Both the position numbers and the translations under genes were made by a program. The notes beneath the pieces were generated by a model that saw only the letters and a list, made by a program, of their open reading frames with translations, did not search any database and was not told the origin of the DNA. Source: Parahoeflea alexandrii (GTDB taxonomy: Bacteria; Pseudomonadota; Alphaproteobacteria; Rhizobiales; Rhizobiaceae). From it: a stretch of DNA of 64,000 nt. Positions 1 through 64,000 of this stretch are shown one piece after another. The stretch is taken from NCBI RefSeq assembly GCF_024105735.1, contig NZ_JAAAML010000001.1:682001-746000 (forward strand). The letters are read 5' to 3'. The stretch's first letter is position 1. Each line of letters opens with the position of its first letter.

Positions 1-527
1 GCGTCCCTGGCAAGGTCCAGGCCTTCGAGACCGCTCCATTCGGCGGCCTTTGCGGTCAGCGCCTCAATGTCGAACTCGCCGGAAGGGTCGTGGGCGATGA
101 CCGCATTCGGGGCGCCGTTCTCGCGGATCCAGGCGGTCAATGCACGGGTATCGACGCCCGACAGCCCGACGATGCCGCGGGCCTTGAGCCAGGCGTCGAA
201 GTGCTCCGCCGAGCGGTAATTCGACGGCTCGGTGATGTCGGCCTTCAGGATCACGCCGACCGCGCCGATATGGGCTGCGGGGGTGAGGTCCTCGATATCC
301 TCCGCATTGGCGCCGATATTGCCGATGTGGGGAAAGGTGAAGGTGACGATCTGGCCCAGGTAAGACGGGTCGGTGAGGATTTCCTGGTAGCCGGTCAGCG
401 CCGTGTTGAAGCAGACCTCGGCACGGGCCTGGCCGGTGGCGCCGACACCATGGCCGCGGATAACCGTTCCGTCAGCAAAGACCAGGACGGCGGTCGGCTT
501 TTTTTCAGTCCAGGGGCTCGTGGTCAT
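1..527 (-). CDS. carA: Carbamoyl-phosphate synthase small subunit, N-terminal part (3' end outside window)
   Basis: The small (glutaminase) subunit of carbamoyl-phosphate synthase releases ammonia from glutamine for the large subunit CarB, feeding arginine and pyrimidine synthesis in the cytoplasm. Translation of the minus strand from the ATG at 527 begins MTTSPWTEKKPTAVLVFADG and gives about 175 residues without a stop. The conserved N-terminal CPSase small-chain domain is clear: the NTALTGYQEILTDPSY block at residues 41-56 and GLSGVDTRAL at 121-130. The GATase domain with its catalytic Cys would lie beyond base 1. Family length is about 390-400 residues, so a little under half is present. 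No partner gene is visible. Confidence 0.95.
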   Translation of the reverse strand, partial: MTTSPWTEKKPTAVLVFADGTVIRGHGVGATGQARAEVCFNTALTGYQEILTDPSYLGQIVTFTFPHIGNIGANAEDIEDLTPAAHIGAVGVILKADITEPSNYRSAEHFDAWLKARGIVGLSGVDTRALTAWIRENGAPNAVIAHDPSGEFDIEALTAKAAEWSGLEGLDLARD

Positions 528-831
528 GTCAACTCCGTTCACAGCTGAGAAGCCGGTGTCACACCGGGCTGGGGCCCCTTGATCTCTGGTCGGGGCATCG
601 CCATTTAAGACATCCGGAAGCCACCAGCGGTCAGCAGTTCTCGCGATGGATGGATCTTGGTCCGGTCTTTCAAGTGCCGGTAAATAGAGAAGGTGCAGGC
701 TGCGGTCAATCAGGACAGTCCTGTGTCCTTGTCAATAAATCGCTTGAACAGGATGCAGCCAAAGGGGTAATCCTCTGCTCCTGCATATGCAGCCCCGAAA
801 GGGTCGAGAAGGAACTGCCGGAGATAGTTAG
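528..831. promoter_or_regulatory. carA/yqeY divergent intergenic region with a 15-base palindrome
   Basis: This 304-base gap separates divergent carA and the YqeY-like gene and must hold both promoters. The only distinct structure I see is CCGGTGT-C-ACACCGG at 553-567, 25 bases upstream of the carA start, a possible operator or leader hairpin. No gene is evident in the gap. Confidence 0.3.
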
Positions 832-1284
832 ATGATGCGTGAACGTTTTAGCGAAACGCTCAAGGATGCCATCCGCGCCAAGAATTCGCGCCGCATGTCG
901 ACATTGCGGCTGATTCAGGCTGCCATAAAGGATCGTGACATCGCCAATCGCGGTGCCGGCAAGGATCCCGTCAGTGACGATGATATCCTTCAGATCCTGA
1001 CCAAGATGATCAAGCAGCGCGAGGAATCGGCTGCGATCTACGAAGAAAATGCACGTCTCGAGCTTGCCCAGCAGGAGCGGGACGAAATTGCCATCATCCG
1101 TCAGTTCCTGCCGCAGCAGCTGCCGGAGGAGGAAGTGCGCGAGTTGTGCAAGTCCGTGGTTTCGGAAACCGGAGCCTCGGGCCTGCGCGACATGGGCAAG
1201 TGCATGAACGTGCTGAAAGAGCGCTATCCGGGCCAGATGGATTTTTCCAAGGCCTGCGGTATGGTCAAGGGTCTTCTGCAGTAG
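832..1284 (+). CDS. GatB/YqeY domain-containing protein
   Basis: This 150-residue cytoplasmic protein is full length for the YqeY family, which shares the C-terminal tRNA-interacting domain of the amidotransferase subunit GatB. Recognisable family features are the N-terminal helix with KDAIRAKNSRRMSTLRLI (residues 11-28), the EIAIIRQFLPQQLPEEEV stretch near residues 86-103 and the closing GMVKGLLQ. Two ATGs in tandem (832 and 835) are possible starts, and GGAG about ten bases upstream fits either. A role in aminoacyl-tRNA handling is inferred from the family and its exact function is not established. It lies divergent from carA, an arrangement common in rhizobial genomes as far as I recall. 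Confidence 0.9.
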   Translation: MMRERFSETLKDAIRAKNSRRMSTLRLIQAAIKDRDIANRGAGKDPVSDDDILQILTKMIKQREESAAIYEENARLELAQQERDEIAIIRQFLPQQLPEEEVRELCKSVVSETGASGLRDMGKCMNVLKERYPGQMDFSKACGMVKGLLQ

Positions 1285-1464
1285 CTTGTCGGGAGTTCGC
1301 CCGGGAATGCAGTGCGCTGCGGCCGGGCGGAGCCGCGGGCCACTGGAATCAGGCACCGGGTTGCAAGTGAAAAGTATCTCTTGCGTGTCCGGGTGGGCAC
1401 CCTAATCTGCGGTGGTATCATCGGCGACCGGGCGTCGGGTACACAACCATTTCGCGGTGGTCTA

Positions 1465-1486
1465 ATACCCTAAATTCTGGGAGTAT
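1465..1486. promoter_or_regulatory. 22-base imperfect palindrome upstream of the PAS/LuxR pair
   Basis: ATACCC and GGGAGTAT flank an 8-base centre (TAAATTCT), giving an imperfect dyad 90 bases before the PAS gene. Its size resembles binding sites of LuxR-type regulators such as the one encoded downstream. The assignment as an operator is inference. The rest of 1285-1576 shows no gene. Confidence 0.3.
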
Positions 1487-1576
1487 CCCAACGCAACCCT
1501 CGCCTGTAACCGATGAGATACGGCGGTGAGATGATTCGCGCTAAAGCGCGGATTCGATCCGCGGATAGGACAACTC

Positions 1577-2047
1577 ATGATGCTCAATACCGCCTCCCAA
1601 ATTCATTTCGACCAGGTTCATCGCCGGTTTCCGGAACAGTGCTGGGAGCACGTCGGCGTCACCAGCGGCGAAGTTGTGGATCTGCTTGGTTCCATTGTGC
1701 CTTTGGGGATCTGGCGGCTGGATATCGCGACGGGGCTGGTGTTCTGGTCCGAGGATGCGGCGCGTATCCATGGCATGGAGGCCACCAACGGGTCGGTCAG
1801 CCTGGCAAAGATACTGACCTGCTATCATCCGGAGGATGTGGCAGTGATTGAGGCATTGCTGGAATCGGCGACAACCCGGCGCAACGGCTTCCGATTCGTC
1901 ATGAGGGTGAAGGGGGGCTCCGGATCTTATCGACTGATTGCCGTAGCGGGCCGATACAGGGCTGACAATGACGGCGAATTGATCGGATACTGCCATGAGT
2001 ACCAGGATATGGTGCGCGCGGTGGTACTGGAAGGGGAGGCGCCGTGA
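1577..2047 (+). CDS. PAS-fold sensory protein coupled to a LuxR regulator
   Basis: A 156-residue cytoplasmic protein made almost entirely of one PAS_3-type fold. LLGSIVPLGIWRLDIATG (residues 37-54), a WSEDAARIHGM segment (57-67) and YHPEDV (83-88) match the pattern of PAS domains that read a small ligand or cofactor. There is no kinase, HTH or GGDEF output domain, so it must act through a partner. The stop codon overlaps the GTG start of the LuxR-type gene by four bases, which implies translational coupling and joint function. The likely model, inferred only, is that it modulates the downstream regulator. The ligand cannot be told from sequence. Confidence 0.75.
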   Translation: MMLNTASQIHFDQVHRRFPEQCWEHVGVTSGEVVDLLGSIVPLGIWRLDIATGLVFWSEDAARIHGMEATNGSVSLAKILTCYHPEDVAVIEALLESATTRRNGFRFVMRVKGGSGSYRLIAVAGRYRADNDGELIGYCHEYQDMVRAVVLEGEAP

Positions 2048-2784
2048 CTCTCTTTCAGAGCCCGGCTTATGCAGCCCAACCCTTCGGCGTCATCAAGGAT
2101 ATCCGCACCATCTTCGATGCCATGCAGGTGTTGCGCAAGGTTTGCCTGAGTTACGGGTTTCGCTATTTTTCTGTGATCACGTTGCCCTCGGCTGTCTCAG
2201 GTGATGACAGCTCGATTGCCAGCATGGCGACGATTTCAAGCTGGCCGCCGGAGCTGATCGCCGGTTACGACCGGCTGGGCCTCGCCAGGAACAGCCCGAT
2301 TCTGGACCAGTTGCGCAAGCGGATTACGCCGCTCGTGTTCGAGGTTGCGGATGTCAACAGCAACCGCCCCGGAGAGGAACCGCAGAACGCCAACGAGCTG
2401 TTCGGCCGTTTTGACCTGACCATGGGCGTGTACTTTCCGGTTCACGACAATCACGGCCTGCGTCACGCGGTGTCCTTCATGGGGGACCGTGATTCTCCTT
2501 CTGCCGAGGAGCTGTCGACGCTGTCGCTGTTTGCGACCATGTTGGTTGAGCAGATTTCCAAGATCAGCGTTGCCGATCATGCGGCGAAATCGGTTCTCAA
2601 TGACCGGGAAGTCGAAATCCTGAAATGGACTGCCGAAGGCAAGACCAGTCCCGAGATCGCCCGCATCACCGGGCTGTCGGAACATACGGTCAATCACTAC
2701 GCGACGATTGCGACCAAGAAGCTTGGCTGCTCCAACCGGACGCAGGCCGTGGTCTACGCGATCCGGCTCGGGTTGTTCAAGTAG
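2044..2784 (+). CDS. LuxR-family transcriptional regulator (autoinducer-binding-like domain, GerE HTH)
   Basis: A 246-residue protein starting at a GTG that overlaps the preceding PAS gene (GTGA). Residues about 20-165 align with the autoinducer-binding domain of the TraR/LuxR family. Residues about 185-245 form a GerE helix-turn-helix (LNDREVEILKWTAEGKTS, then SPEIARITGLSEHTVNHY). By my hand alignment to TraR the Trp57 equivalent is kept (W67), the Tyr61 position is Leu (L71) and the invariant ligand-binding Asp70 position is Ser (S84). No luxI-type synthase occurs in the window. It is therefore a LuxR solo that may not bind a classical acyl-homoserine lactone. Targets are unknown, and a dyad at 1465-1486 could be its own site. 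Confidence 0.88.
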   Translation: MTLFQSPAYAAQPFGVIKDIRTIFDAMQVLRKVCLSYGFRYFSVITLPSAVSGDDSSIASMATISSWPPELIAGYDRLGLARNSPILDQLRKRITPLVFEVADVNSNRPGEEPQNANELFGRFDLTMGVYFPVHDNHGLRHAVSFMGDRDSPSAEELSTLSLFATMLVEQISKISVADHAAKSVLNDREVEILKWTAEGKTSPEIARITGLSEHTVNHYATIATKKLGCSNRTQAVVYAIRLGLFK

Positions 2785-2805
2785 GGCGGCCGGGTTGGCC
2801 ATTCT

Positions 2806-4617
2806 CTAACTCGCGGTCAGCCTGCCTTGCGGCGGGATGATCTTGGTAAGGCCGCCGGCGACGATGCTGTCCAGTGCTTTGCGCACCGGATTGCTGGCCC
2901 GAAGCTGTTTCCAGGTGTCGAAGTCGCTGCGCTTCATCGGCTTTGAGAAGAAGAATCCCTGGATCTCATCGCAGCCGAGCTGCGCCGCCGCGGCCACTTG
3001 TCCCGGTGTTTCGGTACCCTCGACCACGACCCGGCATCCGAGATTCTTGCCGAGCTGGATGATGGCCCTGGACACTTCCCGCGCCTTGCCCTCGCTGTCG
3101 ATGCCGGAAACGAAGGAGCGGTCGACTTTCAGAATGTCGAACTTCAGGCCGGTGAGTTGTGCAAGGTTCGAGTATCCGGTCCCGAAATCATCAATCGCGA
3201 TGCGGACGCCAACCGCCCTCAGCGCCTTGATATGGTCTGAGACACTGACAATGTTGGTGTGAGCGATGGTTTCGGTGATCTCGATGGTGACGAGATCGGC
3301 GGGGCATTCATGTTCGTTGAGAATAGAGATGACCAGGTTCGAGAATTCGGTATTCCTGAATTGCTCGATTGAGACATTGATCGAGACTTCGGTCGACTGG
3401 CCGGCGCGGTGCCATTCGGCGCACTGGCAAATGGCTTCCTCCAGCACGATCAGGCCGATATCGTAGATAAGCCCGGTCATTTCGGCGATCTCGATGAAAT
3501 CGCCGGGTCCCACCAGGCCGCGCTCCGGGTGGTTGAACCGGACCAACGCCTCGACGCCTGTAACTGTCCAGTCACGAGCGCTGACCTTGGGCTGGTAATA
3601 GACCTCGAAGTGGCCATCGGCTATGGCGGTGCGAAGATCGCGCTCCATGGTTTCGCGCGACTTGATCACCTCGATCATCCAGCTTTGGAACAGGACGGTT
3701 CTCTCTGTTTCCTGCAGCGCGATCGAATTGTTGCAGGCAAGTGCTGCGTATTGTTTGACCTTGATGGCCGAGGCCGAATCCTGCGGGTATCGGGCTATGC
3801 CGATCGCGATGGAAGGATGGAACTGCCGTCCGTCGACCTTGACACCGCCGGCGAGTGCGGCGTGCAGCCGCCTCGCCACCGAGGCTATCCCGTCCGGGTC
3901 AGTGAGATCCGGAACGGACAGCACGAGTTCGGTTCCTCCAAACCGCGCGAGGACCGGTTCGCGGAGGGCGTCGTCCTCGCTGCCTGAACTGCGCAGGTTG
4001 TCACCATGGCTTTTGCAGGGCGAGGCCGCGACGAGCAGGCTGGCGATTGTCTTGAGAAGCTGGTCGGATGTCTCGTGGCCGAACCGGTCGTTGACCTTGC
4101 GGAGCTCAAGAACATCGATGAAAAACACCGAACCGCTCGCCGGGGCGCCATCGGCGCCGACGAGGCCGGTCTGTCGCTCGAGAAGGGTCTGCAACCGGTT
4201 CCGGTTTGGAAGGCCGGTGACAAGGTCATGATTGGCCAGTTCGCTTATCTCGGTCGTCGAAGCCTGCAAACGGGCGACCATCGTGCGCATGCTTGCGCCA
4301 AGCTCGCCGATTTCGCAGGAACAATCGACCGGCACCTTCACATTGAGATGACCCTCTGCGACCTTTCTGGCGACTTCGGTCAGCTTGCGGATCGGGCCGG
4401 TGAGCCGGCGGCTCATCAGTGCCATGAGGATCGCTGTCCCGATGAGACCGGCGATCGCCATGTTCATGTGCAGCGCGACGTCCGATACGCTGTGCTCGGA
4501 GAGAAACGGTATGGTGGCAAGGGCCAGGCAAATGCCTGCAAGCGCGATATAGATCGCCGTCAGCCTGAACCCCAGGGAATTGGTACCGATGCCGTAACGA
4601 ACTGCTTTCCAAGCCAT
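2806..4617 (-). CDS. Membrane HAMP-GGDEF(degenerate)-EAL protein, probable c-di-GMP phosphodiesterase
   Basis: From the ATG at 4617 this is a 603-residue inner-membrane protein; an in-frame GTG at 4662 is a less likely start. Two membrane segments (about residues 17-40 and 52-69) precede a HAMP linker (70-97), a GGDEF domain (about 125-310) and an EAL domain (about 325-575). The GGDEF signature is altered to GGTEL (227-231), so cyclase activity is unlikely. The EAL domain keeps EAL (356-358), the INVS Asn, ITE, DDFGTGYSNL (476-485), KVDRSF and VVEGTET (531-537). It should therefore hydrolyse c-di-GMP, with the first domain perhaps sensing GTP. It is convergent with the luxR gene and divergent from dnaG. 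Confidence 0.9.
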   Translation of the reverse strand: MAWKAVRYGIGTNSLGFRLTAIYIALAGICLALATIPFLSEHSVSDVALHMNMAIAGLIGTAILMALMSRRLTGPIRKLTEVARKVAEGHLNVKVPVDCSCEIGELGASMRTMVARLQASTTEISELANHDLVTGLPNRNRLQTLLERQTGLVGADGAPASGSVFFIDVLELRKVNDRFGHETSDQLLKTIASLLVAASPCKSHGDNLRSSGSEDDALREPVLARFGGTELVLSVPDLTDPDGIASVARRLHAALAGGVKVDGRQFHPSIAIGIARYPQDSASAIKVKQYAALACNNSIALQETERTVLFQSWMIEVIKSRETMERDLRTAIADGHFEVYYQPKVSARDWTVTGVEALVRFNHPERGLVGPGDFIEIAEMTGLIYDIGLIVLEEAICQCAEWHRAGQSTEVSINVSIEQFRNTEFSNLVISILNEHECPADLVTIEITETIAHTNIVSVSDHIKALRAVGVRIAIDDFGTGYSNLAQLTGLKFDILKVDRSFVSGIDSEGKAREVSRAIIQLGKNLGCRVVVEGTETPGQVAAAAQLGCDEIQGFFFSKPMKRSDFDTWKQLRASNPVRKALDSIVAGGLTKIIPPQGRLTAS

Positions 4618-4974
4618 AGACGCCGCCCCGAGGCTCAAATCCGGCAAACCGCCGGCCCGCACTCATGTGAAGTTACCCTGAACATGCCGGTTCTCGCGGC
4701 TCTGCAATGGAGGGCGGGCTCATGACCGCTGTTCTCTTTCTCATTGCCTCGGATAATATTTAAGACCAAATTATTTATTGGTGTTTTCTAATATGCGTAT
4801 AATTTTAGGCATCGGTGCATTTTTTACCGGCCAAGGGCATTGAAGTCTTCCGGTGGCTCACCGGTGTGCATAACGGGGAGTGAGGCGCCAAGGCCTTTGC
4901 CAGCGGTGCCTGGCGTGCCTATATAGGCAAGATCTTCACTCAGACCCACTGCTTGCGCCGGAGGCGCGCCGATA
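4618..4974. other. Intergenic region between the EAL protein and dnaG
   Basis: About 350 bases between divergent genes. An AT-rich stretch at roughly 4740-4830 is the probable promoter zone for one or both genes. I see no gene, tRNA or clear hairpin here. Confidence 0.4.
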
Positions 4975-6996
4975 TTGCGGTTTTCACCGTCCTTTCTCGA
5001 CGATATCCGCGAACGCGTTCCGATCTCGGACGTGATTGGCAGGCATGTGACGTGGGACCGGAAGAAAACCAACACCTCGCGTGGTGACTGGTGGGCCTGC
5101 TGTCCGTTCCATGGCGAAAAATCCCCGAGTTTTCACTGCGAGGACCGCAAGGGCCGCTATCATTGTTTCGGCTGCGGCGTTTCGGGGGATCATTTCAAGT
5201 TTCTCACCGAGCTCGAAAGCCTGAATTTCCCAGAAGCGGTGCAGCGGGTGGCGGACATGGCGGGCATTCCGATGCCGGTGCAGGATCCGCAGGAGGCACG
5301 GCGCGAGCGCCAGCGCGCCAGCCTCGAGGATGTCATGGAAATGGCGGCCTCTTTCTTCGAAAACCAGCTGCAGGGACCACAGGGCGCCAAGGCGAGGGCC
5401 TATTTGCGCGACCGCGGGCTGTCGGGGCGCACCATCGCCGCCTTCCGCCTCGGTTTCGGCCCTGACAGCCGCAGTGCGCTCAAGGAGCACCTGGCCTCGC
5501 GCGGCGTCGACAAGGAGCAGATCGAGGCCTGCGGCCTGGTGGTGCACGGGCCCGAGATCGCCGTCTCCTATGACCGCTTCCGCGACCGGATCATGTTTCC
5601 GATCCTGTCGGCGCGCGAACGGGTGATCGCCTTTGGCGGACGCGCGCTCTCGCCCGGCGCGCCTGCCAAGTATCTCAATTCCAACGAGACCGAGCTCTTC
5701 CACAAGGGCAACGTGCTTTACAACTATGCCCGCGCCCGCCGCGCCTGCGGACCGGACGGTACGCTGGTGGTGGTCGAGGGCTACATGGACGTCATTGCGC
5801 TGGCGCAGGCGGGCATCGACAATGTGGTGGCGCCGCTGGGCACGGCGCTGGGTGAAAACCAGCTCAAGCTGCTCTGGCGGGTGACGCCGCAACCGGTGCT
5901 GTGCTTCGACGGCGACGAGGCCGGACAACGGGCGGCTAACCGGACGGTTGATCTGGCGCTGCCGCTGATCGCGCCGGGCCGCTCGCTTCGGATAGCGGTG
6001 CTGCCGCCGGGCAAGGATCCCGACGACCTTGTCCGTGATGACGGGCGGGAACCGTTTGACCAGGTGATTGGCTCGGCGCGGCCACTGGCCGATGTGGTCT
6101 GGTCGCGCGAAGCCGGCAGCGGCGTGTTCGAGACACCGGAGAGCCGGGCCGAGCTCGAGGCGAAACTCAGGCAGACCACGGGGCAGATCGCCGATGAAAG
6201 TCTGCGCCGCCACTACCAGCAGGACATGCGCGACCGGATGCGGGCCTTCTTCGGCGGCGGGACGGGCTATGGCAATCGCGAGCCGGGCAAGGCCGGCGGC
6301 GGGTCTTACGGCCGAAGCGGCGGTGGATCCTACGGGCGTGGCGGCGGATCCTATGGCGGCGGCGGGCGACCGGGCGAGGGGCGTGGCGGCGGTCTGCAGG
6401 CGGGCCGCACCGTGGCGGTTTCCGAGCGGCTGACGCAATCGGGTCTGGTGCGCGGCCATGGCGCGATGCCGTCGCTGCGCGAAACGGTGCTGGTGATGAC
6501 GGTGGCCAACCACCCGCAGATGCTGCACGACGAGTTCGATGAACTGGCGGCGCTCGAATTTGACGACAAGAACCTGATGCGGGTCTGGCAGGTGATGCTT
6601 GACGCGGCCTCGGTCGGCGGCCGGTTTGACCGCGAGCGGCTGTTTGAGGCGCTTGAAGCCGGGGGGCAGGCCGAGTTCATTGCCCGGCTCGAAGCACAGA
6701 TCCGCAATGCGCGGATCTGGACGGCGACGGTGGAGGCCGCGGCCGAGGATGCGCGCGAGGGCTATCAGCAGGCGCTGGCGCTGCACAAGCGCACCCGTGC
6801 GCTCAAATGGCAGAAGGCGGAGCTGCAGCGCGATATTGCAGAGGCCACGGAAGCTGGCGACGGGGATGCCATCCCCGGCCTGATGCTGGCGCTGCAGGAA
6901 GTCCAGCTGGAGGTGGCGCGGCTCGAGAACCAGGAAGCCATCATCGACGGCTTCGGTGTTCTTTCAGGCCGGGTCAAGGGTGCGCGCGGCGGCTGA
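4975..6996 (+). CDS. dnaG: DNA primase
   Basis: DnaG makes the RNA primers for chromosome replication and works with the DnaB helicase. The 673-residue product starts at TTG, with GGAGG ten to fifteen bases upstream; the MRFSPSFLDDIRERVPIS start matches rhizobial DnaG. The CHC2 zinc finger uses C43, H46, C64 and C67. The core RNA polymerase/Toprim domain shows VEGYMD (267-272), FDGDEAG (311-317) and KDPDD (347-351). Residues about 427-473 form an unusual glycine-rich linker with repeated GGGSYGR units before the C-terminal helicase-binding region. It sits upstream of rpoD in the same direction, the classical macromolecular-synthesis order, but 432 bases apart. Confidence 0.97.
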   Translation: MRFSPSFLDDIRERVPISDVIGRHVTWDRKKTNTSRGDWWACCPFHGEKSPSFHCEDRKGRYHCFGCGVSGDHFKFLTELESLNFPEAVQRVADMAGIPMPVQDPQEARRERQRASLEDVMEMAASFFENQLQGPQGAKARAYLRDRGLSGRTIAAFRLGFGPDSRSALKEHLASRGVDKEQIEACGLVVHGPEIAVSYDRFRDRIMFPILSARERVIAFGGRALSPGAPAKYLNSNETELFHKGNVLYNYARARRACGPDGTLVVVEGYMDVIALAQAGIDNVVAPLGTALGENQLKLLWRVTPQPVLCFDGDEAGQRAANRTVDLALPLIAPGRSLRIAVLPPGKDPDDLVRDDGREPFDQVIGSARPLADVVWSREAGSGVFETPESRAELEAKLRQTTGQIADESLRRHYQQDMRDRMRAFFGGGTGYGNREPGKAGGGSYGRSGGGSYGRGGGSYGGGGRPGEGRGGGLQAGRTVAVSERLTQSGLVRGHGAMPSLRETVLVMTVANHPQMLHDEFDELAALEFDDKNLMRVWQVMLDAASVGGRFDRERLFEALEAGGQAEFIARLEAQIRNARIWTATVEAAAEDAREGYQQALALHKRTRALKWQKAELQRDIAEATEAGDGDAIPGLMLALQEVQLEVARLENQEAIIDGFGVLSGRVKGARGG

Positions 6997-7428
6997 CCCC
7001 CGGGCCGGTCTGTCGCAATTCGTTTCCGGCGCACTTGTGGAATCAAACCGGGCTCCTAAATAGGGTTATCCGGCGGTGAAACCGAAAATGCAGGCAAAAT
7101 GGCGTTAATCGCCGGATCCAGGCGCTTTTTGCCCGTAAAGCCTTGACGGATAGGTTTTTTGTGGGAATCACCTGTTGGATCAAAAACACGCGGGAACATG
7201 CGCGCCGGGCGGCGTGCGATGACGTCCTGCTTTCCGGGGTTCGGATGACCGCAGAGCCAACGACCGAAGAGTTCAATGATCGGCATGGTTAATGGGGAAT
7301 TAAGCATGCATACGCCACAACAATCCGGATGATTCGCACATGCTGTCTGCCCATCGGGGCGGCAGCGCGCGCCTCACGGCAGGCGCAGACGATGTCAACC
7401 GAATGAAATCCGGGGAAAGTGACTGCCC
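6997..7428 (+). promoter_or_regulatory. dnaG-rpoD intergenic region, probable rpoD promoter zone
   Basis: A 432-base gap without a convincing gene. A possible promoter is CTTGTG (7034-7039), 16 bases, then CTAAAT (7056-7061), close to the alphaproteobacterial CTTGAC/CTATAT pattern. TTGACG at 7143 is a second -35 candidate without a good -10. The length suggests rpoD has its own regulated promoters, separate from dnaG. Confidence 0.35.
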
Positions 7429-9474
<2,046 letters not shown>

Positions 9475-9480
9475 TGCTCG

Positions 9481-9560
9481 CCTCTCTCTCCCCTGGTGGG
9501 AGAGAAAGCGATTTCAGCGCCTTGGCGTCAGCCAAGTGCTAGAAATCGCAAGTGAGGGGA
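9481..9560. repeat. Nested palindromic intergenic repeat, copy A
   Basis: The element starts with a hairpin CTCTCCC-CTGGT-GGGAGAG. Next comes a second imperfect hairpin whose outer stem is CGATTTC/GAAATCG and inner stem CTTGGC/GCCAAG. It ends with GTGAGGGGA. The same architecture with changed bases recurs at 13317-13397. This is a REP-like family typical of rhizobial intergenic space. It lies between the rpoD stop and its terminator and will be transcribed in the rpoD 3' UTR. Confidence 0.75.
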
Positions 9561-9577
9561 AGCCCAAAACATCAAGA

Positions 9578-9601
9578 CCCGGCCATTGCGCCGGGTTTTT
9601 T
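9578..9601 (+). terminator. Rho-independent terminator of rpoD
   Basis: A six-pair stem CCCGGC/GCCGGG (9578-9583 with 9590-9595) with a six-base loop is followed by six T. It ends the rpoD transcript about 105 bases after the stop codon. Confidence 0.85.
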
Positions 9602-9667
9602 GTTGCGCGGGGTGTGGCTTTGGCGTGTCGTCTCGCGGCGAGAGCTTTCTCAGCCATGGGGTAGGAG

Positions 9668-9775
9668 GTGTATGCCGACTGGATAGAGTTGCGCAGGGCT
9701 GACTTGCTGGAAAACTGGGAGCGTGGCAGACTTCACATGGCGTTCAATCAAGTTCCCGGAGCCGACGTCGAATGA
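9668..9775 (+). pseudogene. C-terminal remnant of a DUF4160 protein
   Basis: The 35 codons before the TGA at 9773-9775 read VYADWIELRRADLLENWERG and onward to the stop, which is the characteristic end of DUF4160 proteins. An in-frame TAG at 9662-9664 closes the frame just upstream, and the region before it does not encode the usual N-terminal half (family length about 80 residues). The stop overlaps the ATG of the DUF2442 gene by four bases, preserving the coupling of the usual DUF4160-DUF2442 pair. I read it as a decayed first gene of that pair. A frameshift around 9650-9665 is possible because some similarity may continue in another frame. Confidence 0.6.
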
Positions 9776-10044
9776 TTGAGATCGTGAAGGTTGTCGAGGT
9801 GAAGCTCTTGGCTGATCATACCGCTTTCGTCCGGTTTTCGACCGGCGAGGAAGGCGAGGCGGATTTCTCCTTGCTTTGCGAGGCAACCGGCGAGATGGTC
9901 GGACCGCTTGCCGATGAGGCGTTTTTCAGCCGCGTCTTTCTCTCGAATGGCGTCCCGACATGGCCCAACGGTTTCGATGTCGATGCGATCAATCTGCATC
10001 GGGAAATGGCGGAGCAGGGCCGCCTGCGCAGAACTGCGGCCTGA
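9772..10044 (+). CDS. DUF2442 domain-containing protein
   Basis: A 90-residue cytoplasmic protein, normal length for DUF2442. Family features are the start VKVVEVKLLADHTAFVRF, then TGEEGEADFSLL and the signature WPNGFDVDAI near residues 64-73. DUF2442 genes are usually preceded by a DUF4160 gene, and the pair is often found among toxin-antitoxin-like accessory genes. Here the partner survives only as a fragment that overlaps this start (ATGA). No biochemical function is established for the family. Whether this protein is still useful without its partner is unclear. Confidence 0.85.
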   Translation: MIEIVKVVEVKLLADHTAFVRFSTGEEGEADFSLLCEATGEMVGPLADEAFFSRVFLSNGVPTWPNGFDVDAINLHREMAEQGRLRRTAA

Positions 10045-10179
10045 TCGCCACACGGCCGCACCGCGACATATTCGCGCAATTGCATGTATTCCTCTGGAAA
10101 TCCCCGGCGATCCGCATGACATGCGGGTGAAAGCCGCCCGCGTCCAGCGCGCGGCTATCTCACGCCGGAGCCTGTCGCG

Positions 10180-10413
10180 ATGGAATTGCTTGCCCAGATC
10201 CTCAACCAGTTTTCCTGGCCGATCGTCATCATCCTGTGCCTGACGCTCGGCCTGGCGCCGTTCTTTCCCGAGCCACATATCTGGGAGAAGCTGAAGATGC
10301 TGGCGTCGGGCACGCTGGTCAAGCCGATCGATATCTTCGATCTCCTGATGCACGCCACCCCGTTCCTGATCGCCGGTCTGAAGCTGGCGCTGACGTTTCT
10401 TCCGGCAAAATAG
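10180..10413 (+). CDS. Small inner-membrane protein, unknown function
   Basis: The 77-residue product begins with a short amphipathic stretch, then a hydrophobic helix (WPIVIILCLTLGLAPFF, about residues 13-29). It has a second weakly hydrophobic C-terminal segment (LMHATPFLIAGLKLALTFL, about 56-74). The length and layout recall a small rhizobial protein often annotated as RND-transporter-like, but nothing catalytic is visible. A candidate start at the ATG 10180 is supported by good codon use. It is convergent with the glutathione transferase gene, with 15 bases between stops. I cannot assign a role. Confidence 0.7.
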   Translation: MELLAQILNQFSWPIVIILCLTLGLAPFFPEPHIWEKLKMLASGTLVKPIDIFDLLMHATPFLIAGLKLALTFLPAK

Positions 10414-10428
10414 CCGGGGGCAGTCAAG

Positions 10429-11043
10429 CTACGCCCGAAAGCCGTGATGCCGCCAGGCGTCGCTGACGGCCGGGTTCTCGAGCACGCGGCCCACCAGCGC
10501 CTTGATCTCCGGCGTGTTCTTCGCCGGATCGTACCAGTCGGCCAGCATCGCCGCGTAGACATCGGTGATGGTCATGGTCTGGCCGGCGAGGAACGGGCCT
10601 TGAACCACTGCTGCGAGCCGGGCGAAATCGCGGTCCATGTCGAGGGCTGCCTGGCTCCGGATCGCCTCGGCGGCCTCGTGCGCCGGGTCGGTGGTGTGAC
10701 GCTCGGGGTAATAGTAGCGCAGGCAGGCGGGGTAGATGTTGGTGGCCATGAAGATCAGCCACTGCACCGCCTTGACGTGACCGGACCTGCCGCGCGGCGG
10801 CAGGAGGCGCGCCTCGGGGAACATGTCGTCGAGCGAAATCAGGATGGCGGCGCTCTCGGCGATCACCGGACCGCAGGCGAGCTTGAGAACAGGTACCTTG
10901 CCGGCGGGGTTAAGCGCCAGGAACGCGGTATCGGCGGTGTCATCGACTTCAACCGCGTCAAAAGCGACGCCGATCATCCGCAGTGCCGCTTCCACCACCA
11001 TCGAGCCCGAACCCGGTTTCCAGTATAGCGTATAGCCGCTCAT
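10429..11043 (-). CDS. Glutathione S-transferase family protein
   Basis: Cytosolic glutathione transferases conjugate glutathione to electrophiles or act as thiol reductases. Starting at the ATG 11043 the protein has 204 residues: an N-terminal thioredoxin-like domain (about 1-80) and an all-helical C-terminal domain. The glutathione-site motifs NPAGKVPVL and the following ESAAIL (cis-Pro and the Glu-Ser pair) are present. An upstream in-frame ATG adds ten residues without a better ribosome site. It is 155 bases downstream of an SDR gene on the same strand and could be co-transcribed. The substrate is unknown. Confidence 0.88.
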   Translation of the reverse strand: MSGYTLYWKPGSGSMVVEAALRMIGVAFDAVEVDDTADTAFLALNPAGKVPVLKLACGPVIAESAAILISLDDMFPEARLLPPRGRSGHVKAVQWLIFMATNIYPACLRYYYPERHTTDPAHEAAEAIRSQAALDMDRDFARLAAVVQGPFLAGQTMTITDVYAAMLADWYDPAKNTPEIKALVGRVLENPAVSDAWRHHGFRA

Positions 11044-11198
11044 GGGGACCTCTCCCGCCTGCCTAGATTGCATCTGTCATGGCAGGTTCAGGCGGCAGGA
11101 GCAAGGTGCCCGCTGACGGGATCGCGGCCAGCTTGTGGCCGCCATGCACCGGTCGGGGGCTGCAAGGCTGCAGAGGCCGATTCTGCTGCCCTTGGGGG

Positions 11199-11873
11199 TC
11201 AGTCCGAGGGCATCAGGAAGATCTCGCGCACGGTGTTGCGCTGTTTGGCCTCGAGCGCGAAAATCACCGCGTCGGCAACGTCCTCGGGCTGCAGCTTGTC
11301 GGGTTTCTCCTCGTCGAAAAAGGCGGTGTTGACCATGCCCGGCGCAATCACCGTGCAGCGGCCGCCCCATTCCTTCATTTCCTCGGCCAGGTTGCCGGCA
11401 TAGCCGTGGACGAACCATTTCGAGGCGCCGTAGACGGAACCGGGAATATGCACCCGGCCGGCTGCCGATCCGGTCATCAGCATGTGGCCCTTGCGTGCCC
11501 GGAGATGCGGGATCGCCGCCTTGGCGGTGTTGAGCAGGCCGACGATGTTGACGTCGATGAGCCTGCGCCATTCGTCCGGGTCGCCGTGCTCGGTGCCGGC
11601 GGTCTCAAGCCCCATTCCGGCATTGGCGAAGGCGGCGTCGACACCGCCATAGGTGTGCCGCAGATTGGCCATGGCCTGGTTCAGCTCATCCAGGCTCGTG
11701 ACGTCGCCCGGCAGCGCCAGCGCGCGGTCGCCCAGTTCCTCAACCAGCGCGGTGAGCTTGTCTTCCGAGCGGGCGAACAGGCCGACATTCCAGCCTGCCA
11801 GCCGTGCCGCCCGTGCGGTCGCGGCACCAATGCCGCTCGATGCGCCGGTGATGAAAAGGGTCTTGGTGGTCAT
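11199..11873 (-). CDS. Short-chain dehydrogenase/reductase (SDR)
   Basis: A 224-residue classical SDR with a Rossmann fold. The nucleotide-binding TGASSGIG is at residues 9-16, NAG at 84-86, the catalytic Ser at about 136 and the YGASK motif gives Tyr148 and Lys152. R35 after the second strand hints at NADP(H) preference. The reaction is the oxidation or reduction of an alcohol/ketone pair, with unknown substrate. It shares strand with the GST gene downstream and is divergent from the DUF930 gene. Confidence 0.92.
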   Translation of the reverse strand: MTTKTLFITGASSGIGAATARAARLAGWNVGLFARSEDKLTALVEELGDRALALPGDVTSLDELNQAMANLRHTYGGVDAAFANAGMGLETAGTEHGDPDEWRRLIDVNIVGLLNTAKAAIPHLRARKGHMLMTGSAAGRVHIPGSVYGASKWFVHGYAGNLAEEMKEWGGRCTVIAPGMVNTAFFDEEKPDKLQPEDVADAVIFALEAKQRNTVREIFLMPSD

Positions 11874-12100
11874 AAGGCATTCTCCTTGGCCATGGGGTGT
11901 ACTTCGCCAACGCGCGAGCGCGGGAGGTGTTCCATGGACGGGCGGCCGAATTCCCGGTGGCGAGGAGCCCGCAGCTGTGCTGTCTGTTTCGCCGGGCCTT
12001 GCCGGGTGAACTGCCGGGCGGGACTGAGATCCCCAGACAAAAATGCCGCCTCACGCGGTCGTGTCCTTGTTCCGCCTGATTTTCTGCTAAGCATCGCCTC

Positions 12101-13306
12101 ATGATGCGTTGGTCGAATGTCAGACTGAATACCCTGAGCGGCGGTCTGCTTGTGTCGCTGTTGCTGCACGGGCTGGTCGTGGCCGTCCTGCTGTTTGACC
12201 TGCCCGAGCCGATGGCCGAGGTGGAACCGGAGGAAGAGGTGGTCGCGGTGACCATCGTGCCGCCGCCGGAGCCCGAACCGGCGGCAGCCCCAGAACCTGA
12301 GCCGGAAGAGCCCGCGCCGGAGCCCGAGGCCGAAGCGCCGGCCGAACCGGAGCCTGAACCCGAGCAGGCTGAGGAAACGCCGCCTGCTCCCGCCGGGCCG
12401 GACAGTGAGGGCGAAGGCAGGGCCGTGCCGATCCAGGTTATGCGGCCGGTGTTCCAGTTCGGCGAGGAAGACGCGGGTCCGGAGATCGCACTTGATGGCG
12501 GGGCTGCGCAAGCGCCGCAACAGGATCAACCGGAGGCGCAACCGCAGGTAACGGAAGTCGCGCCCGAACCCGAGCCCGAAGCTGAAACCGCAGCGGAGGT
12601 TCCGCCGGAGACGGAAGCCGGAGACGAAGTCCCCGCCGAAGAAGCGGCCGAAGAGCTGGCTGAAACCCCTGTCGAGCAGCCGGCGCAGCAGGATGCCCCG
12701 GCGCCGGCCATGCCTGCCGAGATCACCCCGCCGGACGAGGTTCTGGCGGGCGACGCCCCGGGCAATCTGCCTGACGCCGCTGACCAGGCCGAGCTGGCGC
12801 TGCTGCCGGAAGATCCCGTGGACGCCCCGCCACCTGTGGCGCCGGAGCCGGTCGTGCCCGACCCGGTTGAAAGCCCGCCGCCCGCCTCCGCCACCCGCGC
12901 GCCGTCCGCCGCGCCTGCGGACACCGCGCCCGCCGTTGACAACGGCCTGCCCGGGGTGCGGGCGCTGTCTTCAATCGTCGACACCGGTCATGCCGTTGCG
13001 ACCACGGCCATGCGGGCGCTGCCGCGCGAAGAACGCGGCAGCAGGCTCTGCACGACCGAATTGCGCGAGCAGCTGCGCCGCGCGCCCGAACCTTACCGGG
13101 TGGAACTGCTACCGGCCTACCGGCTGCCAGGCGGCACCTTGCTCGCGGTCCCCAACGCCGCCTTCCGCGCCGGTGGCGCCTGGTACAATCTGAGCTTTCG
13201 CTGCACCGTCGACAGAGACGCGCTCCGCGTCACCGACTTCAGCTTCAAGGTCGGCACGCCGATCCCGCGCCAGGACTGGCGCGCGAGGGGGTTTCCCGAG
13301 TTTTGA
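12101..13306 (+). CDS. DUF930 protein with a TonB-like Pro/Glu-rich periplasmic arm
   Basis: A 401-residue, probably inner-membrane anchored protein. A single membrane helix near residues 14-32 (GLLVSLLLHGLVVAVLLF) is followed by roughly 250 residues of Pro, Glu and Ala repeats that resemble the extended arm of TonB. The C-terminal hundred residues form a DUF930 domain (LCTTELREQLRRA, then AFRAGGAWYNLSFRCTVD and SFKVGTPIP). Two Cys in that domain (in LCTTE and FRCTV) could form a disulfide, which fits a periplasmic location. DUF930 function is unknown. The likely role, inferred from architecture, is spanning the periplasm. Tandem ATG codons at 12101 and 12104 are both possible starts. Confidence 0.85.
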   Translation: MMRWSNVRLNTLSGGLLVSLLLHGLVVAVLLFDLPEPMAEVEPEEEVVAVTIVPPPEPEPAAAPEPEPEEPAPEPEAEAPAEPEPEPEQAEETPPAPAGPDSEGEGRAVPIQVMRPVFQFGEEDAGPEIALDGGAAQAPQQDQPEAQPQVTEVAPEPEPEAETAAEVPPETEAGDEVPAEEAAEELAETPVEQPAQQDAPAPAMPAEITPPDEVLAGDAPGNLPDAADQAELALLPEDPVDAPPPVAPEPVVPDPVESPPPASATRAPSAAPADTAPAVDNGLPGVRALSSIVDTGHAVATTAMRALPREERGSRLCTTELREQLRRAPEPYRVELLPAYRLPGGTLLAVPNAAFRAGGAWYNLSFRCTVDRDALRVTDFSFKVGTPIPRQDWRARGFPEF

Positions 13307-13316
13307 GGCCCCGAAG

Positions 13317-13397
13317 CCTCTCCCCTTGTGGGAGAGGAAGAAAAATCACGGTCTTGGCGCGAGAGCGCCAAGTCGTAGATTTTTCAGGTGAGGGGGG
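13317..13397. repeat. Nested palindromic intergenic repeat, copy B
   Basis: Same design as the element at 9481-9560: a first hairpin CCTCTCCC-CTTGT-GGGAGAGG, then AAAAATC/GATTTTT enclosing CTTGGCGC-GAGA-GCGCCAAG, ending in GGTGAGGGG. The stems differ in sequence from copy A but keep pairing, which argues that the folded structure is what is conserved. Confidence 0.75.
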
Positions 13398-13471
13398 ACT
13401 GCCTATACCGGAATGTAGACACCCAATCCGGTTCATTTTCTTGGCAACCTAACCGGTCTGGACAAGCCCCA

Positions 13472-13610
13472 ATCTCCCCCCTTGCGGGGGAGATGTCACC
13501 GTAGGTGACAGAGGGGGGTGAATCCTCTCCAAGATGCGCGCGTTCGAGACAAGCAGAACCATGCCCCCCTCTGTCTGCTTCGCAGACATCTCCCCCGCAA
13601 GGGGGGAGAT
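13472..13610. repeat. Inverted pair of palindromic repeat units (BIME-like)
   Basis: Two units of about 47 bases face each other, at 13472-13518 and 13564-13610, separated by about 45 bases. Each unit has a C/G-rich hairpin (CTCCCCC-CTTGC-GGGGGAG type), a second hairpin and a terminal G6 or C6 run. The second hairpin is TGTCACC-GTA-GGTGACA on the left and TGTCTGC-TTC-GCAGACA on the right. Both stems pair fully although the bases differ, which is compensatory change. The whole can fold as one long cruciform. Confidence 0.8.
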
Positions 13611-14504
13611 AGGCCCCGCGTTGTTCCGCTCCCGCCTTTTCGCCACTGAGGGGGCAAGGGTGTGCGCCGCGCCATTGCATGAAAATCAGCGCCCATTTCT
13701 TCCACACCCTCCAACTCCGTGCCACACTCATGCCGCTCCTGTCACCGGATGGACCGGAAACGTGCCGGTCCAGGCGGGAGGAAGGCCTCCGGGTATCTGT
13801 CGTAACGTGCGGCGGAACGAAGGAGGAGGCGGTGCACCGGCGGGTTCCGCTGGCAGCAGGGTCAGCCTGAACGGGATCTCCAATGGGATGTCCAACGGGA
13901 GGATCGGCCAAGCCAGCCACCGGAGAAACCTTTGCCCCTTGTGCCGGCCAGCGCCGGCCGGCTGTCAGGGTGAGGGTGGAAACGGGCCTGTGGCGGGTCG
14001 TCTTGCGGATGCGGGGAGGGTGTCTGGCGCAGTGTCAGCCGCCCTGGCGTTCCCGGATCTTTTACGCAAGGCCCAGCCCGTGCCGGACGATGCCACCCGC
14101 CGCTGATCGCTGCCCATGTCCGGGTGGCAGGACGCGGCACGCCACTGCCTGTCGGATGTGGACATCATCCGGCGATATTCGGGCCCGCGCGCAATCTGCG
14201 CCACCCCCCGCATGTCTCCGCCACGGCGGTGGCATGCGCACCAAATCCACTTCCGAACGGCACAGCCTGCGCGCGGCCCTCCGGACTGTCCCTTCCAAAA
14301 CTCCTCGCGTCGAGACGCGCGGAGGGCTTTCGTGCGTCGTTCTCCCGCGGAACCGGATCACCCGTTCCGGCGTTACAGTCTGAGTTGACGACCGTATCCG
14401 CGGCGGTCCGCTTGGCGCGTTCGCTACTTGCCCCTTGCCCTTGCCACCCGCGCCCCGGCTGTGGCACCAGTGCTGCAACCGAAATTCCCTTCCGGAGACC
14501 CCTG
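13611..14504. other. GC-rich intergenic region without a recognisable gene
   Basis: Nearly 900 bases between the repeat cluster and the SnoaL-like gene. Frames here are open only because of high GC, and their products have low-complexity Arg/Pro/Ala composition. Local hairpins are visible, for example GCGTC-GA-GACGC near 14310 followed by GGAGGGCTTTCG, and GCCGGCCAGCGCCGGCCGGC near 13945. A non-coding RNA cannot be excluded, but I recognise none. Confidence 0.4.
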
Positions 14505-14918
14505 ATGAGCCGAGACGACACCACCGCCCTGATCCGCCGCTATCTCGACGCGTTCAACGCCAAGGATTCCGAAGCCATGCTGGCGTGCCTCAGCGATGAC
14601 GTGGCGCATGACATCAACCAGGGCGATCGCGAGATCGGCAAGGAAAAATTCCGCTGGTTCAATGGAATGATGAGCCGTCATTACGACGAGGAGCTCGGCG
14701 ACATCGCCATCATGGTCGATGACAGCGGCAGCCGCGCGGCGGCGGAATTCACCGTGCGCGGGACCTATCTCGCCACCGCCGAGGGCCTGCCGGACGCCAA
14801 TGGGCAGCGCTATTCGCTGCCGGCGGGGATCTTCTTCGAGATCGATGACCGCCTGATCAGCCGGGTGACAACCAGCTACAATCTCAACCACTGGATCGAG
14901 CAGGTCAAAGCCGGCTGA
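14505..14918 (+). CDS. SnoaL-like / ketosteroid-isomerase-related protein
   Basis: A 137-residue cytoplasmic protein of the NTF2-like cone fold. The start ATG at 14505 follows CCGGAGACC. The first helix IRRYLDAFNAKDSEAMLACL and the next strand DDVAHDINQG are typical of the ketosteroid-isomerase-related family. These proteins carry varied isomerase or binding roles, and the chemistry cannot be deduced here. The GNAT gene starts 20 bases downstream, so the two probably form an operon. In-frame upstream codons extend to 14124 but look non-coding. Confidence 0.85.
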   Translation: MSRDDTTALIRRYLDAFNAKDSEAMLACLSDDVAHDINQGDREIGKEKFRWFNGMMSRHYDEELGDIAIMVDDSGSRAAAEFTVRGTYLATAEGLPDANGQRYSLPAGIFFEIDDRLISRVTTSYNLNHWIEQVKAG

Positions 14919-14938
14919 GCCGGCCCGGAGAAAACGCT

Positions 14939-15547
14939 ATGGCAGCGGCTGGAAGGTCGGCTCTGAGTTTTTCCGTGCTGGCAAAGGGCGAGATCGAGGC
15001 GGCGCTCGATGACCTGGCGCAGCTCAGAATCTCTGTCTTTGCCGCCTGGCCCTATCTCTATGAGGGCGATGCCGCCTATGAGGCGCGCTATCTGAGCACC
15101 TTCGCCGCCTCGCCGGGCGCGGTGGTGGTTGCGGCCCGGGATGATGCCGGCCGCATGGTGGGGGCTGCGACGGCAGCACCTCTTGCCGATCACGCCGATG
15201 AGTTTGCCGCGCCCTTCGCCGGTGCCGGGCTTGATCCGAAGGACTTCTTCTACCTGGCGGAATCGGTTCTGTTGCCAGGCTACCGGGGGCAGGGCGCGGG
15301 CCGCACGTTTTTCGAAATGCGCGAGGCTGAGGGCCGGGCTCAGGGGTTCGGGCGCGCGGTGTTTGCCTCGGTGATGCGGCCCACCGATCATCCGGCAAGG
15401 CCCGACGATTACGTGCCCCTGGACGGGTTCTGGCGTCGCATCGGCTACCGTCCGCTCGAGGGGCTTCAGGCAGAGTTCTCCTGGCGCGACATCGGCAAGA
15501 CGGCGGAAAGCGTCAAGCGGCTGCAGGTCTGGGGCCGGGATCTCTGA
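14939..15547 (+). CDS. GNAT family N-acetyltransferase
   Basis: A 202-residue acetyl-CoA-dependent transferase. The coenzyme-A-binding motif A is LLPGYRGQGAGRTFFEMRE (about residues 111-129), with the R/Q-x-x-G-x-G/A pattern intact. An earlier LRISVFAAWPYLYEG segment and the ending RRIGYRPLEG complete the fold. The acceptor is unknown. It follows the SnoaL-like gene after 20 bases with GGCCCGGAGAAA as ribosome site, so joint transcription is likely. Confidence 0.88.
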   Translation: MAAAGRSALSFSVLAKGEIEAALDDLAQLRISVFAAWPYLYEGDAAYEARYLSTFAASPGAVVVAARDDAGRMVGAATAAPLADHADEFAAPFAGAGLDPKDFFYLAESVLLPGYRGQGAGRTFFEMREAEGRAQGFGRAVFASVMRPTDHPARPDDYVPLDGFWRRIGYRPLEGLQAEFSWRDIGKTAESVKRLQVWGRDL

Positions 15548-15619
15548 GGCATGCCGCCCGACGCGCGGCGTCGCCGCTTTCGCGGCGCGGATCTTTTCAT
15601 GAACACAGGATGAATGGCC

Positions 15620-15666
15620 GGTTCCGCTTCGGTTCAGGCGGGTGGGACTAGTGTGGGGTCAATCGA
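15620..15666 (+). promoter_or_regulatory. Duplicated upstream element, copy 1
   Basis: These 47 bases upstream of the first small secreted-protein gene match 39 of 47 positions of 16305-16351 upstream of its paralogue. The core is TTCGGTTCAGG and TAGTGT, ending in TCAATCGA. Their retention in both copies suggests a promoter or operator. Confidence 0.55.
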
Positions 15667-15763
15667 TAGGGACACCCGGCGAACGGGACATCCGATCGGG
15701 ACAAGTTCGAAGTCATGGACACCCACTCAAGGCATCAAACGCCGCCACATCTGGAGAACAGTC

Positions 15764-16135
15764 ATGAACAGCTTCATCCGCAATGCACTCACCGCCCTCG
15801 TTGTCGCCACCGCCGGGCTTGCCGCTTCCGCTCCTGCCGCCACTGCGGGCGGTGTCGGATTCGAATTTTCGTTCGGTGGTCCCGGCGGCGGTGTCGTCAT
15901 CCGCGACTACGATCGCCGCGGCGGCTGGGACCGGTTCGAGGGGCACCGCGGTCATCGCGATGTCTGCCGTCCGCACCGCGCCGTGCAGAAGGCCCGCCAC
16001 ATGGGCATCCGCCGCGCCGATGTCGTCCGCGCCGGTCACCGCCGCGTCGTCGTTGAGGGCTTCCGCCATCACCGCCCGGTCCGTGTGGTCTTCGCCAACC
16101 AGCGCCATTGCCCGGTGATCAAGGTTCGCCGCTAA
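15764..16135 (+). CDS. Small secreted Gly/His/Arg-rich protein, paralogue 1
   Basis: A 123-residue protein from the ATG 15764. A signal peptide (about residues 1-26, ending in an AxA-type site around PAATAGG) is followed by a Gly-rich strand GGVGFEFSFGGPGGGVVIRD. The basic, His-rich C-terminal half has a repeat-like VVRAGHRRVVVEGFRHHRP. Two Cys (in DVCRP and RHCPV) may form a disulfide in the periplasm. It is a close paralogue of the gene at 16418-16804, including its upstream element. No enzyme motif is seen. Similar small exported proteins are common in Rhizobiales and of unknown function. Confidence 0.82.
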   Translation: MNSFIRNALTALVVATAGLAASAPAATAGGVGFEFSFGGPGGGVVIRDYDRRGGWDRFEGHRGHRDVCRPHRAVQKARHMGIRRADVVRAGHRRVVVEGFRHHRPVRVVFANQRHCPVIKVRR

Positions 16136-16162
16136 GCCGCATTTCCATCCAGACCAAGCAAG

Positions 16163-16193
16163 ACCCCGGGGGCGCCTGCCTGCCGGGGTTTTT
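16163..16193 (+). terminator. Rho-independent terminator after paralogue 1
   Basis: ACCCCGG (16163-16169) pairs with CCGGGGT (16183-16189), and the T run to 16193 completes a typical terminator 27 bases after the stop. Confidence 0.8.
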
Positions 16194-16304
16194 CATGTCC
16201 GCAGCTTGCCTCACCCGGTCCGGGCGGCGACGCGGTGACGGCGGTCTGACAGGTGCTTTCAAACCGGCGGCGGCCCCGCCGGCATGAACCGCGGATTAAC
16301 GGCT

Positions 16305-16351
16305 GGTTCCAGTTCGGTTCAGGTCGGCGGGGCTAGTGTCGGATCAATCGA
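16305..16351 (+). promoter_or_regulatory. Duplicated upstream element, copy 2
   Basis: Second copy of the 47-base element described at 15620-15666, identical at 39 positions and of equal length. It lies upstream of the second small secreted-protein gene. Confidence 0.55.
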
Positions 16352-16417
16352 ACGGGCAGCCGGTCGAGACAGACACCACCAGCCCCAGGCGCCATGTCGC
16401 CCCCAGGAGATACCGTC

Positions 16418-16804
16418 ATGAACCGTTTCATCCGTTCCACGTTTGCCGCTCTCGTTGTCGCCACCGCCGGCATTGCCGCCTCGGCCGCTTCCGCCAATGC
16501 AGGCGGCATCGGTTTCGAATTTTCCATCGGCGGACCGGGCGGCGGTATTGCCGTTCGCGATCTTGACCGTCGCGGCAGCCGCGATCATGACCGGCGTGGC
16601 GGTCGGGACGGTTTCGGCGGCTACCGCGATGTCTGCCGGCCCGACATCGCTGTCGACAAGGCCCGTGACATGGGCGTCCGCCGCGCCGATGTGGTCCGCG
16701 CCGGTGACCGCCGGGTTGTCGTCGAGGGCTTCCGCCATCACCGTCCGGTGCGGGTGGTTTTCGCCAACGAGCGCAACTGCCCGGTGATCGGCTTCCGCCG
16801 CTAA
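16418..16804 (+). CDS. Small secreted Gly/Arg-rich protein, paralogue 2
   Basis: A 128-residue exported protein and the tandem paralogue of 15764-16135. Shared features are the signal peptide, GGIGFEFSIGGPGGGIAVRD, two Cys in equivalent places (DVCRP and RNCPV) and the VVRAGDRRVVVEGFRHHRP block. The middle is richer in Asp/Arg (DRRGSRDHDRRGGRD) than in paralogue 1. AGGAGATACCGTC precedes the ATG at 16418. The two genes have separate terminators and separate copies of the upstream element, so they are individually transcribed. Function is unknown. Confidence 0.82.
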   Translation: MNRFIRSTFAALVVATAGIAASAASANAGGIGFEFSIGGPGGGIAVRDLDRRGSRDHDRRGGRDGFGGYRDVCRPDIAVDKARDMGVRRADVVRAGDRRVVVEGFRHHRPVRVVFANERNCPVIGFRR

Positions 16805-16849
16805 CGCGGATACGCCGTTTCACGGGCGGTCACGGCCACCGCCTGAAAA

Positions 16850-16883
16850 CCAAACCCCGGGATGTTTCCATCCCGGGGTTTGG
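16850..16883. terminator. Strong bidirectional terminator hairpin
   Basis: A perfect 15-pair stem (CCAAACCCCGGGATG with its complement) closes a TTTC loop between convergent genes. A-rich sequence before and TTTGG after make it plausible for both strands. Confidence 0.8.
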
Positions 16884-16935
16884 TGCTGTTGGTCGTATTC
16901 ATATCCCCGTCGCGGAAAACCAGGGTAGACTGTGG

Positions 16936-17691
16936 CTACTGGGCGATTTCCCAGGTGACGTTGACGGTGACGCGATATTCGTTCTCGCCCGAGGCGACGG
17001 GCACCTCATCGGCCGCCTTCGACATCATCGCCATTTCGGCGCGGACCATCGGCATCGGCGGCGCGGAACCGGAGTTCTCCGAAATCTGGGTGATGCGGCC
17101 CAGACCCACGCCCAGCGCGCCGGTCATCGCCTGGGCCTTGGCCCTGGCATTGGCGACCGCGTCGAGGCGGGCCGCTTCGCGGATCTTGTCCTTGTCATCA
17201 TTGGTGAAGATGATGTTGCCGCCCTGGTTGACGCCGAGGCTGACGGAGGTGTCGAGAATGGCGCCGAGCCGGCTCAGATCGCGTATGCGCACGGTCAGCG
17301 TGTTGTTGACGGTGTAGCCGACGATCCGCGGCTCGCGGGTCTCGCCGTCCCGGTTTTCAGGGTAGACCCATCGCGGCTGGATCGAAAAGCCACCGGTCTG
17401 CAGGTCGCGCTCGGCAATGCCCTCGGCCTTCATCGCGGCAAGCACATCGCTCATCGCGGCGTTGTTGGCGTCAAGCGCCTCGCGTGCCGTCTCGGCCTCG
17501 CGCAGCACGGTGAGCGAGATCACCGCCATGTCGGGCGCCACCGCCGCCACGCCCTCGCCGGAGACGGAAATCACGCCGGGCTGCGGCGCGCGGACATCAT
17601 CGGCAAAGGCCGCGGGGGCCGCGGTGAGCATGAGCGCGGAGAGTGCGCCGGCGACAGCCATGCGGCGGCGGGCGTGGAAGGATGAGGTCAT
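16936..17691 (-). CDS. SIMPL (DUF541) domain periplasmic protein
   Basis: A 251-residue exported protein. The start ATG at 17691 follows GGAGATTTTTC. Residues 1-31 form a signal peptide (basic start, hydrophobic core MAVAGALSALMLTAAPAAFA). The rest is a SIMPL/DUF541 domain with the typical ISVSGEGVAAVAPDMAVISL opening and DAVANARAKAQAMTGALGV near residues 170-190. Members form beta-rich oligomers in the periplasm or outer envelope and are linked to oxidative stress in some bacteria. The role here is unknown. It is convergent with the second secreted-protein gene and shares its terminator. Confidence 0.88.
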   Translation of the reverse strand: MTSSFHARRRMAVAGALSALMLTAAPAAFADDVRAPQPGVISVSGEGVAAVAPDMAVISLTVLREAETAREALDANNAAMSDVLAAMKAEGIAERDLQTGGFSIQPRWVYPENRDGETREPRIVGYTVNNTLTVRIRDLSRLGAILDTSVSLGVNQGGNIIFTNDDKDKIREAARLDAVANARAKAQAMTGALGVGLGRITQISENSGSAPPMPMVRAEMAMMSKAADEVPVASGENEYRVTVNVTWEIAQ

Positions 17692-18069
17692 GAAAAATCT
17701 CCGATCTGGTACCTGATGCATGTTGCGTTCGAATCTACCATTTGTCCGATGACGTCCATGCATCAATTCATAGGGTTGCAACGTGCATTGCGCATCCGGC
17801 TGGAAGCGCAAGCGCTGTGATGTCCCGACAGCGAAAGTCATGGCGAGCGAATGTGGACGCATTGCGGCGGCGCTCTGCCGATGGGGAAGGCGGCGCGCCG
17901 TCCATGCCCGGTCCTCCCTGCGGCCGCTTGAGGATGTCGTGCCGGCACGTCTTGTCGCCGCATTTGATTTGGGCTAAACCGCCAGCATCCGGACGGCGCA
18001 TCCGGTCCTGCAAACGGCGGCTTGCTCCGCCCGCAACAGGGTCGATCCAAGGCGCCGCACCCGCAAGGA
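17692..18069. other. Intergenic region between the SIMPL gene and the tRNA
   Basis: Nearly 380 bases hold no gene that I can support. The SIMPL promoter (minus strand) and the tRNA promoter (plus strand) must lie here, but neither is distinct by eye. Confidence 0.35.
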
Positions 18070-18145
18070 AGGCCTGTAGCTCAACGGTTAGAGCCGGCGG
18101 CTCATAACCGCTTGGTTGGGGGTTCGAATCCCTCCAGGCCTACCA
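18070..18145 (+). tRNA. tRNA with CAU anticodon, probably tRNA-Ile2 (lysidine-modified)
   Basis: Acceptor stem AGGCCTG (18070-18076) pairs with CAGGCCT (18135-18141), the discriminator is A and CCA is encoded. The anticodon loop CTCATAA gives CAT at 18103-18105. The T arm is GGGGG-TTCGAAT-CCCTC. The D-arm and anticodon-arm sequence (GGTTAGAGC, then GGCTCATAACCGCTTGGTT) resembles E. coli ileX rather than elongator or initiator Met tRNA, so decoding of AUA after TilS modification is likely. An AT-rich accessory segment follows immediately, as at tRNA integration sites. Confidence 0.9.
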
Positions 18146-18540
18146 AGTTTTGTCCATCGCTGTAGTTTGTCACCCGGTCCTATAGGAAGGCGGGAAATGG
18201 TGGGATTGCGCGGGAAATTGCGGGAATTCTTGTGAATACAGTGGTTTGTGGGAGTGGTTATAGAGTGAGCTGTGGGTGGGATTTGCTGTCTGGTTGGTCC
18301 CGGGGGCGGGCTCGTATGTTCGGGGCGCGATTTCAAGATTCTTTCAAATCGGCTTTGAGGGCGGTTTGAGATTTCCAAGAATGCAAATAGAATCTATGTC
18401 TCCATGACTTTGAAGGCCTGGTTTTTCAGTCGGCTGCTTGAATTCAAGCGATGGCAAACTCCAAACGGGACTGAGAAGGTGACTTCATAATCCGTTTAAT
18501 CCGTGCTCATGGTCAGACGTGAACTGTGTAAGTTGGCAAA

Positions 18541-18645
18541 TCATGGTGTTAGCTTTTCCAGGTTCGCGATGCGTCGGTCCATGACGTGGTCCTGCAAGTT
18601 GGAAGCGCCGACTGCGCCATAGAGCATAGCGTTCTTAAACATCAT
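18541..18645 (-). pseudogene. Possible 34-codon gene fragment
   Basis: The minus strand reads MMFKNAMLYGAVGASNLQDH and ends DRRIANLEKLTP before TGA. The ending has the look of a short helical or coiled-coil tail. I cannot match it to a family. It may be chance, or the remnant of an island gene. Confidence 0.2.
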
Positions 18646-18810
18646 CGTCTCATAAATGGAGGGCTATGTTCCCGGAAAACTCCAAAGTCCGGCGGTCCAG
18701 CATTCGGGGCAGGCTCAACACCCTTGGAAGTTCCTGTTCGAGGCGATCCAAAGACGGGGAACACTTCAACCCGATTTTGCAGATTCTGGAGAATGCCGAT
18801 TTGTTGCAAG

Positions 18811-18840
18811 TTGACATAAGTATTTTTTTGCCCAACTATT
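18811..18840 (+). promoter_or_regulatory. Candidate promoter of the two-gene island operon
   Basis: A perfect TTGACA (18811-18816) is followed after 18-19 bases by ACTATT/CTATTA (18835-18841) in a T-rich setting. It lies about 30 bases before the first gene's ribosome site. Confidence 0.45.
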
Positions 18841-18869
18841 ATTGCGTTTCAATAATTGGAGATTGTAGC

Positions 18870-19124
18870 ATGGATGACGCAGACATAGTTGGCACCTCAG
18901 ATGGTAAAAAATTCACATTCGACCAAGCCGAAATTGAAGAGCTACAGAAAATATTTGATGCTCAAGAGAATAGTGATGGCGACAAAGGGCGAAAAGACTA
19001 TTGTTGTCGATGGCATGACGGAAGTAAGAGGGCGGTTCGTGCGAGTAATTCAGTCAGTGCAATGTTGAAGTGTCAAAAGCATAAGCCGGGTAAGCCCGTA
19101 AGTGTATCACGAGGAAATTGCTAA
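18870..19124 (+). CDS. Small Cys-containing island protein, unknown
   Basis: An 84-residue product from the ATG 18870, preceded by TTGGAGATTGTAGC. The N-terminal half is acidic (KFTFDQAEIEELQKIFDAQE, residues 14-33) and probably helical. The C-terminal half is basic with four Cys: C45-C46 in DYCCRW, C68 and the C-terminal C84. No signal peptide or membrane segment is visible. Codon use is AT-rich: the line from 18901 has only 20 G/C in 60 bases. It ends 16 bases before the next gene, so the two form an operon. I recognise no family. It could be a second precursor, a metal-binding protein or an accessory to the putative peptide product. Confidence 0.6.
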   Translation: MDDADIVGTSDGKKFTFDQAEIEELQKIFDAQENSDGDKGRKDYCCRWHDGSKRAVRASNSVSAMLKCQKHKPGKPVSVSRGNC

Positions 19125-19140
19125 GAGTGGGGATATTTAC

Positions 19141-19509
19141 ATGTTAGCATCAGTAGATCTAATCGTAAGAAATAGTGCACCTGGTTTCAAAAAATTTGAT
19201 TTGTCAGTAGCCAAGGAAATTATAGACGAACTTGCTGACGCAGAAAAAAGGGAGGCGTTCAAAAAAGACCCGCAGTCTTATATGATTAGCAATTTGATTT
19301 CTGAAGGACAGGAGGTTCCTGATGGTTTCCATGTCCATTGGTTAGATGGCAATATGCTCGTTCCTACCGAAGACGATAAGGACGAAGTTGCGACACGCCT
19401 CGTATTTCAAATGTCTCCCGGGAAAGACCCTATTCTCATGGAGTCAAATGGTGTCGTCGCAAAGGGTGGATGTACCCTATGCTTATTATGCCTAATCATC
19501 TTGTTTTAG
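19141..19509 (+). CDS. Putative RiPP precursor: NHLP-like leader, Gly-Gly site, Cys-rich hydrophobic core
   Basis: A 122-residue protein from the ATG 19141 with GTGGGGA seven bases upstream. Residues about 22-92 resemble the nitrile-hydratase-alpha-like leader peptides (NHLP) of RiPPs. Helical EIIDELADAEKREAFKKDP (26-44) is followed by EGQEVPDGFHVHW (55-67) and LVP (73-75), in the family order DP, G, LP-G-V-V, LVP. A linker leads to AKGG (107-110), a double-glycine cleavage motif. The protein ends in the 12-residue core CTLCLLCLIILF with Cys at 111, 114 and 117. I infer a peptide precursor cleaved after Gly110. No YcaO, LanM, radical SAM or peptidase-transporter gene is in the window. It could instead be a standalone leader-like protein with a membrane tail. 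Confidence 0.6.
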   Translation: MLASVDLIVRNSAPGFKKFDLSVAKEIIDELADAEKREAFKKDPQSYMISNLISEGQEVPDGFHVHWLDGNMLVPTEDDKDEVATRLVFQMSPGKDPILMESNGVVAKGGCTLCLLCLIILF

Positions 19510-19661
19510 GTGTCATCTGTGATGTACATGGCTGAATAACTCCGAGTTTTCTCGCCCCTCGGTCCTCGCTTTCGGCTGTAGTTCGAACTCGACGTGAGAC
19601 AGCATCCAGTTCCATATATCCATCTTATGCGATGGCTGCGGCGCCCATGTCCCAAACCCCT

Positions 19662-20705
19662 TCACCCCCTCCGCCGCCATTCCCCGGGCGTCATGCCGTG
19701 GCGGGTGCGGAAGGTGCGGGTGAAGTGGGAGGGGTCGGTGAAGCCGGCCTCGATGGCGATGGTGGCGAGCGGCAGATGCGCGGAGCCGGGGTGGCGCAGC
19801 ATGCGGGTTGCGGCGTTCAGGCGCTGGTTGATCAGGTACGTGCCGAAACTGTCCTCGTCACCTGAAAACAGGCGATGGATGTAGCGTTCCGACAGTCCGG
19901 CCTCGGCGGCGCAGGCCGCAACCGAATAGCCCGGCGTGGTGCAGCGGGCGCGGATGATGCGCTTGATTCTGAGCAAGTGCGCCGCACTGCGGGGGCTGTC
20001 GTCGGGCCGGGCGCTTTTCCAGGTGGTGGGTGAGCGGCCGGGCAGACTGTCCGGACCGGACACCGGGCGGCCTGCCAGCTCCACCAGCGAGGCAATCAGC
20101 ATCTGCAGGTCTTCAAGATCGGTATGCGCGCCCGCGGCAGCCGTTTCCACCAGCGTCTGCATGGCTTCCGCGATCAGCCGGCCATAGACCGGGTGGCGTG
20201 ACACAAGCTCCGGCGTTCTGCCGGGTCCGCCTGCCGTGCCCGTCGCCATGGCCTGCTTGGGCAGCATCAGAGAGGCAACCTTCAGCTCGGGAAAGCGTTC
20301 GTGGTGCAGGCTGAAAACGCGGGCGCTGTCGAACAGGCCGACATCGCCGGGGCCGAGCAGGATGTCGGCACCGTTCTGCGCGATCCGGCACTCGCCGGAA
20401 ATCTGCAGATTGAGATAGTAGCAATCCTCGGCGGAGGCGGCGATCTCGGCGGCCCCCTTCTGCACCAGGTGCGACTGCGCGGTGACGAGGTTGAGGGTGC
20501 CCGCGCCGATGCCATAGGCATAATGGGTGGCGCGGAAGCTGTGCCGGAGCGACCGGTCGAGCTCGGGCCTGAGCGGCATGAAGGCCGAGCAGATGCCCTC
20601 GCGGTAGTAGTCGAAAGCGTCGCTGGCGGCGACTTCCGAGGTGCGCCAGATGCGCGGCCCGGCGGGCTGTGCAGTCTCAGACCATGTCTGTTCACCCTGG
20701 TCCAT
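19662..20705 (-). CDS. AraC-family transcriptional regulator
   Basis: A 347-residue DNA-binding regulator. Residues about 30-210 form an AraC-binding-domain-like sensor. Residues about 240-347 hold the double helix-turn-helix, with AACAAEAGLSERYIHRLFSG and, in the second motif, LATIAIEAGFTDPSHFTRTF followed by HGMTPGEWRR. It is divergent from the alpha/beta hydrolase gene with 60 bases between starts, so it probably controls that gene. The inducer is unknown. The product is full length, and its GC-rich codon use contrasts with the AT-rich island immediately to its left. Confidence 0.92.
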   Translation of the reverse strand: MDQGEQTWSETAQPAGPRIWRTSEVAASDAFDYYREGICSAFMPLRPELDRSLRHSFRATHYAYGIGAGTLNLVTAQSHLVQKGAAEIAASAEDCYYLNLQISGECRIAQNGADILLGPGDVGLFDSARVFSLHHERFPELKVASLMLPKQAMATGTAGGPGRTPELVSRHPVYGRLIAEAMQTLVETAAAGAHTDLEDLQMLIASLVELAGRPVSGPDSLPGRSPTTWKSARPDDSPRSAAHLLRIKRIIRARCTTPGYSVAACAAEAGLSERYIHRLFSGDEDSFGTYLINQRLNAATRMLRHPGSAHLPLATIAIEAGFTDPSHFTRTFRTRHGMTPGEWRRRG

Positions 20706-20765
20706 TGTCGCGATTTTCCCGCCTGTCTAGCGTCGTGATCCTAACGCCAAAGGGAGGATTTTGAA

Positions 20766-21491
20766 ATGGCAACCTATGTTCTGGTTCACGGCGCGTGGCA
20801 CACCGGAGAGCTGTACGAGGATGTGGCGGCGCCGATCCGGGCGGCAGGCCACGAGGTGCATTGCCCGACGCTTGCCGGCAACCGGCCGGGCGACGCGCGC
20901 ACGCTGGGGCTCGATGCGGCGATCGCGTCGCTGGTCACCTATCTCGAGGACAATGACCTCACTGACATCGTTCTGCTCGGCCATTCCTATGGCGGCATGG
21001 TGATCACCGGGGCCGCCGACCGCGTGCCCGGCCGCATCCGGCGGCTGGTTTACTGGAACGCCTTCGTGCCCAATGACGGCGAATGCCTCAACGACATGGT
21101 GCCCGCGCATTATGTCGGGCTGTTCGACGCGGTGAGTTCGGAAAGCTCCGACAACAGCGTGATGCTGCCCTATCCGATCTGGCGCGAAGCCTTCATGAAC
21201 GATGCCAGCGGCGAGGAGGCCGAAGCCGCCTTCAACAGGCTCAACCCGCATCCCTATGCGACCTTCACCGACAGGATCGGGCTCAAGAAAAACCCGGCCG
21301 AGATGGAGATCGCCAAATCCTACATCAACTGCACCGAGGACACGGCGCTGCCGCAGAGCCTTGGCTGGCATCCGCGGCTGTCGGAAAAACTCGGGCTGTT
21401 CCGGCTGGTGCAGATCCCCGGCAGCCACGAGCTCTGCTTCACCGATCCGGCAGCACTTGCGGCAGCCATCCTGCAAGCGGGACGGGACTGA
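20766..21491 (+). CDS. Alpha/beta hydrolase (esterase, hydroxynitrile-lyase/methylesterase-like)
   Basis: A 241-residue cytoplasmic hydrolase. The oxyanion segment VLVHGAWHTG is at residues 5-14, and the nucleophile elbow GHSYGG gives Ser74 (72-77). The catalytic His is in PGSHELCF near the C-terminus. The pattern is that of plant-type methylesterases and related bacterial esterases acting on small esters. AAGGGAGGATTTTGAA precedes the ATG at 20766. The AraC gene is divergent at close distance and probably its regulator. Substrate unknown. Confidence 0.88.
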   Translation: MATYVLVHGAWHTGELYEDVAAPIRAAGHEVHCPTLAGNRPGDARTLGLDAAIASLVTYLEDNDLTDIVLLGHSYGGMVITGAADRVPGRIRRLVYWNAFVPNDGECLNDMVPAHYVGLFDAVSSESSDNSVMLPYPIWREAFMNDASGEEAEAAFNRLNPHPYATFTDRIGLKKNPAEMEIAKSYINCTEDTALPQSLGWHPRLSEKLGLFRLVQIPGSHELCFTDPAALAAAILQAGRD

Positions 21492-21509
21492 GGGCCTTGT
21501 ATCGTTATT

Positions 21510-21531
21510 GACCCCGCTCCGGAGCGGGGTC
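21510..21531. repeat. 22-base perfect palindrome between convergent genes
   Basis: GACCCCGCTCC is followed directly by its complement GGAGCGGGGTC. There is no T run on either side, so it is not a canonical terminator, but it sits between two convergent stops. Confidence 0.6.
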
Positions 21532-21617
21532 AGTCCTGCCGCACTGAAATTGGGGGGTGCGGCAGGTGGCAGGCCACGGCAAAGGCCGCGTCCGAACAGC
21601 GGGGCCCGTTGTGGGGT

Positions 21618-22865
21618 TCAAGCCTGTTTCGCCGCGTCGAAGGGCACGACCGTGTCCTGTTCCTGTTGCTGGCCCGGGCACGGGCCCCGGTGGACGCAGA
21701 CGCGGTTCCGGCCGCCCTTCTTGGCTTTGTAGAGAGCGGCGTCCGCGGCGGCGAGCATGGCTTCGCGGGTTTCAGGGGTGCCAGCCCGGCTTGAGACAAG
21801 GCCGATGCTGATCGTCTGCCGCGGCGGCGCACTGGGCAGGCTGTCAAGCGAAGTCAGCCTGACGGCCAGGCAGATGCGTTCGGCTATGGCGATTGCCATG
21901 TCCGGCGCCTCACCCCGCACGATGACTACGAACTCCTCGCCACCGTAGCGGGCGACGAGGCTGTCCCTGCCGGCCAGGCTGCTGCCGATCGCCCGCGCGA
22001 TGAGTTGCAGGCATTCGTCTCCGGACTGGTGGCCGTAGGTGTCGTTGAAGGCCTTGAAATGATCGACATCGATCATCATCAACGAGATCGTCGAACCCGT
22101 ATCATTGCTGGCAGCCAGGCTCTCGGCAAGCGCAAGATCGAACTTGCGCCGGTTGGCGAGGCCGGTCAGCGGATCCTCATAGGCCTTGGTCGCAAGTCTT
22201 TCGTTGGCGATGCGGAGCAATTCGTTCTTTTCGGTGATCTCCCTGAAGAGCCGCTCGGCGGTCTGTTCTGCATTGAGCTGACGCAGCCGGTTGTCCACCA
22301 TCTGCTGGATGAACGATGCGAGAAAGGTGAAATACAGCAGGAAAGCGGGAACGTAGATGTAATTGCCCTCGGCAAAGGCTCCGATGCTCATCTGGCCGAT
22401 GACCAGGGAGATGTTGATGAGTGCCGTTCCCGGCGTCATGTAGGCCCTGCCGGCGGCCCCCTGCAGGATCGCACAGGCAATGCCCATGGTGATGGCCTGG
22501 GTTTCCGCCGATGTGCCGTAAAGCAGAAGCGCACCGGACAGGCCCCAGCCAAAGCCCGAGAGCAGCGAGCCGAAGACAAAAAGCCGGACCCATTTTTCTC
22601 CCACATCCTCTGAGCTGCGGGCGCGGAAATGGTGTTCCATCCAGACACGGAACATCATGCATGCCAGCACAATCAGCGTCGCCACGGCGCCGGTCCAGAC
22701 TGCGCCTGACAAGGCGGCGCTGAGGCCGGCGAAGCTGAAGCCGATCGTTGCGGTGAGATGGGGCTTGCTGCTGTAGAGTTCGCGGACCGTTTCCTTGATC
22801 TGCTGCTTCGACGCGATGTCATATCCGACGAAGACGAAGGGGTTCCACAGGGCAAAAAAACGCAT
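21618..22865 (-). CDS. Membrane diguanylate cyclase (GGDEF domain)
   Basis: A 415-residue inner-membrane protein that should make c-di-GMP from two GTP. Residues about 38-190 contain five or six membrane helices of a sensor region I cannot assign to a named MASE type. A short coiled linker (190-225) leads to a GGDEF domain (about 228-390) with DPLTGLANRRKFD, the metal Asp in MIDVDHFKAFND and an intact GGEEF (308-312). The allosteric RxxD inhibitory site is absent: the positions are Gly299 and Ser302. Product inhibition is therefore not expected. The stop is convergent with the esterase gene. Confidence 0.92.
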   Translation of the reverse strand: MRFFALWNPFVFVGYDIASKQQIKETVRELYSSKPHLTATIGFSFAGLSAALSGAVWTGAVATLIVLACMMFRVWMEHHFRARSSEDVGEKWVRLFVFGSLLSGFGWGLSGALLLYGTSAETQAITMGIACAILQGAAGRAYMTPGTALINISLVIGQMSIGAFAEGNYIYVPAFLLYFTFLASFIQQMVDNRLRQLNAEQTAERLFREITEKNELLRIANERLATKAYEDPLTGLANRRKFDLALAESLAASNDTGSTISLMMIDVDHFKAFNDTYGHQSGDECLQLIARAIGSSLAGRDSLVARYGGEEFVVIVRGEAPDMAIAIAERICLAVRLTSLDSLPSAPPRQTISIGLVSSRAGTPETREAMLAAADAALYKAKKGGRNRVCVHRGPCPGQQQEQDTVVPFDAAKQA

Positions 22866-23144
22866 AAGGCTACCTTTTTGGGCGTCTTTGCGCCAAGTTC
22901 AACCTGTTGAAACGACCCGGCCGGCAGATGACCCGACCAGGTTTCAGCAATTCTTTTATAAGTCTTTTGTAAACAATGTGTTGCCTCGCTCTCTGCCTGT
23001 TCTTCGCAGCGCAGTCTAACTGGGAAGCGAGCGCTCTCCCCAAGACCTTGCCCAAGACCTTGGCGCGGCTGATTTGTGAAAGCGGCGTGATGGTCCTACA
23101 CTTGCTCCCGTCAAGATCGAGTATTCCTCAAAAGGAGTTCGAGC

Positions 23145-23309
23145 ATGGTGAAATCAACTTCAAACGGGACCGCCAAGCCTGCAAATGCCGAAAGCAAGGT
23201 CGAGCGGTCGCGCCTGGTCCTGCTCGGGGCATTGGCGGCAACGGCTGTGACGGCAGTCGGATGTGGAGGCGGTGGTTCAAGCGGCAGATATCTGGGTGAT
23301 GGTGACTGA
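23145..23309 (+). CDS. Small lipoprotein-like peptide
   Basis: A 54-residue product that starts at ATG 23145 with AAAAGGAGTTCGAGC directly upstream, an excellent ribosome site. A basic N-terminus (SKVERSR) precedes a hydrophobic helix (LVLLGALAATAVTAVG, residues 24-39), then C40 and a GGGGSSG linker. AVGC is an imperfect lipobox, so lipidation at C40 is plausible but not certain. The mature part would be only 15 residues. It stands alone between a diguanylate cyclase and a dehydrogenase gene that converges from the other side. Function unknown. Confidence 0.55.
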   Translation: MVKSTSNGTAKPANAESKVERSRLVLLGALAATAVTAVGCGGGGSSGRYLGDGD

Positions 23310-23449
23310 TTCCGGCTTGCGGCGGAACGCTCCCAACAGTGCATCGCTGATGCGGGGCAGGAATTGGGTGGCCTGACAGGTTGCAAGGCGCGGTGGCTTG
23401 CTGTCAGACCGGCTGTGTCTCCTGTGCCTGATCTGCTGTGTGCTGCCGG

Positions 23450-24343
23450 CTACCCGATCCCGTTTGCCCTGGCGACGAAATCGGCCAGATGCGGCAGATA
23501 GTCTTCCGGCCCGTCGCCGCCCGTGTTGACGGCGGTGGCGAAGGAATTCTTGATGGCGCTTGCCATCGGCGTGGCGACGGTGGCCGCATTGGCCATGGAT
23601 TCGACGTAGCGGATGTCCTTGTAGGCGTTGGTCAGGGTGAACTTGTGGGATTCCCGGTTGCCCTCCAGCGCGTAGCCCATGAAGGTCTGGTAGAAGCCGC
23701 AATCCATCCGGCCGCCGCGGATCACCTTGTCGAACTCGGCAATCGGGATGCCGACCTTCTGCGACATGGCCAGCGCTTCCGAATAGATCGCCGCGTAGCC
23801 GAGAGAGATGAAGTTGTTGAGCAGCTTCATCCGGTGGCCATCGCCGAGACCGCCGACGCGGACAATCTTGGCGGCCCAGGTGGCAATCACCGGTTCGACG
23901 CGGGCAAAGGTCGCTTCATCGGCGCCGACCATGCAGTCGAGCGTGCCTTCCCAGGCTTCCTTCGGCGTGCGGCTGAGCGGGGCGTCGGCAAAGGCAACGC
24001 CGATTTCGGCCAGCTCCGCTGCCAGCCGCTCGGTCACTGTCGGATCGCTGGTCGAGCAATCGACAATGACGCTGCCCTTGGCCAGGCCCGGCTTCAGCGC
24101 TGCGACCGCTTCTGCGACCTGCGGCGATCCCGTCAGGCAGAGGAAGATGACGGAGCAGGCGCTTGCCAGTTCCTGCATCGACTTCGCCTCGGTGGCGCCG
24201 CGCGAAACCAGATCCTCGACAGGGGCGCGGTTGCGGTGGGCGATCACCGTCAGCGGGTAGCCCTTCTCGACAATGTTCTTCGCCATGCCGTGGCCCATCA
24301 GGCCGACGCCGACAAAGCCGGTTTTCTCTTCTGTCCGCGTCAT
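23450..24343 (-). CDS. NAD(P)-dependent beta-hydroxyacid dehydrogenase (3-hydroxyisobutyrate dehydrogenase family)
   Basis: A 297-residue enzyme of the 6-phosphogluconate/3-hydroxyisobutyrate dehydrogenase family, oxidising a beta-hydroxyacid or reducing the semialdehyde. The N-terminal Rossmann motif GFVGVGLMGHGMA is at residues 9-21. A substrate-binding block DAPLSRTPKEAWEG takes the place of the usual DAPVSGG. The catalytic Lys is in the GDGHRMKLLNNF segment near 168-179. The altered substrate block suggests a different acid than hydroxyisobutyrate. It is transcribed alone, and no regulator is adjacent. Confidence 0.88.
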   Translation of the reverse strand: MTRTEEKTGFVGVGLMGHGMAKNIVEKGYPLTVIAHRNRAPVEDLVSRGATEAKSMQELASACSVIFLCLTGSPQVAEAVAALKPGLAKGSVIVDCSTSDPTVTERLAAELAEIGVAFADAPLSRTPKEAWEGTLDCMVGADEATFARVEPVIATWAAKIVRVGGLGDGHRMKLLNNFISLGYAAIYSEALAMSQKVGIPIAEFDKVIRGGRMDCGFYQTFMGYALEGNRESHKFTLTNAYKDIRYVESMANAATVATPMASAIKNSFATAVNTGGDGPEDYLPHLADFVARANGIG

Positions 24344-24604
24344 GTCCGGTCTCCGGTGGTGGCATCAAATAAGTAAGCAGAAACTTACAATCAATCCGCT
24401 GCTCCGACTTTTGCAGCTTGCCGGCGCGGATGCAAGCACGGGTGGTGGGTGATGCTGCGACTGTCCGGCGGGTCTCGTGTTTGCGTGGGAAGTTGATGGC
24501 GGCGGGTCGCCATTCGCACCACTTGGTGCTTTTATACGGGCCTGCCCGGATTCGCACGCGGGACCGGCTCTCCGGTTCCCGGATGCCCTTCAGAAGGATA
24601 TGCC

Positions 24605-25351
24605 GTGAGACGACAATTTGGTGAAACCCGCTCGGTTGTCGGGCGGCGGCATGCGCTGATCTCGGCCGACAGCCACGAAGTCACGCCGATGCCGGGCTGG
24701 CCGGGGGCGCGGATCGTGGTGGTGATCTCGCCGCATATGGGGGCGCGGTTCGTGCAGTTTTTCGCCGGCATGCCCGAAGGTGCCGCGGCGCAGGCGCCGG
24801 GGGAAGGTGTCGAGCGGTTCGTGTTCGTGCTCGAAGGGGCGGTCACGCTCACTCTCGGTGGTGAGGCGCACCGGCTCGAGGCGGAGGACTACGCGCTGGT
24901 TCCCGCCGGGACGGCACACGAGATCGAAGCCGTGAGTGCTGCGCGGCTGATGGTGCTGGAAAAGATGTTCGTGCCGCTCGAAGGTGCTGCGCATCCGGAC
25001 CTCGTCATCGGCTCGGTGGGAAAGCAGCCATCGAGGCCGATGTCGGAGGACGGCCTGCTTTCGGTGCGCAAGCTCATCCCGGTGGATGAGCGGTTTGACT
25101 GCGAGATCAACGTGATGGAGTTCCAGCCGGGCGGCAGCCTGGCTTACGTGGAGACGCATTTTGTCGAGCACGGCCTGGTGATGCTCGATGGTGGCGGTGT
25201 CTACAGGCTTGATGACGACTGGTTTCCGGTGGCGGCGGGTGACGTGATCTGGATGGGTCCCTATTGCCCGCAATGGTTCGGGGCGCTGGGCGCCACGCCT
25301 GCGCGCTACCTGATCTACAAGAACTGGAACCGGGATCCGCTGGACGGTTGA
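24605..25351 (+). CDS. Bicupin, (S)-ureidoglycine aminohydrolase-like
   Basis: A 248-residue protein of two cupin domains (about residues 30-125 and 150-240) resembling (S)-ureidoglycine aminohydrolase (AllE/UGHY), a manganese enzyme of purine-derived allantoin breakdown. The start at GTG 24605 follows AGAAGGATATGCC. Motifs RFVFVLEGAVTLTLGGEAH and YALVPAGTAHEIEA mark cupin one. MEFQPGGSLAYVETHFVEHGLVML (about residues 176-199) marks cupin two with likely metal ligands Glu, His and Gln/His. No other allantoin gene is in the window, so the pathway link rests on family similarity alone. The aldo/keto reductase gene follows after 59 bases. Confidence 0.82.
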   Translation: MRRQFGETRSVVGRRHALISADSHEVTPMPGWPGARIVVVISPHMGARFVQFFAGMPEGAAAQAPGEGVERFVFVLEGAVTLTLGGEAHRLEAEDYALVPAGTAHEIEAVSAARLMVLEKMFVPLEGAAHPDLVIGSVGKQPSRPMSEDGLLSVRKLIPVDERFDCEINVMEFQPGGSLAYVETHFVEHGLVMLDGGGVYRLDDDWFPVAAGDVIWMGPYCPQWFGALGATPARYLIYKNWNRDPLDG

Positions 25352-25410
25352 TACCGGGAACCGGTGACCGGTCGTGGATGGAAGATTGAACAGGCGAGGG
25401 TGGAAGCGAA

Positions 25411-26388
25411 ATGAGGTACAAGCAGCTTGGCCGGACAGGCGTTCAGGTGTCGCAACTGTGCTTTGGCACGATGTCGTTCGGCGGCGATGCCGACGCCGGG
25501 GAATCGGGGCGGATGTTTGCCGCCTGCCGCGAGGCCGGGATCAATTTCTTCGATTGCGCCAATGTCTATTCCGACGGGGCGGCGGAAACCATTCTCGGCA
25601 AGCTGATCAAGGGCACACGCGACGAGCTGGTGATCACCTCGAAATGCTTTGGCGCGATGGGGGGTGACATCAATGCCCGCGGCGCCAGCCGGCGCAACAT
25701 CCTGCAGTCGGTGGAGGCAAGCCTCAAGCGGCTTGGCACCGACCGGCTCGACGTTTTGTTCATGCATCACTGGGATGCCACGGTGCCGCTCGAGGAAACC
25801 TTGAGGGCGCTCGAGCAACTCGTGGCGGACGGCAAGGTGCTCTATCTCGGCGCCAGCAATTACGCGGCCTGGCAGATCGCCAGGGGGCTGGGGATTTCGG
25901 AAAAGCACGGCTGGCCGCGGTTTGATGTGCTGCAGCCGATGTATTCGCTGGTCAAGCGGCAGGCCGAGGTCGAGATCTTTCCGCTGGCAATGGCGGAGGA
26001 GCTTGGGGTGATCAGCTATTCGGCGGTGGCGGCAGGGCTGTTGAGCGGCAAGTACGGCAAGGGCCGGCGGCCCGACGTCGGGCGAGTCGTCAGCAACGAC
26101 AAATATGCGACCCGCTACAGCGAGGCGTGGTTTGTCGACACGGCGGAGGCGTTCACCAGCCTGGCGGACGAGCTCGGCGTGCATCCGGTCTCGCTGGCGG
26201 TCGCCTGGGCCGGCGCGCATCCGGCGGTGACCAGCCCGATCTTCGGTGCGCGCACTGTGGAGCAGCTGCAGCCGTCGCTGGCCTCGGTCGAGGTCGAGAT
26301 GACGCCGGAGCTGCATGCCCGGATCGCCGCGCTGTCACGGACGCCGCCGCCGGCAACCGACCGGCTGGAGGAACAGGTCGGGCGGTAG
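25411..26388 (+). CDS. Aldo/keto reductase
   Basis: A 325-residue NADPH-dependent TIM-barrel reductase. The catalytic tetrad is visible as D48, Y53, K78 and H119 (in VLFMHHWD). The start MRYKQLGRTGVQVSQLCFGT is typical of the family. The NADP-binding end is at FGARTVEQL (about 288-296). The protein is full length. It may share a transcript with the bicupin gene upstream. It reduces an aldehyde or sugar ketone of unknown identity. A strong hairpin terminator follows the stop. Confidence 0.92.
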   Translation: MRYKQLGRTGVQVSQLCFGTMSFGGDADAGESGRMFAACREAGINFFDCANVYSDGAAETILGKLIKGTRDELVITSKCFGAMGGDINARGASRRNILQSVEASLKRLGTDRLDVLFMHHWDATVPLEETLRALEQLVADGKVLYLGASNYAAWQIARGLGISEKHGWPRFDVLQPMYSLVKRQAEVEIFPLAMAEELGVISYSAVAAGLLSGKYGKGRRPDVGRVVSNDKYATRYSEAWFVDTAEAFTSLADELGVHPVSLAVAWAGAHPAVTSPIFGARTVEQLQPSLASVEVEMTPELHARIAALSRTPPPATDRLEEQVGR

Positions 26389-26402
26389 CTAGTTCAGGAA
26401 AG

Positions 26403-26431
26403 GCCCGCGCCGGAGAGCATCCGGCGCGGGC
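26403..26431. terminator. Bidirectional terminator between convergent genes
   Basis: GCCCGCGCCGG pairs with CCGGCGCGGGC around a seven-base loop, 15 bases after the aldo/keto reductase stop. It lies 20 bases beyond the opposite gene's stop. Confidence 0.75.
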
Positions 26432-26450
26432 GCTTTCATCATGCAGCAGA

Positions 26451-27428
26451 TCAGGGCCGGATCAGGACCTTGCCCGATTTGCCCGGGGTCAGCGAGGCCT
26501 TGACCGCGTCAGTGACGTTGTCGAGGCTGAACTCTCCGCCCGAGGGCAGCTTCATCTTGCCGTGGGCAGCGAGTGTGACCAGTTCGGTGATCAGGCGGAC
26601 CTTTTCGTCGGCGGCCATCTCGCTTGAGACGCGGGAACCCCAGAAACCCTTGACGGTCAGGTGGTTGGTGATCATCGAGCCGGCGCGCAGTTCGAGCGGC
26701 TGGCCTGTGGCGGTGCCGAAGACCACCAGCAGGCCACTCACGCCGAGCAGGTCGGCGATGTCGGCGACGATCGGTCCACCGACGGAATCGATAGCGGCCT
26801 GGGCGCCGTCCTTGCCGACGATCTCGCGGGCGCGCTTGCGCCAGCCGTCCTGATCGGTCGACAGCACGTTTTCCATGCCTAGCGCTTCGAGTTCGGCGAC
26901 GGCTTCAGCGCGGCGCACCAGATTGACGGTGGTGATGCCGCGGGCGCGGGCGAGATCGGCAAAGATCTTGCCAACGGCGCCGTTGGCGGCGGTCTGGATG
27001 ACCGTGTCACCTTCCTTCACCTCAAGGAATTCCAGCAGCGAGATGGCGCTGAACGGCATGGCGATCAGCTGCGCGCCGGCCTCGTCGGAAATCACGTCCG
27101 GCAGCGGCAGCACGCCGGCGGCGGAGGCGGTGAAATACTCGGCCCAGGTGCCGATCTTGCCGGCATTGACGACGCGCTTGCCGATCATGGCCGCATCGAC
27201 GCCTTCGCCGACCGCCTCTATCATGCCAACCGCCTCGGAGCCGCCCAGCGCCGGCAGCTCGGGCTTGTAGCCATAGGTGCCGCGGATGGTCCAGAGGTCG
27301 TGATTGTGGATCGGCGACAGGATGGTGCGGATCAGGACTTCGCCGGGTTTGGGCTCGGGACGGGGCACATCCTTGACGATCAGGACCTCGGCGGGCTCGC
27401 CGAATTGCGTGTAGGTTGCAGCTTTCAT
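26451..27428 (-). CDS. Zinc-type/quinone oxidoreductase (MDR superfamily)
   Basis: A 325-residue medium-chain dehydrogenase/reductase from the ATG 27428, preceded by AAAGGAATTTGTC. The GroES-like domain (KPGEVLIRTILSPIHNHDLW, about residues 27-46) lacks the catalytic Cys/His zinc site, as in quinone oxidoreductases. The Rossmann region carries QTAANGAVGKIFADLARARG (about 145-165), of the AxxGxVG type. It reduces quinones or enoyl carbonyls with NADPH. It is downstream of a tetR gene on the same strand with 61 bases between, so the pair is probably one operon induced by an electrophile. Confidence 0.9.
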   Translation of the reverse strand: MKAATYTQFGEPAEVLIVKDVPRPEPKPGEVLIRTILSPIHNHDLWTIRGTYGYKPELPALGGSEAVGMIEAVGEGVDAAMIGKRVVNAGKIGTWAEYFTASAAGVLPLPDVISDEAGAQLIAMPFSAISLLEFLEVKEGDTVIQTAANGAVGKIFADLARARGITTVNLVRRAEAVAELEALGMENVLSTDQDGWRKRAREIVGKDGAQAAIDSVGGPIVADIADLLGVSGLLVVFGTATGQPLELRAGSMITNHLTVKGFWGSRVSSEMAADEKVRLITELVTLAAHGKMKLPSGGEFSLDNVTDAVKASLTPGKSGKVLIRP

Positions 27429-27489
27429 GACAAATTCCTTTGGTTTGCCTGCTTCGTGCAGGATTCCGCGATGGAAAGAAGATGGGGCT

Positions 27490-28077
27490 TCAGGCGAAGA
27501 ACCGGCGCCTGGTGTCGGCGAGCGCCTGTTCAAGCGGTTCGGGCCGCCGCGAGAGCTTGGCTATGATCGCGGCTCCCAGCCACTGGCTGTAGAGCAGGGC
27601 GGCGGCCGTCTCGGGGTCCGGTTGCGGGATGACCGAGCCGTCCCCGGCGCCCTCGCGCAACAGGATCGCAAGCCGGCCGCAGACGGCGGCGACGCCCTCG
27701 TCGAGGATCTTGCGCATGTTCTCCGACAGGTCGGCAATCTCGGCGGCAAGCTTGACCACCAGGCAGCGGTCGGCCATCGATCCGGCATCGCCTGCAAGTG
27801 CTGCGCTGAAAAAACTGTCGAGACGTTCGGCAGCGGGTTGCGGACGGGCGATGATGGCGTCGAGGGCTGCAAGGTAGTCCTCGACATAGGCGTGGAGCAT
27901 GTCGCAGCCGAAGGCCTCCTTGGAGCCGAAGTAGTGGTAGAACGACCCCTTGGGCACGCCGGAGGCGGTGAGCAGCTCGGTCAGTCCGAGGCCGCCGAAA
28001 CCCTGGGCGAGCACCAGGGCGCGGCCTTGCGAGAGGATGCGCGAGCGGGTCAGGTCTGATTTCTTCGGTGCGTTCAT
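27490..28077 (-). CDS. TetR-family transcriptional regulator
   Basis: A 195-residue repressor. The N-terminal helix-turn-helix (about residues 10-57: ILSQGRALVLAQGFGGLGL, then GVPKGSFYHYFGSKEAF) is typical. The C-terminal ligand-binding domain has a Cys in ADRCLVVKLA (about residue 104) that could sense electrophiles. The gene precedes the quinone oxidoreductase gene in the same direction. A 15-base palindrome at 28098-28112, 20 bases upstream of the start, is its likely operator, so self-repression is expected. Confidence 0.92.
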   Translation of the reverse strand: MNAPKKSDLTRSRILSQGRALVLAQGFGGLGLTELLTASGVPKGSFYHYFGSKEAFGCDMLHAYVEDYLAALDAIIARPQPAAERLDSFFSAALAGDAGSMADRCLVVKLAAEIADLSENMRKILDEGVAAVCGRLAILLREGAGDGSVIPQPDPETAAALLYSQWLGAAIIAKLSRRPEPLEQALADTRRRFFA

Positions 28078-28097
28078 GATGGCGACATAGGCAAAAA

Positions 28098-28112
28098 TAG
28101 ACCGGTCGTCTA
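28098..28112. promoter_or_regulatory. TetR operator candidate
   Basis: TAGAC-CGGTC-GTCTA is a perfect inverted repeat just upstream of the tetR start. TAGAC half-sites are typical of TetR regulators of electrophile-responsive reductases. Confidence 0.65.
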
Positions 28113-28418
28113 GTCACGATGGCGTGAGATTTCGAGGAACGGTTTTCGTGGTTGCAGGCTGTCGTCCGATTGGGCTGCCCGGGGGCCGATCTGTCCCGGC
28201 CAGCGCTTTGCCCGAGGGCCTGCTTGGTGAGGAGACGGTCAACGCTGCACCCGGTTTCGGCTTCGCTTGCCTCGCCAAGCACCGGTTCCGGTCGGTTCGA
28301 CGCGCAGGCGTGCTGAGTAAAGTTCTAGAGGCGCTTGCTCCGCTGTTGAATGGTTGGCTGCCGTGCATGGGCCCCGAAAAAGTTTTCTCAAAAGCTCAAC
28401 TTATTGCCTGGCGGTCGG

Positions 28419-28447
28419 TTGACAGGATTTCGGGGGCTGAATAAACA
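28419..28447 (+). promoter_or_regulatory. Promoter of the iron-binding protein gene
   Basis: A perfect -35 TTGACA (28419-28424) and -10 TAAACA (28442-28447) are 17 bases apart. The iron box starts inside the -10 hexamer. Confidence 0.6.
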
Positions 28448-28467
28448 TGATCGCAACTGTCATGTTT
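28443..28467. promoter_or_regulatory. RirA-type iron-responsive operator (IRO) box
   Basis: AAACATGA and TCATGTTT are perfect inverted repeats around nine bases. This contains TGA-N9-TCA, the published IRO consensus of rhizobia. Overlap with the -10 element fits repression by iron-loaded RirA. Confidence 0.7.
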
Positions 28468-28494
28468 ACATTTTCAAACCCAGGGAGGTTCCCA

Positions 28495-29526
28495 ATGGCC
28501 ATTTCGGCACCGCGCATGATCGCGCTTCTTGCTTCCGTCGCAACCTTTGCAGCGTTCGCTGCACCGGCCCAGGCTGATGATGTCGTCAACATCTATTCGT
28601 CGCGTCACTATGACACCGACGAGCGGCTCTACAGCGATTTCACCGAAGCCACCGGCATCGAGATCAACCTGATCGAGGGCAAGGAAGACGAACTGATCGA
28701 GCGGATGAAGGCCGAGGGCGCCAACAGCCCGGCGGACGTGTTCATCACCGCCGATGCGGGCCGGTTGTGGCGCGCCGACGAGGCCGGCCTGTTCCAGGCG
28801 GTGGATTCCGAAGTGCTGGAAGACCGCATTCCCGACAGCCTGCGCCATCCCGACGGCCACTGGTTCGGCATTTCCAAGCGCGCCCGGGTGATCTTCTACG
28901 ACAAGGACAAGGTGAGCGAGCCGCCGCAGACCTATGCGGCGTTGGCCGATCCGAAATACAAGGGCCTGGTCTGCACCCGTACCGGCTCCAACATCTACAT
29001 GCTGTCGCTGATGGGGGCCTATATCGCGCACAATGGCGAGGAGGCCGCGAAGACCTGGGCGCAGGGACTGAAGGACAATCTGGCGCGCGACCCGCAGGGC
29101 GGTGACACCGACCAGCTCAAGGGCATCGTCTCGGGCGAATGCGCCATTGCGGTCGCCAACACCTACTACTTTGCCCGTGGCGTCGCCGGCCAGGTCGACG
29201 GGCTGACCGAGGGCATCGACAAGATCGGCATCGTCTTCCCCGACCAGGGCGGCAACGGCACCCATGTCAACATTTCCGGCGCCGGCGTGGCTGCGAATGC
29301 GCCCAACCGCGACAACGCGGTCAAGCTGCTCGAATACTTCACCTCGGACTCCGCGCAGTCCTATTTCGCCAACGGCAACAACGAATATCCGGCGGTGCCG
29401 TCGGTGGCGGCCTCCTCGGTGGTCGAGGGCCTGGGCGAGTTTACCGCCGACACGCTGAACCTGAACGAGCTCGGCAAGAATCAGGCCCGCGCCCAGGAAA
29501 TCTACAACGAGGTCGGCTACAAGTAA
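28495..29526 (+). CDS. Fe(3+) ABC transporter periplasmic binding protein (FbpA-like)
   Basis: A 343-residue exported protein that binds ferric iron in the periplasm for ABC import. The start ATG at 28495 follows CAGGGAGGTTCCCA. Residues 1-27 form a signal peptide ending APAQA. The mature part starts VVNIYSSRHYDTDERLYSDF, the classic FbpA/IdiA opening. The paired iron-ligand tyrosines are Y224-Y225 in NTYYFARG. A RirA-type box overlaps the promoter, consistent with induction in low iron. Permease and ATPase genes do not follow. A matching permease is 19 kb away (48608-50281), and no ATPase is visible. Confidence 0.93.
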   Translation: MAISAPRMIALLASVATFAAFAAPAQADDVVNIYSSRHYDTDERLYSDFTEATGIEINLIEGKEDELIERMKAEGANSPADVFITADAGRLWRADEAGLFQAVDSEVLEDRIPDSLRHPDGHWFGISKRARVIFYDKDKVSEPPQTYAALADPKYKGLVCTRTGSNIYMLSLMGAYIAHNGEEAAKTWAQGLKDNLARDPQGGDTDQLKGIVSGECAIAVANTYYFARGVAGQVDGLTEGIDKIGIVFPDQGGNGTHVNISGAGVAANAPNRDNAVKLLEYFTSDSAQSYFANGNNEYPAVPSVAASSVVEGLGEFTADTLNLNELGKNQARAQEIYNEVGYK

Positions 29527-29584
29527 GCCCGCCGCGTGACCCATACCGCCGGGGGATAAATGACCGCTCCCCCGGCACCAGGAA

Positions 29585-29620
29585 AGGCCCGGACATTTGG
29601 CGTCCGGGCCTTTTTATTTT
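29585..29620 (+). terminator. Rho-independent terminator of the iron-binding protein gene
   Basis: AGGCCCGGAC pairs with GTCCGGGCCT, followed by TTTTATTTT, 58 bases after the stop codon. Confidence 0.88.
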
Positions 29621-29756
29621 GGGGGATTGCTCGCGCCGCCGGTGATGCAGGTCGGGCGATAGACAGATGCGATGGCGCATCTGGCAAGTGGCTTGGCGTG
29701 TAATGCATTTGGCTGGAAGACACCTTCCCTGTATCTATGGACCAACGGAGGGACCT

Positions 29757-30767
29757 ATGGAGCGATCATCCGACCATCCGACGGTACATGTGGGAAAAGT
29801 CTGGCGGCTGATGCTGGCCGATCTTGGCCTCAACGCCGTGGCTGTCTTGCGCCGTGCGGGCCTGCCAAGCGGGCTATTGGACGGTGATGGCAGCCGTATC
29901 ACGCTGGATGAATTCTATGCACTTTGGGAAAGCTTTGACGCTGAGGCGCAATCACCGACACTGGCGCTGAAACTCGGTCAGATCGAGGCGAGCGAATTCT
30001 TCGATCCTGCCTTCTTTGCGGCCATGTGCGCGCCCAATATGACCGTGGCGGGACAGCGGCTCGGCGAGTTCAAACGCCTTGTGGGAGCCTTCAGCCTTGA
30101 TGTTGAGGTGATGTCCACTGCTACGCGGTTTACTTACCGATGCAAGTATCGCCCCGATTTGCCAACGACGCTTGCGGCAACCGAGATCGTTTTCCTCATC
30201 AATTTGCTGCGTCGCGCTACACGCTGGCGCGTTGTACCGAAGGATGTTTTCCTGCCATCGGCACTCCAAGAGACCTCTGCCTTCGAAGACTGGTTTGGAA
30301 GCGGGATCTCCTATGGTGACACTGCATCCTTCAGCCTCGATCCGATCGATGCGATGCGACCGTTCCTGACCCAGGACAATCAGATGTGGCAATCGTTCGA
30401 GCCCGGCTTGCGCCGCCGGATGGAGGATGCCCGCGAAGACCTGAGTACCCGTGCCCGGATCGAGAACACGCTTCTGGAACTGCTGCCGAGCGGACGGACC
30501 CAGATCGACGATGTGGCCAGCGAACTCGCGGTCAGCCGCCGGTCCCTCCAACGGCGGTTGTCCGAAGAAGGGACAACCTGGTTGGATGTCCTCAATTCCG
30601 CGCGCATGAGACTGGCACAGCATTACCTGAAGAACACAACCCTGAGTGCGGCCGAGGTCAGCTTCCTGCTTGGCTTCGAGGACCCGAACTCGTTCTTCCG
30701 GGCGTTTCGCCGCTGGACCGATGCCACGCCGGAGGCATGGCGCGAGGCTCAGCGGATGCGTGCCTAA
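29757..30767 (+). CDS. AraC-family regulator (OruR/arabinose-binding-type N-domain)
   Basis: A 336-residue regulator from the ATG 29757 with GGAGGGACCT directly upstream. The N-terminal domain (about residues 15-200) is of the type found in OruR- and ArgR-like AraC proteins. The C-terminal double HTH (about 235-336) includes VASELAVSRRSLQRRLSEEG and VSFLLGFEDPNSFFRAFRRW. It opens a same-strand cassette with DJ-1, SDR and GST genes and likely regulates it. Codon use in this cassette is less GC-rich than in flanking genes, hinting at transfer. Confidence 0.9.
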   Translation: MERSSDHPTVHVGKVWRLMLADLGLNAVAVLRRAGLPSGLLDGDGSRITLDEFYALWESFDAEAQSPTLALKLGQIEASEFFDPAFFAAMCAPNMTVAGQRLGEFKRLVGAFSLDVEVMSTATRFTYRCKYRPDLPTTLAATEIVFLINLLRRATRWRVVPKDVFLPSALQETSAFEDWFGSGISYGDTASFSLDPIDAMRPFLTQDNQMWQSFEPGLRRRMEDAREDLSTRARIENTLLELLPSGRTQIDDVASELAVSRRSLQRRLSEEGTTWLDVLNSARMRLAQHYLKNTTLSAAEVSFLLGFEDPNSFFRAFRRWTDATPEAWREAQRMRA

Positions 30768-30869
30768 GACGCTGGCACGTATCGCAAGTGTTCTGGCGCA
30801 GCCTGCGAGTGACTGGGGAGGCGGGAACACCCAAGTTGAGATCAACGCAATCGATCTCAGTGAGGAAAC

Positions 30870-31622
30870 ATGACCACGACTTCCGTTGTTCGCCGACATG
30901 CCCATGCCGACGTGGCCGGCAAGAGAGTCCTCTACATCGTCTCGAACCCCGCCACACTGATGGGGTTTCCGGTCGGTTTCTTCGCCGAGGAAATGACCGG
31001 CCCATTCTTTGACCTTATGCAGGCTGGCTGCACGGTCGACATCGTCTCGCCCAAAGGGGGAAAAGTTGAGTTTGACGGGTTCTCGGATCCTGAAAACGAG
31101 ATGACGCAATACCCCAACGACCTGATCACGCTTGGATTCAAATACCACGCGAGCTTCAGCAAGCTGATGGAGAATACGCCTTCAATCGCAGATGTCGATG
31201 TCAGCCATTATGATGCGGTTTGCGTTGCAGGCGGTGGCGGTCCGCTGATCACTTTCAAGGACGACATGGCGCTCCACAAGCTGATCGCTGATTTCTACGA
31301 AAGCGGCAAGATCATCGGTATGATTTGCCACGGCACCTGCCTGATGCTCTGGACGACGCTCAGCGACGGCACGCTGATGGCGGACGGCAAGACTTGGACC
31401 GGCTATCCCGACAGTGAAGAGGAAATGATGAACGCGGCGCTTGGAACGACGGTGAACGAATTCACCATCGAGACCGAGGCAAAGAAGAACCCGAGCACCA
31501 CCTTCGAGTCCGCCGCTCCTCTTGCACCTTTCGCAATCCGCGACGGGCAGATCATCACTGGCCAACAGCAGCACAGTACGCGGCTTTTCTCGGATCTGCT
31601 GATCGAGGCTTTGTCCGAATAG
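30870..31622 (+). CDS. DJ-1/PfpI family protein (Hsp31/glyoxalase III-like)
   Basis: A 250-residue class I glutamine-amidotransferase-fold protein. The nucleophile Cys153 is in the elbow MICHGTC. The upstream acid is likely Glu40 or Glu41 in FFAEEMTG, as in Hsp31 and YajL-type proteins. A catalytic-site His follows in TGQQQHSTRLFS. The family includes methylglyoxal-detoxifying glyoxalases and chaperones. Grouped with an SDR and a GST under an AraC regulator, aldehyde detoxification is the best inference. It is 102 bases downstream of the AraC gene. Confidence 0.88.
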   Translation: MTTTSVVRRHAHADVAGKRVLYIVSNPATLMGFPVGFFAEEMTGPFFDLMQAGCTVDIVSPKGGKVEFDGFSDPENEMTQYPNDLITLGFKYHASFSKLMENTPSIADVDVSHYDAVCVAGGGGPLITFKDDMALHKLIADFYESGKIIGMICHGTCLMLWTTLSDGTLMADGKTWTGYPDSEEEMMNAALGTTVNEFTIETEAKKNPSTTFESAAPLAPFAIRDGQIITGQQQHSTRLFSDLLIEALSE

Positions 31623-31667
31623 TCGGTCTAGGCTCCGCCATTATCGAAAATTCAAGGGAGTATTCAA

Positions 31668-32675
31668 ATGACGAAGGTTTTCTTGACCGGTGCGTCCGGT
31701 TTTATAGCCAAACACATCCTGCGCGAATTGCTGGCACAAGGCTATCAGGTCCGCGCCTCGATCCGGTCCGACAAGCGCAAGGAGGAGTTGCAGGGCCTGT
31801 TTCCAGACGCGTCACTGGAGTTTGCCACATTGGACCTGACCAAGGACGAAGGCTGGCAGGATGCGTTGCAAGGCTGTGATGTCTTGATGCACACGGCCTC
31901 GCCATTTCCGCTTACAGAGCCCAAAGATCCGCAAGACCTGATCCGCCCGGCGGTCGATGGCACGCTCCGCGCAATGCGCGCAGCAAAGGAGGCCGGCATA
32001 AAGCGGGTTATCCTCACATCCTCCTGCGCCGCGATCTACAAACAGGCGGGTAAGCCGAAGATGCAGCCCTCGGACGAGACCAACTGGACAAGTCCGGATG
32101 ATCCGTCCGTCGGGGCCTATGAAGCGTCCAAGACACTTGCCGAAAAAGCGGCTTGGGACTTTGTCGATGAAAACCCGGATATCGCGCTGACCACCATCAA
32201 CCCCGGTGCTGTCTTTGGACCGCCAATGGACGCGCGCTACGGATCGTCGCTTGAACTGGTCGAGCAGCTCATGACCGGCAAGGTTCCGATGGCCCCGCCG
32301 ATGGACATGGTCGCGGTGGATGTAAGGGATGTGGCGCGGATGCATGTTGCGGCCATCGATCTGGAGGCCACCAAGGGCGAGCGTTTCGCCGCCGCGAGCG
32401 GGACGCATCGCTTGCTTGAACTTGGGCGGATGCTGAAGGCATGGGATTCCGCGCTCAAGACGCCGGGCCGTGAAGCTCCCGTCTGGCTGCTCCGGATCGT
32501 GGGGCTGTTTTCCAGGGACGTCCAAGGGGTTCTCGCGAATGTTGGTCGTACCCTCGCTGTCTCTGGTGAGAAGGCCGAGAAAACCTTCGGGTTCAAATTC
32601 ATTCCGGTAAAGGACGCACTGGTCGCCTCGGCGAAAGCTGTCCAAACCTTCAAGCTGAAAGAGAAGTCCAAATGA
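31668..32675 (+). CDS. Extended SDR, NAD(P)-dependent epimerase/aldehyde reductase (DFR-like)
   Basis: A 335-residue extended SDR. The nucleotide motif GASGFIA is at residues 8-14, R34 and the neighbouring basic residues suggest NADP, and Y151-x3-K155 (YEASK) is catalytic. It resembles dihydroflavonol-4-reductase-like aldehyde reductases that act on methylglyoxal and other carbonyls. AAGGGAGTATTCAA precedes the ATG. The stop overlaps the GST start by four bases, so translation is coupled. The context suggests carbonyl detoxification, which is inference. Confidence 0.9.
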   Translation: MTKVFLTGASGFIAKHILRELLAQGYQVRASIRSDKRKEELQGLFPDASLEFATLDLTKDEGWQDALQGCDVLMHTASPFPLTEPKDPQDLIRPAVDGTLRAMRAAKEAGIKRVILTSSCAAIYKQAGKPKMQPSDETNWTSPDDPSVGAYEASKTLAEKAAWDFVDENPDIALTTINPGAVFGPPMDARYGSSLELVEQLMTGKVPMAPPMDMVAVDVRDVARMHVAAIDLEATKGERFAAASGTHRLLELGRMLKAWDSALKTPGREAPVWLLRIVGLFSRDVQGVLANVGRTLAVSGEKAEKTFGFKFIPVKDALVASAKAVQTFKLKEKSK

Positions 32676-33280
32676 TCACTGCATATCTGTGGGGCACACC
32701 CAATGGCTACAAAGTAGCCATCGCACTTGAGGAAATGGGCCTCGACTATGAGATCAACTGGGTAAACATCGGTTCAGGCGAACAGCATGATCTGGAGTAT
32801 CTGAAGATCTCGCCCAATGGAAAAATCCCCGCAATCGTTGACCACGAGACCGGGATCAGCCTGATGGAGTCGGGCGCGATTCTGCAATATCTGGCAGAAA
32901 GAACAGGCAGGTTCGGGGGCAATACCTTGCAAGAGCGCATGGCCGTGGCGCAATGGTTGCACTGGCAGATTGGCGGGCTGGGCCCGATGATGGGACAAGC
33001 CAACCATTTTCGCGGTCTGAAAGAAAAAGTCCCCTATGGCGAGACCCGCTACGGGAACGAAACCGCGCGCTTGTTTGGCGTTCTCGACCGACAGCTGGAA
33101 GGCTGCGACTATATCGCCGGTGAATATTCCATTGCCGATATGGCTGCTGTCGTCTGGGCGGGTATGGCCCCGATGATGGAAGATGAGCGCCTGACCAACT
33201 GCACCAATGTCATGGCGTGGATCAAACGCAACGTCGCCCGTCCGGCCACGGCCCGTGCAATCGCATTGTCGCCCGGCTGA
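32672..33280 (+). CDS. Glutathione S-transferase (YghU/YfcG Nu-type)
   Basis: A 202-residue glutathione transferase whose start overlaps the SDR stop (ATGA). The thioredoxin-like domain has TPNGYKVAIALEEMGLDYE (residues 9-27), with the Thr-Pro-Asn active-site loop of Nu-class disulfide-bond oxidoreductases. ISPNGKIPAIVD (about 47-58) carries the cis-Pro, and LMESGAILQYLAE contacts glutathione. The helical domain follows. As the last gene of the AraC-led cassette it may handle glutathione adducts formed by the DJ-1/SDR steps. Confidence 0.9.
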   Translation: MITAYLWGTPNGYKVAIALEEMGLDYEINWVNIGSGEQHDLEYLKISPNGKIPAIVDHETGISLMESGAILQYLAERTGRFGGNTLQERMAVAQWLHWQIGGLGPMMGQANHFRGLKEKVPYGETRYGNETARLFGVLDRQLEGCDYIAGEYSIADMAAVVWAGMAPMMEDERLTNCTNVMAWIKRNVARPATARAIALSPG

Positions 33281-33557
33281 CGCACGAATGACTGATCTGA
33301 TAACGCTGCGCAGCAGCGCCCACGTCCCGGTCTGCAAGCGGTTTTGCCGATCTTACCATTTCACTTGGGGGAGGCGAAGGACTGGAATGGGCTCATTCAG
33401 AACATTCTTTTCGTTCGGCACGAACGTCCACTCCGGGTCGAAAGCGTAAGGGTATCAGCTGCATTTCAATGACCACTGAAGTGCGCGGTATATCCACGGC
33501 CTGCCATTTGTTACAGACTCCATTCAAGCCGCCGGCACTCGCTCGCGCCGTGCCCCC

Positions 33558-34355
33558 CTAATCCGCCTTTTTGGCAGTCGCCACCGGTTCGGTCGTCAGC
33601 TTGAACTCCGCCATTTTTTCGGGCGTGAGGTAGTAAAGCCGGTCCGGCGGCGTTTCCAGTGCGTGGATCCAGAGGCCGTTGCCGATGCCCATCTCGTCGA
33701 GATGGCGGGCTATGCGCGCGGTCGTGCTCTGGGCGCCCGACATGGCCTGCTCGGGAGAGGGCTGATCCTGGCTTCCATTGAAGACCTGGTGGACGCCGAG
33801 AATGGCGTCCTGTTCCGCCTCGCGCGCGACGCCGCCGGCAAAGACCAGCGGACAGGAGGAGGCGCAGAGCGCCTTCGTCGCCACTTTGGTGTTCAGGCCC
33901 TTTTCCCGGATCAGCGCCGACATCACCAGCGCATCGGCGACAGAGCCGCCGGGCGAATTCAGCGTCACTTCTTTCACATACTCGCCGCGCGCCGCGATCT
34001 CCTCGGCGAAGCGGCCGGCGGCGCCGGGATCGATCGAGCCTTCCGCCTTGAGCTGGCCCCCGGGCAGGAGTTCGAAGCGCATCGGCTGGCGCAGGATTTC
34101 GGGCGAACTCGCCGGGTCGACCGGTGCTGTTTGCGGAACGCCATCCGTGAGCGCGGGAGGAAGCACCGGCGCGCCTGTGGTCATCGGATCGTGGCCGGGA
34201 AAGGCCGCACTTGCCTGGGTCATTTCCCTGAGATCGACGAAGAGAAAGGCGCCTGCCGCCGCCAGAAGCGTGAAGAATGCGCCACGCATCAGCAGACCGT
34301 CGTCAGCGGTAAGAAAGGCTGTCTTCAGGCGCAGGGCAAATGATGGTGATTTCAT
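33558..34355 (-). CDS. ClpP/SppA-fold membrane-anchored protease-like protein (COG3904 type)
   Basis: A 265-residue protein with one N-terminal membrane helix (about residues 23-40, RGAFFTLLAAAGAFLFVD). The rest is probably periplasmic. The crotonase/ClpP-like core shows the oxyanion segment LNSPGGSVADALVMS (about 132-146). The usual catalytic-Ser position is in KALCASSCPLVFAGG (about 161-175), where two Cys flank the Ser pair. A His in LGVHQVFNG follows. It may be a serine protease or a non-proteolytic relative. The start overlaps the stop of the upstream membrane gene by four bases, so the two are coupled. Confidence 0.8.
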   Translation of the reverse strand: MKSPSFALRLKTAFLTADDGLLMRGAFFTLLAAAGAFLFVDLREMTQASAAFPGHDPMTTGAPVLPPALTDGVPQTAPVDPASSPEILRQPMRFELLPGGQLKAEGSIDPGAAGRFAEEIAARGEYVKEVTLNSPGGSVADALVMSALIREKGLNTKVATKALCASSCPLVFAGGVAREAEQDAILGVHQVFNGSQDQPSPEQAMSGAQSTTARIARHLDEMGIGNGLWIHALETPPDRLYYLTPEKMAEFKLTTEPVATAKKAD

Positions 34356-35659
34356 GCAGGCGGGCCCTTGCGCGGCGTCTTCACCGACGTGTCGAGGCTG
34401 GTGATGTTGGAATCCGTATGCGTGCGCTCGTCCTCGTTTTCCGTTGCCTGCAATGCCTCCTCAATGCCGATCCCCTGCCGGCCGAGCGCGCGCTGGACTT
34501 CCATGGCCTCGAGAAGTTCCGCCGCGGTGATCCGCTGCGCGAAGGGGAGCCGCTCCTCCTGCCGCCGGATCGCGCCGTGAACGACGGCAAGGATGAAGAC
34601 GAGCACGGCAGGCAGCAGGTCGATGGAGATGGCGCCGGCCCAGGCCGGAATGAAGTCGGCGGCATAACGCAGAACGGCTTCCGCGGAAGACAGCGGCACG
34701 AAGCGGCGCTCGGCCACCGGCTCACGCGCCAGAATGTCATCGGCTGCCTGCGAGAGCACCTGCGACTGAGCGGCCACCGAAGCGCGGATGGTCTGCATCA
34801 CCTGGTCCTGGCGATTGGCGAGATCGGCGCCGCGGCCATCGGCCACGGGCGCGATGAAACCGAGTGACAGGTCTTCGGCCGCGCGTTTGACCGAGGGCGC
34901 GATCGAGGTCTGTTCGAGCGAGGTGATGACGCCGGAAAGGGCGACGACCTCGGCAGAGAAGTCGTCGCTGCGCGGTGCGATGGCGCCCGGCGCCGACACA
35001 AGCGTGCGCATGGTCGCAAGATGGCTCCGCCCCTCATCGAAGAGGGTTGTGACCCGCTCACGCGAGGCAAGGACGCCAGCCTCGAGTTCGCTCAATTGCG
35101 AGGACATCTGCGACAGAAGCTGGACGACGCTGCCGGAGCCTGTGGTTCCGGTCAACGCCCCGTTCTCGCGTTCGTCCTCGGCAAGCCTTGAAAAGCGCTC
35201 CGATGTCCGCTGGATGTCGGGCAGCAGGCTTTGCGCGGCCAGCGCGTTCTGATGCGCCTGGTCGAGGTCGGCGGTGTAATCCTGCACGGTTTCTGCCAGA
35301 TGCTGTTCGAGCGCTGCGGACCCGGCAAGGGCTGCCGCGTTGAGCCAGCTCGACATGGCGATGATCATGGCGCAGCCGAGTGCCATCACCCCCATCATGG
35401 CGCCGCGGGACGACGCTCCGATGACATGCGGATAGAAGCGCGCCATGTAGGACCAGAAGGCATAGATCGCCACCGAGACCGAAGCCGAGTAGATGATGGC
35501 GGCGAAGAACACGGCTGTCGGAGAACCATCGAGCAGGCTGCGGACACCCAAATAGGTGTAGACGCCGGAGGCAAGAGCCAGGACAGCAAGCGCAAAGCGC
35601 GTCATGGTTTCGACAGCGAGGACGCCGTCCTGCAAGCGATGCGATGCGGCGAGCGCCAT
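34352..35659 (-). CDS. Conserved membrane protein coupled to the ClpP-like protein
   Basis: A 435-residue inner-membrane protein of unknown function. Hydrophobic segments at about residues 18-42, 47-72 and 86-112, and another near 339-362, frame a long soluble middle part. That middle is rich in Gln, Ser and Glu (about 115-330) and predicted helical or coiled coil. The tail contains QRITAAELLEAMEVQRAL. The stop overlaps the protease-like gene start, so the pair likely works together in the envelope. No enzyme motif is visible. The pairing is the main clue to function. Confidence 0.75.
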   Translation of the reverse strand: MALAASHRLQDGVLAVETMTRFALAVLALASGVYTYLGVRSLLDGSPTAVFFAAIIYSASVSVAIYAFWSYMARFYPHVIGASSRGAMMGVMALGCAMIIAMSSWLNAAALAGSAALEQHLAETVQDYTADLDQAHQNALAAQSLLPDIQRTSERFSRLAEDERENGALTGTTGSGSVVQLLSQMSSQLSELEAGVLASRERVTTLFDEGRSHLATMRTLVSAPGAIAPRSDDFSAEVVALSGVITSLEQTSIAPSVKRAAEDLSLGFIAPVADGRGADLANRQDQVMQTIRASVAAQSQVLSQAADDILAREPVAERRFVPLSSAEAVLRYAADFIPAWAGAISIDLLPAVLVFILAVVHGAIRRQEERLPFAQRITAAELLEAMEVQRALGRQGIGIEEALQATENEDERTHTDSNITSLDTSVKTPRKGPPA

Positions 35660-35990
35660 GAAGACCTCCGTCAGGAAAGAGTTCTTAACAAGCCCTTAAG
35701 AAGGGGGCAAAATGAAGGCTGTCGCAAGGCTTCTTTGCTCTGTGCACCGCTTCACTCCTGTCGCGCTGCTGCCGCGCGCGTCGTTCTTTTCGGTCTTGTT
35801 CGCCTGCTTTTCCCCATGCCGCAGCGTGGCGGATGTCGTCTGCACAGCCGGAAATCCCCGGTGTCTCCGGCCCGTGGATATCCCGCAGGGCCCACCACCT
35901 CAGCCGGGACCGTGTGAAACGATCGGGGGTACACAAAAACTTCGCAAACCTGTCATCGAGCGTTCACGCAACAATGGTTCCTGCTCGCTC
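35660..35990 (+). promoter_or_regulatory. Divergent intergenic region with a Pho-box-like sequence
   Basis: The 331 bases between divergent genes contain CTGTCAT (35950-35956), four bases, then CGTTCAC (35961-35967). The first half is a perfect Pho-box heptamer and the second matches at four of seven positions. The Ugp-like transporter starts 24 bases later, which is close for an activator site. No gene is evident. Confidence 0.3.
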
Positions 35991-37076
35991 ATGCAGACCA
36001 GCCAAGCCCAGATCCAGATTGAGCATGTGTCGCGGCTTTTTGGCCAGACGGCGGCGCTTGATGATGTTTCGGTTTCGCTGAGCAAGGGCGACTTTTCCGT
36101 GCTTCTCGGGCCATCGGGCTGCGGGAAATCGACGCTTCTCAGGCTGATCGCCGGGCTTGACCGCCAGACCGGCGGAGCAATCCGCATCGGCGGCGAGGAC
36201 GTCGGCGACCGGCCGCCGAGCATGCGCGACCTGTCGATGGTGTTCCAGTCCTACGCGCTGTTTCCGCATCTTTCGGTGGCAGAGAACATTCTCTTCGGGC
36301 TGAAGGTCCGCAAGGTCTCGAAAGCGGAGCGGCTCGCGCGGCTCGACCTGGTGGCTGCGATGATGGGGCTCACGCCCCTGCTGGCGCGCAAGCCGTCGGA
36401 GCTGTCGGGCGGTCAGCAGCAGCGCGTCGCACTCGCCCGGGCGGTGATCAGCGAGCGGCCGATCTGCCTGATGGACGAGCCGCTTTCCAATCTCGACGCC
36501 AAGCTGCGTGCCGACATGCGCGTCGAGCTCCGGGCGATCCAGCAGAAACTCGGGCTGACGGTGGTCTATGTCACCCATGACCAGATCGAGGCGATGACGA
36601 TGGCGGACAAGATCATCGTCATGAATGCCGGCCGGATCGAGCAGGTTGGCACGCCGGAAGAGGTCTATGCGCGGCCGGCGACGATTTTCACCGCCGGCTT
36701 TATCGGAACGCCGCCGATGAACCTGTTTCCGGGCCGGCTGTTCGCAGGGCAGGACGGCCTGCCGCAAGGGGTGGGCGATGCCCAGCTGATCGGTCTGCGG
36801 CCCGAAGACATTCACATCGCCGAAAGCGGTCCGGAGGCGGATACGCGCGGCATCGAGTATCTCGGCGCCGACCGGCTTGTCTCCGCCCGGCTGGGCGACA
36901 CGGATTTCATCATGCGCGCGCCTGCCAGTGCTCCGCCGCCGCCGGCGCGGTTCGCGTTTGGCTGGGCTCAAGGGCGTGAAAGCATCTTCGATGCGGCCAC
37001 CGGCGCCCGTCTCACACAGTTCGACCATCCCACCGCTTCCAACCCCAAGAAGGACCTGACCCATGAAACTGCTTAA
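35991..37076 (+). CDS. ABC transporter ATP-binding protein (UgpC/MalK type)
   Basis: A 361-residue ATPase powering a sugar- or glycerophosphate-type importer. The likely start is ATG 35991; upstream in-frame codons to 35712 look non-coding. Walker A is GPSGCGKST (40-48), the signature LSGGQQQR and Walker B CLMDEPLSNLD follow, and the switch His is in VTHDQ. A C-terminal TOBE-like domain (about 240-361) matches MalK/UgpC regulatory domains. It overlaps the binding-protein gene by 14 bases. Gene order here is ATPase, binding protein, two permeases, TIM-barrel enzyme, unlike the usual ugpBAEC. Confidence 0.92.
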   Translation: MQTSQAQIQIEHVSRLFGQTAALDDVSVSLSKGDFSVLLGPSGCGKSTLLRLIAGLDRQTGGAIRIGGEDVGDRPPSMRDLSMVFQSYALFPHLSVAENILFGLKVRKVSKAERLARLDLVAAMMGLTPLLARKPSELSGGQQQRVALARAVISERPICLMDEPLSNLDAKLRADMRVELRAIQQKLGLTVVYVTHDQIEAMTMADKIIVMNAGRIEQVGTPEEVYARPATIFTAGFIGTPPMNLFPGRLFAGQDGLPQGVGDAQLIGLRPEDIHIAESGPEADTRGIEYLGADRLVSARLGDTDFIMRAPASAPPPPARFAFGWAQGRESIFDAATGARLTQFDHPTASNPKKDLTHETA

Positions 37077-38337
37077 CGTATTTCTGGCGACTTCGGCGCT
37101 GACGATGTTTGCCACGGCAGCAAATGCCGTCGATCTCGAATTCTATTTCCCGGTCGCCGTCGGCGGCGCCGCTGCCGGCACGATCCAGTCGCTGACCGAA
37201 GACTACATGGCCGCCAATCCCGGCGTGAAGATCGACGCGATCTACACCGGGTCGTATGCCGACACCACCACCAAGGCGATCACCGCCGTGCGCGGCGGCA
37301 ACGCGCCGCAGCTGATCATATCGCTGTCGACCGACATGTACACCTTCATCGACGAGGACATGATCGTCGCCTGGGACAACTACGTCACCGCAGACGAGCA
37401 GAAGAACTGGATCGGCGGCTTCTACCCGGCGTTCATGGCCAACAGCCAGACCGAAGGCAAGACCTGGGGCATCCCGTTCCAGCGCTCGACGCCGGTGCTC
37501 TACTGGAACAAGGAAGCCTTCGCGGCCGCCGGTCTCGACCCGGAAAAGGGTCCGGCCAACTGGGCCGAAATGGTCGAGATGGGCAAGAAGCTGACCGTCA
37601 AGGATGCGAGCGGCAACGTCACCCAGTGGGGCGTGCACATTCCTTCGTCGGGCTTCCCGTCATGGCTCTGGACCGGCATCGTCGCGGGCAATGGCGGCCT
37701 GCTGGCCGATGACACCGGCAAGAACGTCACCTTCAATTCGGACGCCGCCGTGGGCGCGCTCGAATCGCTGGTCAAGCTGTCGGCGACCGACGGCGTGATG
37801 GCGCCGGGCATCCTCGACTGGGGCGGCACGCCGAAGGCCTTCTTCGAAGGCCAGGCCGCGATGATCTGGACCACCACCGGCAACCTCACAAACGTGCGCA
37901 CCAATGCCCCGTTCGACTTCGGCGTCGGTTTCCTGCCGGGCCTGACACAGAACGGCGCGCCGACCGGCGGCGGCAACTTCTACCTGCTGAAGGGCTCGAC
38001 CGACGAGGAGCTGCAGGCAGCCGCCGACTTCGTCAAGTGGGCGACCGCGCCCGAACAGGCCGCCAAGTGGACGATCGCGACCGGTTACGTCGCGCCGCGC
38101 CCGGATGTCTGGGAAACCGAGACGATGAAGGACTACGTCAAGGGCTTCCCGCAGGCACTCGTTGCCCGCGACCAGCTCGACTACGCGGTCGCCGAACTGT
38201 CGACCTTCGAGGGACCGAAGGTGACGCAGCTTCTCAACTCGGCGCTGGAATCGGCGATCACCGGCCAGAAGCCGGCCAAGGAAGCGCTTGACGGCGCCCA
38301 GGCCGAGGCGGACGCCATCCTGTCGGCCTACCGCTAA
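37063..38337 (+). CDS. ABC transporter periplasmic substrate-binding protein (UgpB-like)
   Basis: A 424-residue family-1 solute-binding protein. The signal peptide spans about residues 1-22 (LLNVFLATSALTMFATAANA). IPFQRSTPVLYWNKEAFAAA and GLDPEKGPANW correspond well to E. coli UgpB, and aromatic residues typical of the ligand pocket are kept. The substrate may be glycerol-3-phosphate, a glycerophosphodiester or a sugar. The neighbour TIM-barrel isomerase argues slightly for a sugar. A GC-rich hairpin just after the stop probably protects this mRNA segment, giving more binding protein than permease. Confidence 0.92.
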   Translation: MKLLNVFLATSALTMFATAANAVDLEFYFPVAVGGAAAGTIQSLTEDYMAANPGVKIDAIYTGSYADTTTKAITAVRGGNAPQLIISLSTDMYTFIDEDMIVAWDNYVTADEQKNWIGGFYPAFMANSQTEGKTWGIPFQRSTPVLYWNKEAFAAAGLDPEKGPANWAEMVEMGKKLTVKDASGNVTQWGVHIPSSGFPSWLWTGIVAGNGGLLADDTGKNVTFNSDAAVGALESLVKLSATDGVMAPGILDWGGTPKAFFEGQAAMIWTTTGNLTNVRTNAPFDFGVGFLPGLTQNGAPTGGGNFYLLKGSTDEELQAAADFVKWATAPEQAAKWTIATGYVAPRPDVWETETMKDYVKGFPQALVARDQLDYAVAELSTFEGPKVTQLLNSALESAITGQKPAKEALDGAQAEADAILSAYR

Positions 38338-38347
38338 TCTCAACTCC

Positions 38348-38374
38348 GGCGGGGCGCGCCATCAGCGCCCCGCC
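38348..38374 (+). other. Intercistronic mRNA hairpin after the binding-protein gene
   Basis: GGCGGGGCGC pairs perfectly with GCGCCCCGCC around GCCATCA. ATTTTC follows, weaker than a full terminator. Such hairpins stabilise upstream binding-protein mRNA or partly terminate. Confidence 0.7.
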
Positions 38375-38398
38375 ATTTTCCTATCCGAGAACCCGCAG

Positions 38399-39271
38399 AT
38401 GAACAGCCGCAACTGGATCTATGCCTGGCTCATGCTGCTGCCTGCGTTCGTTTTCCTGATCGCATTCACGCATCTGCCCGCCGTCACCACCCTCATCGAC
38501 AGCTTCTTCACCACCGCCAAGGGGCGGCGCCCGGCCGTGTTCACCGGACTGGGCAATTACCAGAAGATGCTCGAGGATCCGATCTTCGTGAAGGCGATGG
38601 TCAATTCGGCGATCTATGCGGCAATCACCATTCCGGCCTCGATCGCGCTGTCGCTGGCCATGGCGCTTCTGGTGCACCGTTCGTTCCGCGGCGTCAGCCT
38701 GGTGCGGATGGCGTTCTTCACGCCGACGGTGCTGCCGCTGATCGCGGTGGCAAACATCTGGCTGTTCTTCTATGCGCCCGGCTTCGGTCTGATCGACCAG
38801 ATCCGGCTCACTTTCGGGCTGCCATCGGCCAACTACGTCGGCCAGCCCGACACCGCGCTCTACTCGGTCGCCGCCGTGACGATCTGGAAGGAAGCGGGGT
38901 TCTTCATGATCTTCTTCCTCGCCGCGCTGCAGACAATCCCGCTGTCGCTGCGCGAGGCGGCCGCGATCGAGGGCTGCAGCCGCTGGACCTTCTTCCGGCG
39001 GGTGACGCTGCCGCTGATCATGCCGACAACGCTGTTCGTCTCGGTCAATGCCGTGATCAACGCCTTCCGGCTGGTCGACCATGTCTTCGTCATGACCAAG
39101 GGCGGGCCGGACAGCGCGACGATGCTGCTGCTCTACTACATCTTCGAGACCGGGTTCAGGTTCTGGGACACGGCCTATGCCGCCGCGCTGACGGTGGTGT
39201 TGATTGCCATCCTGTCGGTGGTGGGCATCGGGCAGTTCTTCCTGGCTGACAGACGGGTGCACTACAAATGA
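38399..39271 (+). CDS. ABC transporter permease (UgpA-like)
   Basis: A 290-residue inner-membrane permease with about six helices, starting MNSRNWIYAWLMLLPAFVFL at ATG 38399. The cytoplasmic EAA loop, which contacts the ATPase, is EAAAIEGCSRWTFFRRVTLP (about residues 186-205). It partners with the next gene as the two-permease channel of a carbohydrate uptake 1 (CUT1) importer. Its stop overlaps the next start by four bases. Confidence 0.92.
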   Translation: MNSRNWIYAWLMLLPAFVFLIAFTHLPAVTTLIDSFFTTAKGRRPAVFTGLGNYQKMLEDPIFVKAMVNSAIYAAITIPASIALSLAMALLVHRSFRGVSLVRMAFFTPTVLPLIAVANIWLFFYAPGFGLIDQIRLTFGLPSANYVGQPDTALYSVAAVTIWKEAGFFMIFFLAALQTIPLSLREAAAIEGCSRWTFFRRVTLPLIMPTTLFVSVNAVINAFRLVDHVFVMTKGGPDSATMLLLYYIFETGFRFWDTAYAAALTVVLIAILSVVGIGQFFLADRRVHYK

Positions 39272-40086
39272 TCGGCGAGACCACATTCGACCGGATCCTG
39301 ATCCGTGGCGGCGGCGCGCTCTTGGCGCTGATCTGGATCGCGCCGCTGGCTTATGCGGTCTGGGCCGCGTTCCATCCGCCCGCCTTCGAGGCGCGGTTCG
39401 AGCTGATGGCGCCGCTGACGCTCGACAATTTCGCCTCCGCATGGTCGCAGGCGCCGTTTGCGCGCTATTTCCTCAACACCATCGTGCTGGTGACGATGAT
39501 CCTGAGCGCGCAGCTGGTGCTGTGCACGCTGGCGGCCTTCGCCTTCGCCCGGCTCGAATTTCCGGGCAAGACGTTCCTGTTCACGCTGATCCTGATGCAG
39601 CTCCTGGTGATGCCCGACATCCTGCTGGTGGAAAACTACAAGACCATGCGGGCGCTGGGCCTGGTCGACACGATCATCGCCATAGGCTTGCCCTATTTCG
39701 CCTCGGGCTTTGCGATCTTCCTGTTGCGGCAGACCTTCATGACCATTCCGAAGGAACTCGACGAGGCGGCGCGAGTGGAAGGCTGTTCGCTTCTGGGGCT
39801 GTTGTGGCGGGTCTACGTGCCGCTCGGCAAGCCGGCGATGCTCGCCTTCGGGCTGGTGTCGGTGAGCCACCACTGGAACAATTTCCTCTGGCCGCTGATC
39901 ATCACCAATTCCGTCGAAACCCGGCCGCTGACCGTTGGCTTGTCGATCTTCGCCACCACCGACAGCGGTACCGAATGGGCGGTGATCAACGCCGCGACGC
40001 TGATGACCTCCGCGCCGCTTCTGCTTGGCTTCCTGCTGTTTCAACGCCAGTTCGTGCAGAGCTTCATGCGCGCCGGCATCAAATGA
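39268..40086 (+). CDS. ABC transporter permease (UgpE-like)
   Basis: A 272-residue second permease subunit. Membrane helices start at about residue 15, and the EAA loop is DEAARVEGCSLLGLLWRVYV (about 165-184). The ATGA overlap with the preceding permease shows translational coupling. With the ATPase and binding protein it completes the importer. The next gene follows after 10 bases. Confidence 0.92.
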   Translation: MIGETTFDRILIRGGGALLALIWIAPLAYAVWAAFHPPAFEARFELMAPLTLDNFASAWSQAPFARYFLNTIVLVTMILSAQLVLCTLAAFAFARLEFPGKTFLFTLILMQLLVMPDILLVENYKTMRALGLVDTIIAIGLPYFASGFAIFLLRQTFMTIPKELDEAARVEGCSLLGLLWRVYVPLGKPAMLAFGLVSVSHHWNNFLWPLIITNSVETRPLTVGLSIFATTDSGTEWAVINAATLMTSAPLLLGFLLFQRQFVQSFMRAGIK

Positions 40087-40096
40087 GGATTTTCCA

Positions 40097-40915
40097 ATGA
40101 CCCTTTCCACCTTTGGCGCGGCCGTCAAATTCGACAGCTATCAATCCCTGAGAAACTGGATCTGCGATGCCGACCGGCCAATCGAGATCCAGGACTTCGT
40201 TTTCCCGGAGGTGATCGCCGGCGATTGCTCGGATCTGGTCGGCAAGTACAAAAGCGCGCTTGAGCCGCATCGGGGCCCGCGCGGCATCCACGGTCCGTTC
40301 TTCGGCCTCGATCTGTCCAATCCCGACCGGGCGATCCGGGCCGTCATCCAGGAGCGCTTCCTCAAGGGGCTGGAGATCGCGGAAAGCCTTTCGGCGACGC
40401 ACATGGTGATCCACAGCCCGTTCACCTACTGGCACCTGCTCAACCACCGGAACTATCCCGATGTCCTGGGGCTGATGTTTTCGGCTGCCGCCGACTGCCT
40501 TGAGCCGGTGCTCAAGCGCGCCGCCGAGACCGGCTGCACGCTGATGCTGGAAAATATCGACGATACCGATCCGGCGACACGCGTCGAGCTGGTGCGGCAG
40601 ATTGATCACCCCAACCTGAAGATCTCGATCGACACCGGCCATGCGGATCTCGCGCATGGGCGCTACCAGGCGCCGCCGGTCAATGACTTCATCGCCGCCG
40701 CCGCCGGTCATCTGGGCCATGTCCACCTGCAGGATGTCGACGGCTATGCCGACCGCCACTGGCATCCGGGCGAGGGGCGGATCAGCTGGCAGCCGCTGCT
40801 CGACGCGCTCGAGGGGCTCGAGGAGACGCCGCGGCTGATCCTCGAAGTGCGGCATCACCCCGAACGGCTTCCCGCCACCGTGCGCTGGCTCGAAGGCCTT
40901 GGCCGGTCCGAATAG
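40097..40915 (+). CDS. Sugar phosphate isomerase/epimerase-like TIM-barrel enzyme
   Basis: A 272-residue protein of the xylose-isomerase-like TIM-barrel superfamily (AP endonuclease 2 fold). The start is ATG 40097 after GAGGATTTTCCA. Candidate metal ligands are Glu in LMLENIDD, Asp and His in SIDTGHADL, His and Asp in GHVHLQDVDG, the HWHPGEG His and the final LEVRHH Glu. This set fits a divalent-metal sugar isomerase/epimerase. It closes the Ugp-like transporter operon and probably acts on the imported compound. UgpQ-type phosphodiesterase similarity is absent. Substrate unknown. Confidence 0.85.
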   Translation: MTLSTFGAAVKFDSYQSLRNWICDADRPIEIQDFVFPEVIAGDCSDLVGKYKSALEPHRGPRGIHGPFFGLDLSNPDRAIRAVIQERFLKGLEIAESLSATHMVIHSPFTYWHLLNHRNYPDVLGLMFSAAADCLEPVLKRAAETGCTLMLENIDDTDPATRVELVRQIDHPNLKISIDTGHADLAHGRYQAPPVNDFIAAAAGHLGHVHLQDVDGYADRHWHPGEGRISWQPLLDALEGLEETPRLILEVRHHPERLPATVRWLEGLGRSE

Positions 40916-41075
40916 ACGGGGCGTCTGATCAAGCAACTGACAGGATTTGACGTGGCGCGGCTGGAGGCAGGGCCGCGGCCCCGCCAGAAAACCGTTGCCT
41001 TCAACCATCTGAGAGCTTCGGCGAGAGGGTGTTGATGCGGTCACGGTCAGCGCGCCGGGGCCTGCCGGTTTGGGC

Positions 41076-41126
41076 TTGACATATCGTTTAGTGATAAACT
41101 ATATTTCGTTTATTACTAAACGATAT
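41076..41126 (+). promoter_or_regulatory. Promoter embedded in a 46-base inverted repeat (MarR operator pair)
   Basis: TTGACA (41076-41081), 18 bases, then TATATT (41100-41105) form a strong promoter. The 19 bases 41081-41099 and 41108-41126 are inverted repeats matching at 18 of 19 positions. Each half also contains its own GTTTA-N4-TAAAC dyad. The co-transcribed MarR protein is the obvious ligand, binding as two dimers. Confidence 0.75.
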
Positions 41127-41136
41127 GGAGCCCAAC

Positions 41137-42297
41137 ATGACCAGCAGACGGAAATTCATGACGATTCTTGGCGGCGGTGTGATCCTGGCGGCAGGCGGGA
41201 TCGGCGCCTGGGCCACGAGCCGCGACCCGGCGGGCGCGCGCAAGCCGTGGGAGGCAGCGAAAGCGCTGGATGCGGGCGCGAGCGGCGATCCGCGCGTCTT
41301 TGCGCTGGCGCATGCCATCCTTGCGCCCAATCCACACAACCGTCAGCCCTGGGTGGCGGAGCTTTCGACGCCCGGCGAGATCAAGCTCTATTTCGACACC
41401 GCGCGGCGGCTGCCCGAAACCGATCCCTATGACCGGCAGCTGACGATCGGGCTTGGCTGTTTTGTCGAGCTGCTTTCCATGGCGGCGGCGGAAACCGGCC
41501 ACCGCGCTGAGGTGAACCTGTTTCCTGAGGGCGAGCCGCAGCCGATGCTCGACCGGCGTCCGGTGGCGCATATCCGCCTTGTCGCCGACAGCGGCGTTGC
41601 GCGCGATCCGCTGTTTGCGCAGGTCTTCGCGCGTCATACCAACCGCGAAGCCTATGACACCGCCAGGCCGGTTTCCGCCCAGGCGCTTGACACTATTGCC
41701 GCGGCGGCGCGTACCGCGCGGATTGCCCATGCAACCGGCGAGAAAGAGGTGGCCACGCTGAGGGCGCTTTCCTGGGAGGCGATGGAGATCGAGTTGCGCA
41801 CCTACCGGACGATGAAGGAGAGCGTCGACCTGATGCGCATCGGCAAGGCCGAGATCGAGGCAAATCCCGACGGAATCAGTCTCGGCGGCCCGCTGAACGA
41901 GGGGCTCGACCTGCTCGGCCTTATGGACAGGCAGGCCATGCTCGACCCGAACGCGATGGTGTTTACCGAAGGAATGAAGGCGCAGAAGGTGCAGTTCGAC
42001 ACCGCGATGGGTTTTTTCTGGCTGGCGACGCCGGGCAACAGCCGCGCCGACCAGATTGCCGCGGGACGCGACTATCTTCGCATGCATCTCGCCGTCACCG
42101 CCGCCGGGCTTGCGCTGCAGCCGTTCAGCCAGGCCTTGCAGGAATATGACGAGATGGCCGGAAAATACATGGAGATGCGCACGGCTTTGCGGATCAGCGA
42201 CAATGAAACGCTGCAAATGTTCGTCCGGCTGGGCTATGGTCCCGGGATCAGGCCGGCGCCGCGCTGGCCACTCGAAACCCGGATCAGGAGTGCATGA
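41137..42297 (+). CDS. Acg-family FMN-binding nitroreductase-like protein with Tat signal
   Basis: A 386-residue protein from the ATG 41137, with GGAGCCCAAC upstream. A twin-arginine signal TSRRKFMTILGGGVILAAGG (residues 2-21) suggests export folded with its flavin cofactor. The body is an Acg-type nitroreductase-fold protein: APNPHNRQPWVAEL (about 62-75), HTNREAYD, and the closing FVRLGYGPGIRPAPR. Acg-like proteins bind FMN and may sequester it. Enzymatic activity is uncertain. The MarR gene downstream overlaps by four bases, and the shared promoter is palindromic. Confidence 0.88.
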   Translation: MTSRRKFMTILGGGVILAAGGIGAWATSRDPAGARKPWEAAKALDAGASGDPRVFALAHAILAPNPHNRQPWVAELSTPGEIKLYFDTARRLPETDPYDRQLTIGLGCFVELLSMAAAETGHRAEVNLFPEGEPQPMLDRRPVAHIRLVADSGVARDPLFAQVFARHTNREAYDTARPVSAQALDTIAAAARTARIAHATGEKEVATLRALSWEAMEIELRTYRTMKESVDLMRIGKAEIEANPDGISLGGPLNEGLDLLGLMDRQAMLDPNAMVFTEGMKAQKVQFDTAMGFFWLATPGNSRADQIAAGRDYLRMHLAVTAAGLALQPFSQALQEYDEMAGKYMEMRTALRISDNETLQMFVRLGYGPGIRPAPRWPLETRIRSA

Positions 42298-42746
42298 GCG
42301 CAGGTCCCAAAGACATGGAAGCCCTTTTCGGCTTCTTCAACGAGATCGGCATCATCTCGCAGCTCTCCGGTCACGCCTTCGAGAAGGCGATGCCGGAGGG
42401 CATGACGCTGGCGCAATTTTCGGTGCTCAATCATCTTTGCCGGCTGGGTGATGGCTGGACGCCGCACCGGATTGCCCGCGCCATGCAGGTGACGAAAGGT
42501 GCGATGACCGGGACACTGAAGCATCTCGAGGGCAAGGGCCTTGTCGTGGTCTCCCCCGATCCGAGCGACGGCCGGGCCAAGCGGGTCGCCATCACCGACC
42601 AGGGGCGGGCCATGCGCGATGCCTGTATCGGAGCGATAGCGCCGATGATGCAGGAGTTCGTGCAGGAATTTCCGGCAACGCACATCGCCGGTGCGTTGCC
42701 AGTGCTGGCCGCGGTGCGCGCCTGGCTCGATGGACGGCGGAACTGA
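42294..42746 (+). CDS. MarR-family transcriptional regulator
   Basis: A 150-residue winged-helix repressor whose start overlaps the Acg-like gene (ATGA). The DNA-binding part is DGWTPHRIARAMQVTKGAMT (about residues 52-71), followed by the wing LVVVSPDPSDGRAKRVAITD (about 82-101), including the MarR DxRxK-type motif. The paired palindromic sites at 41081-41126 are its probable operator, giving autorepression of the two-gene operon. The signal is unknown, and phenolic or redox-active compounds are typical. Confidence 0.92.
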   Translation: MSAGPKDMEALFGFFNEIGIISQLSGHAFEKAMPEGMTLAQFSVLNHLCRLGDGWTPHRIARAMQVTKGAMTGTLKHLEGKGLVVVSPDPSDGRAKRVAITDQGRAMRDACIGAIAPMMQEFVQEFPATHIAGALPVLAAVRAWLDGRRN

Positions 42747-42829
42747 ACCTGCAATGATCCGCGGCAATGGCGTGGCCCGGGCCAATGCCTGTTCGGTCCG
42801 GTCTTGCGTCCGGTTGACCGAGAAGCGGA

Positions 42830-43312
42830 TTATTGCGTCGTCCGGTCATCATTGAGAAAGGGCAGCGGGATCGAGAACCCGGTCTTGACCCGGTCCATCA
42901 CCACGCTGGTGCGGAACTTCATGATGTTTTCCTCGGCGAAGAAATAGCGGCGGGTGAAGGCATCGTAATCGGCCATGTCGCTGGCCGACAGGATCAGCAG
43001 GAAATCGCTGGCCCCGGTGATGTAGTAGCACTGCATCACCTCGGGTGCTGCCTTCATCTTTTCACGGAAGCGGTCGAGATCGGCGGGCCGTTCGGAGGTC
43101 AGCGCCACCTCGACAATGACAATCAGACCGCGGCCGAGCCTGGCCGGGTTGAGGACCGCAATGTCGGCGTCGATATAGCCCTCGGTGCGCAACCTCGCCA
43201 GGCGCTTGCGGCAGCTGTCAGGCGACAGATGCACGAGCTTCGACAGCGCCTCGGCGGTGAGGCGGTTGTTGGTCTGGATGGCATCGAGAATGGCTGCGTC
43301 AAATCTGTCCAT
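42830..43312 (-). CDS. Lrp/AsnC-family transcriptional regulator
   Basis: A 160-residue regulator from ATG 43312. The N-terminal helix-turn-helix is AILDAIQTNNRLTAEALSKL, then HLSPDSCRKRLARL. The C-terminal RAM domain (about residues 65-150) includes CYYITGASDFLLILSA. It is divergent from the lyase/M24/racemase-like operon, with 177 bases between. Lrp-type regulators in this position commonly sense the amino acid degraded by the neighbouring operon. DoeX, next to ectoine-degradation genes, is a comparable case. Confidence 0.92.
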   Translation of the reverse strand: MDRFDAAILDAIQTNNRLTAEALSKLVHLSPDSCRKRLARLRTEGYIDADIAVLNPARLGRGLIVIVEVALTSERPADLDRFREKMKAAPEVMQCYYITGASDFLLILSASDMADYDAFTRRYFFAEENIMKFRTSVVMDRVKTGFSIPLPFLNDDRTTQ

Positions 43313-43489
43313 GCCCGATACTTGCCGGAAACCGGCTTCTGCGCCAGCGAAAATGGGGCATCTGTTCCGGAAATCCGCACGGCAAGGCGATGGTGATCTG
43401 AAAACCGGACCATATGGTGTGAAGATTTCCGGGAAACGGCACGTCATCCGCAGCTATCCTTGAGACACGATAACCAAGGGAAGGCGGAT

Positions 43490-44533
43490 ATGACCAAGGC
43501 ACTTGAGAACAGATATCGCGGTACCGGCATGCCGGACCTTCCGCCGATGCAGGGGGTCGATGCGCAGGCCGTTGCGGCCTTGCTGGCGCAGTGTCCGAAA
43601 CATCAGCCCACCCCCTTGCTGGATTGCCCGGAGCTGGCAAGGGCGGCCGGTGTTGCACGGCTGACAATCAAGGACGAGCGGGAACGGATGGGGCTTGGCA
43701 GCTTCAAGGCGCTGGGTGCGGCCTACGCCATTGCCCGCGAGGCGGCCGCGATGGGTGGCGATCTGCGAACGGCTCTCTCCGGCCGCACCTACGTGACGGC
43801 CAGCGCCGGCAATCACGGCATGTCGGTGGCGGCCGGCGCCCGGGTCTTCGGTGCCGGGGCAGTGGTGTATCTGTCCGAGGCGGTGCCGGCAGCCTTCGCC
43901 AGGCGGCTGGAGGCAATGGGCGCGCAGGTGGTGCGGGCCGGGGCCGACTATGAGGCCAGCATGCAGGCAGCCTCCCGCGCCGCGGACGCCCACGGCTGGA
44001 CACTGTTGTCGGATGGTTCCTGGCCCGGCTATGTCGAATTGCCCTACAGGGTCATGGAAGGCTACCGGCAGATGGCAACGGAAATCGAAGCCCAGATCGA
44101 CGACATTCCGAGCCACGTGCTGTTGCAGGCAGGGGTCGGCGGACTGGCGGCAGCGGTGGCCGGGCAATTGCGGCTTGCCTGGGGCGATGCGCCCGACATG
44201 ATCGTGGTTGAGCCTGATGCCGCTCCGGCGCTGATCGAGAGCATTCGCGCAGGCAGGGTGGTGGTCACCGAAGGGCCGGACTCGGCCATGGGGCGGCTTG
44301 ATTGCAAAACGCCGTCGATGCTGGCGCTTGCCGATCTTGCCCGGGACGCCGATCTTTTCGTCACCCTGAGCGAAGCCGAGGCAGCGGCGGGAACCGCGGC
44401 GGTGGTCGAGGCCGGGCTTGCCTCGACGCCGTCGGGCGCTGCGGGCATTGCCGCGCTGCTGGCCGGGATTGACGGCATCGGACCGCAGTCGCACGTTCTG
44501 TGTATCCTGAGCGAGGGGCCGGAAGATGCCTGA
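43490..44533 (+). CDS. PLP-dependent lyase (diaminopropionate ammonia-lyase / EutB-like)
   Basis: A 347-residue fold-type II PLP enzyme from ATG 43490. The Schiff-base lysine is K73 in GLGSFKALGAAYA. The phosphate loop and Asn clamp are in TASAGNHGMSVAAGARVFG (about residues 103-121), and QAGVGGLAAAVAG binds phosphate. Similarity is to 2,3-diaminopropionate ammonia-lyase and to the threonine-dehydratase-like EutB of hydroxyectoine catabolism. It eliminates ammonia or water from a hydroxy- or diamino acid. It leads a three-gene operon with overlapping ends and is divergent from an Lrp regulator. Confidence 0.87.
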   Translation: MTKALENRYRGTGMPDLPPMQGVDAQAVAALLAQCPKHQPTPLLDCPELARAAGVARLTIKDERERMGLGSFKALGAAYAIAREAAAMGGDLRTALSGRTYVTASAGNHGMSVAAGARVFGAGAVVYLSEAVPAAFARRLEAMGAQVVRAGADYEASMQAASRAADAHGWTLLSDGSWPGYVELPYRVMEGYRQMATEIEAQIDDIPSHVLLQAGVGGLAAAVAGQLRLAWGDAPDMIVVEPDAAPALIESIRAGRVVVTEGPDSAMGRLDCKTPSMLALADLARDADLFVTLSEAEAAAGTAAVVEAGLASTPSGAAGIAALLAGIDGIGPQSHVLCILSEGPEDA

Positions 44534-45692
44534 AAAATCGCTGATCTTTCCTTCCGGGGAATACCGGGGCCGCATCCGGGCGCTGCAGCGGGAAATGGCA
44601 CGCCATGATCTCGATGCCCTGCTTCTGACCACGCCGGCGGATGTGTTCTACACCACGGGATTTCTCACCCGGTTCTGGGAGAGCCCGGCGCGGCCGTGGT
44701 TCGTTGTCGTGCCTGCTCAGGGAGATCCTGTCGCGGTGATTCCCTCGATCGGCGCCGAACTGATGGGGCGCTGCTGGATTTCGGACGTAAGGACATGGAA
44801 TGCGCCCGATCCTGTCGATGACGGGGTGAGCCTTCTGGCTGACACGCTCACAGGCCTGGTGCCGGCCTCGGGCCGGATCGGCATTCCGATGGGGCTCGAA
44901 AGCCATCTGCGCATGCCGGTTGCCGATTTCCTCAGGCTGCAGGAGATGATCACGCCGCGCCGGATTGCCGATGGCACTGCGGCCGTCTACCGGGTGCGGG
45001 AAATCAAGTCCGAAGCGGAAATCGCGAAGATCCGCGCCAGTTGCGCCGTTGCCGATGCCGCTTTCGAGCGGGTTCCGGAGTTCGCAGGCCAGGGGGTGCC
45101 GCTTGCCCGGGTGTTTCGCGATTTCCAGGTGGCGCTTTTGCAGGAGGGGGCGGACTGGGTAAGCTATGTCGCGGGCGGCGCCGGGCCGGGTGGCTATGGC
45201 GACGTCATTTCGCCCGCCGATGAACGCCCGTTGCAGACTGGCGATGTCTTGATGCTCGATACCGGCGCGGTGCGCGAGGGATACTTCTGCGACTTCGACC
45301 GGAATTTCTCCATCGGCCGCGCCACTGACGATGTGCGCCGGGCCCATGCGGCTCTCTTTGCCGCTACCGATGCCGCGCTCGCCAGCCTGCGGCCGGGCAT
45401 GCTCGCACGTGACCTGCACCGGATTTTGAGCGAGGCGCTTGCGCGGCAGGGCACCAAGACGGGAGGTGGCAGGCTGGGCCACGGCCTGGGGCTGACGCTG
45501 ACGGAGTGGCCTTCGGTGACGCCGCTTGATGCGACCGAATTGCGCGAGGGCATGGTGCTGACGCTGGAACCGGGTGTGGAAATCGCGCCTGGGCGAATAC
45601 TGGTGCACGAGGAAAACATCGTGCTGCGCGCCGACGGACCGGAGCTGCTGTCGTGCCGCGCGCCCGCCGAGATGCCGGAGATTTTAGGATGA
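44526..45692 (+). CDS. M24 metallopeptidase-fold hydrolase (Xaa-Pro peptidase / ectoine hydrolase DoeA-like)
   Basis: A 388-residue creatinase/aminopeptidase-P-fold protein. The N-terminal domain spans about 1-150 and the pita-bread catalytic domain 160-385. Metal-ligand regions are LMLDTGAVREGYFCDFDRNF (Asp, Asp), GHGLGLTLTEWP (His), LTLEPGV (Glu) and VHEENIVL (Glu), so the dinuclear site appears intact. Relatives include Xaa-Pro dipeptidases and ectoine hydrolase (DoeA/EutD). The start overlaps the lyase stop by eight bases. With an EutB-like and an EutA-like neighbour, hydrolysis of ectoine or a related cyclic amide is plausible but unproven. Confidence 0.87.
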   Translation: MPEKSLIFPSGEYRGRIRALQREMARHDLDALLLTTPADVFYTTGFLTRFWESPARPWFVVVPAQGDPVAVIPSIGAELMGRCWISDVRTWNAPDPVDDGVSLLADTLTGLVPASGRIGIPMGLESHLRMPVADFLRLQEMITPRRIADGTAAVYRVREIKSEAEIAKIRASCAVADAAFERVPEFAGQGVPLARVFRDFQVALLQEGADWVSYVAGGAGPGGYGDVISPADERPLQTGDVLMLDTGAVREGYFCDFDRNFSIGRATDDVRRAHAALFAATDAALASLRPGMLARDLHRILSEALARQGTKTGGGRLGHGLGLTLTEWPSVTPLDATELREGMVLTLEPGVEIAPGRILVHEENIVLRADGPELLSCRAPAEMPEILG

Positions 45693-46441
45693 AACTGGCG
45701 GGCTTCGATCTCACCGGACCGATCGGGACAAAGGCGACGCTGGGGCTGGTCGTGCTGCAGGCCGATGAGACGCTGGAGCAGGATTTCCGCCGGCTGTTTT
45801 CCGACCCGGATGTGGCGATCTACACCAGCCGGATCGCCTCGGGCGAGGAATTGTCGACTGATTCGATTGCGGCGATGGAAGCCGAACTGCCGCGCAGCGC
45901 CGGGCTGTTTCCGCGGGGCGCGCGCTTCGACGCGGTTGCCTATGCATGCACATCGGGCACGACGCTGATCGGAGCGGAGGCCGTGGCGAAAATGCTGAGG
46001 CGCGGGGTGGAGACACCGATGGTCACCGACCCGCTGACGGCGGCATTCGCCGCGCTGCGGGCGCTCGACGTGACCAGGCTGGGGCTGGTGACGCCTTACG
46101 TGGAAAGTGTCGCGGGGCCGGTGCGCGATGCCTTCATTGCGGCGGGCTTCGCGGTCGGGGAGGTGCTGACCTTCGGCGAGGAAGTCGAGGCGCGCGTGGC
46201 CCGGATTGCGCCCCGATCGATCGAGGCTGCGGCACGGGATGCGGCCGGGGGCGCGGACGCGGTGTTTCTCTCCTGCACCAATCTGAGGACGCTCGGGAGC
46301 ATCGATGCGCTGGAAGCCGAACTGGGCATTCCGGTTCTCAGCAGCAACCAGGTGCTGGCCTGGCACATGGCCGAGGCGACAGGAGCGCCAGTGGCCGGGG
46401 ATGCGCCGGGGCGGCTGTTCAGGGCGGGCAAGAGCGCATAG
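45689..46441 (+). CDS. Asp/Glu racemase superfamily protein (maleate isomerase / EutA-like)
   Basis: A 250-residue protein whose ATG overlaps the M24 stop. The two catalytic Cys of the family are C87 (AYACTSGTTLIG) and C196 (FLSCTNLRTLG). The layout follows arylmalonate decarboxylase, maleate isomerase and EutA. EutA occurs in ectoine-utilisation operons (eutABCDE). The EutC (cyclodeaminase) and EutE/DoeB (deacetylase) partners are absent here, so the pathway is either completed elsewhere or acts on another compound. The gene ends the operon. Confidence 0.85.
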   Translation: MKLAGFDLTGPIGTKATLGLVVLQADETLEQDFRRLFSDPDVAIYTSRIASGEELSTDSIAAMEAELPRSAGLFPRGARFDAVAYACTSGTTLIGAEAVAKMLRRGVETPMVTDPLTAAFAALRALDVTRLGLVTPYVESVAGPVRDAFIAAGFAVGEVLTFGEEVEARVARIAPRSIEAAARDAAGGADAVFLSCTNLRTLGSIDALEAELGIPVLSSNQVLAWHMAEATGAPVAGDAPGRLFRAGKSA

Positions 46442-46785
46442 GCGGGTACTGTTGGATCATCCAAGCGACGGCTGGACCGAGCCCGCCTTTGCCCAGGCCG
46501 AAGGTTGAAAGGACGCCTGCTTCCAACTAGGTTGTTGCTGGACGCCCTCAACAGCGGGCGCTGCGTTTGCCGAGCCTCGCAGCATCAAGCGCCTGGTCGA
46601 CATGCCGCTGTCGGCGATCTGCGGGTCATGTCGCGCGAACTCCCGAGGCATCTTGCCAATCAGCAAAGCCCGAAGGCTTTCGTTGCCGGCTGGACCGACC
46701 AACGACCCACTCAACGAGCGCAATGGCGATCGTTGCCCGGAGCGCCCGCGCCTCCCTAACACTTCCTTGCAAAGGAGTATCGACC
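46442..46785. other. Intergenic region, nothing recognised
   Basis: About 340 bases after the racemase-like gene. The minus strand is open across much of it, but the product matches no family I know. A worn gene remnant is possible. AAGGAG at 46771-46776 belongs to the next gene. Confidence 0.35.
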
Positions 46786-47040
46786 ATGCACGCCGGACTG
46801 ATAGCCATCATTATGCTGCTGCCCTTCGCCCTCTTGTTCCTCTATTCGGGCATCCACGAATACCAGCGCTACAAATCCGAGGGCCGGGCGAGATACGGAC
46901 TTGTGTACGATGAAGAGAGCGGTACGACCCACGTGACCGCTATTGCCGAGGATGCGGAGGGATACGATCCCGATGAGTTTGACCCCGGAGACCACAACGG
47001 GCGGGAAACAAGCGACGAGACCGCCGACGACAGGGCATAG
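46786..47040 (+). CDS. Small single-span membrane protein, unknown
   Basis: An 84-residue product with a near-perfect ribosome site (AAAGGAGTATCGACC) before ATG 46786. A membrane helix (LIAIIMLLPFALLFLYSGI, about residues 5-23) is followed by a cytoplasmic tail. The tail turns strongly acidic toward its end (EDAEGYDPDEFDPGDHNGRE, about residues 55-74). Nothing catalytic is seen, and I cannot name a family. It stands alone between two gene-poor stretches. Confidence 0.65.
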   Translation: MHAGLIAIIMLLPFALLFLYSGIHEYQRYKSEGRARYGLVYDEESGTTHVTAIAEDAEGYDPDEFDPGDHNGRETSDETADDRA

Positions 47041-47549
47041 AGCGCGGGAATCCCGATCAGACCAACAATTGTTCCGGTGAATTCATTGTGCTTTGAGTTC
47101 CCGGTGTCGTGACACAACAGGGCTGCGGAGCGCCCAATTGAGGCTGCCGAAGAGGCCTGACGGCAGGGAATACCTGGTCCAGGCTCGCCATCGTGCTCAG
47201 GGTCAGGGAGGCCTTCATACATTGCGCCAAGGCGTTCCCCTGCTCGCATCTGTCGGATCCCGAGCACCGTTAGGGTCGCGCCGACATGCCGTCGCCGGTC
47301 AAGATCACTCTCGAACAGACCACGGGCGCACCGGACGACGCCGAGAAAATGCGCAAGCTCGACCACAGCCTGGACGGAGACTGCCGGAAGTTGCTGTACC
47401 GGGCGCAAACCACTTGCTGCATCAGACTATTGGCTTGAGTACGTTCGGTTTCGGGTCCCGGAACCGGGAACAGGCGACGTACTGTCCGTGCGACAATCCC
47501 GCACCTTTGCAATGGGAAACTGATCTGCGAGTTTGACCGCGGAGGGTTT
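47041..47549. other. Intergenic region with one weak small reading frame
   Basis: Roughly 500 bases without a clear gene. A 50-codon frame at 47286-47438 (MPSPVKITLEQTTGAPDDAE onward, ending CCIRLLA) lacks a good ribosome site but has protein-like composition at its start. I keep it only as a possibility. Confidence 0.3.
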
Positions 47550-47939
47550 ATGTTGAGGTCCAGAATTCCCGCATGGCAGCTGACAGTCGGCATGATTGGC
47601 CTTTTTGCGCTGATCATGGCCGGGTTCGCTCACAAGCCTGTGGACCTTGCAGATTCTCAGGATGCCGATCTTGCCGGATATGTGTTGCCGGACGGCACTC
47701 TTCCGGTTCTCTGCCTGACTGGCGACAATGACAGCGGCAGCGGCCAACGGGCCCATCAGGACGCCTGTGATTTCTGCCGCCTTGCCAGTTCGGTGGTTCT
47801 TCCCGCACCAGATCATTTCGACCGGGCTACCCGCATCGGGATTTCGCAACCGCTGCTTCCAGAGCAAGCCGAGCCGCTGCTTGCCAGGAAGGCTGATCTG
47901 CTGCCGCCGGTGCGCGGCCCGCCTTCGATTGCTGCATGA
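47550..47939 (+). CDS. Small membrane-anchored or exported protein with CxxC (DUF2946-like)
   Basis: A 129-residue protein starting after CGGAGGGTTT. One hydrophobic N-terminal helix (LTVGMIGLFALIMAGFA, about residues 11-27) acts as signal or anchor. The periplasmic part has a CDFC motif near residues 73-76 (in HQDACDFCRLASS) and a further Cys near residue 55. This resembles DUF2946 proteins, whose CxxC is thought to bind metal. The DsrE-like gene follows 113 bases later. A metal- or sulfur-related role is a guess from motif and neighbour. Confidence 0.65.
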   Translation: MLRSRIPAWQLTVGMIGLFALIMAGFAHKPVDLADSQDADLAGYVLPDGTLPVLCLTGDNDSGSGQRAHQDACDFCRLASSVVLPAPDHFDRATRIGISQPLLPEQAEPLLARKADLLPPVRGPPSIAA

Positions 47940-48052
47940 CCCGTGAGTGCGCGGCTTGATGGCCGGGCATCTCATCAGACGGAAGCCGTGGGTGCATGGA
48001 AAGGCGCCTGCGTTACTTCACGACAATTCCAGCAATTCGGAAAGACTTACCC

Positions 48053-48511
48053 ATGAATATCTTGAGAAACATACTCGCCACCATCGCTCTGGTGCTGGCA
48101 ACCCTTATCCCCGCAGCGGCTGCCCAGGCTCAGGACGCCAAACCGGGCCTGTTCGTCAATCTCACCACTGACGACACCTGGGCTGCCGGTAAGGCGATCA
48201 TGTTTGCACATCAGAAGGCACTGAAAAACGGCCACAAGCCGGTGGTCATCTGGTTGAATGTCCGTGGCGTGTACCTGGCTGACAAAAAGCGCCCGTCGCA
48301 TGTACACGGACTGATGCGCGAACAGAACATGTCGATCCAGGACATGTTGACGGCCTTCATGAAGGATGGTGGAACCGTACTTATGTGCCAGGCCTGCTCG
48401 GCCGCAGCCGGATTGACCGTCGATGACTATATCGACGGTGTTGAAATGGGCAGCTGGCCGGTCGTGGAAGGATACCTCTTCGATCCTGCGATAAAGACCT
48501 TGTCCTGGTAA
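48053..48511 (+). CDS. Exported DsrE-family protein
   Basis: A 152-residue protein from ATG 48053 with a signal peptide (about residues 1-26, ending AAAAQAQ). The mature part has a DsrE/YchN fold: FVNLTTDDTWAAGKAIMFAH and, at the active-site position, GGTVLMCQACSAAAGLTVDD with Cys at about 115 and 118. DsrE-like proteins carry persulfide sulfur or act in redox relay. Export of one is less common and suggests periplasmic sulfur or metal chemistry, perhaps with the CxxC protein upstream. Confidence 0.82.
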   Translation: MNILRNILATIALVLATLIPAAAAQAQDAKPGLFVNLTTDDTWAAGKAIMFAHQKALKNGHKPVVIWLNVRGVYLADKKRPSHVHGLMREQNMSIQDMLTAFMKDGGTVLMCQACSAAAGLTVDDYIDGVEMGSWPVVEGYLFDPAIKTLSW

Positions 48512-48524
48512 GGGCCAACCAGAA

Positions 48525-48559
48525 CGGGCGGGCCAGTGTCCTTGCACAAAGCCCGCCCG
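48525..48559. terminator. Hairpin between convergent genes, possible terminator
   Basis: CGGGCGGGC pairs with GCCCGCCCG around a 17-base loop. It lacks a T run, so termination may need Rho. Confidence 0.4.
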
Positions 48560-48607
48560 AACGGCTTGTCGCAGCTTCTCACATCTGTCGAGCGAAGCTG
48601 AAGAACA

Positions 48608-50281
48608 TCAAGCGCTTGGCAGCAGTGCATCGGCTTTCGGGCGGATGAGCCGGGTCTGCTGCCGGCCTGATTTTCCGATGGTGTGGCAGAGCAGGATCAC
48701 CGGCAGCAGGCCGAAGCCGACGATCATCAGCGAGGGCAGGGCTGCCTGCTGCAGGCGTTCGTCGGAAGCGAGGCGATAGGCCTGGACGGCGAGCGTGTCG
48801 AAATTGAACGGCCGCATGATCAGCGTTGCGGGCAGTTCCTTCATCACGTCGACGAAGACGATCAGCAGTGCGGTCAGCAGGCTGGGGCGCAATAGCGGCA
48901 GATGGATTTCGACCAGCATGCGGCCTGAGGTGCGGCCCAATGTGCGGGCGGCGGCATCGATGTTGGGCTTGATCGCCGAGATGCCGGTGTCAAAGGCGCC
49001 AAGGGCCGCGGCGATGAAACGCACCATGTAGGCAACCACCAGAAGCCCGATGGAACCGGTGAAGAACAGGCCGGTGGAGACATCGAAGTTGGCCCGGGCC
49101 CAGGCGTCGACGGCGTTGTCGAGGGCTGCGAAAGGGACCAGCAGGCCGACCGCGATGACACCGCCGGGAACAGCATAGCCGATGCCCGCGGCGGCTGCGG
49201 AAAAGCGGGCGGCGAGGCTCGGCGCGATGCGGGCGCAGAAGCCGATGATGATGGCGGCGGCGACGGTGACGAAGGCGGTGATCGATGCCAGCGTCAGGGA
49301 ATTCTGGACATAGCCGAGATAGCGCGGCGAGAAGGGCGATCTTCCGGCGCTGATCGCCATGTCGGCAAGGACAACGAGCGGAATGGCAAAGCCGACGGCG
49401 ACCGGCACCATGCAGGCGGTGAAGGCAGCGGCTGCCCGCCAGCCGCGGAGTTGATGCCGCTCCATGGTTTCAAGCCGCGAGCCGGCCGGAAAGCGTTTTG
49501 CCGCGCCGCGCTGGGCGCGCTCGAGCAAGGCGAAGCTCAGCGCCACGACCAGCAGGCACAGCGCCAGCTGCGAAGCGGCCATGCGGTCGCCCATGGAGAA
49601 CCAGGCCGCGTAGATGCCGGTGGCGAAGGTCTGCACGCCGAAATGCGCCACCGTGCCGAAGTCGGCGATGGTTTCCATCAGCGCCAGGATGACGCCGCCG
49701 GCAATGGCCGGGCGGGCCATCGGCAGGCTGACGCGCCAGAAGGCCGACCAGGACGTGTGCCCCAGCGTGCGGGCGGCGAAATAGGCGGTCGGCGATTGCT
49801 TGAGGAAGGCTGCGCGGGCGAGCAGGTAGACGTAAGGGTAGAGCACGAAGATCAGCATGGCGCTCGCGCCGCCGAGCGAGCGGACTTCGGGGAACCAGTA
49901 GTCCTGCGGGCCCCAGCCGGTGATGGCGCGCAGCGCCGTCTGCACGGCACCTGGATGATCAAGCAGGTCGGTATAGGCATAGGCCAGCACATAGGCCGGG
50001 AAGGCGAGCGGCAGCGCCAGCACGATCTCGAAGGTGCGGCGGAAAGGGAAAGAGCAGGTGGTGACCAGCCAGGCGGTCGAGGTGCCGACGATTGCCGTGC
50101 CGATCCCCACCAGCACCACCAGTTCGACCGTGGTCCAGGCATAGCGCGGCAACACCGTCGCCATCAGGCTGTTCCAGGTGTCAAGAGTGCCGGAGACCGC
50201 CGCGAACGCCACCGCGACAATCGGCGCGAGGCAAAGCAGGGAGACGATCCAGGCTGCGGTCTTGAGTGCGCGTTCGCCCAC
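48608..50281 (-). CDS. Iron(III)-type ABC transporter permease, fused double permease (FbpB-like)
   Basis: A 557-residue inner-membrane protein with about twelve helices forming two fused permease halves, as in FbpB/SfuB ferric-iron importers. The EAA-type loops are AARTLGHTSWSAFWRVSLP in the first half and AARTLGRTSGRMLVEIHLP in the second. The start is GTG 50281 with AAAGGAAGACC upstream. No binding protein or ATPase adjoins. The FbpA-like gene at 28495 is the natural partner. A bacterioferritin-associated ferredoxin is divergent, supporting an iron role. I found no TGA-N9-TCA box in the shared promoter region. Confidence 0.9.
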   Translation of the reverse strand: MGERALKTAAWIVSLLCLAPIVAVAFAAVSGTLDTWNSLMATVLPRYAWTTVELVVLVGIGTAIVGTSTAWLVTTCSFPFRRTFEIVLALPLAFPAYVLAYAYTDLLDHPGAVQTALRAITGWGPQDYWFPEVRSLGGASAMLIFVLYPYVYLLARAAFLKQSPTAYFAARTLGHTSWSAFWRVSLPMARPAIAGGVILALMETIADFGTVAHFGVQTFATGIYAAWFSMGDRMAASQLALCLLVVALSFALLERAQRGAAKRFPAGSRLETMERHQLRGWRAAAAFTACMVPVAVGFAIPLVVLADMAISAGRSPFSPRYLGYVQNSLTLASITAFVTVAAAIIIGFCARIAPSLAARFSAAAAGIGYAVPGGVIAVGLLVPFAALDNAVDAWARANFDVSTGLFFTGSIGLLVVAYMVRFIAAALGAFDTGISAIKPNIDAAARTLGRTSGRMLVEIHLPLLRPSLLTALLIVFVDVMKELPATLIMRPFNFDTLAVQAYRLASDERLQQAALPSLMIVGFGLLPVILLCHTIGKSGRQQTRLIRPKADALLPSA

Positions 50282-50479
50282 GGGCGGGGTCTTCCTTTAC
50301 ATTTGGCTCCGGGGCTGCCACCGGAGCCTCAGAATACAATCTGCGGCACAGGTCACAGGCGCCACCCGATGTTTGACAGCGGACGGCAGCTCGGTCAAAG
50401 ATTGTGGAGTAATTCATACAGGTTTTAGCGTCAACTGGCAGGCAGGACTGGCACTTGCGCGCGAGTATCGAGAACGTTG

Positions 50480-50686
50480 ATGATTGTTTGCCAGTGCAAC
50501 CTTGTGTCGAAAGACGAGATCGAGGCTGCGGTCGAAAAACTGCTTGCCGAGGACCCCTGGCAATTGATCGTGCCGTCGAAGGTCTACCATTCGATGCGGA
50601 TCCGTGGCCGCTGCTGCGGCTGTTTTCCCGACGTGGTGGACATCATCGGCGAGGTCACCGCACGGGTGAGAAACGGAGCGGAATAG
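50480..50686 (+). CDS. Bacterioferritin-associated ferredoxin-like [2Fe-2S] protein
   Basis: A 68-residue protein from ATG 50480 with the BFD-like cluster motif C4-x-C6 and C45-C46-x-C48 (CxC then CxxC), which binds a [2Fe-2S] cluster. Such proteins release iron from bacterioferritin under starvation. It is divergent from the ferric-iron permease with a 198-base shared control region, so joint iron regulation is likely. It is slightly longer between the two Cys pairs than E. coli Bfd, as in rhizobial homologues. Confidence 0.85.
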   Translation: MIVCQCNLVSKDEIEAAVEKLLAEDPWQLIVPSKVYHSMRIRGRCCGCFPDVVDIIGEVTARVRNGAE

Positions 50687-50814
50687 GCGGTTGACACCAG
50701 GCTGCGGCATCGCCGCTGCATTGACGCGTCGGCGGCCATTGCTTAAGTCAGTCGGACAAACCGAATTTCGGCGCGCCAACCGATGCGCGCCACGTTTCAA
50801 AGGCAGTTGACTTC

Positions 50815-51153
50815 ATGGATCTTCGCCCAGTCACCCCAACCTATTCCGTTTCAGGACAGATTTCCGCTGAGGATCTGGCCGCCATCAAGGCCGCCGGCTT
50901 CAAGTCGATCGTTTGCCACCGTCCCGATGGCGAAGCGCCGGACCAGCCGAGCTTTGACAGCATCAGGCAGGCGGCCGAGGGTCTTGGCATCGAAGCGCGT
51001 CACATCCCGGTCGGTCCGATGGGCGTGACCGCGGAGGCGGTGCGCGAGATGGTCGACGCGATCGACGAAATGCCGCAACCAATGCTGGGCTACTGCCGCT
51101 CAGGCGCGCGTTCGACGGCGATCTTCCAGCACACGGCGCATCTGCGCAACTGA
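50815..51153 (+). CDS. TIGR01244 family protein (DUF442, Blh-like phosphatase/sulfurtransferase fold)
   Basis: A 112-residue cytoplasmic protein. The family opening MDLRPVTPTYSVSGQISAED and the active-site loop YCRSGARS with Cys94 and Arg99 are clear. The loop resembles that of protein-tyrosine phosphatases (CX4R here rather than CX5R). Related domains are fused to beta-lactamase-like persulfide dioxygenases in other rhizobia (Blh), so handling of sulfide is possible. It lies between the ferredoxin and a GH3 gene and is probably expressed alone. Confidence 0.88.
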   Translation: MDLRPVTPTYSVSGQISAEDLAAIKAAGFKSIVCHRPDGEAPDQPSFDSIRQAAEGLGIEARHIPVGPMGVTAEAVREMVDAIDEMPQPMLGYCRSGARSTAIFQHTAHLRN

Positions 51154-51233
51154 AGGTGCGGAATGACGGCCCGGTGCCGGGGGGCGCCGGGTGAGGGACG
51201 CCGGCCTGAATACGGGCTGTTGCGGGGGGACGC

Positions 51234-52889
51234 ATGCGCATCGAGGATCTCGCCAAGCCACCGTTCAATCTTGACGCCCCGGCAATCAGCTGGGTGCGGC
51301 AGACGCTCGGCCGGCTCAGCCCGGACGACAGGCTCCGGCAACTGTTCAATTTGCTCTCGGTCGGCGACGATCCCGAGGCGATCGCCAGGGTGCAGGCGTT
51401 CCGGCCCGGCGGGATCACCCGGATGCGCGGAGGCGACATCGCGCATGAGCGGGCGGTCATCGACGATTTCAACGTGAAAGCCCAGGTGCCGCTGCTGGTG
51501 TCGGCGGATCTCGAAGGCAGCCGAATGAGTCTGGCGGGCGGCGCCGAATGGCCCAACCCGCTGGCGCTGGCGGCGATCGACGATCTCGAGGTGACCGAGA
51601 CCGTCAGCCGGATGATGGCGGAGGAGGCGCGCGCCGCAGGCATCAACTGGAGCTTCACGCCGGTTCTCGACATCAATGCCGCCTGGCGCAGCCCGATCGT
51701 CGCCACCCGCGGCTTCGGCTCGGACCCGGAGGTGATCGCGCGGCATGCGCTGACCCAGATGCGGGTGTTCCAGCGCCATGGCATCGCGTCAGCGGTCAAG
51801 CACTGGCCGGGCGAGGGCCATGACGACCGCGATCAGCATCTGGTGACCACGATCAATCCGCTGTCGATGGACGAGTGGGAAGCAAGCTTCGGGCGGCTTT
51901 ATCGTGGCGCGATCGAGGCCGGAGTGATGTCGGTGATGTCGGCGCATATCGCGCTGCCCGCCTTCGTGCGCGAGCAGGCGGGGGATGGTGCGGGCGTGGA
52001 AGCGTTCCGGCCGGCCTCGATCAGCCGAATTCTCAACGACGACCTGCTGCGCAGGCGGCTCGGGTTCAACGGGTTGATCGTCTCGGACGCCACGGCGATG
52101 GCCGGGCTCGGAGCCTGGTCGAAGCGCTCGGAGCATCTGCCCGAAATCATCGCCTCGGGTTGCGACGTGATCCTGTTTTCAAACGATCCAGAACAGGATC
52201 TGCGCTTTCTTGAGGCAGCCCTTGCCGACGGACGGCTGACCTGGGAGCGGGTTGACGAGGCGGTGATGCGCCAGCTCGGCCTGAAGGCGGCGCTCGGGCT
52301 GCATGCGGCCGCGGAGCCACCCCGGCGGACCGAACCGGAAGCCGCGAAAGCCTATGCGGCTGAGGTGGCGCGGCGGGCGCCGACGCTGGTCAAGGACGTG
52401 CGAGACCTGTTGCCGCTCGATCCCGACAGCCACAAGCGGGTGCTGGTGATTTCCGGCGGCATCGTGTTCCCGTTCCTGCCCGAGCCCTTGCCGTTCGCGC
52501 TGCCGGACATGTTTGCCGATAAGGGCTTCGAGATCACCATGCATGAGCCGGGGATGGACGTCAGGGCGGAAAAATTCGATCTGATCCTCTATTTGTTCGG
52601 CGACGAGACGCTTCTGACGCGCGGGCGGATCTTTCTCGACTGGCTGGGGCTGACCGGGCATTTCGGTGCGGCGATGGCGCGGCACTGGCACGAGATCCCC
52701 ACCGTGATGATCTCGTTTGGTTATCCCTACCTGCTCTACGATGCGCCGCGGGTGCCGACCTATATCAACGCCTATTCGACGACGGAGACCATGCAGCGCG
52801 CGGTGGCCGATCTGCTGACCGGCGAAGGTGAATGGAACAGCAACAACCCGGTCGACCCGTTCTGCGGGCTCGAAGATGCGCGCTACTGA
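51234..52889 (+). CDS. Glycoside hydrolase family 3 protein (beta-N-acetylglucosaminidase-like)
   Basis: A 551-residue cytoplasmic GH3 enzyme without signal peptide. The TIM-barrel domain (about 1-340) carries KHWPGEG (189-195) and the nucleophile D285 in LIVSDATAMAGL. The NagZ-type His is suggested by GHDDRDQH (195-202). A second alpha/beta domain (about 370-551) follows. It would hydrolyse beta-glycosides such as GlcNAc-containing fragments. NagZ itself is shorter (about 340), so this is a two-domain relative. The neighbour genes do not suggest a pathway. Confidence 0.9.
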   Translation: MRIEDLAKPPFNLDAPAISWVRQTLGRLSPDDRLRQLFNLLSVGDDPEAIARVQAFRPGGITRMRGGDIAHERAVIDDFNVKAQVPLLVSADLEGSRMSLAGGAEWPNPLALAAIDDLEVTETVSRMMAEEARAAGINWSFTPVLDINAAWRSPIVATRGFGSDPEVIARHALTQMRVFQRHGIASAVKHWPGEGHDDRDQHLVTTINPLSMDEWEASFGRLYRGAIEAGVMSVMSAHIALPAFVREQAGDGAGVEAFRPASISRILNDDLLRRRLGFNGLIVSDATAMAGLGAWSKRSEHLPEIIASGCDVILFSNDPEQDLRFLEAALADGRLTWERVDEAVMRQLGLKAALGLHAAAEPPRRTEPEAAKAYAAEVARRAPTLVKDVRDLLPLDPDSHKRVLVISGGIVFPFLPEPLPFALPDMFADKGFEITMHEPGMDVRAEKFDLILYLFGDETLLTRGRIFLDWLGLTGHFGAAMARHWHEIPTVMISFGYPYLLYDAPRVPTYINAYSTTETMQRAVADLLTGEGEWNSNNPVDPFCGLEDARY

Positions 52890-52891
52890 AT

Positions 52892-53305
52892 TCAGCTCCC
52901 GGGTTCGGGCGCGGGGGCCGGCTGGGCCACCTGCTCGCGTCGTGCTCGGTGATGGCGCTGCCACTTGAGGAAGCCGAGATAGGCAACCTGCGCCATCTGC
53001 CTGATCACCGGCAGGCGGAACAGGAAGGCGAAATATCTGAACCCGGGCAGCACCCGCCAGATCGCGGCGAAGGCATCGACGCCGATCTGCCACGGCCCGT
53101 CCGCCTCGCGCGCATGAAACCGGCCGAGAAGATCGGCGCGGCTCTTGTCCGGGGGCAGATCGCCATCGGCGAGGGCGGTGATGTCGATCCAATCGATTCG
53201 GCCGTCGCGGTCGATGCGGCGATAGAGCGCCACTTCCTGGCGGCAGACGGGGCAGTCGCCGTCATACCAGACGGAAAGCGGGATTGCTGGCTGTGTGCTG
53301 TTCAT
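52892..53305 (-). CDS. DUF393 (DCC) thiol-disulfide oxidoreductase-like protein
   Basis: A 137-residue protein from ATG 53305 with the family signature YDGDCPVC (residues 14-21; C18 and C21) and the usual VDAFAAIWRVLPG and FRLPVIRQMAQVAY parts. DCC proteins have a thioredoxin-like fold with a CxxC-type pair, and their substrates are not known. The stop is two bases from the GH3 stop on the other strand. Confidence 0.9.
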   Translation of the reverse strand: MNSTQPAIPLSVWYDGDCPVCRQEVALYRRIDRDGRIDWIDITALADGDLPPDKSRADLLGRFHAREADGPWQIGVDAFAAIWRVLPGFRYFAFLFRLPVIRQMAQVAYLGFLKWQRHHRARREQVAQPAPAPEPGS

Positions 53306-53443
53306 GAGCGCCAATCTGGTGCGGCAGGTCGCCGGGACAAGGGGCGATTGGCCGCAGGGGAACGGTTGATGCAAACCCCGGGTTCTACAGGCGTCGAGGC
53401 TTTCGCCCAATCGGGAGGCGGGCTGCGATGGTTGGGTGTGCGG

Positions 53444-54058
53444 TCAGGTTCCGTCCCTGGCCGCAAGAAGCGCCTCAAGTTCGGCTATTCGAGCGTCGCG
53501 CTTGGCGAGGACGCGGGCGACATCGTCGGCCTCGAAGCGCTGCGGTATGTGCTGCGGGCAATTGACATCCCATGCCTCTACCTCGAATAGGACAATCTGC
53601 TCGGGCCTTGCCCGGTAGCCTTCCAGCATCAGGCGGGACAGGAGCGCGGGCGTTGCCTCGACCATTTTCGCCGTACCCCAGATCTTGATGCGCCGTTGCA
53701 GCACATAATCGATCAGGAAGATGAAGGCTTTCGGATTGTCTTCAAGATTGCCCGTGGTGATGAACTGGCGGTTGCCCTTGAAATCGGCGAAGCCCAGCGT
53801 TTGATTGTCGAGCACACGGAGAAATCCCGGCGGACCGCCGCGATGCTGGACATAGGGCTGGCCCTCGCTGTTGGCGGTGGCGAGGAAAAAGCTCCTGACC
53901 TGTTCGATGAAGGCCGCGAGGTCCGGCTCGATCGCCGTCTGCCAGCCGCCGCGTTGTTCCATCCCGGCATAGGTGGCGCGCGACCCCTTGCGGCTCTGGA
54001 TGGCCTTGACGGTCGGGGTGAAGGCGATGTCGCTCGCAGGGGGCTGGCTGGGCTTCAT
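53444..54058 (-). CDS. Pyridoxamine 5'-phosphate oxidase-family flavin protein
   Basis: A 204-residue split-barrel FMN/F420-binding-type protein. SFFLATANSEGQPYVQHRGG (about residues 56-75) and LGFADFKGNRQFITTGNL (about 88-105) are typical of PNPOx-like proteins with N-terminal extension. A helical Ala/Glu/Arg-rich tail (ARVLAKRDARIAELEALLAA, about 182-201) closes the protein. It likely binds FMN, with unknown substrate. It is followed on the same strand by neighbours upstream (NTF2-like, AhpD-like), suggesting a small oxidative-stress cluster. Confidence 0.88.
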   Translation of the reverse strand: MKPSQPPASDIAFTPTVKAIQSRKGSRATYAGMEQRGGWQTAIEPDLAAFIEQVRSFFLATANSEGQPYVQHRGGPPGFLRVLDNQTLGFADFKGNRQFITTGNLEDNPKAFIFLIDYVLQRRIKIWGTAKMVEATPALLSRLMLEGYRARPEQIVLFEVEAWDVNCPQHIPQRFEADDVARVLAKRDARIAELEALLAARDGT

Positions 54059-54076
54059 GGTGTTCTCGCTCTTTGC

Positions 54077-54556
54077 TTACAGGCCGAGTTCGCTCAGGCC
54101 GGGATGATCATCCGGGCGGCGTCCCATGGGCCAGTCGAACAGGCGCTCGTCGGCGCTGATCGGAAGATCGTTGATCGAGGCGATGCGCAACCGCATCAGG
54201 CCGCGGGCATCGAACTGCCAGTTCTCGTTGCCGAAGCTGCGGAACCAGTGGCCGCTGTCATCGCGCCACTCATAGGCGAAGCGGGCGGCGATGCGATTGT
54301 GATGGAAGGCCCAGACTTCCTTGATCAGCCGGTATTCGAGTTCTCGCGCCCATTTCCGTGTCAGGAATTCGACGATTGCGGGGCGTCCGGTGAGGAATTC
54401 GGCACGGTTGCGCCACTGGCTGTCGGGCGTATAGGCGAGCGAGACGCGCTCCGGGTCGCGGCTGTTCCAGGCGTCCTCGGCGAGGCGTGCCTTCTCGGCG
54501 GCGGTTTGATCCGTAAATGGCGGCAGGGGCGGGCGGGCAGTTTCCGGTGTCGGCAT
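54077..54556 (-). CDS. NTF2-fold protein, DUF1348 family
   Basis: A 159-residue protein from ATG 54556. [20 protein letters not shown], then [18 protein letters not shown] and the closing [20 protein letters not shown] identify DUF1348, a nuclear-transport-factor-2-like family. No catalytic activity is established. It lies between the PNPOx-like and AhpD-like genes on the same strand (18 and 55 bases), so one operon of three genes is likely. Confidence 0.88.
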
Positions 54557-54578
54557 GATCGTGTCCTTCAAGGTGGAA

Positions 54579-54600
54579 GGGGCGCCATTGCCGGCGCCCC
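54579..54600. other. Intercistronic GC hairpin
   Basis: GGGGCGCC pairs with GGCGCCCC around ATTGCC between the AhpD-like and NTF2-like genes. It may tune expression within the operon, since no T run follows. Confidence 0.45.
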
Positions 54601-54611
54601 GGGGTGAACAA

Positions 54612-55163
54612 TCAGGCGGCCTGGCTGACCGGCACGGCGGGGAAATCGACTTCCGTCCCGAACACCTCGTTGATGTAGTTGGTGAGCGTGTTGAGCGCGA
54701 CGTGGGCGACGATCTCGACAATCTCGGCATCGGAATAGCCGGCGCCACGCACCCGGGCGAAGTCGGCATCGGTGACGGCGCCGCGGTCGAGCGTCACCTT
54801 CCTTGCGAAGCTTACAGCGGCATCCGCCTTGGGGTCGCTCGAACGGCCATTGCGGTTCGCGGCGATCTCGGCGTCGGCGAGCTTGGCGACGTTCTTGCCC
54901 AGATAGGTGTGGGCGGCGAGGCAGTAGCGGCAGCCATTGACCTCGGCCACGGCAAGGGCAATGCGTTCGCGGGTGGCTGCGTCAAGCGCGCCCTTGGCGA
55001 GCGCGCCGTTGAGGCTGAGATAGCCTTCGAGCGCGGCAGGGCTGGTGGCGGTGATGCGGAAGAGGTTCGGGGCGGAACCGAGCTGCTTCTTGACGGCCTC
55101 GAGCAGCGGCTGTGCTGCTGCAGGGGCGGCGGCGATCGTTGCGGGCGTTGGGATACGGGACAT
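54612..55163 (-). CDS. AhpD-like carboxymuconolactone decarboxylase-family peroxidase
   Basis: A 183-residue protein from ATG 55163. The redox motif CRYCLAAH gives C78, C81 and H85, the AhpD-type CxxCxxxH peroxidase/reductase site. The all-helical fold is full length. It likely reduces peroxides or transfers electrons to peroxiredoxins. It is the first gene of the minus-strand trio and divergent from a LysR gene 125 bases away, its probable regulator. Confidence 0.92.
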
Positions 55164-55288
55164 TGGTTTGATCTCCTGTCTGGTGCACGGCACGTGCCGC
55201 GCTTCACAGGAGGCAATATGATTGTTTCCCAAAATTAGAGAATATACTATTGATTCCATATACCATTGCAAATATCGGGATAATGAAA

Positions 55289-56197
55289 ATGGATCGATTT
55301 GACGCCATCGGGGCCTTCATCGCGGTCTCGGAACTGAACGGGTTTGCGCCCGCCGCACGGAAGCTGGGGATGTCGACCTCGGCGATCACCCGTCACGTGG
55401 CGGCGCTGGAGGAGCGGCTGGGGGTGCGGCTCCTGAACCGGACCACCCGCGCAGTCAGCCTCACGGATGCGGGATTGAGGTTCCTCGAGCGCAGCCGTCG
55501 CATCATGGCCGATCTCGAGGACGCCGAGCAGATGGCCGAAAGCGAGCGCGGCGAACCGATGGGACGTCTGGTCGTCACCGCGCCGCAGGTCTTCGGGCGA
55601 TTGCATGTCGCGCCGCTGATCTGCGAATTCATGACACGGCATCCGAAAGTGAGCGCCGAACTGACGCTGTCCGACCGGAACGTCAATCTTGTCGAGGACG
55701 GGATCGATATCGCCATCCGCATCGGCAATCTTGCCGATTCAAGCGATATCGTGCGCAAGGTGGGAGCCGTGCGCCGGGTGCTGGTGGCGTCGCCTGACTA
55801 TCTTTCTCGCCAGGGCGTGCCGCGCAGCACCGAGGACCTCAGGCAGCACCGCCTGATTTCGTTCACGGCACTGACCGCTGACGATCACTGGCGTTTCCGG
55901 GTCGGGGGCGCATCGGTCGGGGTGGCGGTCGAGCCCAGCTATGCGACAAACAGCGCTGATGCCGCAATCTGGCACGCGACACAGGGCGGCGGCCTGACGA
56001 TGGCGCTGAGCTATCAGGTCGCCGATCATCTCCGCGACGGCCGGCTTTCGCTGGTCATGGCCGACCACGAGCCCGACCCCTATCCGGTCCAGTTCATCTA
56101 TCCGAGTTCGCGCCTGCTCTCGGTCAAGGTGCGCGCCTTCATGGAGCAGGCAAGTGCGACGCAGAACTGGGACTTCCGGACCCTTGCGGGAAAGTGA
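55289..56197 (+). CDS. LysR-family transcriptional regulator
   Basis: A 302-residue regulator. The start ATG 55289 (MDRFDAIGAFIAVSELNGFA) is preferred over an ATG two codons earlier because of spacing to CGGGA. The winged HTH is at residues about 3-60 (AARKLGMSTSAITRHVAALE), with the inducer-binding domain after residue 88. It is divergent from the AhpD-like trio and probably activates or represses it in response to oxidative or electrophile stress. The intervening region is AT-rich, unlike its surroundings. Confidence 0.93.
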   Translation: MDRFDAIGAFIAVSELNGFAPAARKLGMSTSAITRHVAALEERLGVRLLNRTTRAVSLTDAGLRFLERSRRIMADLEDAEQMAESERGEPMGRLVVTAPQVFGRLHVAPLICEFMTRHPKVSAELTLSDRNVNLVEDGIDIAIRIGNLADSSDIVRKVGAVRRVLVASPDYLSRQGVPRSTEDLRQHRLISFTALTADDHWRFRVGGASVGVAVEPSYATNSADAAIWHATQGGGLTMALSYQVADHLRDGRLSLVMADHEPDPYPVQFIYPSSRLLSVKVRAFMEQASATQNWDFRTLAGK

Positions 56198-56209
56198 ACG
56201 CGACAGGTC

Positions 56210-57874
56210 CTATTTCTTCACGCCGGTGCCCGAGATCTGGGCCAGCGTCCTTGTCGGGGTGATCGCCTGCTGGTCGAGCTTGATCTCGATGATCGATGCC
56301 TTGCCGGTGGCCCGCGCCCGCTTGAAGGCCGGGGCAAAGTCCTCGGTCTTCTCCACGGTCTCGCCATGGCCGCCATAGGCGCGGGCAAGGGCTGCGAAGT
56401 CCGGGTTGGTCAGCTCCGTGGCGCTGACGCGGCCGGGGTAATCGCGCTCCTGGTGCATGCGGATGGTGCCGTACATCGAGTTGTTGACGACGATGACGAT
56501 AATGGGGAGCTTGTGCTGGATCGCGGTGGCGAATTCCTGGCCGTGCATCATGAAGCAGCCGTCGCCGGCAAAGGCCACGACCAGCCGGTCCGGGAACGCC
56601 TGCTGAGCGCCGATGGCGGCGGGCACGCCGTAGCCCATCGAGCCCGAGGCGGGCGCGGCCTGGGTGGCGAAGTTCCGGAAGCGGACGTAGCGGTGAACCC
56701 AGGTGGCGTAGTTGCCGGCGCCGTTGGTCAGGATCGCGTCTTCGGGCAGTTCGTCCCGGAGCCAGTCGATGATCGGGCCCATCTGGACGTCGCCGGGACC
56801 GGTTTCAGGCGGCGTCGACCAGTCGAGATAGGCTGCATGCATCTGCGCCACCACGTCGGCGCGGCCGGGCATCGGGTCGACGTCCAGCGCTGACAGCGCG
56901 TCGGCAAAGGAGGCGGGATCAGCGTTGATCGCCAGCGTCGGGCGATAGACCCGGCCGAGTTCGCCGGCGTCGGCATGGATGTGGACCAGAGGCTGCTCAG
57001 GGCAGGGGATGTCGAGCAGGGTGTAGCCGGAGGAGGGCATTTCGGAAAAGCGGCCGCCGACCAGCATCACCAGATCGGATACCTTGATTGCCTCGGCCAG
57101 CGCCGGGTTGATGCCGATGCCGACATCGCCGGCATAGCAGGGGTGGGTGTGATCGAACAGCATCTGGCGGCGGAACGAGCATCCGACCGGGATCTGGGCC
57201 CGCTCGGCAAAGCGCTCGACCTGGCGCACGGCGGTTTCGGTCCAGCGGGTGCCGCCGAGGATCATCACCGGACGCTCCGCCCGGGCGAGACGTTCACCGA
57301 GATCCTTCATCTCGGCATCTCCGGGACGGGTGGCCGGCACCGGGTTGGGCAGGATCGTGGCCGGCGGGTTTTCAACCACCTCGCGCAGCACATCCTCGGG
57401 CAGGGCCAGCACCACCGGGCCGGGGCGGCCGGACATGGCCACGGAGAAGGCGCGGTTGACGAATTCGGGGATTCGGGCCGGATCATCGATCTCGGCCACC
57501 CATTTGGCGAATTCGGTGAAGGCGCGGCGATACTCGACTTCCTGGAAGGCCTCGCGCTCGCGGGCGTCGCGCTGGACCTGGCCGATGAACAGGATCATCG
57601 GGATCGAATCCTGGCGCGCGATGTGCAGGCCGGCGGTGGCATTGGTGGCGCCGGGGCCGCGGGTGACGAAGCAGATACCGGGCTTGCCGGTCAGCCGGCC
57701 CCAGCTGTCGGCCATCATCGCCGCTCCGCCTTCCTGGCGGCAGACGGTGACGCCGACGCCTGAATCCACCAGTGCATCGAGAACTGCGAGATAGCTTTCG
57801 CCGGGCACGCAGAACAGGCGCTCGACGCCATTGGCCTTGAGTGTATCGACAATCAGCTGGCCGCCGGTTTTCAT
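56210..57874 (-). CDS. Thiamine-pyrophosphate-dependent enzyme (acetolactate-synthase-like)
   Basis: A 554-residue TPP enzyme of the acetohydroxyacid-synthase/benzaldehyde-lyase superfamily. The catalytic Glu is E48 in CRQEGGAAMMADSWGR. The central domain (about 190-330) follows. The TPP-binding GDG-NN motif runs from FAGDGCFMMHGQEF to VVNNSMYG in the last third. It lacks specific features of oxalyl-CoA decarboxylase, and valine-regulatory partners are absent. The start overlaps the stop of a CaiB/BaiF gene by four bases, so it likely acts on an acyl-CoA or oxo acid made by it. Confidence 0.87.
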   Translation of the reverse strand: MKTGGQLIVDTLKANGVERLFCVPGESYLAVLDALVDSGVGVTVCRQEGGAAMMADSWGRLTGKPGICFVTRGPGATNATAGLHIARQDSIPMILFIGQVQRDAREREAFQEVEYRRAFTEFAKWVAEIDDPARIPEFVNRAFSVAMSGRPGPVVLALPEDVLREVVENPPATILPNPVPATRPGDAEMKDLGERLARAERPVMILGGTRWTETAVRQVERFAERAQIPVGCSFRRQMLFDHTHPCYAGDVGIGINPALAEAIKVSDLVMLVGGRFSEMPSSGYTLLDIPCPEQPLVHIHADAGELGRVYRPTLAINADPASFADALSALDVDPMPGRADVVAQMHAAYLDWSTPPETGPGDVQMGPIIDWLRDELPEDAILTNGAGNYATWVHRYVRFRNFATQAAPASGSMGYGVPAAIGAQQAFPDRLVVAFAGDGCFMMHGQEFATAIQHKLPIIVIVVNNSMYGTIRMHQERDYPGRVSATELTNPDFAALARAYGGHGETVEKTEDFAPAFKRARATGKASIIEIKLDQQAITPTRTLAQISGTGVKK

Positions 57875-59076
57875 GTGCTTGGTCCTTTGGATTTGATGGT
57901 CTTGAGTTCGGCCAGCACCTCTTCGGTATGCTCACCGAGCCGCGGGCTTGGCCGGTCATAGTGCAGCGGCGAGGCCGGCAACAGGATCGGTGCACGCACC
58001 GAGGGAATTTCTGTGCCGGCCTGATCGGTGAGGTCCATTCTGAGCCCGCGCGCTATGATCTGCGGGTCGGCAAACATCTCTTCGATATTGTTGATCGGCC
58101 CGGCTGGAACAGCATTGGCGTCGCAGGCGGACAGCATGTCGGCCTTTGTCCAGGAGGCCATTTCGGCGATGATCTCGGCGCGCAGGCGAACCCGGTGGGC
58201 GACGCGCGACGGGTTGGTCTGGAACTCGGGATCGGCGCCGAGTTTGGCAGCGCCAAGCAGCTTGCAGAAGCGCTGGAACTGCCCGTCATTGCCGACCGCG
58301 ATGATGACGTGGCCGTCTGAAGCCGGAAACACCTCGTAGGGGGCGATGTTCATGTGGGCGTTGCCCATCTGCACCGGTGCGACGCCGGAGACCAGATAGT
58401 TGAGGTTCTGGTTGCCGAGGATTCCCGCCTGGGTGTCGAACAGCGCCATGTCGATCATCTGGCCCTGGCCGGTCTTTTCCGCATGGCGAAGCGCGGCCTG
58501 GATGGCGATGACCGAATAGAGCCCGGTAAAGATGTCGGAGATGGCGACGCCGGCCTTTTGCGGTTCGCGTCCCGGCTCGCCGGTGATCGACATCATGCCG
58601 GTCATGGCCTGGATGATGAAATCGTAGCCGGCGCGCGGGGCGTAGGGCCCGGTCTGGCCGAAGCCGGTGATCGAGCAATAGACGAGCCGGGGATTGGTGG
58701 CTTTGAGGCTTTCGTAATCGAGGCCGTATTTCTTCAGGCCGCCGACCTTGAAGTTTTCCAGAACTATATCGGCGGTCGAAATCAGCTGGCGGGCGGTCTC
58801 TGCGCCCTCGGGACTGGCGATATCGAGCGTGATCGAGCGCTTGCCGCGGTTGGTCGAGTGATAATAGGCGGCCGAGAGGTTCTCACCATCGGCGCCTTCG
58901 ACAAAGGGCGGGCCCCAGCGGCGGGTGTCGTCGCCGCCTTCGGGGTGCTCGATCTTGATCACGTCGGCGCCGAGATCGGCAAGCAGCTGCCCGGCCCAGG
59001 GGCCGGCGAGGATGCGCGCAAGCTCGATCACACGGATTCCGGCAAGCGGAGCATTGTCGGTCCTGGTTTCACTCAT
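57871..59076 (-). CDS. CaiB/BaiF (family III) CoA-transferase
   Basis: A 401-residue CoA-transferase from ATG 59076 with CGGAGACCCGC upstream. It moves CoA between carboxylic acids. The N-terminal motif GIRVIELARILAGPWAGQLL, then ADVIKIEHPEGGDDTR, and the second block GFGQTGPYAPRAGYDFIIQA are diagnostic. The probable catalytic Asp is in MIDMALFDTQAG. Translational coupling to the TPP enzyme suggests that the two form a C1 or hydroxyacid acyl-CoA pathway, with substrate unknown. Confidence 0.92.
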   Translation of the reverse strand: MSETRTDNAPLAGIRVIELARILAGPWAGQLLADLGADVIKIEHPEGGDDTRRWGPPFVEGADGENLSAAYYHSTNRGKRSITLDIASPEGAETARQLISTADIVLENFKVGGLKKYGLDYESLKATNPRLVYCSITGFGQTGPYAPRAGYDFIIQAMTGMMSITGEPGREPQKAGVAISDIFTGLYSVIAIQAALRHAEKTGQGQMIDMALFDTQAGILGNQNLNYLVSGVAPVQMGNAHMNIAPYEVFPASDGHVIIAVGNDGQFQRFCKLLGAAKLGADPEFQTNPSRVAHRVRLRAEIIAEMASWTKADMLSACDANAVPAGPINNIEEMFADPQIIARGLRMDLTDQAGTEIPSVRAPILLPASPLHYDRPSPRLGEHTEEVLAELKTIKSKGPST

Positions 59077-59340
59077 GCGGGTCTCCGTTGACGTCTGGCG
59101 GGGTGAGGGGCGCCACCCTTGGGGTTCTGACAAGTGATGCCTGTATAGCGTCGCAAACCAGCGCTGACACATTAATTTCTGTGATGGCATGATTTAGGCG
59201 AGCCGGGGCATGCTGATCGGCAGCGAGAGCCAAACCCTGGCTCAGGGTGAAGTCAGATACTCAATCTTAGGCATTCGGGGCTATGTCTTGAGTGACTATT
59301 GATCAGTGTGATGCTGGCTTGCAAGGCAGGACCCGTGAAC

Positions 59341-61119
59341 ATGGCCACATCAGAGCCGGCAATGGCCCGGGACAGCGAAAAAACAGCGCGATTCTGGCCG
59401 CTGTTCCTGCTGGCGCTCTGCGTGACCTTGCCGATGGTGCTGTTTGATGCCGTCGACGGCGTCAACTTTCTCGGCGACATCGATGACGATCTGCGGGCCG
59501 TCCAGATCCGGTTGCTGGTCGAGGGCGGATCCTGGTTCGACCGGACCATCCCGATGATCCAGATGCCCGAGGCTTACATCTCTCCCTGGTCGCGGCTGGT
59601 CGATCTGCCCTATGCGGTCTTCGCCTGGGTGTTGAGCCCGGTGCTGGGGACAGAGACCGCGCTGCAAGCTGCGTTCTCATTCGTTCCAATGATCATGCTG
59701 GTGGGTTTCTGCGCAATCCTGGTCAAGACACTTCTGGCGATGTTCGACGGGATCGTGCCAGTGGAAAGGGTCGGCCTGATCGCCAGCCTCATGCTGATGT
59801 GGCTGGCGCTGTGGGAGTTCAGCCCGGGCCGGATCGACCACCATAATGTGCAATTGCTGCTGATCATGCTCAGTTTCTGGGGCCTGAGCCTCTGGACGCC
59901 GCGCGGCGCGGTGCTGGCCGGGATCGGCTGCGTTGGCTCGGTTGCCGTCGGGCTGGAACTGCTGCCCGTGATCAGTGTCGTTCTGGGCGGGGTCAGCCTG
60001 TGCTGGATGCTCGACCGGCCGGGAAGCCGGGCATTTGCCTTCGCGCTTGGACTGACCATGCTGGTGGCGACGCCGCTTTTCGGGTTATTGCTGATCGGGC
60101 CTTCGGAGCTTGTCTCGACCCAGTGCGATGCCCTGTCCGCTCCCTTCGCGATCGCGCTTGCGGGCTATGGCGGCATCATCGCGGCGCTTGCCGGGATGCC
60201 TGTCCGGGCGGGTTGGATCGGGCGGGGCGCGCTCCTGGTTCTGGCAGGTGCGGCGCTCGCCGGCTGGCTGGGCTGGCAGTATCCGCTTTGCCTGCAGGGG
60301 CCTTATCACATGATCGATCCGCTCTCGCGGACCTTCTGGCTGGAGCGGGTAGAGCAGGAGAAATCATTCCTGCTCTATTTCCAGAACGGCAATTCGGCCA
60401 CACTGGTGGTGCTCGGCACCCTGGCGGTTGTTCTGGCGGTGTCCGCACCGATGGTTCTGGCGACGCTGAGAAAGGGACGTTCGGCGCTTGCCATTATCTA
60501 TGCATGCGCCGTCGTCGCGCTGGTGCTGACGCTGCTGCAGACCCGCTACGTGCGGTTTCCGATCGCTCTGGCGACGCTTTTCGTGCCCTATGTCCTGAGC
60601 ATGGTCTCACACAAGAGACAAGCCACGTCGAAGTTGCTGGCGGGAGCGGTGGCGCTGGTTGCAGCAACAGGCCTGGCGTTGCAGGCCCTGGTGCCTGCCC
60701 GATCCGAGCAATTCGACGTGGTGGATTACCTGGCCTATCCCCATTGCGAACAGGCTGATGTGAGCGTTCTCGAACGGGTTGAACCGGGCCGGATCATGGC
60801 GCCGCCCTGGCTGGGGTTGCAACTGATGGACCAGCTGCCACCGGGGATGACGGTTGCTTCCGTGTCCTTTCACCGGGCGGCACCCGGCATGCGCAGGACC
60901 CTGCAGGGCTTTGCCTCCACCGACGGCGCGACCCGCCGTGCGGCGCTCGGGGACTTCGATTACATTGCGCTGTGCCGCTTGCCCGTGCCGGACTCCGTTG
61001 GAGCTGACACGTTGTTTGCCGTCGTCGCCCGTGGCGGCGACTGGCCCGGCCTGAGGCGGCTGAGCGGAGCTGACGACACGTTCATGCTGTTTGCGATCGA
61101 CCACGGCGCCCTGCGCTGA
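59341..61119 (+). CDS. Polytopic membrane protein, GT-C glycosyltransferase-like (STT3-related features)
   Basis: A 592-residue inner-membrane protein from ATG 59341. About eleven hydrophobic helices are followed by a soluble C-terminal part. After the first helix comes an acidic periplasmic loop FLGDIDDDLRAVQIR (D46, D48-D50), the place of the catalytic Asp in GT-C enzymes. A further motif, SPGRIDHHNVQLLLIML, resembles the DHH region of STT3/AglB/PglB oligosaccharyltransferases. I infer a lipid-linked sugar transferase. Length and charge pattern fit, but no acceptor is known and no other glycan gene is near. Confidence 0.7.
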   Translation: MATSEPAMARDSEKTARFWPLFLLALCVTLPMVLFDAVDGVNFLGDIDDDLRAVQIRLLVEGGSWFDRTIPMIQMPEAYISPWSRLVDLPYAVFAWVLSPVLGTETALQAAFSFVPMIMLVGFCAILVKTLLAMFDGIVPVERVGLIASLMLMWLALWEFSPGRIDHHNVQLLLIMLSFWGLSLWTPRGAVLAGIGCVGSVAVGLELLPVISVVLGGVSLCWMLDRPGSRAFAFALGLTMLVATPLFGLLLIGPSELVSTQCDALSAPFAIALAGYGGIIAALAGMPVRAGWIGRGALLVLAGAALAGWLGWQYPLCLQGPYHMIDPLSRTFWLERVEQEKSFLLYFQNGNSATLVVLGTLAVVLAVSAPMVLATLRKGRSALAIIYACAVVALVLTLLQTRYVRFPIALATLFVPYVLSMVSHKRQATSKLLAGAVALVAATGLALQALVPARSEQFDVVDYLAYPHCEQADVSVLERVEPGRIMAPPWLGLQLMDQLPPGMTVASVSFHRAAPGMRRTLQGFASTDGATRRAALGDFDYIALCRLPVPDSVGADTLFAVVARGGDWPGLRRLSGADDTFMLFAIDHGALR

Positions 61120-61142
61120 GGCGCCGGATTTTGCCGCGCCGA

Positions 61143-62087
61143 TCAGGCCTGCATCGGGGCGGCAATGCGGCTGTCGAGCCAGGCGGCGAAACCGGCCATT
61201 GACTGGTCGCGGTTGATCTCGTTGAGCGTCTCGTGCCGGGTTGCGGCAAGGATCTCGACCGTGACATCGCTCAGGTCGGCCTTCTGCATCTGTTCGGCAA
61301 GCCAGGCAATCGCCTCGCCCTTGTCGGTTGCCGGATCCTCGGCGCCGCCGATCAGGTGAACCGGCAGGGCCTTCGGCAGTTTCGCCAGATTGACGGCGTC
61401 TCCGCCGGCATAGATCAGCCTGAACACGTCCTGCCACATGCTCACCGTCGCGTCCCAGCCGCTCAGCGGGTCGACAACATAGAGATCGACCTCGAGCGGA
61501 TCGCGCGACAGCCAGTCGAAGTCGGTGCGGCGGTCGGGCATGGCATTTGCCCAGGCCTGAAAGGTGAGCTTGGGCAGAATCGCGCTCGGCGTGTCCGAGC
61601 CCTTGAAAAAGGCTTCAAGCCTGAGGGCAACCTGACCGGCGCGGCCGGCCAGTCCGGCATTGAAATTGGAGTTCCAGACCGCCAGCGCGGCGCTGGCCGC
61701 GGGATGGGTCTCAGCGAAATTGAGCGCGATCAGCCCGCCCATCGAATGGCCGAAGGTGACGACCGGCAGACCCGGATGACGCTCGCCGATCAGGGCGTGG
61801 ATGGCGGCGACATCGGCGATCACCTTCGATGCGCCGTCTTTCGAGGCAAAGGCGCCGGGGATCGAATCAGACGCGCGGGTTGCGCCGTGGCCGCGGTGGT
61901 CGTGGACATAGACATGATAGCCGCGGGTCGCGAGAAAGCGGGCGAAACGCTGGTAGCGGGCGGCGTGTTCGGCCAGGCCGTGATTGATCTGCACCACGGC
62001 GCGCGGTGTGATTGTTGCCGGCACGTGGCGGACGGCCAGCGTTGCGCCGCTCGGGCTCGAATGGGGAAAGGCTGAAAAATCGCTCAT
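61143..62087 (-). CDS. Alpha/beta hydrolase (monoacylglycerol lipase/lysophospholipase-like)
   Basis: A 314-residue serine hydrolase. HGLAEHAARYQRFARFLATR (about 36-55), DHRGHG (63-68) and the nucleophile elbow GHSMGG with S115 match the monoglyceride lipase family. The Asp is in IGGAEDPATDKGE and the His in ATRHETLNEI near the C-terminus. It frees a fatty acid from monoacylglycerols or lysophospholipids. It is convergent with the GT-C-like gene. Confidence 0.92.
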   Translation of the reverse strand: MSDFSAFPHSSPSGATLAVRHVPATITPRAVVQINHGLAEHAARYQRFARFLATRGYHVYVHDHRGHGATRASDSIPGAFASKDGASKVIADVAAIHALIGERHPGLPVVTFGHSMGGLIALNFAETHPAASAALAVWNSNFNAGLAGRAGQVALRLEAFFKGSDTPSAILPKLTFQAWANAMPDRRTDFDWLSRDPLEVDLYVVDPLSGWDATVSMWQDVFRLIYAGGDAVNLAKLPKALPVHLIGGAEDPATDKGEAIAWLAEQMQKADLSDVTVEILAATRHETLNEINRDQSMAGFAAWLDSRIAAPMQA

Positions 62088-62207
62088 GACCCATTGGCCA
62101 TGGCCGACGGAGGAAAATCAAGAGCAATGATCGGAGATCGACCGCGCCGCCAATGCGTGCCGCGCTTGCTCTTGGCGCAAAAATCGCTAGTTGAGGGGCA
62201 ACGAGCC

Positions 62208-62453
62208 ATGGAGTGCCGATACGTGAGCGATCTGACCCTCAACCAAGCCATCGACAATATCTACACGTCGATCAACAATGACAATGAAGACCTCGACATC
62301 CACATTGCCGCGCTGAAGGCCGCGATGGCGCGCGAGGGCGTGAAGGAAGCGGTGTTCGAGCCGGGCAAGCTGGTGCAGCCCAACCGGCAGGGCCGCAAGA
62401 TCATGCAGTCCTATTTCCGCAAGAAGGGCGTAGCGGTCGGTTTCTCGGCCTAA
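62208..62453 (+). CDS. Small conserved Rhizobiales protein, unknown
   Basis: An 81-residue protein from ATG 62208 with GAGGGGCAACGAGCC upstream. The acidic N-terminal two thirds (SDLTLNQAIDNIYTSINNDN, then EDLDIHIAALKAAMAREGVK) end in a basic tail with GRKIMQSYFRKKGV. It lacks membrane segments. Small proteins of this type sit beside ettA in Rhizobiales as far as I recall. Function unknown. Confidence 0.75.
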   Translation: MECRYVSDLTLNQAIDNIYTSINNDNEDLDIHIAALKAAMAREGVKEAVFEPGKLVQPNRQGRKIMQSYFRKKGVAVGFSA

Positions 62454-62525
62454 GCCGATCATTGCCCTTGAGCGCCAATTCGACTAGACAGCGGGCAATT
62501 ATCCAAATCATGTCTGGAGCGTATC

Positions 62526-64000
62526 GTGGCACGGCAGTTCATCTATCACATGGCGGGACTCAACAAGTCCTATGGCGCCAAGAAGATCCTCGAAAACATT
62601 CACCTGTCGTTCTACCCGGACGCCAAGATCGGTATTCTCGGCCCCAACGGCGCGGGTAAATCGACGGTCCTGAAGATCATGGCCGGACTGGACAGCGAGT
62701 TCACCGGCGAGGCCTGGCTGGCCGAAGGTGCGACGCTGGGCTACCTGCCGCAGGAGCCGCAGCTCGACGAGAGCCTGAACGTGCTCGGCAACGTCATGCA
62801 GGGCGTGGCCGACAAGCAGGCGATCCTCGACCGCTACAACGAGCTGATGATGAACTATTCCGACGAGACCGCCGACGAGGGCGCGAAACTCCAGGACATC
62901 ATCGACAGCCAGAACCTTTGGGATCTCGACAGCCAGGTCGAGATGGCGATGGAAGCGCTGCGCTGCCCGCCGCCGGAAGCCTCGGTCGACGCGCTGTCGG
63001 GCGGCGAGAAGCGCCGCGTGGCGCTGTGCGCGCTGCTGCTCAGGCAGCCCGACCTGATCCTGCTTGACGAGCCGACCAACCATCTCGATGCCGAAAGCAT
63101 CGCCTGGCTCGAAAAGCACCTGCGCGAATATCCCGGCGCCGTGATCATGATCACCCATGACCGCTACTTCCTTGACAATGTGACGGGCTGGATTCTCGAG
63201 CTCGACCGCGGCCGTGGCATTCCCTACGAGGGCAACTACACCGCCTATCTCGACGCCAAGGCCAAGCGGATGAAGCAGGAAGGCCGCGAGGAAGCGTCCC
63301 GTCAGAAATCGCTGGCGCGCGAACAGGAATGGATCGCGTCGTCGCCGAAAGCCCGCCAGGCCAAGTCGAAGGCGCGTATCCGTGCCTATGACGAGCTGGT
63401 GAAAGCCGCCGGCGACCGGCGACCCGGCGAAGCGCAGATCGTGATTCCGACCGGAGAGCGGCTGGGCAACCAGGTGATCGATGTCGAAGGTATTTCCAAG
63501 GCCTATGGCGACCGGCTGCTGATCGATGATCTCAGCTTCAAGCTGCCACCCGGCGGCATTGTCGGCGTGATCGGTCCCAACGGTGCGGGCAAGACCACGC
63601 TGTTCCGGATGATTACCGGCCAGGAACAGCCTGATTCGGGCACTGTCACCGTGGGTGAAACCGTGCAGCTCGCCTATGTCGACCAGAGCCGCGATTCGCT
63701 TGACGGCAGCAAGACTGTCTGGGAGGAAATCTCCGGCGGCAACGACATCATCAAGCTCGGCAAGCACGAGATGAACTCCCGCGCCTATTGCTCGACGTTC
63801 AACTTCAAGGGCGGCGACCAGCAGCAGAAGGTGGGCACGCTTTCGGGCGGCCAGCGCAACCGGGTGCACCTGGCCAAGCTCTTGAAATCGGGCGGGAACC
63901 TGCTGCTGCTCGATGAGCCGACCAATGACCTCGACACCGAAACGCTCGGCGCGCTCGAAGATGCGCTGGAAAATTTCGCTGGCTGCGCCGTCATCATCTC
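62526..64000 (+). CDS. ettA: Energy-dependent translational throttle protein EttA (3' end outside window)
   Basis: EttA is an ABC-F protein that binds the ribosomal E site and gates elongation according to ATP/ADP. The start is GTG 62526 ([20 protein letters not shown]) after TCTGGAGC. Two ABC modules are visible. The first has Walker [10 protein letters not shown], signature [12 protein letters not shown] and Walker [11 protein letters not shown]. The second has [21 protein letters not shown] and [10 protein letters not shown]. The linker [20 protein letters not shown] is typical of the arm/linker in EttA. About 491 of an expected 550-odd residues lie in the window. Confidence 0.96.

Follow-up and report, generated by a model that had tools for sequence, protein, structure and literature searches.

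The locus raises the question whether a small gene, P0001, encodes the precursor of a RiPP with an NHLP-type leader, as a sequence-only reading had proposed, or a protein of another kind. P0001 occupies 19141-19509 on the forward strand of the window, i.e. of the whole stretch of 64,000 nucleotides that was analysed. It runs from an ATG start to a TAG stop and encodes 122 amino acids; a GTG in frame at 19102 is a possible alternative start that would add 13 residues. By sequence and predicted structure, residues 1-110 (19141-19470, forward strand) can be set apart as a putative leader, whose last two residues are the Gly-Gly at 109-110 (19465-19470, forward strand) that would form the leader/core boundary. 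The sequence and pattern scans then leave residues 111-122, CTLCLLCLIILF (19471-19506, forward strand), as a putative core. The open reading frame, the leader stretches that had been quoted, the Gly-Gly and the terminal CTLCLLCLIILF were all found where the sequence-only reading had placed them.

Base and codon composition show that P0001 is a real coding frame. The gene is AT-rich, as had been noted, with a GC content of 42% (most kilobases of the window have 58-70%), and GC at codon positions 1, 2 and 3 is 0.53, 0.33 and 0.41, respectively. The coding score of its frame is 7.7, a value reached by none of 1000 shuffles, and the other five frames score between -4.0 and -12.3. The length of the ORF alone is no evidence for a gene, since 127 of 1000 simulated islets contained an ORF that started with ATG and had 122 codons or more. 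A search of the window for DNA encoding the pattern Gly-Gly-Cys-x-[Leu/Phe]-Cys-[Leu/Phe]-[Leu/Phe]-Cys gave a single occurrence, against none in 100 shuffles. In the 12 residues that follow Gly109-Gly110 there are three Cys and one Thr, so that the purely hydrophobic setting described for the core holds apart from one residue, Thr112. Leu-x4-Leu at -12 to -7 before the Gly-Gly is absent from P0001, which has Leu99 at -12 and Gly104 at -7; Pro93 and Pro97 are present.

P0001 lies in an AT-rich insert of about 1.5 kb (18146-19650), delimited by composition and by comparison with a relative, G008. The left border is the 3' end of a tRNA-Met (CAT) gene (18070-18145, forward strand), and the right neighbour is an AraC-type regulator gene (19662-20705, reverse strand) recognised by Pfam scan and comparison with relatives. 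In G008, a draft genome that is 75% complete, the matches to window positions 18001-18145 and to 19651 onwards (with the AraC-type gene) are only 12 bp apart, and the insert is thus absent at the same site in this one relative. The DNA behind the tRNA-Met gene varies among members of the genus: several relatives have other DNA there, five of nine fetched stretches were AT-rich with little in common with the insert, and in a comparison of 28 loci nothing but short pieces around 18161-18215 recurred, in G015. The site is possibly an insertion hot spot. Two scars were recognised within the insert. The left one (18672-18776, forward strand) is similar to DNA that, in two annotated records, directly follows IS3-family transposase genes. 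The right one (19530-19613, reverse strand) resembles the 3' end of IS3-family transposase DNA; it overlaps the end of such a transposase gene in one annotated record, and in another it reads by eye as the C-terminus of an IS3-family transposase.

Besides the scars, two ORFs only were found in the insert, P0001 and an upstream ORF, P0002 (18870-19124, forward strand, 84 aa), and both sit within the 753 bp that separate the scars. P0002 ends 16 bases upstream of the P0001 start. Its front half is acidic, and its basic tail bears four Cys, at 45, 46, 68 and 84, the last being the final residue. Its coding status is uncertain, its coding score being reached by 55 of 1000 shuffles, and it may be another precursor, a partner or no gene at all. 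No relatives of P0002 were found in plasmids (E 5 or worse) or in IMG/VR. The 397 genomes of the order gave seven other places, six of which appear by eye to be unrelated or out-of-frame peptides and one of which (L140) was not recovered again. The weak matches of P0002 that were set aside are those to phospholipase A2 (E 0.005) and DUF61 (E 0.02) in Pfam, neither of which reaches its cut-off, and to JAB in PADLOC (E 0.05). Outside the insert, two adjacent and clearly similar small proteins at 15614-16135 and 16394-16804 (forward strand) share the ending VVVEGFRHHRPVRVVFAN and have signal-peptide-like stretches; neither has a Pfam match.

The position of the right scar, which begins 20 bp beyond the P0001 stop codon, and an insert that holds nothing but two ORFs and scars are what would be expected if P0001 were a functionless, decayed gene of other origin, cut or altered by IS3 insertion. 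However, the stop precedes the recognised scar and the frame retains a clear coding signature, and we consider this the least likely of the readings weighed here.

We found no relatives of P0001 in 61 genomes or in 397 genomes of the order, the own genome being included in both sets. The order-wide search returned nine other places at E 0.004-0.05, which were not taken as relatives because chance in 397 genomes would give as many at E ≤ 0.05. A seed-pattern scan of 84,980 species gave 74 stretches and a scan of IMG/VR gave five, and none of either was confirmed as a relative. Searches by tblastn returned two plasmid records and one phage record, all at E 0.3 or worse, and there was no match in PHROGs. 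Scans for the core pattern gave 44 stretches in genome contigs and 2 + 48 in viral contigs (L047 being in both viral lists). Of the 94 places, all of which were translated, 32 had 20 or more codons ahead of the motif and no more than 40 behind it, and by eye none of these looked like a relative. Ten viral contigs (L093, L094, L103, L109, L110, L113, L117, L121, L123 and L136) have in common a short protein whose sequence follows PAQVGPC-x2-CG-x-PTHRYG-x-GGCPLCVVC, exactly or nearly so; it fits the core pattern and is unrelated to P0001. Weak matches of P0001 to an NCBIfam collagenase (E 0.07) and to PADLOC PtuB (E 0.02) were also set aside. A literature search of limited scope found no description of an orphan precursor like P0001.

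In Pfam and NCBIfam profile searches P0001 matched none of the RiPP families, TIGR03793 (NHLP) included, at E ≤ 10, where the filters of HMMER discard most matches above about 0.1 in spite of that limit. It was likewise unmatched by TIGR03795 (NHLP-Burk) in NCBIfam and by the Nif11 profiles PF07862 and TIGR03798 in Pfam and NCBIfam. The lack of a hit to the NHLP and Nif11 profiles is an outcome that had been named beforehand as speaking against the precursor reading. The only TIGR03793 matches in the own genome were a weak one and one to what appears to be the alpha subunit of a nitrile hydratase; the model matched at E ≤ 1e-4 in 58 of 398 genomes of the phylum, none above cut-off, and most of the matches that were translated look like nitrile hydratases. 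Six NHLP-type comparison proteins from five loci matched the model, five at E 1e-7 or better and one at 9e-4, a comparison that is partly circular in that four of the six came from loci picked with the same model, and two of the six reach its cut-off.

Alignment by hhalign gave values that depended on the profile. Against a profile dominated by nitrile hydratases P0001 scored 16.1 (reached by 3 of 200 shuffles). A profile made from 17 segments of NHLP type gave 17.2, which 2 of 150 shuffles and 1 of 150 decoys reached. The joint NHLP and nitrile-hydratase profile gave 21.45 with p 0.0021, below cut-offs. That score was exceeded in none of 1,419 controls (0/500 shuffles, 0/419 decoys and 0/500 slices of long ORFs), nor in a smaller set of 150 shuffles and 150 decoys. 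With match columns only, the score was 20.25 and 1 of 200 column shuffles lay above it. Adding LigA to the joint profile again gave 21.45, with p 0.0011. Pairwise comparison to two single NHLP-type proteins was not significant, the scores being reached by 430 and 113 of 1000 shuffles. What stands of the proposed NHLP-type leader is therefore a modest likeness, at 21.45, to the family named beforehand, and what does not is membership, with no TIGR03793 match and no Leu-x4-Leu.

A second family came into view through a weak Pfam LigA match of residues 30-56 (E 0.25, 11.9 bits against a cut-off of 25.3) and through LigA and SonA being among the structural matches given below, and a LigA/borosin-binding profile was built for these reasons. 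It consists of 12 plasmid proteins (L183-L194), retrieved by means of a hand-made LigA-like consensus, and a stretch of SonA. Residues 24-57 of P0001 (19210-19311, forward strand), a helix-DP-helix stretch that in profile comparison resembles both LigA/borosin-binding and NHLP/nitrile-hydratase domains, scored 26.5 against it with p 1.7e-4, a p value that overstates the match, since this profile was singled out only afterwards, LigA having come top among 24,736 families in Pfam. None of 1,219 controls (300 shuffles, 419 decoys and 500 slices) and none of 200 column-shuffled profiles reached 26.5. These scores suggest a kinship of the P0001 helices with NHLP-type and LigA/borosin-binding domains. 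The LigA profile and the NHLP/nitrile-hydratase profile also match each other over the helix-DP-helix stretch (hhalign 31, 80%). In this comparison 6 of 200, and then 1 of 200, column-shuffled profiles scored 128-135, and 1 of 200 gave a likewise extreme score for P0001 against the mixed profile. At least one of these is repeatable alone and is not a self-alignment; the remaining match-column shuffles reach at most 19.7 and 13.8. The extreme scores are presumably a program artefact. Judged by this profile match, NHLP and borosin leader types may share an origin, a side result that can be tested independently of P0001.

AlphaFold2 without alignment modelled three helices followed by strands, both for the whole protein and for residues 17-100, at low confidence (pLDDT 58 and 69, respectively). 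The first strand differs between the models: the predicted strands are residues 71-77 and 84-90 in the trimmed model (19351-19410, forward strand) and 64-68 and 85-91 in the full-length model, which adds a strand at the N-terminus, another at 98-102 and a helix at 113-120. The proteusin leader as published consists of alpha1-3 and beta1-2, then a stretch rich in Pro and, ahead of the Gly-Gly, a short helix that bears Leu-x4-Leu (PMC10858898). With the full-length model, Foldseek placed the proteusin precursor 8TB1 first of 350,542 chains at E 0.73 and probability 0.11; with the trimmed model, 8TB1 was not among the best 50 of 208 matches. VIA-align placed 8TB1 second for both models (full-length: Z 2.5, 58 aligned, rmsd 3.4; trimmed: Z 4.2, 65 aligned, rmsd 4.3), with unrelated chains first. 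For the trimmed model it listed further down the proteusin 9CJX (Z 2.6), LigA 1BOU_A (Z 2.8) and SonA 7LTS_D (Z 2.5), Z values of a size also seen among unrelated folds. The order of three helices and then strands is thus what structure prediction of the leader contributes, with low pLDDT and a weak 8TB1 match to be set against it.

The LigA profile score and the presence of LigA and SonA among the VIA-align matches also fit a split-borosin-like system, in which a leader of the LigA/borosin-binding type would offer the tail to a discrete alpha-N-methyltransferase encoded elsewhere and the Gly-Gly would be incidental. In SonA the core (residues 62-71) lies behind the binding domain and is methylated at residues 63 and 65 (PMC8429565). 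However, the Pfam LigA match stays at less than half its cut-off in bits, and the SonA domain is a five-helix bundle of 53 residues whereas P0001 is predicted to have strands and a long linker. Furthermore, the borosin methyltransferases described in PMC8429565 adjoin their precursors, and no methylase family was recognised among the 40 window proteins. We therefore hold such a system to be distinctly unlikely. A combined form, a precursor of a kind so far undescribed in which a RiPP leader joins the LigA/borosin-binding helix-DP-helix to proteusin strands, the borosin and proteusin leaders would be one clan, and a short hydrophobic core with Cys at every third position would be modified in trans by an unlinked enzyme, seems to us very unlikely.

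The tail, too, may be read in another way. Reading the nine distant order-wide matches on the correct strand showed that seven are crotonases (L004, L005, L006, L007, L009, L010 and L012), identified by eye from six-frame reading and by mutual similarity and aligned in one register up to the P0001 tail; L008 and L011 are not crotonases. P0001 may accordingly be a truncated, diverged remnant of a crotonase-type gene. Its tail would then correspond to the strand-turn-helix signature of the enzyme, with the elements Pro-Ile ... Asn-Gly ... Gly-Gly-Cys-x-Leu-x-Leu-x-Cys, and would be truncated close to the right IS3 scar, which starts 20 bp past the stop. By hhalign, residues 86-117 (19396-19491, forward strand) resemble the enoyl-CoA-hydratase (crotonase) signature. 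A profile mainly of crotonases selected by P0001 gave 54.3 (p 3.2e-8) and, with HMMER, 2e-11, which are circular because P0001 itself had selected most of the sequences. Four crotonases met by chance in other loci gave 29.1 (0/300 shuffles). An independent profile, made of eight solved chains and three loci (11 crotonases in all, selected without P0001), gave 30.9 with p 3.1e-4, a score reached by none of 800 controls (300 shuffles and 500 slices).

With this score of 30.9 the fit to the crotonase signature is at least as good as the fits to the leader profiles. The tail alone scored 24.7 against the crotonase profile (0/300 shuffled tails), and the strand at 98-102 and helix at 113-120 of the full-length model would follow the order of the motif. 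The Gly-Gly-Cys of P0001 can thus be read as a crotonase signature without any RiPP, a signature that would produce the same letters as the precursor-like anatomy of Gly-Gly and Cys tail. The crotonase match is about as strong as the LigA match, and both were found after the fact. On the other hand, the signal is that of the tail: the front alone scored 11.4, and 3 of 200 sequences still reached the full score after their front had been shuffled. Nine matches in 397 genomes are no excess over chance, and crotonases are an abundant family. P0001 has no match to a crotonase-type family in Pfam, and there was no crotonase among the fold-search matches listed by Foldseek and VIA-align. A crotonase remnant is in our view rather unlikely.

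A precursor would call for a modifying enzyme, and the sequence-only reading had held that the modifying enzymes are elsewhere or missing. This was borne out in the window, where no RiPP enzyme, C39 transporter or methylase family was recognised by Pfam among the 40 proteins (11 of them unmatched at E 1e-5). The own genome (4.9 Mb, 100% complete by estimate) had no match to YcaO, C39 peptidase or TIGR04085 (SPASM radical SAM) in searches whose controls were positive. DUF4135 (LanM) also had no match there, but that search was positive in no control genome either. The genome has a single MNIO enzyme, about 386 kb from P0001. It lies in an operon at about 313-316 kb of the contig G000:C1 (L177), together with a DUF2282 precursor, DUF2063 and a DoxX-like gene just below cut-off, an arrangement that we take to be of the bufferin type. 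Since this enzyme is paired with its own DUF2282 precursor, it was set aside as a partner of P0001. An absent neighbour enzyme does not refute the RiPP reading, because precursors far from their enzymes, and species without identified enzymes, are mentioned by Haft et al. (PMC2887384).

The lack of a curated RiPP profile, of a partner enzyme and of any homologue in the above searches is equally what one would see if P0001 were a lineage-specific small protein outside the RiPPs, with a folded cytoplasmic domain and a short Cys tail that would seek the membrane or bind metal, and possibly serving the mobile element as an accessory. Mobile inserts often carry small orphan genes, and this general point adds to its appeal. 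Such a protein would, however, leave unexplained both the Gly-Gly directly before the Cys-rich tail and the likeness of the helices to leader-type domains, and the P0001 tail is short for a membrane span. We regard this explanation as possible but doubtful.

Weighing these, we tentatively prefer to see P0001 as an orphan, possibly relic, RiPP-type precursor, and we would put this at somewhat under an even chance. Its precursor role is putative, and two other readings, as a small protein of unrelated kind or as a fragment of an enzyme, come close behind. The leader, about 110 residues folded into three helices and then strands, would serve to dock a modifying enzyme, which would act on the hydrophobic three-cysteine tail of 12 residues; a protease would then cleave after the Gly-Gly and the product would be exported. 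With no partner in sight, such a precursor is most likely either left over from, or a passenger of, a cassette since lost, or else it is modified by an unlinked enzyme of a kind other than those covered by the searches. The earlier proposal survives in its broad form, as an orphan that looks like a precursor and whose partners are missing or encoded elsewhere; in its narrow form, membership of the NHLP family, it fails. If P0001 is a working precursor, the range of RiPP leaders is wider than the curated profiles, and divergent precursors with no enzyme nearby would seem to escape mining that relies on known leader families. If it is a relic, the two small ORFs, the IS3 scars and the tRNA gene site show how such pieces move. 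If it is an enzyme fragment, it serves as a warning that a crotonase signature can mimic a Gly-Gly-cleaved Cys core.

Among known systems, bufferins (a DUF2282 precursor with an MNIO enzyme) are linked to P0001 by the one such operon in the same genome, and MNIO enzymes are reportedly able to act on Cys (PMC12452194). The bufferin precursor of this genome has a signal-peptide-like start and adjoins its enzyme, whereas P0001 has neither. Crotonases share with residues 86-117 the strand-turn-helix with Asn-Gly and Gly-Gly-Cys; unlike them, P0001 ends in mid-domain, has a front half with no independent similarity and lacks the Pfam match. SonA and LigA (PF07746; PDB 7LTS, 1BOU) resemble P0001 in the profile of residues 24-57 and in a short hydrophobic C-terminal tail, but the SonA domain is a five-helix bundle where the P0001 models have strands, P0001 remains below the Pfam cut-off, and the methyltransferase of a split borosin is lacking among the 40 window proteins.

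Proteusin/NHLP precursors (TIGR03793; MprE7, PDB 8TB1) have in common with P0001 a long leader, an order of helices and then strands that is predicted for P0001, a Gly-Gly before a Cys-containing tail, and a weak profile and fold similarity. Unlike P0001, they match TIGR03793 and have Leu-x4-Leu at -12 to -7, and at the loci L178 and L182 a YcaO or C39 transporter gene is adjacent. At the latter locus (Azospirillum sp. B510 pAB510a, 1554-7546), HlyD and C39-ABC transporter genes adjoin eight frames whose NHLP-type leaders are nearly identical and whose tails differ. NHLP-Burk (TIGR03795) differs from P0001 in that P0001 lacks the TIGR03795 match, P0002 is not a paralogue of P0001 and no cyclodehydratase was found for P0001. 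With a leader of 108 and a suffix of 11 residues it is nevertheless near to the 110 + 12 of P0001, and it shares with it the absence of a standard cleavage motif and two small adjacent genes, as far as described in PMC2887384. By our own reading, the two also have in common extra residues ahead of a Pro pair.
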